Part shown: positions 1 to 28,773 of the stretch, one piece after another | Position numbering within the stretch: the stretch's first letter is position 1 | How the letters are laid out: every line of letters starts with the position of its first letter | Origin: a virus | Direction: 5' to 3' (one strand) | Length of the DNA: 28,773 nt | Virus record (IMG/VR): IMGVR_UViG_3300037847_000455 | Span: 1 to 28,773 of that record | Notes under the pieces: generated by a model | Databases searched by the model: none | The model's input: only the letters and a program-made list of their open reading frames with translations | Told to the model about the DNA's origin: nothing | Made by a program: the position numbers and the translations under genes

Positions 1-493
1 CTGCGAGTGACATGATTTCAGATGCTACTTGCGACTTTACAGAAGGAGCAAGTTCATTAGCTATGACTGAAACAGTATTAACTCCGAAGAATCTACAAAT
101 TAATACAGATTTATGTAAAAAAGAACTTTTAGATTCTTGGGAAGCAGCACAAATGAGAGCGGGAGCAGGTGCTCCACCACCAGCTTCTTTTGATGATTAT
201 GTAATTTCTTATCTAGGTGAGGTTATTGCAAATGGAACTGAAACATCTATCTGGACAGGTAGAGATAGTCAGGCAGGTGAGTTTACAGGTTTTGTTCATG
301 GAGGAGCTGGACACTTAGTAACAGATGCAACAGTAGTAGATGTAGCTAATGATGGTGGTGCAGGTAATGCTTATACTGCAGCTAATATACTTGACAACTT
401 AAAAGCTTGTACAGCAGCTATACCGACAGCAGTTTACACTAAAGACGATTTACATATTTATATGTCGCCTAAATCTTATAGATTATACATACA
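1..493. repeat. Imperfect terminal redundancy, left copy
   Basis: This segment matches 28281-28773 base for base without gaps except for substitutions at 72, 120, 173, 197, 268, 308, 326, 344, 350, 353, 395 and 416 (12 of 493). It lies wholly within the major capsid gene. Nine changes are silent and three are conservative (Thr/Ala, Lys/Gln, Ser/Thr). The simplest reading is a sequence that closes on itself at a map length of 28,280 bp, with the two ends taken from slightly different strains. A real tandem duplication is less likely. Confidence 0.95.
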
Positions 494-779
494 AAAAGTT
501 TCTTCAATGGGCTACTTAAACGCTTATTCAATGCAAGGTGATTATTTACCAATATTTGAAGGTATAAAATTAGCTGTTTGTAACGGAATGGCTGATGATG
601 TGTTGGTAGCAGCAGAAAGGTCAAATCTTTTCTTCGGAACAGATTTATTAAGCGACCAAACTAGAATTACAATGCTTGATATGGCTGCTTTAGATGGCTC
701 AGATAATATTAGAGTTGTAGCTAGATATTCTGGTGGAACACAAGTTGGTATTGGAGCTGACGTAGTATTAGTATCGTAA
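1..779 (+). CDS. Major capsid protein, C-terminal part (5' end lies at 28142 on the circular map)
   Basis: The reading frame is open from the first base, so the ATG at 12 is internal. The same frame at the other end of the window begins at ATG 28142, and joining the two gives a 305-residue protein that builds the icosahedral shell. The size, the Ala/Gly-rich coat-like composition and the position directly after an acidic scaffold protein are what show this; I can point to no catalytic motif. The fold is expected to be HK97-like, which is inference. A hairpin at 797-820 follows the stop codon. The identification rests mostly on context and family resemblance. Confidence 0.85.
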   Translation, partial: ASDMISDATCDFTEGASSLAMTETVLTPKNLQINTDLCKKELLDSWEAAQMRAGAGAPPPASFDDYVISYLGEVIANGTETSIWTGRDSQAGEFTGFVHGGAGHLVTDATVVDVANDGGAGNAYTAANILDNLKACTAAIPTAVYTKDDLHIYMSPKSYRLYIQKVSSMGYLNAYSMQGDYLPIFEGIKLAVCNGMADDVLVAAERSNLFFGTDLLSDQTRITMLDMAALDGSDNIRVVARYSGGTQVGIGADVVLVS

Positions 780-796
780 TAAACTTAATTAATAGA

Positions 797-835
797 AGCA
801 AGGGCGTAAAAACCCTTGCTCCTTTAACCCTTAAA
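797..835 (+). terminator. Hairpin after the capsid gene, possible attenuator or weak terminator
   Basis: AGCAAGGG (797-804) pairs perfectly with CCCTTGCT (813-820) around an 8-base loop. The tract that follows (CCTTTAACCCTT) is only moderately T-rich, so termination may be partial and leave the 848 gene transcribed at a lower level than the capsid gene. It could also be an mRNA-stabilising structure. Confidence 0.6.
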
Positions 836-847
836 AAATAAAAAAAT

Positions 848-1444
848 ATGGCTTGCACAGCACTTACAAAAGGTAGAGGACTTACCTGCGATAGAATACA
901 AGGGGGTATTAAGTATGTTTACTTTGGTGTTTATGATGATTTCAATGCTAACGCTTCAACAGGAGAGATTTACGGAACAGGTATCGTAGTATCTTCAGGA
1001 GAGGTTACAGATATTGAAATGGGAGTAGGAACAGGATTAAAAAGATATGCTACTCCAATTGGAACTTCATCACTTACAGAAACAATTACAGGAACTAGAG
1101 AAACAGGAACTATAATGTATGCTCCACAATTAACTTTAGTATTTAATCAATTAACTAAAGAGGATCAAGCAGAACTAGAAAAATTAGCTAAAACTAAAGT
1201 TGTAGTTTTTGCTCAATTATGGCAACAAGTTGGCGGTAAAGACCAAATAGTATGCTTAGGAGCTGCTAATGGTATGTATCTTAATAGTGGAACTGAAGTT
1301 AGCGGAACAGCTTGGGGAGATCAAAACGGTTACAGTCTTACCTTTGATGGAATGGAAACTAAACCTGCACCTATGGTTGCAGCATACACTTCAACACCAT
1401 TTGACAATGGAGCTTTCACTAATGTATCAGTAGATATAGATTAA
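848..1444 (+). CDS. Putative major tail (tail tube) protein
   Basis: This 198-residue protein begins MACTALTKGRGLTCD, followed by GGIKYVYF near residue 20. I associate that N-terminal pattern (a Cys pair, TKGR, GGIK-x-VYF) with abundant structural proteins of flavobacterial phages. The rest is a beta-rich, low-charge sequence with no membrane segment. It lies directly downstream of the capsid gene and upstream of a strong terminator, the usual place for a highly expressed virion protein. The start is ATG 848, preceded by an A-rich tract and no Shine-Dalgarno site. The tail-tube role is inferred from size, composition and position; a head decoration protein is the alternative. Confidence 0.6.
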   Translation: MACTALTKGRGLTCDRIQGGIKYVYFGVYDDFNANASTGEIYGTGIVVSSGEVTDIEMGVGTGLKRYATPIGTSSLTETITGTRETGTIMYAPQLTLVFNQLTKEDQAELEKLAKTKVVVFAQLWQQVGGKDQIVCLGAANGMYLNSGTEVSGTAWGDQNGYSLTFDGMETKPAPMVAAYTSTPFDNGAFTNVSVDID

Positions 1445-1475
1445 TATTCTTAGTAGTTTTCATATATTCTTGATT

Positions 1476-1502
1476 AGAGTGGTTTTTACCACTCTTTTCT
1501 TT
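1476..1502 (+). terminator. Strong intrinsic terminator
   Basis: AGAGTGG (1476-1482) pairs perfectly with CCACTCT (1489-1495) around a TTTTTA loop and is followed directly by the T-rich tract TTTCTTTTAT. It closes the scaffold-capsid-tube unit seven bases before the next late-promoter motif (1509), so a transcription-unit boundary is well supported here. Confidence 0.88.
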
Positions 1503-1508
1503 TATAAG

Positions 1509-1544
1509 TCAAATAAAAACGGCACTTTTCTATTATATTAATAT
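1509..1544 (+). promoter_or_regulatory. Phage late-promoter motif, copy 1
   Basis: TCAAATAAA (1509-1517), ten bases, then TTCTATTATATTA (1528-1540). The same two boxes with the same 19-base start-to-start distance occur at 14503, 16112, 25528 and 27356. The site lies between a terminator and the ATG at 1545. The 20 bases at 1528-1547 are identical to 16131-16150. It lacks the TAnnTTTG element of host promoters, which suggests recognition by a different sigma factor. Confidence 0.75.
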
Positions 1545-2243
1545 ATGATACAAGCAACAACAGAAACTAACTTTTCCGCATACGTTCAAACTAAGGACAG
1601 TAGAATACAAACATCTAGCAATTATACTCTTGCTCACTTGTTTAAATTTACTAATGATATGGATAGATCTGTTCAATATGCTTATCCTTCAACTGAAACT
1701 GTTTTTGATAGATATACAAAGGCAGATTTTTTGTATAATGCAGTTCCTAATGTTTTTGATGGTAAAGTAAACTTAGAAGCAGGTTTTTGGAAATATGAAG
1801 TTTATGAAGTTGCGTTTTTAAAAGGCGGCTCTATTAATTCTAATACAGCACCTGCAACAGAAACATTTGTTTTTAATCCTTTAGGGCAAAACGGTGCGGT
1901 TCAAGGAATAGTTACAAAGGGCAAAATGTATGTATCAGAAAAAGTAGGAACAGAAGAAGTAACTTATTCACAAAACGGAAGAAGTGTACAGACTATAACC
2001 ATTGTAAACGGTGGTGCGGGATATACTTCAGCTCCTACTATTGAAATAACGGGTGGTGGCTTTATTGAACAAGCAACTGCTACTTGTGATATTTCAGGTG
2101 GTAAAGTGAATTTAGTAACAATAACAAATGCGGGTAATGGTTACACTTCAAGACCTACAATAGAATTAACGGGTGGCGGGTTTACAACACAAGCTCAATT
2201 ATCAGCAAGTATTGAACAAACAAATTATATATATTCAGGATAA
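1545..2243 (+). CDS. Structural protein with two GxGYTSxPT repeats
   Basis: This 232-residue protein has two parts. Residues 1-145 form a beta-rich domain I do not recognise by name, containing DRYTKADFLYN and EAGFWKYEVYE. Residues 148-187 and 188-227 form a tandem repeat with a 40-residue period; each unit carries GYTS(A/R)PTIE followed by an (I/L)TGGGF turn. Such repeats occur in phage virion surface proteins and look like small beta-sandwich or adhesion modules. It is the first gene after the terminator at 1476 and the late promoter at 1509. I would place it in the neck or on the virion surface, which is inference; no enzymatic motif is visible. Confidence 0.65.
   Translation: MIQATTETNFSAYVQTKDSRIQTSSNYTLAHLFKFTNDMDRSVQYAYPSTETVFDRYTKADFLYNAVPNVFDGKVNLEAGFWKYEVYEVAFLKGGSINSNTAPATETFVFNPLGQNGAVQGIVTKGKMYVSEKVGTEEVTYSQNGRSVQTITIVNGGAGYTSAPTIEITGGGFIEQATATCDISGGKVNLVTITNAGNGYTSRPTIELTGGGFTTQAQLSASIEQTNYIYSG
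1986..2225 (+). repeat. Two 120-bp in-frame tandem repeat units
   Basis: Units 1986-2105 and 2106-2225 encode the two 40-residue GYTSxPT modules. They are alike but clearly diverged: GGGTGGTGGCTTT in unit 1 corresponds to GGGTGGCGGGTTT in unit 2. This points to an old duplication inside the gene. Confidence 0.75.
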
Positions 2244-2257
2244 AAAATTAAAAAATT

Positions 2258-2518
2258 ATGGCAATAGAAGATGTACAACAGCTCTTATCGGAGCAATTAG
2301 GAAAAAACTCAGGAACTGAAGTGTTTACGGGTGCAGTAACGGGTAAAGATTTTTACGCTGTTTACTTTCCTGTTGAAAGTGCAGTAAGTGCAATAACTGC
2401 ATCAGGAGTAACAAATGCAACAGCACTTCAAACCACGCTACCTGCGGGAACAACGTTGCTGATGGGTATTCAGGCAATGACACTTACAAGTGGTATAGCA
2501 ATAGGATATAAAGAGTAA
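2258..2518 (+). CDS. Small structural protein, unknown
   Basis: This 86-residue protein starts MAIEDVQQLLSEQLGKN and continues as a short, largely uncharged beta-rich stretch with many Ala, Thr and Gly. It has no cysteines, no signal peptide and no convincing membrane helix. It lies between the repeat protein and the LamG-like protein, and its TAA shares a base with the next ATG (TAATG), suggesting coupled translation. Size and composition would suit a capsid decoration or accessory virion protein, but I recognise no named family. Confidence 0.6.
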   Translation: MAIEDVQQLLSEQLGKNSGTEVFTGAVTGKDFYAVYFPVESAVSAITASGVTNATALQTTLPAGTTLLMGIQAMTLTSGIAIGYKE

Positions 2519-3192
2519 TGAAGGTATTAAAAATAGGTCAAAGTTTAGTATCAATGCCAAGAGGTGGCGGTTGGTCGCCTGATGATGAAACAAGTTTAGT
2601 AGCTTGGTATAAAAACGCAGCAGGAATTGTTTTAAATGGTTCTGATGTTTCTAGGTGGAATGATAGTTCTAGCAATAGTCACGATATGTTACAAGCAACT
2701 GCAAGTGAGCAACCTGCTTATTCTAATGGTGTTTTAACTTTTGATTCAAGCACTTCTGAAAACTTACAAACATCTAGTCAAATAACTTTAGATGGCAAAT
2801 TTACAATCGGTTTTAGGGCAAATCCAACTGAAACTAATGTTGTTATTATTGGAGATAATACGACTTCCAATGAGTTTATTAAATACTCAACCACAACAAG
2901 AATAATCATTAAAATAGGTGGAACATCTAAAAATTTAAATTTAGGCGAAGGCAGCTTTGGTGATGACTATATTGTTATTAGTCGTGATGCTTCTAATGTT
3001 ATAACTTTGTATCATAACGGAACAGCACAAGAAAGCCCACAAACTTTAGCAGGAGATTGTTTAATTGATGCAATAGGTGTTAGAGCTACTGATGTAAACC
3101 CTTATAATGGAACAGTAGAAGAAATACAAATTTTTAGTGATACTAATGCTACTTTAATTGCTAATGTAAATTCAAGATTGGCAGGAATATAA
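2518..3192 (+). CDS. LamG/concanavalin A-like lectin domain protein, likely virion surface
   Basis: This 224-residue protein resembles a single LamG-type jelly roll. It opens SLVAWYKNAAGI around residue 27, then VSRWNDSSSN near 43, a conserved-looking NGVLTFDSS strand near 70, and LYHNGTAQE late in the domain. This W-x-D-S-S then G-x-L-x-F-D order is typical of LamG_3-type domains that bind glycans. The start overlaps the previous stop by one base. Lying between small virion proteins and the portal, it probably decorates the head or neck and may adhere to host or environmental polysaccharide (inference). Confidence 0.7.
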   Translation: MKVLKIGQSLVSMPRGGGWSPDDETSLVAWYKNAAGIVLNGSDVSRWNDSSSNSHDMLQATASEQPAYSNGVLTFDSSTSENLQTSSQITLDGKFTIGFRANPTETNVVIIGDNTTSNEFIKYSTTTRIIIKIGGTSKNLNLGEGSFGDDYIVISRDASNVITLYHNGTAQESPQTLAGDCLIDAIGVRATDVNPYNGTVEEIQIFSDTNATLIANVNSRLAGI

Positions 3193-3202
3193 AATAAAAA
3201 TT

Positions 3203-5218
3203 ATGAAAGACAATATCATTTCAATTAACTTAGAAACTGCAACAGCACCAATAATACAAGAGGTGCGTGGTCGTGATTATATCGAATATGGAACAGAAGA
3301 TTGGAGAAACTTATACCCTCAATTCTTAATTGATTTATACTATAATTCTTCTACACACGCTGCTATTATAAACGCAACTAGCGAAATGATTGCTGCTGAA
3401 GATTTAGTTGTTTCTGATGATGATACTAGCTTAGACGCTTATGTTAAGCTAAAGAAGTTTATGCGACACGCAAACAGCAAAGAAAGCTTACACCAAGTAA
3501 TTAAAAAAGTAGCGTTTGATTTTAAGCTTCAAGGTGCTTACGCTTTGCACGTTGTATGGAATAGAGAAAGAACAGAAATCGCTGAAATATATCACGTTCC
3601 TGTTGAAAGGGTAAGAGCTGGGCGACCTAATGAAATGGGAAAAGTAGATACTTATTTTATAAGTGCAGATTGGAGTAATGTAAGAACGCATAAACCTTAC
3701 CCTATTGCAGCTTTTAACGTAAATGATAGAACTTCAGGAAGTCAGTTGATCTATACAGGTAGATATAGTCCTAATATGGACATTTACCACGCTCCTGATT
3801 ATAATTGTCAGAATTGGGCTTTAGTGGATCAAAGAGTAGCCGAGTTTCATCTTAACAATATAGAGAATGGATTTAGTGGTTCATATTTTATAAGTTTTGC
3901 TAACGGAATACCAACAGCAGAAGAACGTAGGCAAATAGAACAAAGTTTAGCAGATAAATTTACAGGTGCTAAAAATTCAGGAAAGTTTATATTAACCTTT
4001 TCAGATGATAAAACTAGAACGCCTGAAATTACACCTATAAGCGTTTCTGACGCAGATAAACAGTATTTAGCACTCCAAGAGCTATTGGTTCAAAATATCC
4101 TCACAGGACACCGTGTAACAAGTCCAATGCTTATGGGTATTAAAAACGACACAGGACTAGGGTCTAATGTAGATGAACTTAATGCCGCCTTCAATTTTTT
4201 CCTTAACACAGTAATTATTCCGTTTCAGCTTCATATTAAAAACACCTTACAAACTATATTTTCAGTTAATGATATGGATTTGCCTGTTGAGTTTGTGCAG
4301 TTAAAACCAATTACTTTAGACTTCACTTCTGAAGATTTAAAAGGTGTTATGACAGAAGATGAAATAAGAGAGGAATTAGGTTTAAAGCCTTTAGATGTTG
4401 AAGTAAGAGAGGATTTTAGTAAAGTTGGAATGATAGATGGACAGCCTGTATTTGACACAATAGAGGAAGCTGTTGCAGTTGCAGAAAAAAAAGGGTGCGA
4501 AGGCTACCACGAACACGAATTAGACGGTAAAACTGTTTATATGCCTTGCGAAGGACATTCAGCAGCAACAGAACTTTCTAAATTTATTGAAGAATTTGGA
4601 GAGGATATTCCTGAAGGTTACGAGCTAGTAGAAGAAGAAAAAGTAGAAGATGAGCATTTAGATTTTAATTTTGAAGAAGTTTTAAATGACGCTGCTAATG
4701 AAAGAATAGAGTTTGCTTCAACAGGAAGTCCGAAGCCAAGTAGAAAATCAGAACAAGATGGTATTTCAAAAAAAACTTATGACTATTTTAGAGTAAGATA
4801 TGTTTATGCAGAAGATAATTTCTTAGTAAATAAAACAGGACAGAAAAGACGTTTTTGCAGACAGATGATGGGTGCAAACAAATTGTATAGAAAAGAAGAT
4901 ATACAAGCTATGAGTAATAAAGTTGTAAATGATTACTACTATTCTAAAAGACAAAAAAGAAACATAGGCTGGGGGCCTAATGGTGCTTTAAAATATGATA
5001 TACTAAAATTTAAAGGAGGTGGTAATTGTCAGCATTTTTGGCTTAGACAAATCTTTAAAACTACAATAGGAGAATCAAGAACAACAAAAATAGAAGATGC
5101 TGATTTAATTGGATATACTAAGGCAAGATCAGAAGGGTTTACTGCTAAAAAAAATAGTCCTTTAGTAGCTAAACCACCAAAGAGAATGAAGAATAAAGGA
5201 TTTTTAAAACCAAGATAA
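3203..5218 (+). CDS. Portal protein with long C-terminal extension
   Basis: This 671-residue protein forms the ring through which DNA enters the head. Residues 1-410 look like a portal core: an early NLYPQFLIDLYYNSSTHAAII segment, IKKVAFDFKLQGAYALHVVWN near residue 95, AVVDQRVAEFHL-like helices, and LLVQNILTGHRVTSPMLMGI near 290. The rest is an added region with a Cys/His segment (GCEGYHEHELDG then YMPCEGH, about 431-453), an acidic stretch, and a basic C-terminal domain containing KRRFCRQMMG and FKGGGNCQHFWLRQIF (about 550-625). I do not recognise that last domain by name; it could act as a minor head or MuF-like function. An A8 run at the core/extension junction is discussed in the findings. 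Confidence 0.8.
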   Translation: MKDNIISINLETATAPIIQEVRGRDYIEYGTEDWRNLYPQFLIDLYYNSSTHAAIINATSEMIAAEDLVVSDDDTSLDAYVKLKKFMRHANSKESLHQVIKKVAFDFKLQGAYALHVVWNRERTEIAEIYHVPVERVRAGRPNEMGKVDTYFISADWSNVRTHKPYPIAAFNVNDRTSGSQLIYTGRYSPNMDIYHAPDYNCQNWALVDQRVAEFHLNNIENGFSGSYFISFANGIPTAEERRQIEQSLADKFTGAKNSGKFILTFSDDKTRTPEITPISVSDADKQYLALQELLVQNILTGHRVTSPMLMGIKNDTGLGSNVDELNAAFNFFLNTVIIPFQLHIKNTLQTIFSVNDMDLPVEFVQLKPITLDFTSEDLKGVMTEDEIREELGLKPLDVEVREDFSKVGMIDGQPVFDTIEEAVAVAEKKGCEGYHEHELDGKTVYMPCEGHSAATELSKFIEEFGEDIPEGYELVEEEKVEDEHLDFNFEEVLNDAANERIEFASTGSPKPSRKSEQDGISKKTYDYFRVRYVYAEDNFLVNKTGQKRRFCRQMMGANKLYRKEDIQAMSNKVVNDYYYSKRQKRNIGWGPNGALKYDILKFKGGGNCQHFWLRQIFKTTIGESRTTKIEDADLIGYTKARSEGFTAKKNSPLVAKPPKRMKNKGFLKPR

Positions 5219-5220
5219 TT

Positions 5221-5793
5221 ATGTCATACGTATTATTTATATCAGAACAGAAATTAAAGGAATCTACTGCATTAAATTTGTCAGTTGATAGCAACCTCTT
5301 ACTACCCTATATTTTGCAAAGCCAAAAGCTTTATATAGAAACTAAGTTAGGCACAAAATTAAACCAAAAACTTAAAGATTTAATAACAGCAGGAACAATA
5401 GGAAATGTTGCTAATGCAGCATATAAAACTTTGTTAGATGATTATATTTCTTTTGTTCTTGTGAACTATTCTCTTTATCACGCTATACCTTTTCTTAGAT
5501 TTAAAGTAGAGAATGGTAATATTTACTCTAAAACATCTGAAACAGGAACACCATTAACAACTGAAGAAGCTCAACATTTAAGAGAAGAAATTTCTAATAC
5601 TGCTCAATATTATTCGGAAAGAATGATTTCTTATATATGTAATAATACTTCTAGCTTTCCTGAATACTCGCAAAATTCTGGATCAGATGTTGATCCTGAT
5701 AAAAACGCATACTACAACGGAATGAACCTTGAAAGACCAATGCGACAAGGAACTAAATTAACTTTAAGAGATTTCTTAGATTCTAGTATATAA
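5221..5793 (+). CDS. Head-tail connector protein (DUF6712-like)
   Basis: This 190-residue, mostly helical protein resembles the DUF6712 group of small Bacteroidota phage connectors. Helix-rich segments such as LPYILQSQKLYIETKLGTKL (residues 28-47) are followed by LLDDYISFVLVNYSLYHAIP near 80. It starts two bases after the portal stop, the usual place for the adaptor that docks on the portal ring. The C-terminal tail is basic and unstructured-looking. The connector role comes from family resemblance and gene order; no enzymatic motif is present. Confidence 0.65.
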   Translation: MSYVLFISEQKLKESTALNLSVDSNLLLPYILQSQKLYIETKLGTKLNQKLKDLITAGTIGNVANAAYKTLLDDYISFVLVNYSLYHAIPFLRFKVENGNIYSKTSETGTPLTTEEAQHLREEISNTAQYYSERMISYICNNTSSFPEYSQNSGSDVDPDKNAYYNGMNLERPMRQGTKLTLRDFLDSSI

Positions 5794-5915
5794 TGAAGAA
5801 ACACTACAAACCAAAAAAAATTAACATAACTAAGCTAAAATCCTACTTGGAAAGTAAGCCTAAACATAACACAAATGAACGATCTAAAAGACACGCTTCA
5901 AGTAGGAATAGCTAA
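5793..5915 (+). CDS. Small basic protein, unknown (40 aa)
   Basis: This ORF starts with an ATG overlapping the connector stop (TAATG) and encodes 40 residues beginning MKKHYKPKKINITKLKSYL. It is strongly basic (many Lys, Arg and His) with no membrane segment. The overlap and the lack of another gene in this stretch support it, but so short a frame in AT-rich DNA could be chance. It overlaps the next small gene by 41 bases. Confidence 0.4.
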   Translation: MKKHYKPKKINITKLKSYLESKPKHNTNERSKRHASSRNS

Positions 5916-6027
5916 TGGTTCGGCAATTGGTTTCAGTATAACTGATTGCAATGAAATTTTAACTCTAATTTCACTAATATTAGCAATTAGTTTCACTATT
6001 TATAAATTTGTAAAATTCAAAAAATGA
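5875..6027 (+). CDS. Small one-helix membrane protein, holin-like candidate (50 aa)
   Basis: The product is 50 residues: a hydrophilic N-terminus (MNDLKDTLQVGIANGSAIGF), then a hydrophobic segment (ILTLISLILAISFTIYKF, residues 28-45), then a basic end (VKFKK). The positive tail after one helix gives a topology with the N-terminus outside. It lies in the block upstream of the DUF5675-like and second holin-like genes, so a part in host lysis is plausible but unproven. Confidence 0.6.
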   Translation: MNDLKDTLQVGIANGSAIGFSITDCNEILTLISLILAISFTIYKFVKFKK

Positions 6028-6116
6028 GAAAATTTTTATGTAACTTAATCTACAAACTAACAGGACAAATATATTGTTTGGGCTGGTGTGATTGCAATAC
6101 TAAATGTTGCAAATGA
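6024..6116 (+). CDS. Cysteine-rich microprotein (30 aa)
   Basis: The ATG overlaps the previous stop (ATGA). Thirty residues carry six cysteines, five of them in the last half (YCLGWCDCNTKCCK). The density of Cys and the exact start/stop overlap argue for a real gene. The pattern could bind a metal or form disulfides; no family is recognised. Confidence 0.45.
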   Translation: MRKFLCNLIYKLTGQIYCLGWCDCNTKCCK

Positions 6117-6241
6117 AAAAGCGTAAACTAAATAGCACAAATCCTAAGTTTAACAAAGACAAAGAAAAAGATGTTAAAATGCGTAAGGAGTTTGTTAAAG
6201 AGGTTAAAGGGTGTAAAATCTACAAAGCCTACTATCTCTAA
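6113..6241 (+). CDS. Small basic protein, unknown (42 aa), overlapping the next gene
   Basis: The ATG overlaps the preceding stop (ATGA) and the product is 42 residues, very rich in Lys (MKKRKLNSTNPKFNKDKEKD). It overlaps the start of the DUF5675-like gene by 71 bases in another frame, which weakens it. Either this frame or the N-terminus of the next gene may not be expressed as drawn. Confidence 0.3.
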   Translation: MKKRKLNSTNPKFNKDKEKDVKMRKEFVKEVKGCKIYKAYYL

Positions 6242-6653
6242 TCAAAGTCATATAAACCTCTTAATAATAAGAGAAATGTTTACAGATGAAAGCATTATAG
6301 GAGAGCTTTTTGTAAACGGAGAAAGGTTTTGTGATACTTTAGAACTGCCTTATAAAGATAATCAAAGAAGCATATCTAGTATTCCTGCTGGAGAATATTC
6401 AGTAAGAATGAGATACCCAAGAGAAAGTGCAACTAGAGATTATTTGCACTTATTAGTTGAAGAAGTGCCAAACCGAGATTATATACTATTCCATAGAGGA
6501 AATACTGCTAAAGATTCAAGAGGGTGTATTCTAGTAGGACAAGGAAGCCAACATAACATTGTTTATAATTCAACTTTAGCTATGAATTTACTTATGAAAG
6601 AAATTATAAATTTGGGTGGCAAGAATATTAAATTAATAATTAAAAACAGATAA
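6171..6653 (+). CDS. DUF5675-family protein, probable lysis or cell-wall related
   Basis: This 160-residue protein has a basic N-terminal extension (MLKCVRSLLKRLKGVK) and then the pattern I associate with DUF5675. LLIIREMFTDESIIGELFVN begins near residue 30, followed by FCDTLELPYKDNQ, ISSIPAGEYSVRMRYP and a late HRGN...DSRGCILVG segment with His and Cys conserved in the family. The His/Ser/Cys arrangement recalls L,D-transpeptidase-like folds, and such genes often sit in lysis blocks. Its activity is not established. A holin-like gene follows after two bases. No classical endolysin was found elsewhere, so this is a candidate for that job. Confidence 0.6.
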   Translation: MLKCVRSLLKRLKGVKSTKPTISNQSHINLLIIREMFTDESIIGELFVNGERFCDTLELPYKDNQRSISSIPAGEYSVRMRYPRESATRDYLHLLVEEVPNRDYILFHRGNTAKDSRGCILVGQGSQHNIVYNSTLAMNLLMKEIINLGGKNIKLIIKNR

Positions 6654-6655
6654 GA

Positions 6656-6844
6656 ATGAAAAATTACATTATTACACAACTACTATCTTCTAAGAAGGTA
6701 TGGTTAGGAATTTCATCAATCTTAGTTCCTATGATTGCAAACTATCTAGGAGTTGATGAAGATTCAGTATCTAAAATTTGGTGGAGTTTAATCGCTATGT
6801 TAGGCGGACAATCTTTAGCTGATTTTGGAAAGTCAAAGAAGTAA
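6656..6844 (+). CDS. Small membrane protein, holin-like (62 aa)
   Basis: Sixty-two residues with two short hydrophobic stretches: KVWLGISSILVPMIANYLGV (14-33) and IWWSLIAMLGGQSLA (41-55). The Lys-rich C-terminus (DFGKSKK) would stay in the cytoplasm. The size, topology and position directly after the DUF5675-like gene suit a holin. The hole-forming function is inferred. Confidence 0.6.
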   Translation: MKNYIITQLLSSKKVWLGISSILVPMIANYLGVDEDSVSKIWWSLIAMLGGQSLADFGKSKK

Positions 6845-7559
6845 TAGATACAGATTAAAACCACACGAAATTGTGGCAATAGAAAAAATGCGAGAAGCTG
6901 ACACTAGGAATGTCCTAGTTGTTGGCGACTTGCATTGTCCTTGGGATTTAGATGAATATTTGCCTTGGGTTTTAAAGCAATACGAAATATATAACTGCAA
7001 TCAAGTAGTTTTTATTGGAGATGTGCTAGATTCAGCAGGATATTCTTATCACGAACAAAATCCTGATCTACCTTCAGCAGGAGATGAATTAAATTATGCT
7101 ATACAAAGAGTTCAAAGATGGTATAATGAATTTAACGAAGTAGGCACAAAGGTTATAATCGGTAACCACGATAGAATGGCTGCAAGGAAAGCTATGACAG
7201 GCGGCATTCCATCAGCTTGGTTAAAATCTTATAGTGAGGTTTTAGGAACACCAAATTGGGAATTTGTAGAAAGATATGTGCAAGATAATGTTCAGTATGT
7301 TCACGGAGAAGGTGGAACTGCTAGAACAAAATGTCGTGCAGATATGATGAATACAGTTCAAGGTCATTTGCATACACAATGCTACACAGAACACTATGTT
7401 GGTAGAAATTTTAGAGTTTTTGGAACTCAAGTTGGCACAGGCATTAATTTTACTAATCTTAGCTTCAATTACGCTAAAGCAGGAAAAAAACCTGCTATTG
7501 GTTGTGCTGTTATACTTAATAATGGCACACTTCCTATAAATCTTTTAATGCCTTTATAA
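6825..7559 (+). CDS. Calcineurin-like metallophosphoesterase
   Basis: This 244-residue protein carries the full set of metallophosphoesterase motifs: GDLH (34-37), GDVLD (65-69), GNHD (113-116), VHGEGG near 159 and GHLH (180-183). These coordinate two metal ions for phosphoester hydrolysis; the substrate is unknown. No ATG precedes the first motif except Met22. The likely family-typical lead RLKPHEIVAIEKMRE argues for TTG 6825, overlapping the holin-like gene by 20 bases; an in-frame TAG at 6816 limits any earlier start. Its position in the lysis block is odd for a nucleic-acid enzyme, so it might act on a wall-related or nucleotide phosphate. Confidence 0.85.
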   Translation: MESQRSNRYRLKPHEIVAIEKMREADTRNVLVVGDLHCPWDLDEYLPWVLKQYEIYNCNQVVFIGDVLDSAGYSYHEQNPDLPSAGDELNYAIQRVQRWYNEFNEVGTKVIIGNHDRMAARKAMTGGIPSAWLKSYSEVLGTPNWEFVERYVQDNVQYVHGEGGTARTKCRADMMNTVQGHLHTQCYTEHYVGRNFRVFGTQVGTGINFTNLSFNYAKAGKKPAIGCAVILNNGTLPINLLMPL

Positions 7560-7636
7560 TGAAAATAAGCGATTCAACTAAACTATCTCTATTTTACTTT
7601 GTATTAATTATAGTAGTTTTATTGCTTAGTTTATAG
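7559..7636 (+). CDS. One-helix microprotein (25 aa)
   Basis: ATG overlaps the previous stop (TAATG). The product is MKISDSTK, a single hydrophobic helix (LSLFYFVLIIVVLLLSL) and nothing more. The start/stop overlap and the clean membrane segment support it as the last gene of the late operon. A possible accessory lysis peptide; chance cannot be excluded. Confidence 0.4.
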   Translation: MKISDSTKLSLFYFVLIIVVLLLSL

Positions 7637-7673
7637 CTCCGTTAAGCCGTTTTAAGCACTTTCTTTTCTTTTT
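7623..7673 (+). terminator. Possible weak terminator at the end of the late operon
   Basis: TGCTTA (7623-7628) can pair with TAAGCA (7653-7658) over a long 24-base loop, followed by CTTTCTTTTCTTTTT (7659-7673). The T-rich tract and the position between the late and early modules are suggestive, but the stem is short and AT-rich and overlaps the end of the microprotein gene. Confidence 0.3.
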
Positions 7674-7828
7674 AATGTATATATACTAGACAACACTTAA
7701 AGTCGCTTATCTAGTCAAAACACTATTAACACCTAAATTGTTGATAACTTTGTGTGAAAAGTTGTGAGTATTGTTTTATTTGTTTATCTTTGTCCACGTA
7801 AAACTAAGTTAAATTAAATAAAATTAAA
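7637..7828 (+). promoter_or_regulatory. Intergenic control region between late and early modules
   Basis: This is the longest accepted gene-free stretch (192 bp). It holds the T-rich tract above, a perfect palindrome GTATATATAC (7677-7686), an inverted repeat ACTAGA (7685-7690) / TCTAGT (7710-7715), a DnaA-box-like TTATCAACA on the minus strand (7739-7747), and the early promoter at 7762-7792. An operator or origin here is possible; only the promoter is well supported. Confidence 0.5.
7762..7792 (+). promoter_or_regulatory. Early promoter of Bacteroidota type
   Basis: TTG (7762-7764), 20 bases, then TATCTTTG (7785-7792), matching the Bacteroidota -33/-7 consensus (TTG...TAnnTTTG). Transcription would start near 7798 and read the 7829 gene and the replication module with an A-rich leader. 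A second -7-like octamer TAACTTTG lies at 7745-7752 without a matching -33 box. Confidence 0.75.
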
Positions 7829-8077
7829 ATGTATAAAATTAAAAACAAGTTATCAGGTAACACGCAAATTATGAATGAGAAAGAAAAAGATGTATTTTTT
7901 TCTCACAGTAAAGAACAAGTATCAAATTGGGATAAGTATGGCAAAAGGAATATGTATGAAGATTACGAAGTAAAAGAAGTTACTTATTTAGACAAAATTC
8001 CTGAAATTGTTTTTTGGATTTCATTTATGATATTAGGCTTTCTTTCATTCCGTTTATATTTACAATTAAACTTTTAA
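7829..8077 (+). CDS. Hypothetical protein with C-terminal membrane helix
   Basis: This first early gene codes for 82 residues. The first 55 are charged and soluble (MYKIKNKLSGNTQ; KEKDVFFSHSKEQVSNWDKY). A single hydrophobic segment follows (IVFWISFMILGFLSFRLYL, about 60-78), giving a tail-anchored topology with the soluble part inside the cell. The start is ATG 7829 after an A-rich tract, about 30 bases downstream of the predicted transcription start. No family is recognised. As the first early gene it might interfere with a host membrane function. Confidence 0.6.
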   Translation: MYKIKNKLSGNTQIMNEKEKDVFFSHSKEQVSNWDKYGKRNMYEDYEVKEVTYLDKIPEIVFWISFMILGFLSFRLYLQLNF

Positions 8078-8079
8078 TA

Positions 8080-8445
8080 ATGGAATTACTAGCACAAGAC
8101 TTTCACTTCTATAACAATGGAGTATATAAAACAATATCTAGCTTGTCTAAATATGGGTGGTTTGCAGACTTAAAGAAAGTAGAACCAAGTATTAGAATAT
8201 TCGGAACACAAGAACAAATCAATGAAGCTTTAGATACTTATATAGAGCTAACGGGAATGAATGTTGATGAATGTCTTAACTACAAGGTAGAGCCAAAAGG
8301 TTCTTATTGGTATGAAAATCTAAAAAGCAGATTTGGAGAACAAGAAGCTATTGAGCAAAATAAGATTGTAGAAAACAAGCTCAAAGAGTATAAGAAAATA
8401 TATGATAAACAAAATAATAATAAAGCATTAATAACAACGATATGA
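8080..8445 (+). CDS. Hypothetical early protein (121 aa)
   Basis: The frame is open further upstream, but ATG 8080, two bases after the previous stop, is preferred because the upstream part only shadows the membrane helix gene. The product begins MELLAQDFHFYNNGVYKTIS. It contains a central GTQEQINEALDTYIELTG helix (about 45-62) and ends in a Lys/Gln/Asn-rich helix. It is soluble, with no cofactor motif. It overlaps the annealing-protein start by four bases. Function unknown. Confidence 0.6.
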   Translation: MELLAQDFHFYNNGVYKTISSLSKYGWFADLKKVEPSIRIFGTQEQINEALDTYIELTGMNVDECLNYKVEPKGSYWYENLKSRFGEQEAIEQNKIVENKLKEYKKIYDKQNNNKALITTI

Positions 8446-9005
8446 AAACTATAAATATTCACGGAAAACAATATGTAGAAGTAAACGAAAGAATTAAATA
8501 CTTTAGAGAAAACTTTAAAGATTGGGCATTAGTATCTGACATTATAGAGTTAAGCGAAAATAGATGTGTTGTAAAGTCAGAAGTAAAAAATCCTGATGGG
8601 GTTGTAAAAGCAACAGGAATAGCTTATGAAATTTTAGGAAGCACTAATGTAAACAAAACTTCTTTTGTTGAAAATTGCGAAACTTCAGCAAATGGTAGAG
8701 CTTTAGGTAATTTAGGAATTGGTATTGATACTTCTATTGCTAGTGCAGATGAAGTTAAAATGGCAATAGCACAAAAAGAAACAAAACCTACTAAAATAAC
8801 TAACAAGCAATTTGAAGCTATGAAATCATCTATTGCAGATGGTAAGCAAGAAGTGGTTAAAAGTAGAATGAAAAAATACATTTTTACTAAAGAACAAGAA
8901 TTAGAAATAAACAATTTGCTTAGTGGTAAAACTAAAATAACAAGTGTTTCTGAAATTCTTGAAGATTTAGGAGATAAAATGTTGGAATACAACGACTTAA
9001 AATAA
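8442..9005 (+). CDS. Putative single-strand annealing recombinase (ERF/Rad52-like group)
   Basis: This 187-residue protein carries a pattern I know from small phage recombinases: VNERIKYFRENFKDW (14-28), a beta region with VVKATGIAYEILGS, then NKTSFVENCETSANGRALGN (70-89) and GIGIDTSIASADEV. These proteins anneal complementary single strands during phage recombination and replication. The C-terminal 60 residues are helical and basic. The neighbouring SSB gene fits such a pair, since annealing proteins often partner with a phage SSB. The exact family cannot be decided by eye. Confidence 0.55.
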   Translation: MKTINIHGKQYVEVNERIKYFRENFKDWALVSDIIELSENRCVVKSEVKNPDGVVKATGIAYEILGSTNVNKTSFVENCETSANGRALGNLGIGIDTSIASADEVKMAIAQKETKPTKITNKQFEAMKSSIADGKQEVVKSRMKKYIFTKEQELEINNLLSGKTKITSVSEILEDLGDKMLEYNDLK

Positions 9006-9013
9006 CATAGATA

Positions 9014-9097
9014 GTGGAAAGGTTAGATATATACGAATTTATAATTGCAGTTATACTTTGTGGCATATCAATTCCTTTTCACTTTCTTTTTTACTAA
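9014..9097 (+). CDS. Possible one-helix microprotein (27 aa, GTG start)
   Basis: From GTG 9014 a short frame codes for MERLDIYEF, a hydrophobic stretch (IIAVILCGISIPFHFLFY) and a stop. It lies in an otherwise empty gap between the annealing protein and the coiled-coil protein and resembles other microproteins in this genome. Weak evidence because of the length and the non-ATG start. Confidence 0.25.
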   Translation: MERLDIYEFIIAVILCGISIPFHFLFY

Positions 9098-9111
9098 CTA
9101 AATAATTAAAT

Positions 9112-9288
9112 ATGGAAAATTATATACCTAAAAACAGTATTAACACACCTTTAGAAGAAAACGACCAAATTCAATATTTGCGTAAAGAAAATGAAAGAGT
9201 AAGAGAAAACAATCTTAATTTAAAAATGCAACTTATCGAATCAAGAGAAAAACTACAAACAATTTTAAAAATCATAAAAAACAAATAA
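9112..9288 (+). CDS. Small coiled-coil protein (58 aa)
   Basis: ATG 9112 follows an A-rich tract and the frame ends two bases before the SSB start. After MENYIPKNSINTPLEEND, residues 20-57 form one long charged helix with Leu/Ile at heptad-like spacing (QYLRKENERVRENNLNLKM and onward), so it is probably a dimeric coiled coil. No enzymatic motif. The close spacing suggests co-translation with the SSB and possibly a partner role in replication, which is a guess. Confidence 0.6.
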   Translation: MENYIPKNSINTPLEENDQIQYLRKENERVRENNLNLKMQLIESREKLQTILKIIKNK

Positions 9289-9290
9289 AT

Positions 9291-9629
9291 ATGGAAGTAA
9301 CAGGAAAATTAGTAAAAAAACTACAAGCAGAGTCAGGAACAAGTAAAGCTGGTAAACCATGGGAAAAACAAACAGTCATTATAGATAATGGTAATGAATT
9401 TAAGAATTTAATTGCAGTAAGTGCTTTTGGAGAAGAAAAGATTAAGCATTTAAATAAATTAGAAATAGGTATGGAGGTTGCTATTTTGTGTAATGTTTAT
9501 TCAAGAGAATACAACGGAAAATACTATCATAACATTGATGGTTATCATTTTACAAATAAAAACAATGTTGAAAAGAAAAAAGATTTTAGCCCTACTGATT
9601 TTATAACTTCAGATGATGTTCCTTTTTAA
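9291..9629 (+). CDS. Single-stranded DNA-binding protein, DUF3127-like
   Basis: This 112-residue protein begins MEVTGKLVKKLQAESGTSKA, followed by an OB-fold-like strand order, GMEVAILCNVYSREYNGKYY near residue 63, and an acidic hydrophobic tip (ITSDDVPF). Short OB proteins of this DUF3127 type act as SSBs in Bacteroidota and their phages. The acidic C-terminal tip is the usual docking peptide for replication partners. It lies in the early replication cluster next to the annealing protein. It overlaps the open frame of the next gene, which I start later. Confidence 0.75.
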   Translation: MEVTGKLVKKLQAESGTSKAGKPWEKQTVIIDNGNEFKNLIAVSAFGEEKIKHLNKLEIGMEVAILCNVYSREYNGKYYHNIDGYHFTNKNNVEKKKDFSPTDFITSDDVPF

Positions 9630-9630
9630 G

Positions 9631-10146
9631 ATGACACAAGAATTAAATTTTAAAGCTATTTGCAGTATTGCAACAAGAGTTTCAGGACTACAAGAAGGTT
9701 CTTTATCTTTTAAAAATAGAAAAAGAAACATACAAGCAGCTAGAGCTTCAGCTTGTTATATAGCATTAACAGAAGAAAACATAGACAGGAATGTTATAGC
9801 AAAAGTTCTTATGAAAGACAGAACATCTACATATCACTATGAAAATGCACACAAAAAAAAGTTTGAAAATTGTGATATTTATAGAGATACTTTTATTAAG
9901 ATTTATCACGAATATAAAAATTTAGAAGGAGAAAAAAAAATATTTGTAAGTAACAGTCATTTGAAAAATCACTTAATAAAAAACAAAATAAAAGTAGTTG
10001 AATCAAAAAAATGTGAAGTATTGCTAGAAGTAAAAAGTGCCGAAGCTATTTGTTTTGTAGAAACTTCTTATTTTGATTATTTAAATCAATTAAAAAATAT
10101 TAGTTTTGCTATGGAGAATTATCACTATACTGTCAAAATTATATAA
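9631..10146 (+). CDS. DNA-binding protein with DnaA domain IV-like region
   Basis: ATG 9631, one base after the SSB stop, gives 171 residues; an earlier in-frame ATG would overlap the SSB. Residues 25-80 resemble the DnaA C-terminal DNA-binding domain: NRKRNIQAARASACYIAL matches the R-x-x-x-x-x-A-R helix, and KDRTSTYHYENAHKKK corresponds to the DHTTVLHA signature with its invariant-type Arg/Ser/Thr/His spacing. There is no ATPase domain. The remainder is helical and lysine-rich. A role in binding the phage origin, or in recruiting host replication proteins, is inferred from this domain and its neighbours. Confidence 0.6.
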   Translation: MTQELNFKAICSIATRVSGLQEGSLSFKNRKRNIQAARASACYIALTEENIDRNVIAKVLMKDRTSTYHYENAHKKKFENCDIYRDTFIKIYHEYKNLEGEKKIFVSNSHLKNHLIKNKIKVVESKKCEVLLEVKSAEAICFVETSYFDYLNQLKNISFAMENYHYTVKII

Positions 10147-10787
10147 TGGAAAAACCTAACTACTACTCTTATATTCCAGCTCACGTAAGATATGCAGATA
10201 TTACACCTAACGCTAAGTTGTTATATGCTGAAATAACTGCTTTACTACAAATGAATGGTGTCTGCTTTGCTTCTAATCAATACTTTAGTAAATTGTATAA
10301 TAAAAACAAAGTAACTATTTCAAGGTGGATAAGTGAATTAAAGCGAAATGGTTTTATTAAGATCAGTTTTACATACAAAGAGGGTAGTAACGAAATTGCT
10401 AATAGGTATATACAAATTTGTTATGAGGGTATTAGCAAAAATGATAAAGAGGTATTAACAAAAATGCTAAAGAATAACAATACTATTAATAACAATAATA
10501 CTACGTATAGTAATAGTAAGGGGCGTTTTAAAAAACCAACTTTAGATGAAGTTAAAAATTATTGTATCTTACGCAACAATAATATAGATGCAGAAGCTTT
10601 TATAGATTTTTATGAAAGCAAGAATTGGCAAATAGGTAAAAACAAAATGAAAGATTGGAAAGCTTGTGTGAGAACATGGGAACGTAGAGAAACAAAAAAA
10701 CCTACTATGAGTAAGATACATCAACACATACAAAAAAACCTAAATGTAAAAGAAAAACTAAAAAAACAATTTAATGAGATTAATTAA
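10146..10787 (+). CDS. Replication-initiator-like helix-turn-helix protein
   Basis: This 213-residue protein has an N-terminal winged-helix region (residues 15-85): ITPNAKLLYAEITALLQ, FASNQYFSKLYNKNKVTIS and RWISELKRNGFIKI. It is typical of phage replication initiators in which the host-like HTH precedes a helicase-loading part. A low-complexity Asn stretch (NNNTINNNNTTYSNS, about 109-123) links to a C-terminal domain with IDFYESKNWQIGKNKMKDWK. That segment is common in Bacteroidota phage and plasmid initiator proteins. Its ATG overlaps the stop of the DnaA-like gene. Confidence 0.65.
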   Translation: MEKPNYYSYIPAHVRYADITPNAKLLYAEITALLQMNGVCFASNQYFSKLYNKNKVTISRWISELKRNGFIKISFTYKEGSNEIANRYIQICYEGISKNDKEVLTKMLKNNNTINNNNTTYSNSKGRFKKPTLDEVKNYCILRNNNIDAEAFIDFYESKNWQIGKNKMKDWKACVRTWERRETKKPTMSKIHQHIQKNLNVKEKLKKQFNEIN

Positions 10788-10791
10788 AACA

Positions 10792-11142
10792 ATGTCAGAT
10801 GAGGATTTACTAATGTCATCAGTAGATTTAGTAAGTAAGACATATATTGGAATAGGTCAAAATAATGTTGAAGAAGATACTATAAGTTATATGTCACAAA
10901 ATCTAGCTAAAGATTTAAAAAGAATCTATAAGAATTTTTATTTTGAAGATGCAGAAAATGCTTTTGACTTAGGATTAAGAGAACCAACAAAAAGTGATTT
11001 TATACACTTTAACATTCCTACTTATGTAAGGTGGCTAAGAAAACATCAGGAGATAATATGGGATGCAAGATCAAGAGTTGATAAAGGAGAAAACCCTAAA
11101 CAAGTTCTACATTATAGACCAGAGCCAAAACTACTAAAATGA
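10792..11142 (+). CDS. Hypothetical replication-module protein
   Basis: From ATG 10792 (A-rich tract, four bases after the previous stop) the product is 116 residues; an in-frame ATG at 10774 would add six. It begins MSDEDLLMSSVDLVSKTYIG and contains a central helix KDLKRIYKNFYFEDAENAF, then FNIPTYVRWLRKHQEIIWDA near the end. It is soluble and helical. Position right after the initiator-like protein might fit a helicase-loader or accessory role, but I recognise no family and the role is speculative. Confidence 0.6.
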   Translation: MSDEDLLMSSVDLVSKTYIGIGQNNVEEDTISYMSQNLAKDLKRIYKNFYFEDAENAFDLGLREPTKSDFIHFNIPTYVRWLRKHQEIIWDARSRVDKGENPKQVLHYRPEPKLLK

Positions 11143-11201
11143 TTGGCTGGGTAATAATATTAGCAATATTGCTGCATATAAATTATAAACTAAAAGAATG
11201 A
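11139..11201 (+). CDS. One-helix microprotein (20 aa)
   Basis: ATG overlaps the preceding stop (ATGA). The product is MIGWVIILAILLHINYKLKE, a single short membrane helix with a basic end. The overlap and composition resemble other microproteins here, but the length alone is not convincing. Confidence 0.35.
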   Translation: MIGWVIILAILLHINYKLKE

Positions 11202-11249
11202 AATTAATTTACAAAAACCAAAAAAAATTAACCAATTAAAATTAATACT

Positions 11250-11468
11250 ATGAAAACACTAACACAAAAAGACAGAATTTTAAGACATTTAAACGACAAA
11301 GGCAGTATAACTGCACTTGAAGCTATGAAAGAATACGGCATAATGAGATTGACTTCAAGGATATGCGAATTAAAAGATGAAGGATATAGAATTAGGAGTG
11401 AATTTGTAGGCAGTAAAAATAGATATAACGAACCTGTATCTTTTAGTAAGTATTCACTTATTAAATAA
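11250..11468 (+). CDS. Small winged helix-turn-helix protein
   Basis: This 72-residue protein matches a phage wHTH pattern: KDRILRHLNDKGSITALEAM (residues 7-26), then YGIMRLTSRICELKDEGYRI as the recognition helix region (29-48), and a C-terminal wing ending FSKYSLIK. It is probably a DNA-binding regulator or a nuclease accessory factor. The start is ATG 11250 after an A-rich tract, and NinG follows one base after the stop. The target is unknown. Confidence 0.7.
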   Translation: MKTLTQKDRILRHLNDKGSITALEAMKEYGIMRLTSRICELKDEGYRIRSEFVGSKNRYNEPVSFSKYSLIK

Positions 11469-11469
11469 T

Positions 11470-11880
11470 ATGGCTAAAAAATCCATAAGCAAACTAAAAA
11501 AAGAACTAGACAAATGGTTTAGCCTTTATATAAGGTTAAGAGATGCAACTAATGAAGGTATGGTGCAATGCTTTACTTCAGGTAGGGTATATCATTACAA
11601 AAACATACACGCTGGACACTTTATATCAAGAAGGTGCTTATCAACAAGGTGGTGCGAGATCAACGTGCAGCCACAATCAGCAGCAGATAATCTTTTTGGG
11701 CAAGGCGAACAATACAAGTTTGGTCTTGGGCTTGATTCTAAATATGGAGAAGGAACTGCTGAAGAATTACAATATAAAGCAAGACAAATTAAAAAGTTTT
11801 TAAGAGTTGATTACGAAGAAAAAATAAGTTATTACAAGGAAGCTGTTAAAAACTTAAAAAAAGAAAAAGGAATAGAATAA
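11470..11880 (+). CDS. ninG: NinG/Rap-like recombination protein lacking zinc-ligand cysteines
   Basis: This 136-residue protein aligns by eye with phage NinG (Rap), which helps process recombination intermediates. The typical LDKWFSLYIRLRDA lead, AGHFISRRCLSTRW (about 48-61), FGQGEQYKFGLGLDSKYG and a helical tail are all present. The family normally shows a CxxC before the HAGH segment and a PQCxxCN after it. Here these read CFTS and PQSAADN, so three of the four cysteines are gone while the His of AGHF is kept. The protein may still fold without zinc or may have changed function. The frame is intact and shows no sign of decay. Confidence 0.75.
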   Translation: MAKKSISKLKKELDKWFSLYIRLRDATNEGMVQCFTSGRVYHYKNIHAGHFISRRCLSTRWCEINVQPQSAADNLFGQGEQYKFGLGLDSKYGEGTAEELQYKARQIKKFLRVDYEEKISYYKEAVKNLKKEKGIE

Positions 11881-11901
11881 TATTTTTTATAACTTTGAAC
11901 A

Positions 11902-12261
11902 ATGCAAAAACCAATATATGCAAACGAGCAGCACAAAAGTATAATTGAAGCGTATTTACTAATGTGCAAAAACTTTGCAGAAGATGTATCATCAAAAAAC
12001 AGATACAATAATTATTTAGAAGTAATAGATATTATTATAGATTATTCAAATAATTATGGAACAGGAAATAAAGAGAATGGTAACTTTTATGATTGGCTTA
12101 TGGTAATACCTATAAATTTATCAGTTGCAACAAATGGCTTTTTTGCAGGAATAGAAACAAAAAGAAATGCAGCAGTAATAAGAGCTTATAAAGTTTTGCT
12201 TGAACAAATGATACACGAAGTAGCAGAAAAGCTATATGAATTAGAGCCTAAAAATGACTAA
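11902..12261 (+). CDS. Hypothetical helical protein
   Basis: This 119-residue protein starts MQKPIYANEQHKSIIEAYLL and is almost all helix, with a DYSNNYGTG turn in the middle and a final helix (VLLEQMIHEVAEKLYELEP). It is neutral and soluble. It overlaps the sigma-like gene by eight bases, suggesting coupled translation and perhaps a shared task such as anti-sigma or co-activator activity, for which I have no direct evidence. A lone TAACTTTG octamer precedes it. Confidence 0.6.
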   Translation: MQKPIYANEQHKSIIEAYLLMCKNFAEDVSSKNRYNNYLEVIDIIIDYSNNYGTGNKENGNFYDWLMVIPINLSVATNGFFAGIETKRNAAVIRAYKVLLEQMIHEVAEKLYELEPKND

Positions 12262-12835
12262 GATTTATATAGAAATATCTAAGTTAACAGATAAATTTAG
12301 ATCAATGGCTTATGGATTAACAACAGATGAAAATAAAGTGAATGAAGCAGTCCAAGAATTAATGCTTTATTTTTTACAAGCAAATCCTATAACTATTAAA
12401 AATATATATGAAAAAGATGGAATAGAAGGAATAACAAGATATGGTGCAGTAGCTTTAAGAAGAGCTTTAAGAAGCAAAAGAAGTAGTTTTTATTATAAGT
12501 ATGAAAAGTATTATACACATATCGATAGCTTTAATGCTACTATTAGTCAATCTTGCGACAATATTGATTATGGAAATAATGCTAATTATTATAAGGCTTT
12601 ATCAAATGTTCCAAATGAAAAAATAGACAATACAAATTTAATTAAATTAGAAATGATAGATAAAGAGCTGGACAAGTTAAGTTGGTATGATAAGCAGTTA
12701 TTTGAATTGTATTATTATGAAGATAATACGCTTGATTCGCTTAGTGCTAAAACAAATATAAGCAGAAACAGTATATATACAACAATAGATAAAGTAAGAA
12801 CAATACTTAAAAAAGAACTCAATGAAGATGTATGA
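12254..12835 (+). CDS. Sigma-70-family-like RNA polymerase sigma factor
   Basis: This 193-residue protein has a two-part layout suggestive of a small sigma factor. The N-terminal part resembles region 2 (NEAVQELMLYFLQA near residue 28, RYGAVALRRALRSKR near 60). The C-terminal part resembles region 4, with an HTH: LDKLSWYDKQLFELYYYEDN followed by TLDSLSAKTNISRNSIYTTI (about 155-174). A less ordered, Asn-rich linker lies between. It would direct host core RNA polymerase to phage promoters. It sits near the end of the early module, just before the late packaging genes, and is the obvious candidate reader of the five-copy motif. A non-sigma HTH protein remains possible. Confidence 0.65.
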   Translation: MTKIYIEISKLTDKFRSMAYGLTTDENKVNEAVQELMLYFLQANPITIKNIYEKDGIEGITRYGAVALRRALRSKRSSFYYKYEKYYTHIDSFNATISQSCDNIDYGNNANYYKALSNVPNEKIDNTNLIKLEMIDKELDKLSWYDKQLFELYYYEDNTLDSLSAKTNISRNSIYTTIDKVRTILKKELNEDV

Positions 12836-12923
12836 TCCAATAAAGAAAAATAGTTTTGTAATGCAATTTGGATTTGATTACCCTGATAAGGTTGTTACAT
12901 ATAAAAGTAAAAAAAGTGAATAA
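12822..12923 (+). CDS. Small hypothetical protein (33 aa)
   Basis: ATG 12822 lies inside the end of the sigma-like gene and the frame codes for 33 residues (MKMYDPIKKNSFVMQFGFDY and a basic tail). The overlap is like that of its neighbours, but a chance ORF is possible, especially if the zinc-ribbon gene starts upstream at TTG 12868. Confidence 0.3.
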   Translation: MKMYDPIKKNSFVMQFGFDYPDKVVTYKSKKSE

Positions 12924-13317
12924 GTTTTTTGTTCCTAATGAAGTATATAAAGATAGGATAGAAATATGCAGAAGTTGTATTTATTATTTTAAGCCAACAG
13001 GAACTTGTAAGGATTGTGGGTGTTTTATGAAGATTAAAGCACGACTAGCACCAATGGGTTGTGGTCAAGGCAAGTGGCAAAAAACAACTGAAATAGAAAC
13101 TCCTGATGATTTGCCACAAGAAATAATAGATGAAATATTAGATATGTGGAAAGATTTAAAAACAGGTAGAGCTAAAAACCAAGCAGCAAAAAAAAGAATG
13201 ATAGAAACGTATAACACTATATATATGACAAATTATAATACAGGAACTAATTGTGGTTCTTGTTTGTCAGCTTGTTATAATGGAATAAAAAAACTATATG
13301 ACAAATACAATGATTGA
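12916..13317 (+). CDS. Zinc-ribbon protein, unknown role
   Basis: The conserved part begins NKFFVPNEVYKDRIEICRSC and continues CKDCGCFMKIKARLAPMGC, with CxxC-type pairs likely to bind zinc; two more cysteine groups (NCGSCLSAC) close the protein. GTG 12916 overlaps the small upstream frame by eight bases and gives 133 residues. TTG 12868 would add 16 residues. No ATG is available before the conserved region. Proteins of this type are common in Bacteroidota phage early modules and have no assigned function. Nucleic-acid binding is likely. Confidence 0.65.
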   Translation: MNKFFVPNEVYKDRIEICRSCIYYFKPTGTCKDCGCFMKIKARLAPMGCGQGKWQKTTEIETPDDLPQEIIDEILDMWKDLKTGRAKNQAAKKRMIETYNTIYMTNYNTGTNCGSCLSACYNGIKKLYDKYND

Positions 13318-13438
13318 ATTTTTAAAACATTTTCTAGGGCTTTGTGGAGAACCACACCCAAGCCTAATCACTTTAATATTTGGAACACCAATTATAAGCT
13401 ACTTGTATTATAATTACAAAAACAAAAGAAACAAATGA
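13310..13438 (+). CDS. Small membrane protein with FLGLCGEPHPS motif (42 aa)
   Basis: The product is 42 residues: MIEFLKHFLGLCGEPHPSLI, one hydrophobic segment (LITLIFGTPIISYLYYNY) and a basic end (KNKRNK). I have seen the F-L-G-L-C-G-E-x-H-P-S motif in small flavobacterial phage proteins of unknown function. It overlaps the previous gene by eight bases and its stop overlaps the next ATG (ATGA), so it is well embedded in the operon. Confidence 0.6.
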   Translation: MIEFLKHFLGLCGEPHPSLITLIFGTPIISYLYYNYKNKRNK

Positions 13439-13686
13439 ATTACAAAAAAAACCGACAACCGCATTATTATACAGGAAAGCTATATGGATATTCAGCTAAA
13501 GATATAGTAGATGATTTTGATCTTAATGCTTGGAAAGCACAAGCAGTTCAATACATACTTAGAGCAGGAAATAAAGAAGGCAGCCCTCCTGAACAAGACA
13601 TACAGAAAGCAATTAATGTATTACACTTTGAATTAGAAAGGCTAAATGAAAACAGTAAAACAAGAACAGGAAAACTAGCAGAATGA
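13435..13686 (+). CDS. DUF3310-family protein
   Basis: This 83-residue protein shows the DUF3310 order: HYYTGKLYGYSAKDIVDDFD (residues 10-29), then NAWKAQAVQYILRAGNKEGS (31-50) and DIQKAINVLHFELERL. The His-Tyr start and the Y-I-L-R-A-G-x-K core are diagnostic. DUF3310 proteins are widespread in phages and sometimes fused to nucleotide enzymes; the reaction is not known. The ATG overlaps the previous stop. Confidence 0.75.
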   Translation: MNYKKNRQPHYYTGKLYGYSAKDIVDDFDLNAWKAQAVQYILRAGNKEGSPPEQDIQKAINVLHFELERLNENSKTRTGKLAE

Positions 13687-13940
13687 CACTATACAAATGT
13701 AAATGCGGTAACCAAGAAGAAATTGGAAAGCAAACTATTGCTTTAAGAGATGGTAGGTGGAGAACTATACAAGCTTTATGCGAGTGCGGACTTTGGATGG
13801 AAGCAGAACCTGAAGAAGGTATGCCTAGCTTAATAAGAACAGAAGCATCTTTAAGCACAAAAAAAAGACACGACAAATTATGGGATAGTGCAAAAGAAAA
13901 GTTAGTAGGAGAAAGAGGTGTAAACGAACCTTTTAACTAA
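13683..13940 (+). CDS. Small zinc-binding protein
   Basis: Eighty-five residues with two Cys-x-Cys-Gly knuckles: KCKCGNQEEIG at the N-terminus and LCECGLWMEAEP near residue 32. A helical C-terminal half follows (KKRHDKLWDSAKEKLVGE). The layout suits a single zinc ribbon. Its ATG overlaps the DUF3310 stop and its stop overlaps the next gene by one base. The partner and role are unknown. Confidence 0.6.
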   Translation: MTLYKCKCGNQEEIGKQTIALRDGRWRTIQALCECGLWMEAEPEEGMPSLIRTEASLSTKKRHDKLWDSAKEKLVGERGVNEPFN

Positions 13941-14140
13941 TGAGAAAAAGAAGATCAAGAACATATTTAAAAACACTAAAAGCAAAAGCTGTTAAGTATT
14001 ATTTAGAAAATCCTAATATAAACTTAAAAATAATAGCTGATAAATTTAACATTACTGAACAACTATTAAGTAAAGCTATAACTACTGAATTAAAGAAAAA
14101 ATTTAATAACAGCTTTAGCAGAAGAATGTCAAGTTTATGA
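13940..14140 (+). CDS. Small helix-turn-helix DNA-binding protein
   Basis: Sixty-six residues, very basic (MRKRRSRTYLKTLKAKAVKY), with a likely HTH at residues 28-50 (NLKIIADKFNITEQLLSKAI). It is like a resolvase- or transposase-type HTH without a catalytic domain. The end overlaps the NinB-like gene by four bases. It lies close to the late-promoter copy at 14503, so a control role at the early/late switch is possible. Confidence 0.6.
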   Translation: MRKRRSRTYLKTLKAKAVKYYLENPNINLKIIADKFNITEQLLSKAITTELKKKFNNSFSRRMSSL

Positions 14141-14520
14141 ATTTTGTAATAAATAACAACCAAGACAAACAATCGCTTTTTAATTACTTAAAAGAGCTGG
14201 AAACAGATTACATAGTTAAAGTAAAGAAACAAAGAAACAATAGAAGCAATATGCAAAACAATTACTATTGGGCGTGTATAGTGCAGCCGTTAGCAAATGA
14301 GCTAGGATATTTTCCTGATGAAATGCACGATACTTTAAAAGTAAAGTTTGCAAGTGAATGGCAAAGCATAGACATAAATGATAAACAAATAGGACTGCAA
14401 ACAGTAAACAGCACAGCTAGAATGAATACAAAAGAATTTGAGATATATGCAGACCAAATTAGAATATGGGCTTTAACAGAACTAGGTATAAGATTAATGT
14501 TACCAAATGAATATGAGTAA
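14137..14520 (+). CDS. NinB-like recombination protein
   Basis: This 127-residue protein resembles the lambda NinB (Orf) group, which binds single-stranded DNA and assists recombination. YIVKVKKQRNNRSNMQNNYY (about 25-44) is followed by WACIVQPLANELGYFPDEMH (45-64), LKVKFASEW, and MNTKEFEIYADQIRIWALTE near residue 95. R-S-x-x-Q-N-x-Y-Y-W and the D-E-x-H turn are the features I rely on. It pairs functionally with NinG, as in lambda. The late-promoter motif starts inside its last codons. Confidence 0.6.
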   Translation: MNFVINNNQDKQSLFNYLKELETDYIVKVKKQRNNRSNMQNNYYWACIVQPLANELGYFPDEMHDTLKVKFASEWQSIDINDKQIGLQTVNSTARMNTKEFEIYADQIRIWALTELGIRLMLPNEYE

Positions 14521-14534
14521 TTTCTATTATATAA
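14503..14534 (+). promoter_or_regulatory. Phage late-promoter motif, copy 2 (terminase unit)
   Basis: CCAAATGAA (14503-14511), ten bases, then TTCTATTATATAA (14522-14534). The upstream box differs from TCAAATAAA at two positions and overlaps the end of the NinB-like gene; the spacing is identical to the other copies. It precedes the terminase genes. Confidence 0.65.
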
Positions 14535-14565
14535 ATAAGTATTGAATAATCAATTTTTTTCAATT

Positions 14566-14838
14566 ATGGATAAAAGAATAAACAATGGTGGTGCTAGAAA
14601 GGGTGCAGGGCGTAAGAGCAAGGCAGAAGAACAAAAGTTAATAGAGAACCTAACGCCTATGAATGAAAAGGCTCTAAAGTCCTTAGAACAAGGATTAGAC
14701 AAAAAAGAACAATGGGCAGTTAAGCTGTTCTTTGAATACTTTTATGGTAAGCCACAACAAAGAGTAGATGTTACTTCAAATGATGAAAGTATTAATATGC
14801 CTTTAATAAACTTTGTAGAAACTGAACCTGAACAATAA
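14566..14838 (+). CDS. Small terminase subunit-like protein
   Basis: From ATG 14566 the product is 90 residues. It opens MDKRINNGGARKGAGRKSKA, a GARKGAGR basic lead common at the N-terminus of phage small terminases, continues with helices (ALKSLEQGLDKKEQWAVKLF) and ends YGKPQQRVDV plus an acidic tail. TTG 14542 would add eight residues and lies nearer the late promoter. The small terminase recognises the packaging site and loads the large subunit, whose gene follows directly. Assignment is by motif and neighbour. Confidence 0.7.
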   Translation: MDKRINNGGARKGAGRKSKAEEQKLIENLTPMNEKALKSLEQGLDKKEQWAVKLFFEYFYGKPQQRVDVTSNDESINMPLINFVETEPEQ

Positions 14839-16024
14839 ATATCAAGCGTTATTTAACTCTAAGGCACGATACTTTATTATAACAGGTGGTAGAGGATCAG
14901 GCAAGTCATTTGCAGTTACAGTATTCCTTACGTTACTTACTATGGCACAAGGCATAAGAGTTTTGTTTACACGATACACAATGGTATCAGCACACTTGTC
15001 AATTATTCCTGAATTTTTAGAAAAGATAACACTACTTGGATTTGAGAATATTTTTAGTGTAAATAAAGCCGAAGTTGTAAACTTAGGCAATCAATCAGAC
15101 ATACTATTTAGAGGTATTAAAACTTCAGCAGGTAATCAAACTGCTAGTTTAAAGTCATTACAAGGAATAAGCTGCTTTGTGTTAGATGAAGCAGAAGAAT
15201 TAGTAGATGAAGATATTTTTGATACTATTGATTTAAGTATTAGAGAAAAAGACAAACAAAATAGAGTTATACTTATACTTAATCCTGTAACTAAAGAGCA
15301 TTGGATTTACAAAAGGTTTTTTGAGGACAAAGGCGTTGAAGCAGGTTTTAATGGCGTTAAAGACAATGTATGCTATATCCACTCTACATACCTAGACAAT
15401 AAAGAAAACCTCTCTACGAGCTTCCTAGACCGTATTAAGAGTATAAAGCATAATAACTTTAAAAAGTATCAGCACAGAATATTAGGCTCTTGGCTTGATA
15501 GAGCAGATGGTGTAGTGTTTGATAATTGGAGTATTGGAGAATTTAATCCTGATGGCTTACAAACTTCTTGTGGTATGGACTTTGGGTTTAGTGTTGATCC
15601 TGATAGTTTAACTGAAGTAGCTATTGACAAAAAGAAACAAAAAATATATTTAAAAGAGCATATTTATAAGAATGGTTTAAAGTCGCAAGAATTAGCACAA
15701 ATGATATTAGACAAAGTAGGTCAGAAGTTAATTATTGCAGATAGTGCAGAACCAAGACTTATAGCAGACTTAAAGCACTTAGGAGTAAATATAAAACCTG
15801 TAAAAAAAGGAACTATTGAAAGCGGTGTAACTCGTATGCAAGATTTTGAAATTGTTATAACGCCTGAATCAACGAATATAGCAAAAGAATTAAACAATTA
15901 TATTTATGCAGATAAAGGAAGTAAATTGTATGTAGATAATTACAATCACGCATTGGACGGAGTGCGTTATAATATTATATACCACTTAGACAATCCTAAT
16001 GCTGGGAAGTATTTTGTGCAGTAA
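14822..16024 (+). CDS. terL: Terminase large subunit (apparent CTG start)
   Basis: This is the packaging motor and nuclease. The frame must begin before the Walker A motif GGRGSGKS (22-29), but the first ATG (14942) lies after it. The in-frame TAG at 14816 leaves CTG 14822 or CTG 14828 as the best starts; 14822 gives 400 residues opening x-NLNNKYQALF, a family-like lead. Walker B is FVLDEAEE (residues about 119-126), the coupling segment is LILNPVTKEHW, and nuclease acidic residues are in GMDFGFSVDPD (D253), IIADSAEP (D307) and HALDGVRYN (D379). It overlaps the small subunit by 17 bases, suggesting translational coupling or frameshifting. Confidence 0.9.
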   Translation: MNLNNKYQALFNSKARYFIITGGRGSGKSFAVTVFLTLLTMAQGIRVLFTRYTMVSAHLSIIPEFLEKITLLGFENIFSVNKAEVVNLGNQSDILFRGIKTSAGNQTASLKSLQGISCFVLDEAEELVDEDIFDTIDLSIREKDKQNRVILILNPVTKEHWIYKRFFEDKGVEAGFNGVKDNVCYIHSTYLDNKENLSTSFLDRIKSIKHNNFKKYQHRILGSWLDRADGVVFDNWSIGEFNPDGLQTSCGMDFGFSVDPDSLTEVAIDKKKQKIYLKEHIYKNGLKSQELAQMILDKVGQKLIIADSAEPRLIADLKHLGVNIKPVKKGTIESGVTRMQDFEIVITPESTNIAKELNNYIYADKGSKLYVDNYNHALDGVRYNIIYHLDNPNAGKYFVQ

Positions 16025-16028
16025 AAAA

Positions 16029-16076
16029 CCCCCCACTAGGAGAACGACAAAAGAGAAAATGAAAGAAAGTGGGGGG
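16029..16076. other. Perfect C6ACT / AGTG6 inverted repeat after terL
   Basis: CCCCCCACT (16029-16037) and AGTGGGGGG (16068-16076) are exact reverse complements separated by 30 bases. Such a GC-rich nine-base stem stands out in this AT-rich genome. On the + strand no T tract follows; on the minus strand the stem is followed by six T residues, like an antisense terminator. It could also be an mRNA 3' end-stabilising stem or a protein-binding site such as a packaging site. Confidence 0.7.
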
Positions 16077-16111
16077 AGTATAAAACTAAAATGAGCAGCA
16101 AATATACATAA

Positions 16112-16147
16112 AAAAATAAAATAAAATTATTTCTATTATATTAATAT
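16112..16147 (+). promoter_or_regulatory. Phage late-promoter motif, copy 3 (tail unit)
   Basis: AAAAATAAA (16112-16120), ten bases, then TTCTATTATATTA (16131-16143). The last 20 bases up to the ATG (16131-16150) are identical to copy 1. The upstream box lacks the TC start but keeps AAATAAA at the same spacing. It drives the tail module that starts at 16148. Confidence 0.75.
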
Positions 16148-16792
16148 ATGAAGGTTAAAATTAAGAAGAAAGGTAAAACAAAGCAGTTCAAATTAATTAG
16201 CAAGTGGGAAGAAGTAAGTTTAGACAAATGGTTAAAGCTAATTGAGTTTCAAAAAGGAACAAAGAGTGAAGAAGCAAAAGAAACAATAGCGGCTTTATCT
16301 GACATTCCTAAGAAGTTAATAAAGCAGTTAGAATTAAAAGATGTTGCTGCAATAATGGGTGCAATATCAGAACTGCAAAGTAAGCAAGATAGTTCTTTAA
16401 AAAGAATAATTGAAATAGAAGGTAAAAGATACGGCTATCATCCTGATCTTGAGTCTATAAGCTTGGGAGAATGGGCAGATTTAGAGAGTTTATTAAAAGA
16501 AGATGTAGAAAAAAACTTACCTGAAATTATGGCGGTTTTGTATAGAGAGATAGTAGAAGAAACAGATAGTGGAATTTATACTATTAAAGCTTATGACGGT
16601 AATATATCAATACGAGCCGAACAGATGAAGAAGATGGCAGCAGAACAAGTGCAAAGCGCATTGGTTTTTTTTTACACTTTCGGAAAAGAATTGTTAGAGA
16701 TTTTGCCATTATATTTGATGGACAAGCTGAAGGAAATAAAGACGCAATCGCAACAGAATCTTTTGCAGAAAAATGGGGTTACTTTGGAGTAA
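16148..16792 (+). CDS. Tail assembly chaperone, zero-frame product
   Basis: This 214-residue protein is the first gene of the tail module. It starts MKVKIKKKGKTKQFKLISKW, has a helical middle (TIAALSDIPKKLIKQLELKD) and a GYHPDLESISLGEWADLESL segment (about 98-117) often seen in chaperones that coat the tape measure protein. A T9 run (16665-16673) falls in the codons GTT TTT TTT TAC and provides a -1 slippery heptamer T TTT TTT (16666-16672). Slippage gives the longer product described in the next entry. The unshifted end is KTQSQQNLLQKNGVTLE. Confidence 0.7.
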   Translation: MKVKIKKKGKTKQFKLISKWEEVSLDKWLKLIEFQKGTKSEEAKETIAALSDIPKKLIKQLELKDVAAIMGAISELQSKQDSSLKRIIEIEGKRYGYHPDLESISLGEWADLESLLKEDVEKNLPEIMAVLYREIVEETDSGIYTIKAYDGNISIRAEQMKKMAAEQVQSALVFFYTFGKELLEILPLYLMDKLKEIKTQSQQNLLQKNGVTLE

Positions 16793-16932
16793 TGTATAGA
16801 TTGTGTAATGCAGATATTTCAAAGCTAGAAAAAATAACAAAGCTTAACCTTTTAGAAGCGTTTACTTGGTTAAGTTATGAAACAGATTTAAATACGCAAA
16901 ATAAAGTCAAAACATATGGCAATAGTAAATAA
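16672..16932 (+). CDS. Tail assembly chaperone, -1 frameshift extension
   Basis: The -1 frame is open from the slippery site to TAA 16930-16932 and adds 86 residues to the first 175, giving a 261-residue fusion. The extension contains IVRDFAIIFDGQAEGNKDAI, FAEKWGYFGVMYRLCNADIS and LEKITKLNLLEAFTWLSYET, the W-G-x-x-G-x-x-Y and T-K-L-N pattern expected of the chaperone's T domain. It has no start codon of its own in the right place and ends inside the next gene (ATG 16916). These facts strongly favour programmed -1 frameshifting, as in lambda G/GT. Confidence 0.75.
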   Translation, partial: LHFRKRIVRDFAIIFDGQAEGNKDAIATESFAEKWGYFGVMYRLCNADISKLEKITKLNLLEAFTWLSYETDLNTQNKVKTYGNSK

Positions 16933-17482
16933 AACATATAACAACGTAATAGGAACTTTGTGTAGATTAGGAGAATATCATCAACAAATAACAACTGTAT
17001 CTGTTGGCGATATATTTGACATTCAACTCGATAAGCTCGAAAAGCTACCACTCTTGCACATAAACCCTGTAAACGTAACAACAGGCGAAGCTGAACTGAT
17101 ATACAACTTTCAATTGTTTATTTGCGACTTAGTAAGCGAAAAAGAAAATTGGCAAACTAAACAAAATGCAGATTTGACTAAATTAATTGATCCTAAAAAC
17201 AATGAGCAGCAAGTATGGAATCAAACGCTGCAAATTTGCACGGACTTTATCGGTTTATTAAGACATAGTTCAAGGCAATCAGTAGCAGGAGTTAATGATA
17301 TTAATGCTCCTTTATATTTTGCACAAGATCAGTTTACAATAGAGCCATTTCAAGAAAGGTTTGATAACTTGCTTTGTGGCTGGACTTTTACAATGGGTAT
17401 AAGAGTTATGAACGACTTTACTACTTGTGCAAATGAAAGTGGCGACTTGATACCTGTTACAGATTTAGGTGCAGGATATTAA
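16916..17482 (+). CDS. Putative tail terminator/completion protein
   Basis: This 188-residue protein begins MAIVNKTYNNVIGTLCRLGE and ends with DQFTIEPFQERFDNLLCGWT then FTMGIRVMNDFTTCA. The P-F-x-E-R-F-D-N-x-x-x-G-W-x-F pattern near the C-terminus is one I associate with small tail-end proteins of flavobacterial phages. The start overlaps the chaperone extension by 17 bases. The role is inferred from size and its place among tail genes, and could instead be a neck protein. Confidence 0.55.
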   Translation: MAIVNKTYNNVIGTLCRLGEYHQQITTVSVGDIFDIQLDKLEKLPLLHINPVNVTTGEAELIYNFQLFICDLVSEKENWQTKQNADLTKLIDPKNNEQQVWNQTLQICTDFIGLLRHSSRQSVAGVNDINAPLYFAQDQFTIEPFQERFDNLLCGWTFTMGIRVMNDFTTCANESGDLIPVTDLGAGY

Positions 17483-17498
17483 TGTTTAAGTTTAAGAT

Positions 17499-17897
17499 AT
17501 GGAAAATAGAGATACAAATAATACCACCAAAAATAACAATCAAGCTATGAGCTATGATGATGTAATAGAAAAGCTAGAAGCTATAAGTATTAAGCTAAAG
17601 TCATATACTGACTACCCACAAGCAGCAACAAATAACGCAAAACGTGCTAGAAAATGGAAAGAAGAAAACGGAAGTGATTGTGGAACAAGGGTAGGCTGGA
17701 CAAGATCAGCCTATTTGGCAGATAGAAAGCCTATTAGTCGTGATACGATAGCAAGAATGGCATCATTTAAAAGACACCAACAAAATAAAGATGTTCCTTA
17801 TTCAGAAGGTTGTGGTGGTTTAATGTGGGATGCTTGGGGTGGTTCTAGTGGTATAAATTGGGCAATAAATAAATTAAAACAAATAGATAAAAAATAA
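17499..17897 (+). CDS. Conserved phage structural-module protein (EGCGGLMWDAWGG type)
   Basis: This 132-residue protein has an N-terminal disordered and helical lead and then a compact domain: YPQAATNNAKRARKWKEENG (39-58), CGTRVGWTRSAYLADRKPIS, TIARMASFKRHQQNKDVPYS and EGCGGLMWDAWGGSSGINWA (102-121). I have seen this domain many times in head/protease modules of Bacteroidota phages, alone or fused to other structural proteins, with unknown function. Here it lies in the tail module. The invariant-looking Cys, Trp, Asp and Gly residues may bind a ligand, but no activity is known. Confidence 0.6.
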   Translation: MENRDTNNTTKNNNQAMSYDDVIEKLEAISIKLKSYTDYPQAATNNAKRARKWKEENGSDCGTRVGWTRSAYLADRKPISRDTIARMASFKRHQQNKDVPYSEGCGGLMWDAWGGSSGINWAINKLKQIDKK

Positions 17898-17901
17898 AAA
17901 T

Positions 17902-18351
17902 ATGGCAGATTTAACAGTAACAATATCCGAAAGTGTAACAGTCAATGGTGCATTAAGAGGATCAACAAACACTTTAATAGTAGGAAGCATTACAGATACT
18001 TTTGAAAGGATAGTAACTTGTCCTCATGACGCAACTACAACAATAGCAACATTTTCTTCTAATGTTTATGATAGTGCAGGAGCAATAGACAAAGAGAATG
18101 TAAGATACATAAGGGTTTCAAACCTATCAGATACTTATGATGTAGAGTTAGGCGTAGCAGGTGCAGCTTCAAATTACACTATCTTAATCCCAGCTTTAAA
18201 CTCACATATCATAGCAAGAGCAGATGATGTAATGGTAGCTGAAGCAGACGCAGTTCCTAGTTATGGTTCTTTAGCTGACTTAGCGAAACTAGAAGTAAGA
18301 CCTACTGCTTCTAATGATGCAGATGTAGAAATATTTGTAGCTAGTGTGTAA
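17902..18351 (+). CDS. Putative tail or virion surface protein
   Basis: This 149-residue beta-rich protein starts MADLTVTISESVTVNGALRG and contains NVRYIRVSNLSDTYDVELGV near residue 65 and a C-terminal VRPTASNDADVEIFVASV strand set. It has no cysteine cluster except one Cys near 48 and no charged helix, like many tail decoration or fibre-base proteins. The ATG follows an A-rich tract, and the stop overlaps the gp10-like gene start by one base. I do not recognise a named family. Confidence 0.55.
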   Translation: MADLTVTISESVTVNGALRGSTNTLIVGSITDTFERIVTCPHDATTTIATFSSNVYDSAGAIDKENVRYIRVSNLSDTYDVELGVAGAASNYTILIPALNSHIIARADDVMVAEADAVPSYGSLADLAKLEVRPTASNDADVEIFVASV

Positions 18352-18875
18352 TGAAAACTGAAAACTTAGAAAGGTATCTAAATAGTTTTGCTAATCAGGT
18401 TGTAAAAGAATCTAAAGCTATTCTCCAAAGACAAAAGGGAAAAACAGCTTTAGCTAGTTCAATTAAAACCACAGTAACAACTGATCCTAATGGGTATAGT
18501 GTTAAGTTTTATATGGCGGACTATGGAACTTTTGTAGATAAAGGTGTTTCAGGAAACAAAACAAAAAGAAGTTTTACAAACTACAAAGGACAAAATGAAT
18601 CAAGTCCTTACAGATATACAAATAAACAACCACCGAGTGGTATTTTAGATAAATGGTCAGTAAGAAAAGGCATAGCACCAAGAGATGAAAAAGGAAGGTT
18701 TATAAAAAGAAAAAGTTTGATTTTTTTAATAGCAAGAAGCATTAAAAGTAAAGGTATTCAAGGGATAAGTTTTTTTCAAAAACCTTTAGGAATTAATTAT
18801 AAAGATTTGCAAAAAAATCTTTTAAAAGAATTTAAAGAAGATGTATCTACTTATATCACAACATTTACAAAATAA
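18351..18875 (+). CDS. HK97 gp10-like tail completion/neck protein
   Basis: This 174-residue protein has the features of gp10-like tail-completion proteins: an N-terminal helix pair, MADYGTFVDKGVSGNKTKRS (54-73) and a PPSGILDKWSVRKGIAPRDE segment (94-113). It ends with LIFLIARSIKSKGIQGISFF (122-141). Y-G-x-F-V-D-K-G-V-S-G followed by I-A-R-S-I-x-x-K-G is the pattern I rely on. Such proteins attach the tail to the head. It is basic and has no membrane segment apart from the short LIFLIA stretch. Confidence 0.65.
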   Translation: MKTENLERYLNSFANQVVKESKAILQRQKGKTALASSIKTTVTTDPNGYSVKFYMADYGTFVDKGVSGNKTKRSFTNYKGQNESSPYRYTNKQPPSGILDKWSVRKGIAPRDEKGRFIKRKSLIFLIARSIKSKGIQGISFFQKPLGINYKDLQKNLLKEFKEDVSTYITTFTK

Positions 18876-18880
18876 ATAAT

Positions 18881-20296
18881 ATGGCAGTAACAGTAATAGA
18901 ACAATATCCAACAGGAACTTACATACCCGTAGGACAAGATTTAATTTTTGTAGTTTCAAATGCACCAACAGTAGCAAATCAAACTAGAGTAAAATTTTGT
19001 GTTGATATTCATATAGATCAAAATGTGCCAAACCCAAGCAACAATAATAGCTTTATAGGAACATTTAAAACAACTCCTAACAATGCAGGGGTGGGTATGT
19101 TTAATATAAGAAACGTAGTTGAAAACTATGTTAAGGCAGATAATATGGCTGCTGCAAATAGTCAGTATAAAGGAACTGCTACTACTGATGAAACACCACA
19201 CCCTTTACATTTAATTGATAAATATTCAATGAATGATAACCTGCTTAAATATATTATGTGTAAGTTTTATGTAGAATACCTTGATACTGACACAAGTTCT
19301 TCAACTTATAATACAGTAGTTCCTGATGTTAATAGTGAAGTAAATTCTGAACTCTTTACTATCTTTAATGGCTACTTAAAATATTCTGATGTTTTAATAA
19401 GTCCTAGTGGTCTTAATGGTTTTGGCTATGATATGTCAAGATTTGTTATGGATAATGATACAGACAGTTTTTTAACTAATGCCCCTACTTCACAATATGC
19501 TAATTATGAGGACTATGGAACTTTAGCTTTATTTCCTTTTCAAAATGTTAAAAGAATACTTTTAAGTTATCATGATAGTTCAGGTAGTGATTTAGCTCAA
19601 GAAATTGTTACACTAAACGCAACAAATGGAGCTTTTACTACTTATGGTAATTTTTCAGGAAAAGAAATTTTATATTTCGGCTGTTTCCCAGCGAATCTTA
19701 GAAATTGGTCAACTGTTTTTAATGGTGTTACAGTAGCCCCTTATATAGTTGGTGGGCATATAGAAGTTCAAGCATTTAATACAACTCCTTCACTTACTCC
19801 TGTTTCTGAAATTGTTAAGATATATGTAAATTGTCCTGATAAATTAGGTTATGAGCCTATAAGGCTTTGTTGGCTAAATCAATGGGGTGCTTGGGATTAC
19901 TATACTTTTACGCAAAAATCAACTAAAACAATATCAACACAAGGTTCTACTTATACACAGTTACAAGGAACTTGGAATGAAAGCTTGTATAAAGTAGATG
20001 GGTATAAAGGTGGAAAGAAATCTTTTAGAGTAAATGCTACTGAAAGTATTACTATGAATACAGATTTTGTTAGTGAAAGTGAAAATGTAATGTTTGAAGA
20101 ATTAACCAACAGTCCTGAAATATATCAATTGAAAGGTTTTGATGATGATGTTGACTATTCTTTATTAAATCAATATGTAACACCTGTAAGGCTTAAAACA
20201 TCTAGCTTTACTAGAAAAACTTTAGGCAACGATCAATTAATACAATACACATTTGAAGTAGAAAAAACAAAAACACTTAGAACTCAATCTATATAA
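18881..20296 (+). CDS. Large tail protein, conserved in flavobacterial phages
   Basis: This 471-residue protein begins MAVTVIEQYPTGTYIPVGQD and is beta-rich throughout. The segments FNIRNVVENYVKADNMAAAN (near 94) and HPLHLIDKYSMNDNLLKYIM (near 109) are the ones I have seen in related phages. A late WLNQWGAWDYYTFTQKS segment (about 329-345) is typical of baseplate or distal tail proteins of this group. The stop overlaps the next gene by one base. It is probably part of the tail tip, close to the 942-residue protein. No enzyme motif is visible. Confidence 0.6.
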   Translation: MAVTVIEQYPTGTYIPVGQDLIFVVSNAPTVANQTRVKFCVDIHIDQNVPNPSNNNSFIGTFKTTPNNAGVGMFNIRNVVENYVKADNMAAANSQYKGTATTDETPHPLHLIDKYSMNDNLLKYIMCKFYVEYLDTDTSSSTYNTVVPDVNSEVNSELFTIFNGYLKYSDVLISPSGLNGFGYDMSRFVMDNDTDSFLTNAPTSQYANYEDYGTLALFPFQNVKRILLSYHDSSGSDLAQEIVTLNATNGAFTTYGNFSGKEILYFGCFPANLRNWSTVFNGVTVAPYIVGGHIEVQAFNTTPSLTPVSEIVKIYVNCPDKLGYEPIRLCWLNQWGAWDYYTFTQKSTKTISTQGSTYTQLQGTWNESLYKVDGYKGGKKSFRVNATESITMNTDFVSESENVMFEELTNSPEIYQLKGFDDDVDYSLLNQYVTPVRLKTSSFTRKTLGNDQLIQYTFEVEKTKTLRTQSI

Positions 20297-23124
20297 TGGC
20301 TACACAATTAATATTATATCCACAAAACTATTCAGGTGTAAGTAGTGTTTTATCTAATAATCCTGATGAAATGCTAGTAGATGGTATTAATTTTGCCACT
20401 ATGAACGCATCTCCTGCTTTAGATACATCTTTTACAGGTTTTGTTCCTGCTTCACAAGTTATTATACAGCAGCCACCTACGTTTCCCAACTCTTGGTATC
20501 GCTTCCGTTCTACTTCACCACAACCTACATTGCCTACTGCTAGTAATGGTAGCTTAACAATGTCATCTCCTTCAGGAGCTGCATCAACAGTAGGTATATA
20601 TCAAAGGCTAACTTCACTTACTGTTGGAACTTCTTATACTGTTACTGTAAATTTAAGCACAACTGATTCTGGAGCTATGAATATACACGCGTTTAGTGGT
20701 GCGGCTTATATAGGTGGTGCAAGTCCAAGTGTTTCAACTACTAATTCAACTATAACAAAAACTTTTATTGCACCTGCTACAACTGCAACAATAATGGTAA
20801 TATTTACACAAGGAACAATAGCTTCAACTATTGTTATTAGTCATATATCAGTTGTAGAAACAGGATTAACACCATCACTAGACATTTCAAATTTACAAGA
20901 TGGTCAAGTAATATGTGACTTATATGAAGATGAAACAATACCACTAACTCTAAGTGTAGATAATTTTAAAAATGCAGCAGAACAAGTGCAATCATATTCT
21001 AAGGCTTTTGATTTACCTGCAACTAAGCGTAATAATCAAATATTTGAAAATCTATTTGAAGTAACAAGATCAGCTCAAAACCATGCTACTTTTAATCCTT
21101 ATGCTAAAACTAAATGTGCTTTAAAACAAGACGGTTTTATTTTATTTGAAGGATATTTAAGAGTATTAGATGTGTCAGATAAAGAAGGAGAAATAAGTTA
21201 CAATGTAAACTTATATTCTGAGGTTATAGCTTTTGCAGATTTTTTAGGAGATAGAACTTTTAATGATATAGATTTTTCAGAACTAACACACGCTTACAAT
21301 TATACAAACATAAGAAACACTTGGAGTGGTAATCAGTTAGTGCTTGATAATGCTTTACCAGCAGGGAGTTATGCAGGAACAGGAACTACGACAGGAGTTG
21401 TTAGATACCCTTTTGTAGATTGGAATCATCAATATACAGTAGGAACAAACGACAAGCCTGTCTTGCCTAATTTAGAAAGTTCTTTTAGACCTTTTATTAC
21501 TTTAAAGTATTTAATACAAAGAATCTTTGCTGAAACTAATCTATTTACATATACAAGTAATTTTATTGATAATGATCCTGATTTTCAAAAGTTGCACATG
21601 GATTTTAATTGGGGTGGAGATACTTTTCCTACTGCAAACAATGAATATAACGGAAGTTGGAATACATCTGATCCAAACGCAAATAAAGGAACAGGAAGTT
21701 TTAAACCTTTAGCACTATCTACTGCTTCAGCAACAAGTTTGTCAGGTTCTACTTTACCACCTAATTATGATGAAGATATTGCAGACAATTTTATAACTTC
21801 AACTACTACTAATGAAATGTATCAGATTTTTTATAATTATACAGTTGAAAATGTTAGTGGAACAGGTGCAGAAACAGTTGATTTTCAATGGGTGCATACT
21901 GATACTGATCCTTCTACTTCAGTTGTAACCACTAATGTTATAAACCCAAGAACTTATAGCGTTTCAAATACAGGTATAAATTGGCAAAGCTATGTAGGAA
22001 GCTTTACTGTTATTTTAAGAAGTATTGGCGACACAATAAAAGCTCAATTCAAAGCACCTGCTACTTGTTCGCAAATGCAATTTGCAAGTCGTGTTCGTTT
22101 TGTTCAATCTTCATTTACAGTAAATTCAGCAACACTAAACACTTTAAGAGGAGATTTAGGTCAATGGGAATTTATTAAAGGAATAATGACTATGTTTAAC
22201 TTAGTTTCTATGCCTGATCCTGTAAACCCTAATAACATTATTATAGAGCCTTATAAAGAGATATTTCAACCAAGCACCGATCCTACTACTCCTAATTTCT
22301 TTGATGATAATTCTGAAGAATTAGATTGGACTGAAAAAGTAGATATATCAGAAATTAAGCTAACACCTTTAACTGACTTAAATAAAAAAACTATGTTTAA
22401 GTTTGTTGAAGATGATGATGATTATATTTTTAATGTTTATAAAAATTCTGTTCAAGGGCATTTATACGGAAGTAAGCTTTTTGATGCAACGCTTACAACA
22501 GGTGGTTTGCAAAGCGTATTAGATGGGGAAGAAGAAATAGTAGCAGAACCTTTTGCAGCAACAGTAAGCAAACCTTTGATGTCGCAATTTTATGATTTTA
22601 TAGTTCCTAGTATTTATTCTTACAACCCTGATGATGGAACTTCGCAAGGTTTTGACAATAGTCCAAGAATAATGTATATGGTAGGAACAAGAAAATCAAC
22701 TGATCCTAATTTACCATTTATAAGTACAGTTTATAAAGTTCCAGCACAAAATGGTTCTTCAGGAGATGATTTTGAAAATGAATTTTTACAGTTTTGCCAT
22801 TTAACAGATTTGCCGACAGTAGTAAGCAACCCACCTGATCCTAATGACACAAGGGATTTTCATTTTGGAGAATGTCAGCTTATCAATCCTATTGGAGATT
22901 CTACTCCAAATAACTTATTTAATACATATTGGCTTCCTTATTTTAACGAGTTATACAATCCTGATACTAGAACAATGACATTAAAAGTAAACCTAAGTGC
23001 AGGAGATATAAATACTTTTAAGTTTTATGACACAGTATTTATTAAAAATAGAACTTTTAGAGTAAATAAAATTGATTACAAACCAAACGATTTAGCAACA
23101 GTAGAATTTATATTAATACCATAA
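20296..23124 (+). CDS. Large tail/baseplate protein with N-terminal carbohydrate-binding-like insertion
   Basis: At 942 residues this is the largest protein. After a short lead, residues about 60-195 form a beta-sandwich resembling carbohydrate-binding modules (SNGSLTMSSPSGAASTVGIY, then LTVGTSYTVTVNLSTTDSGA and ISHISVVETG). The tail-protein core begins at LTPSLDISNLQDGQVICDLY, followed by DETIPLTLSVDNFKNAAEQV and YSKAFDLPATKRNNQIFENL. The C-terminal part holds FKFYDTVFIKNRTFRVNKID. It probably forms the tail-tip hub, with the N-terminal module giving host-surface binding. Function is inferred. Confidence 0.65.
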   Translation: MATQLILYPQNYSGVSSVLSNNPDEMLVDGINFATMNASPALDTSFTGFVPASQVIIQQPPTFPNSWYRFRSTSPQPTLPTASNGSLTMSSPSGAASTVGIYQRLTSLTVGTSYTVTVNLSTTDSGAMNIHAFSGAAYIGGASPSVSTTNSTITKTFIAPATTATIMVIFTQGTIASTIVISHISVVETGLTPSLDISNLQDGQVICDLYEDETIPLTLSVDNFKNAAEQVQSYSKAFDLPATKRNNQIFENLFEVTRSAQNHATFNPYAKTKCALKQDGFILFEGYLRVLDVSDKEGEISYNVNLYSEVIAFADFLGDRTFNDIDFSELTHAYNYTNIRNTWSGNQLVLDNALPAGSYAGTGTTTGVVRYPFVDWNHQYTVGTNDKPVLPNLESSFRPFITLKYLIQRIFAETNLFTYTSNFIDNDPDFQKLHMDFNWGGDTFPTANNEYNGSWNTSDPNANKGTGSFKPLALSTASATSLSGSTLPPNYDEDIADNFITSTTTNEMYQIFYNYTVENVSGTGAETVDFQWVHTDTDPSTSVVTTNVINPRTYSVSNTGINWQSYVGSFTVILRSIGDTIKAQFKAPATCSQMQFASRVRFVQSSFTVNSATLNTLRGDLGQWEFIKGIMTMFNLVSMPDPVNPNNIIIEPYKEIFQPSTDPTTPNFFDDNSEELDWTEKVDISEIKLTPLTDLNKKTMFKFVEDDDDYIFNVYKNSVQGHLYGSKLFDATLTTGGLQSVLDGEEEIVAEPFAATVSKPLMSQFYDFIVPSIYSYNPDDGTSQGFDNSPRIMYMVGTRKSTDPNLPFISTVYKVPAQNGSSGDDFENEFLQFCHLTDLPTVVSNPPDPNDTRDFHFGECQLINPIGDSTPNNLFNTYWLPYFNELYNPDTRTMTLKVNLSAGDINTFKFYDTVFIKNRTFRVNKIDYKPNDLATVEFILIP

Positions 23125-23957
23125 TGACACAATATATAAACGGATATACAATTAAACCTGCAAAAATTAATGCTTTAGGAATTGTTGAATTTACTGATGG
23201 TGTCAATTCTGTAACCCCTAATCAGCAACAATGTCAAGCTTATGGATATACTTACGATCCAATAACAGGAACTTGCAAGGCTTTTAACTTTAACACAAAC
23301 ATTAACAAAAATATAGAGAATGTAAATAACAACATTCAAGGTGCTGGTAATGTTACAGGAATAGGCACTAACAATACGTATATAATGGGCGAAGATAATA
23401 CGGTTCAAGGTCTTTCAGCTAATAACATTATAACAGGAACTAATAACTATATAAATAGTGGAATTAACAACGCTTGTGTTTATGGTAGATTAGGAGAATC
23501 AACAGCAGAAAATTCAATAGTATTAGGTGGTAATGCACCAACTGATATATTAGGAGAAAGACAAAGCATACAACTTTTGTATGGTGTTCAAACAACAGAT
23601 GGAAATACAACTGACAGTTACTTAAACAATATTGAAGATAGTTTTTTTACTATTCCTGATAACACTATATTTTATTTTCACGCAGATACAGTAGCAGTAA
23701 GAGTTGGCGGTTCAGATTCAGGATCAGTTGGAGATTTTGCTGCTTGGGTTGAAAGAGGGGTTGCAGTTCAGATTTCTGAAACTGTTACAATAAGTAGGGA
23801 AAGGGATTTAATTAAAAGTTCAGGGAATGTTTCTAATTGGCGACCTGCTGCAAATAATACAGGATCAAACTTTAGAATAACAGTTAGAGGTCAAGATAAT
23901 CAAACAGTAGAATGGTGCAGTAACATAACAATTACTCAATTAAAAACAGGACTATAA
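23124..23957 (+). CDS. Tail fibre/receptor-binding protein with YadA-like repeats
   Basis: This 277-residue protein has a small N-terminal domain ending in CQAYGYTYDPITGTCKAF, then YadA-head-like repeats: NNNIQGAGNVTGIGTNNTYI, GEDNTVQGLSANNIITGTNN and INSGINNACVYGRLGEST (about 70-130). This N-rich pattern folds as a left-handed beta roll in adhesins and suggests a trimeric fibre. The C-terminal half (SIQLLYGVQTTDGNTTDSYL onward) is probably the tip that meets the receptor. It lies between the baseplate and tape measure genes. Confidence 0.7.
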   Translation: MTQYINGYTIKPAKINALGIVEFTDGVNSVTPNQQQCQAYGYTYDPITGTCKAFNFNTNINKNIENVNNNIQGAGNVTGIGTNNTYIMGEDNTVQGLSANNIITGTNNYINSGINNACVYGRLGESTAENSIVLGGNAPTDILGERQSIQLLYGVQTTDGNTTDSYLNNIEDSFFTIPDNTIFYFHADTVAVRVGGSDSGSVGDFAAWVERGVAVQISETVTISRERDLIKSSGNVSNWRPAANNTGSNFRITVRGQDNQTVEWCSNITITQLKTGL

Positions 23958-23967
23958 AATTTAAGAT

Positions 23968-25524
23968 ATGGCAAAGGAAGTTTTAGAAATGGAAATAAAA
24001 AGTAACACGAAATCTGTTACTAAAGATGTAGAAAAATTAGACCAAGCAACTAACAAAGCTTCAGGTGGTTTTGGTAGTATAGGTAAAGCGATTAAAGGTG
24101 TTGGAACAGCTATAAAAGCAGCAGGTATTGGTTTAGTAGTAGGTCTTTTAGCTAAACTTATGGAAGTGTTAAGTAAAAATCAAAAAACTTTAGATTTTTT
24201 TAATACAGGAATGACTGCTTTAAGTATTGCATTTAACGATTTGTTTAAATTTATAGAAAGCAATATAGGAGCAATTACAGGGTTTTTTAAAGATATTTTT
24301 GAAAATCCTGTTGAACGAATAAAAGAGCTTGGTAATGCTATAAAACAAGGATTTATAGATAGGTTCAATCAAGCGTTAGAAGTTTTAGGTTTAGTAGCAA
24401 AATCTTTTGGACAATTAATAAAAGGAGAGTTTAGTGCAGCTTTTGACACTATAAAAGAAGCAGGAAAAGAAACAGTAGATGTCTTTACAGGAGTAGATGA
24501 TAGTTATGAAAAAGTAGCAGAAACAATTAAAAAAACAAAAGACGCAATAGTTGATTATACTAAAAGCACCGTTGAACAAGCAACATCTATTGTAGCGACT
24601 ACTAAAGCAGCAGATAGGGCAGCAGTTCAGTTTGCTAAGTTAAATGCACAATATTTAAAAGACGCAGAAGTCCAAAGGCAAATTAGAGATGATGAAACTA
24701 AAACTTTTCAAGAAAGAATTGAAGCCAACAAAAGATTGGATAAGATTTTAGCTGAACAACAAAAAGCACAAAAAGAACAAATACAATTACAGATAGATGC
24801 AGCACAAGCACAGTATGATATAAACGGAAGTGAAGAAAACTTTATAGCCTTACAAGAAGCGAAGGTTGCTATGTTAGAGCTTGAAGAAACTATAACAGGA
24901 CAGCTATCAGAACAAAAAACTAATGCAGTATCTTTAGAAAAAGAACTCTTAGAAGCTCAAAACCAAGTTAGAGCAGAAGGAATGACAGGAATTGAAAGAG
25001 AGTTAGAAGAACTAAGAATTTCTTATGAAGAAAAAAAGAAAATGGCTATCAAAGCAGGAATGGACACTACTGCTATTGATAAACAATTTGCTAAACAAAA
25101 AGCTGACATTGCAAGAGAGCAAGTAAATGCTCAATTAGAAGCGTTTTCAGGACTTGCAGGTGGTTTACAGGCATTAGCAGGAGAAAGTAAAGAACTAGCA
25201 ATAGCACAAGCTATTATAGATACTTATGTAGGTGCTAACAAGGCTTTTGCTCAAGGTGGAACTTTAGGTTTTGTTTCAGCAGCAGCAGTAATTGCGTCAG
25301 GACTTGCTAATGTTAAAACAATAATGCAGCAAGACGTTGGTGGTGGTGGCGGTGGTAGTGCAAGTGCAGGTGGTGCGGCAACTCCAGCTCCACAAATGAT
25401 GTCAGGACAATTTGAGTTAGGCGGTGGTATTGCACCTGAACCTGTCAAAGCATTTGTAGTTACAGATGAAATGACTAATAGCCAAGATCAGTTAGCGAAT
25501 ATAAGACGTAGAGCTACAATTTAA
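23968..25524 (+). CDS. Tail tape measure protein
   Basis: This 518-residue protein has the usual order: a charged N-terminus (KEVLEMEIKSNTKSVTKDVE), hydrophobic stretches (GTAIKAAGIGLVVGLLAKLM, 47-66), a long coiled-coil middle rich in Gln, Lys and Glu (180-390), and a Gly/Ala C-terminus. The C-terminus includes AIIDTYVGANKAFAQGGTLG, a GGGGGSASAGG stretch and IRRRATI. It sets tail length; at about 0.15 nm per residue the tail would be roughly 78 nm. The chaperone lies at the start of the same operon, seven genes upstream. Confidence 0.85.
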   Translation: MAKEVLEMEIKSNTKSVTKDVEKLDQATNKASGGFGSIGKAIKGVGTAIKAAGIGLVVGLLAKLMEVLSKNQKTLDFFNTGMTALSIAFNDLFKFIESNIGAITGFFKDIFENPVERIKELGNAIKQGFIDRFNQALEVLGLVAKSFGQLIKGEFSAAFDTIKEAGKETVDVFTGVDDSYEKVAETIKKTKDAIVDYTKSTVEQATSIVATTKAADRAAVQFAKLNAQYLKDAEVQRQIRDDETKTFQERIEANKRLDKILAEQQKAQKEQIQLQIDAAQAQYDINGSEENFIALQEAKVAMLELEETITGQLSEQKTNAVSLEKELLEAQNQVRAEGMTGIERELEELRISYEEKKKMAIKAGMDTTAIDKQFAKQKADIAREQVNAQLEAFSGLAGGLQALAGESKELAIAQAIIDTYVGANKAFAQGGTLGFVSAAAVIASGLANVKTIMQQDVGGGGGGSASAGGAATPAPQMMSGQFELGGGIAPEPVKAFVVTDEMTNSQDQLANIRRRATI

Positions 25525-25527
25525 AAA

Positions 25528-25560
25528 TCAAATAAATATTAATTAATTCTATTATATAAT
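25528..25560 (+). promoter_or_regulatory. Phage late-promoter motif, copy 4 (protease unit)
   Basis: TCAAATAAA (25528-25536), ten bases, then TTCTATTATATAA (25547-25559). ATG 25561 follows almost at once, so a transcript starting a few bases after the second box would have almost no leader. Same 19-base spacing as the other copies. Confidence 0.75.
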
Positions 25561-26076
25561 ATGCCTTGTAAAGAATGTAAAGACGGAAACTATAAGTATG
25601 GCAACACAGGAGAGTGTAAATATGCCACTAAAGAAGAATGTGAAAAAGCAAACCCTAAAAAATACAATAAGATGAATCCAACACCACTAGGAAAAAAGAC
25701 GTATGCAGAATACGAAAAAGAATTGAAAGAATTTAACCTGAGTAAAGTTGAAAAAGTTGAGTTGGCTAATATTAAAGAATTAGAAGCGCTTGTTAAAAAA
25801 GCATTTAAAGAAATATCAGAAAGTCGTTCTTGGAAACAGGACTTAAAAAGTGTTAAAAAAGCTATTGATGTAGATACCAAAGCTATGGAAAAAATAGAGA
25901 AAGAACTGCAAAAAACAAGAACACAAATTAGAAAACAAGCTGATCAATTAGGTGTAGATTTTAAGAAAATACCTGAATGGAAAAAAGCAGATGATGCTAT
26001 GAGAAGTTTAGAAAGCAAAAGACAATCTTTTGAAGTTTTAGCTCAGGAATTAAAAAAAGTAACTTTTAGAGATTAA
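25561..26076 (+). CDS. Helical head-module protein with N-terminal Cys motif
   Basis: This 171-residue protein starts with a Cys-rich lead (MPCKECKDGNYKYGNTGECK then YATKEECEKANPKKY) that may bind metal. A linker and a long charged helix bundle follow: VEKVELANIKELEALVKKAF (about 58-77) and an Arg/Lys/Glu-rich helix (EKELQKTRTQIRKQADQLGV). The KVEL-x-x-I-x-x-L module also appears in the next two proteins. It lies directly upstream of the protease, so it is probably an internal head or scaffold-type protein. Function unknown. Confidence 0.6.
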   Translation: MPCKECKDGNYKYGNTGECKYATKEECEKANPKKYNKMNPTPLGKKTYAEYEKELKEFNLSKVEKVELANIKELEALVKKAFKEISESRSWKQDLKSVKKAIDVDTKAMEKIEKELQKTRTQIRKQADQLGVDFKKIPEWKKADDAMRSLESKRQSFEVLAQELKKVTFRD

Positions 26077-26083
26077 AAATAAT

Positions 26084-26992
26084 ATGAAAGAAACTAGAAT
26101 AGTAGAATTAGTAATAGCAGATGATAGTCAAGAACTAGCAATAGACGCTATATCGCTTGTTCACTCACCTGCGATAGAATCTGACTTTGTATTTTTCGGA
26201 AAAGAGAAAAACAACTTGACATTTGCTAAGGTAGACGAAGAAAAACGTATGCTAGTTAGTCCTGCTTTAATACCTAACAAGCAGATATTTAGATATGATC
26301 CTAACACCGATTCAGATTACTATGTTTACTTTAGTCCTGACACAGTAAGAAAAGCTAGTGAATTATATTTAAAACATAACAATCACCATAAGGCTACTCA
26401 CGAACACAACGAAAGAGTATCAGGAGTTTTAACAGTTGAGAGCTGGATAAAAGAAGGAGATAGCGACAAGTCAAAATTATACGGATTTGATTTGCCTAAT
26501 GGAACTTGGTTTGTTAAAATGAAAATAACAAATGATGATTTATGGCAAAAGATAAAAGCAGGAGAATTAAAAGGACTTTCAATAGAAGGATATTTCACTA
26601 ATAAATTTGAGCAAATGCAAAAGAAAGAATTTACAACAGAAGAAGTAAGAACTGCACTAAAAGAATTATTAAGTGTTCAAAAAGTGGAGTTAGGAATGGT
26701 AGATGATTTAGTTAAAGACGCTAAAACTTTAAATTCTAAATTTGAAAAAGCAGTAAAAAATAATATGGCTATTGCAAAGCTAGTTAATGAGAATTTCAAA
26801 GAAATGGGTAGTGTTGTAAAAGCAGCTAAAAAGGGATATGGGCTTGTTACTACTATTGATAAGCAATTTAAAGAGTTAGGGGTAAAGCCAACAAAAGAAT
26901 ATAAAAAAGCAAGTCAAGAAATTTATGATATAGCTGAAGGTAGTGGAGAGCAAATGTTTAAAGACTTAGCGAAATTTAAAGGATTACTATAA
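26084..26992 (+). CDS. XkdF-like prohead protease with helical C-terminal extension
   Basis: This 302-residue protein has an N-terminal domain like the XkdF serine protease family: ELVIADDSQELAIDAISLVH (8-27), LVSPALIPNKQIFRYD, a His-rich HHKATHEHNERVSG (101-114) and AGELKGLSIEGYF (159-171). The catalytic pair would be a His of HEHN and Ser166 in the G-x-S-x-E-G box. Such enzymes cut scaffold and capsid precursors during maturation. Residues 180-302 are a helical extension with QKVELGMVDDLVKDAKTLNS near 195, shared with its neighbours. Gene order (protease, small helical protein, scaffold, capsid) fits. Confidence 0.75.
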   Translation: MKETRIVELVIADDSQELAIDAISLVHSPAIESDFVFFGKEKNNLTFAKVDEEKRMLVSPALIPNKQIFRYDPNTDSDYYVYFSPDTVRKASELYLKHNNHHKATHEHNERVSGVLTVESWIKEGDSDKSKLYGFDLPNGTWFVKMKITNDDLWQKIKAGELKGLSIEGYFTNKFEQMQKKEFTTEEVRTALKELLSVQKVELGMVDDLVKDAKTLNSKFEKAVKNNMAIAKLVNENFKEMGSVVKAAKKGYGLVTTIDKQFKELGVKPTKEYKKASQEIYDIAEGSGEQMFKDLAKFKGLL

Positions 26993-27001
26993 AATTATAA
27001 T

Positions 27002-27352
27002 ATGAAACCAACACCAGAACAAATACTAAGTGCTTTAAATGAAATGATAAGAGAAAGCAAAACTGAACTAAAAGCTGAAAAGGTTGAGTTGGGAATAATA
27101 GATGATGCTAACAATGCTTGGAAAAGAGGTAATGCTAAAAATAGTGAAGCAGGTAAAATAGCAGGTAAATTAACAAAGATATATGCAGAAGCAGAAAAAG
27201 AATTTGAAGAATCTGTTAAATTATACGAAAAATCATTAAAGGCAGCAAAAGAATTAGGAATAGAAACGAAAGATATTTCAAAGAAGCTGCAAAGGTCAGA
27301 AGCATATAAAAAACAAGCAAACAAAAATAAGAAAATAACTTCAATTCAATAA
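27002..27352 (+). CDS. Small helical head-module protein with KVELG module
   Basis: This 116-residue, all-helical, Lys/Glu-rich protein starts MKPTPEQILSALNEMIRESK. Residues 25-44 (KAEKVELGIIDDANNAWKRG) match the module in the protease extension (QKVELGMVDD) and in the 25561 protein (EKVELANIKE). The rest resembles a coiled coil (ELGIETKDISKKLQRSEAYK). It is probably an internal head protein or scaffold cofactor. The ATG follows the protease stop after an A-rich gap of nine bases. No enzyme motif. Confidence 0.6.
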   Translation: MKPTPEQILSALNEMIRESKTELKAEKVELGIIDDANNAWKRGNAKNSEAGKIAGKLTKIYAEAEKEFEESVKLYEKSLKAAKELGIETKDISKKLQRSEAYKKQANKNKKITSIQ

Positions 27353-27355
27353 AAA

Positions 27356-27387
27356 TCAAATAAATAAATAACTATTCTATTATATTA
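27356..27387 (+). promoter_or_regulatory. Phage late-promoter motif, copy 5 (scaffold-capsid unit)
   Basis: TCAAATAAA (27356-27364), ten bases, then TTCTATTATATTA (27375-27387). The start codon of the scaffold gene is at 27399, so the leader would be slightly longer than in the other copies. This site would drive scaffold, capsid and tail-tube genes up to the terminator at 1476-1502. Confidence 0.75.
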
Positions 27388-27398
27388 AAAAAGAACCT

Positions 27399-28127
27399 AT
27401 GGACTTAAAAGAACAAATATTAGTAGCTCTTGGCTTAAATAAAGCTGAAGAAGAAATTAAATTAGAGTGGCAATCTAAAGGAGTAGATGGAACTATTTAC
27501 GTTTCAACTGCTGAAGAATTAGAATCAGGTGTAGATGTTTCTGTATTAACAGAAGATGGCACTACAATACCTTTGCCTGTTGGGACTTACAAAACTGAAG
27601 ATGGTGTGTCTTTTAGAGTTGAAGAAGAAGGAGTAGTTGGAGAAGTTATCGAAAGCGAAACTGAAGAAGAAGTAGAAGCAGAAGAAGAAAAAGAAGAAAT
27701 GGCTAAAGAAGATGAAGATAACTACGAAGAAGAAAGCCCTGCTGAAAAAGCTGATTGGGCTAAATCTTATGAAGAAATGAAAGATAGAGTAGATAACTTA
27801 GAAGATGCTATTGCTGATATAAAAGCAAGAATGGGGGATACAGATACTGAAGATGTTGAAATGACAGAAGAAGTAGTAGAGCCTAGCGATAAACCAAGAA
27901 CAGTAACTACTAAGACAACTGAAGTAAAAGAATTTTCAGCAGAAGAAGAATTAGAAAATCTTAAAGCTGAAAACGAAAAACTTAAAACGGAATTAGCAGC
28001 AAGTCCTGCTGACACACCGATTAACACAAATAAATTTAGTTCAGAAAGTAAAAATTCTTTAACAAAAAAAGAAATATCTAAACTAACTAGCAGAGAAAAA
28101 TATTTACACAATTTATATAATAATTAA
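27399..28127 (+). CDS. Capsid scaffold protein
   Basis: This 242-residue protein has an N-terminal domain (MDLKEQILVALGLNKAEEEI, then GTIYVSTAEELESGVDVSVL and TTIPLPVGTYKTEDGVSFRV). A strongly acidic stretch (about 86-115, nearly all Glu/Asp), two coiled-coil helices (YEEMKDRVDNLEDAIADIKA; FSAEEELENLKAENEKLKTE) and a basic C-terminus (SKLTSREKYLHNLYNN) follow. This acidic coiled-coil layout with a basic tail is that of scaffold proteins, whose C-terminus docks on the capsid protein. It lies 14 bases upstream of the capsid gene. Confidence 0.75.
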   Translation: MDLKEQILVALGLNKAEEEIKLEWQSKGVDGTIYVSTAEELESGVDVSVLTEDGTTIPLPVGTYKTEDGVSFRVEEEGVVGEVIESETEEEVEAEEEKEEMAKEDEDNYEEESPAEKADWAKSYEEMKDRVDNLEDAIADIKARMGDTDTEDVEMTEEVVEPSDKPRTVTTKTTEVKEFSAEEELENLKAENEKLKTELAASPADTPINTNKFSSESKNSLTKKEISKLTSREKYLHNLYNN

Positions 28128-28141
28128 AAACAATTTAAAAA

Positions 28142-28773
28142 ATGGCTTTAAGTACAACTAGCAATTATGCGGGGAAATCAGCGGGAATTTATATATCTGC
28201 TGCCCTACGTCAAGCAAACTCAATGGAGTACTTGACAATGATAGAAAATATTAAATACAAGAGTAATATACAAAAAATGTCTGCGAGTGACATGATTTCA
28301 GATGCTACTTGCGACTTTACAGAAGGAGCAAGTTCATTAGCTATGACTGAAGCAGTATTAACTCCGAAGAATCTACAAATTAATACAGATTTATGTAAAC
28401 AAGAACTTTTAGATTCTTGGGAAGCAGCACAAATGAGAGCGGGAGCAGGTGCACCACCACCAGCTTCTTTTGATGACTATGTAATTTCTTATCTAGGTGA
28501 GGTTATTGCAAATGGAACTGAAACATCTATCTGGACAGGTAGAGATACTCAGGCAGGTGAGTTTACAGGTTTTGTTCATGGAGGAGCGGGACACTTAGTA
28601 ACAGACGCAACAGTAGTAGATGTTGCTAACGACGGTGGTGCAGGTAATGCTTATACTGCAGCTAATATACTTGATAACTTAAAAGCTTGTACAGCGGCTA
28701 TACCGACAGCAGTTTACACTAAAGACGATTTACATATTTATATGTCGCCTAAATCTTATAGATTATACATACA
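28142..28773 (+). CDS. Major capsid protein, N-terminal part (continues at position 1 on the circular map)
   Basis: The ATG follows an A-rich tract 14 bases after the scaffold stop. The product starts MALSTTSNYAGKSAGIYISA and, from residue 47, repeats the sequence of the left end of the window with three substitutions (Ala for Thr, Gln for Lys, Thr for Ser). It runs off the end of the window after 210 complete codons. The full protein is 305 residues with the C-terminal part at 1-779. Confidence 0.85.
   Translation, partial: MALSTTSNYAGKSAGIYISAALRQANSMEYLTMIENIKYKSNIQKMSASDMISDATCDFTEGASSLAMTEAVLTPKNLQINTDLCKQELLDSWEAAQMRAGAGAPPPASFDDYVISYLGEVIANGTETSIWTGRDTQAGEFTGFVHGGAGHLVTDATVVDVANDGGAGNAYTAANILDNLKACTAAIPTAVYTKDDLHIYMSPKSYRLYI
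28281..28773. repeat. Imperfect terminal redundancy, right copy
   Basis: Ungapped match to 1-493 with 12 substitutions, all within the capsid coding frame and mostly at third codon positions. The overlap defines a 28,280-bp unit. Confidence 0.95.

Follow-up and report, generated by a model that had tools for sequence, protein, structure and literature searches.

A predicted ECF-like sigma factor and its candidate late promoters in a phage of a likely flavobacterial host

Genome organization

The window analyzed here is the whole of virus record IMGVR_UViG_3300037847_000455 (28,773 bases), in which every credible gene lies on the + strand. Read as a circle, the gene order runs from the early/replication genes through the 119-aa/sigma operon, a NinB-like gene, the terminase, the tail genes and the protease to the capsid and the portal (Table 1). 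The ends of the record overlap (positions 1-493 and 28281-28773 are 97.6% identical) and therefore the genome is probably circularly permuted or terminally redundant, with a length of about 28.3 kb; the record probably holds this genome completely, joined from slightly differing strains. Among known phages the nearest match of both TerL (63%) and the portal protein (34%) was Nonlabens phage P12024S, an isolated marine flavobacterial phage. This relationship, together with promoters of the Bacteroidota type, makes a flavobacterial host likely. The single match in a cellular genome (L193, PBGL02000003.1) was discarded as a host clue, being a 29-kb contig in a 'Euryarchaeota' MAG that is probably a mis-binned phage; it encodes a sigma 71% identical to that of the window and carries two late motifs.

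Table 1. Genes and putative promoter elements located in the window.
Feature	Position	Strand	Remarks
Putative late promoter	1511..1538	+	-35 AAATAAA (1511-1517), -10 TTCTATTATAT (1528-1538); ATG 1545, 6 nt downstream
Portal gene	3203	+	
Host-type (Bacteroidota) early promoter	7762..7792	+	TTG-N20-TATCTTTG; upstream of the early module
Early/replication module	7829 onward	+	
SSB-like gene	9291	+	early module
Replication initiation gene	10146	+	early module
NinG-like gene	11470	+	early module
Host-type -7 element of the sigma operon	11890..11897	+	TAACTTTG; ends 4 nt before ATG 11902
119-aa protein	11902..12261	+	first gene of the sigma operon; overlaps sigma by 8 nt
Predicted ECF-like sigma factor P0001, 193 aa	12254..12835	+	TIGR02937, PHROG 1740 and ECF profile matches, AF2 fold
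NinB-like gene	14137	+	after the 119-aa/sigma operon
Putative late promoter of the terminase operon	14505..14532	+	-35 AAATGAA, -10 TTCTATTATAT; 33-nt leader to TerS ATG 14566
Likely TerS, heading the terminase late operon	14566..14838	+	assigned by position and sequence type only
Putative late promoter, first gene after TerL	16114..16141	+	-35 AAATAAA, -10 TTCTATTATAT; ATG 16148, 6 nt downstream
Putative late promoter	25530..25557	+	-35 AAATAAA, -10 TTCTATTATAT; ATG 25561, 3 nt downstream
Protease gene	26084	+	
Putative late promoter ahead of the capsid protein	27358..27385	+	-35 AAATAAA, -10 TTCTATTATAT; ATG 27399, 13 nt downstream
Capsid gene	28142-779	+	across the record ends

The initial annotation had placed a small sigma-like protein, overlapped by a 119-residue ORF, near the end of the early module and upstream of the first late motif. 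This arrangement was found exactly as described, with a sigma ORF of 193 aa on the + strand that follows the replication genes and precedes that motif and an overlap that is kept at 8 nt in 59 of 60 relatives and measures 20 nt in the other. All 60 clade-A loci that extend far enough upstream carry a homologue of the 119-aa protein, whereas none was found in any other clade. Comparison of this protein with PHROG, PDB sequences and known-phage records gave no convincing match, and the earlier suggestion that it acts as a cofactor or anti-sigma is possible but an unsupported guess. On the other side, a 33-aa ORF (MKMYDPxKxxSFxMQFGF...) is located at 12822-12923, in overlap with the 3' end of the sigma gene, and at least 43 of the 64 clade-A loci have a recognizable counterpart; it is followed by a Cys-rich DUF6171 protein, with a likely GTG start at 12916, which occurs in 63/63 clade-A loci.

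Sequence family and predicted fold of the sigma protein

Region-2-like and region-4 HTH-like segments had been noticed in the protein. Based on Pfam searches with the window protein alone, the region-4 segment was recovered by Sigma70_r4_2 at an E value of 3e-4, under the curated cut-off, whereas region 2 was not found. PHROG 1740 ('RNA polymerase sigma factor') aligned to residues 15-191 (E 5e-5) and NCBIfam TIGR02937 (sigma70-ECF) to residues 28-189 (E 9.7e-9, 35 bits, cut-off 43). Because the single-protein scores of Sigma70_r4_2 and TIGR02937 stay below their curated cut-offs, the predicted sigma identity rests on the family. TIGR02937 was matched by 45/45 aligned members, and Sigma70_r2 scored above the Pfam cut-off in several syntenic sigma relatives from related phages. 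A wider-family profile that took in these syntenic genes retrieved solved ECF-type sigmas from the PDB sequences, namely sigma-H (3mzy, E 1.5e-9), SigW (2.9e-7) and SigL (4e-7). Two other matches were set aside: MraZ, found weakly (E 0.007) among PDB sequences with a profile of close relatives and gone with the wider profile, is attributed to chance, and a 44% stretch in phage cr131_1 reached only E 0.04 in a tblastn search of known phages with the window sigma.

Structure prediction likewise returned a sigma fold. An AF2 model from the wider-family alignment, which replaced one from close relatives only (pLDDT 66), shows a confident helical N-terminal domain (sigma2, residues about 1-87, pLDDT about 88) and a confident four-helix C-terminal domain (sigma4, residues about 127-189, pLDDT 82), joined by a disordered linker (residues 91-124, pLDDT below 50). 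In a Foldseek search of the PDB the top 50 matches were essentially all sigma factors with ECF members first, the best being SigL (6dv9, E 3.6e-4). SigmaE region 4 on -35 DNA (2h27) was among the matches with an rmsd of 1.8; domain-wise fits gave 1.8-2.6 A, and the sigma2 domain of SigR (1h3l) fitted with an rmsd of 2.0 A over 70 residues and a Z of 8.8, structural Z-scores of this middling range being common among helical proteins. The features of the ECF-like family are thereby recognized in the window protein: a sigma2 domain (TIGR02937 over residues 28-189, PHROG 1740, the Sigma70_r2 of relatives and the SigR fold), a sigma4 HTH (Sigma70_r4_2, below cut-off, and the sigmaE region 4 fold match) and a small size of 193 aa, without sigma1.1 or sigma3 and with a flexible linker between the two domains. 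Profiles and model together identify it as a predicted ECF-like (sigma2 + sigma4) sigma factor.

Late motif and putative late promoters

A motif shared by five late sites had also been reported. It corresponds to TTCTATTATAT, the commonest 11-mer of the window, found at 1528, 14522, 16131, 25547 and 27375, always in the sense of the genes, heading head, tail and packaging operons and never within the early module. In 300 dinucleotide shuffles the word turned up 0.03 times on average and never more than once. At a constant distance 5' of TTCTATTATAT, each of the five sites has AAAT[A/G]AA, a configuration of the type -35 AAA[C/T]xAA, spacer of about 16 nt and -10 TTCTATTATAT. The clade-A consensus reads TaAAcTAAA-N10-TTCTATTATAT, that is AAC-N16-CTAT, whereas the -35 in the window itself reads AAATAAA. 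A de novo search for k-mers enriched 5' of ATGs in clade A gave a list mixed with coding words and A-rich words. Copies of TTCTATTATAT on the minus strand of some relatives were discounted, as they mostly belong to one conserved context away from start codons.

Of the 60 clade-A sites located no more than 14 nt from a start codon, 56 stop 3-6 nt short of it; the sites stem from related genomes and not all of them are independent. At the terminase a leader of about 32 nt is retained. The late promoters of phage 7-11 are given as GTAAtg-16-aCTA with start sites 6-9 bp from the element (PMC8948821). Assuming similar start distances, leaders of about 0-6 nt would result for most late mRNAs. As the gap between promoter and start codon is mostly 3-6 nt, most late mRNAs are predicted to be leaderless or nearly so. 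Such messages would be unusual for the host and would stand out clearly against the transcripts of Flavobacterium johnsoniae, which mostly carry leaders, 87% of these leaders being longer than 10 nt (PMC6847099).

The proximity to start codons, with the motif end mostly 3-6 nt from the ATG, would also suit a translation-initiation signal that is no promoter at all, the more so as Bacteroidota do not use Shine-Dalgarno sequences (PMC6847099). This explanation appears hardly credible, as each genome has only about 3-5 copies of the motif, which mark operon heads and do not precede every gene, some 33 nt separate the terminase copy from its ATG, a second element is placed at a fixed 16-nt distance and the motif sequence varies between phages of one host phylum.

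Three other observations concern the terminase operon. The leader between the terminase promoter and TerS (14533-14565) contains a palindrome, TTGATTAATCAA / TTGAATAATCAA, conserved in many clade-A phages. The likely TerS had no Pfam match. Within 14566-16024, a conserved TerL N-terminus with the Walker A motif lies upstream of the first ATG/GTG/TTG (14942), and a conserved CTG codon overlaps the TerS stop, also in L161, L163, L166 and L182, which suggests that TerL may begin at this CTG or by a frameshift from TerS.

Co-variation of sigma factors and late promoters

A scan of IMG/VR yielded 306 stretches encoding relatives of the window sigma, of which 80 were kept. The motif was present in 20/20 full records with a clade-A sigma, in 3-5 gene-sense copies each, and a control pattern read backwards gave at most one match per record. 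In contrast, the clade-A motif was found in 0/15 related records with other sigma clades. The co-occurrence of homologue and motif expected by the initial annotation is thus observed, and the refuting outcome named there, homologues in phages that lack the motif, was not seen for this sigma clade. The exact 21-base promoter pattern was also seen in 8/27 IMG/VR stretches without similarity to window proteins; a rough estimate lays these matches to chance in A+T-rich DNA.

The sigma gene gp33 of P12024S lies at the same place, and related records carry divergent sigmas upstream of their terminase genes. At the late genes of P12024S the -10 is CGTTAATATA instead of TTCTATTATAT. In this phage and its relatives TAAAACAAA followed by CGTTAATA stands directly before late starts; CGTTAATA was located at 13 late starts, with zero clade-A motifs, and conversely clade A showed 65 A words near ATGs and zero words of the P12024S type. 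Nine of the 11 non-redundant sites of the P12024S clade read CGTTAATA + 4 nt + ATG with AAC-N17-CGTT, and de novo k-mer enrichment 5' of ATGs returned CGTTAATA as the top word of this clade. Both clades keep an ECF-type spacing, AAC-N16-CTAT in A and AAC-N17-CGTT in P12024S, with AAC in the putative -35 and a spacer of 16-17 nt. Other relatives with further divergent sigmas show ACGTTTATA, TTGTTTATA, AGTATTATATA, AGTTATATAA and others at the post-terminase promoter. This orthologous promoter (16131 in the window) was compared in 113 loci. The table of clades by words was nearly diagonal, the words having been picked after these promoters had been seen. For clades with sparse sampling, single-copy words serve as leads only. 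Just two clades, A and P12024S, offered numerous independent promoters in each genome, and the clade C motif is less sharp elsewhere than at the post-terminase gene.

The distances of sigma, terminase and promoter correlate strongly with one another (r 0.92 for sigma with TerL) and for this reason the co-variation could partly reflect shared ancestry. Taken to its limit, this would mean that sigma and promoter merely diverge as the phage lineage does and are functionally unconnected, a reading we regard as very improbable. The correlation of sigma with promoter survives correction for TerL in a partial Mantel test (r 0.24, or 0.31 without clade A; P 0.0005), while that of TerL with promoter given sigma is 0.08-0.09. 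A stronger argument than the Mantel test is that several unlinked promoters of one genome have changed together to one and the same new -10 word; this calls for a common, trans-acting reader. The concerted change of sigma and late -10 words points to the predicted sigma factor as this reader.

The common reader could be another DNA-binding protein of the phage that activates the host holoenzyme, the sigma serving other promoters. Two HTH proteins (11250-11468 and 13940-14140) are encoded in the early/middle region and the former is clearly of the winged-helix type (HTH_39, E 2e-15). Their homologues were detected in just 19/63 and 18/63 clade-A loci (E 1e-3, many loci being partial) whereas the motif is general; moreover, the motif shows the geometry of a sigma promoter (-35, 16-17 nt, -10, start) without operator-like symmetry, and no other promoter family that the sigma could serve was seen. 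On these grounds a different DNA-binding reader is improbable.

Proposed late switch and its meaning

Host-type promoters precede both the early module, as had been noted before, and the sigma operon, where TAnnTTTG stands at -12/-11 in 55/60 relatives. This placement puts the host sigma first and the phage sigma second, and the two-step order of the initial annotation is well supported at the level of promoter sequences. In the first step, the RNA polymerase of the host, carrying its own primary sigma, would transcribe the early module and the 119-aa/sigma operon, each from a TAnnTTTG promoter. In the second, the phage sigma would bind the host core enzyme and steer it to the five late promoters (AAA[C/T]xAA, about 16 nt, TTCTATTATAT) heading the terminase, tail and head operons, where transcription would begin close to the AUG and give mostly leaderless or near-leaderless mRNAs. 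We consider it very probable that the window sigma is such a late switch, redirecting host RNA polymerase to the five late promoters. On balance we lean slightly towards the broader view that, in this group of Bacteroidota phages, late sigmas and late promoters evolved jointly into many distinct pairs (at least TTCTATTATAT, CGTTAATATA, CGTTTATA and probably more), with late mRNAs starting at the AUG or a few nucleotides from it in a largely leaderless programme, in hosts with mostly leadered messages of their own.

Bacteroidota are major bacteria of the sea and the gut, yet the literature searched says next to nothing on how their phages control late transcription; the open-access publications searched contained no account of a sigma factor driving late genes in these phages, and matched pairs of sigma and late promoter as a natural switch set seem to be undescribed. 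The data yield a concrete promoter code that predicts operon starts in a widespread group of uncultured phages, and the naturally matched pairs could serve as orthogonal switches in Bacteroidota.

Comparison with known systems

T4 late promoters consist of a single TATAAATA element, and gp55 lacks the -35 recognition of the sigma4 type. The predicted window sigma resembles gp55 as a phage-encoded protein of the sigma family serving late genes and differs from it in having a sigma4 domain and a -35 element. T4 late transcription also needs the gp45 sliding clamp (PMC2988020).

With the cellular ECF (group 4) sigmas SigW, SigL, SigR and RpoE the window protein shares the two-domain build sigma2-linker-sigma4. 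The consensus -35 of ECF sigmas contains AAC, and AAC also stands in the putative -35 of the phage clade consensuses, with a spacer of 16-17 nt. Unlike its cellular counterparts, the phage sigma has no recognizable anti-sigma partner, would be directed to late genes and would read an A+T-rich -10 in clade A.

P12024S gp33, whose annotation goes no further than 'containing Sigma-70 region 2', shares the gene position upstream of the terminase and the promoter geometry. The terminase and portal of P12024S are 63% and 34% identical to those of the window, whereas the window sigma is about 16% identical in the alignment to close relatives of gp33, and the -10 is CGTTAATATA versus TTCTATTATAT.

Phage SU10 is probably a relative of the phiEco32/7-11 phages. 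Among phiEco32-like phages, late sigma factors whose promoters have diverged are an established finding, with phiEco32 gp36 and phage 7-11 gp47 as examples (PMC8948821). There, as proposed for the window, a small phage sigma moves host RNA polymerase to several late promoters after an early phase under the host sigma, and distant homologues in related phages read differing promoters at corresponding genome positions; the 7-11 promoters are also bipartite with a 16-nt spacer. The likeness is one of functional analogy. The phiEco32/7-11 phages infect enterobacteria and have larger genomes, that of SU10 measuring 77 kb (PMC4281155), and the passages of PMC8948821 consulted make no mention of a leaderless arrangement for them. 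Phage late sigmas are thus already known, and the window system differs from them as a variant.
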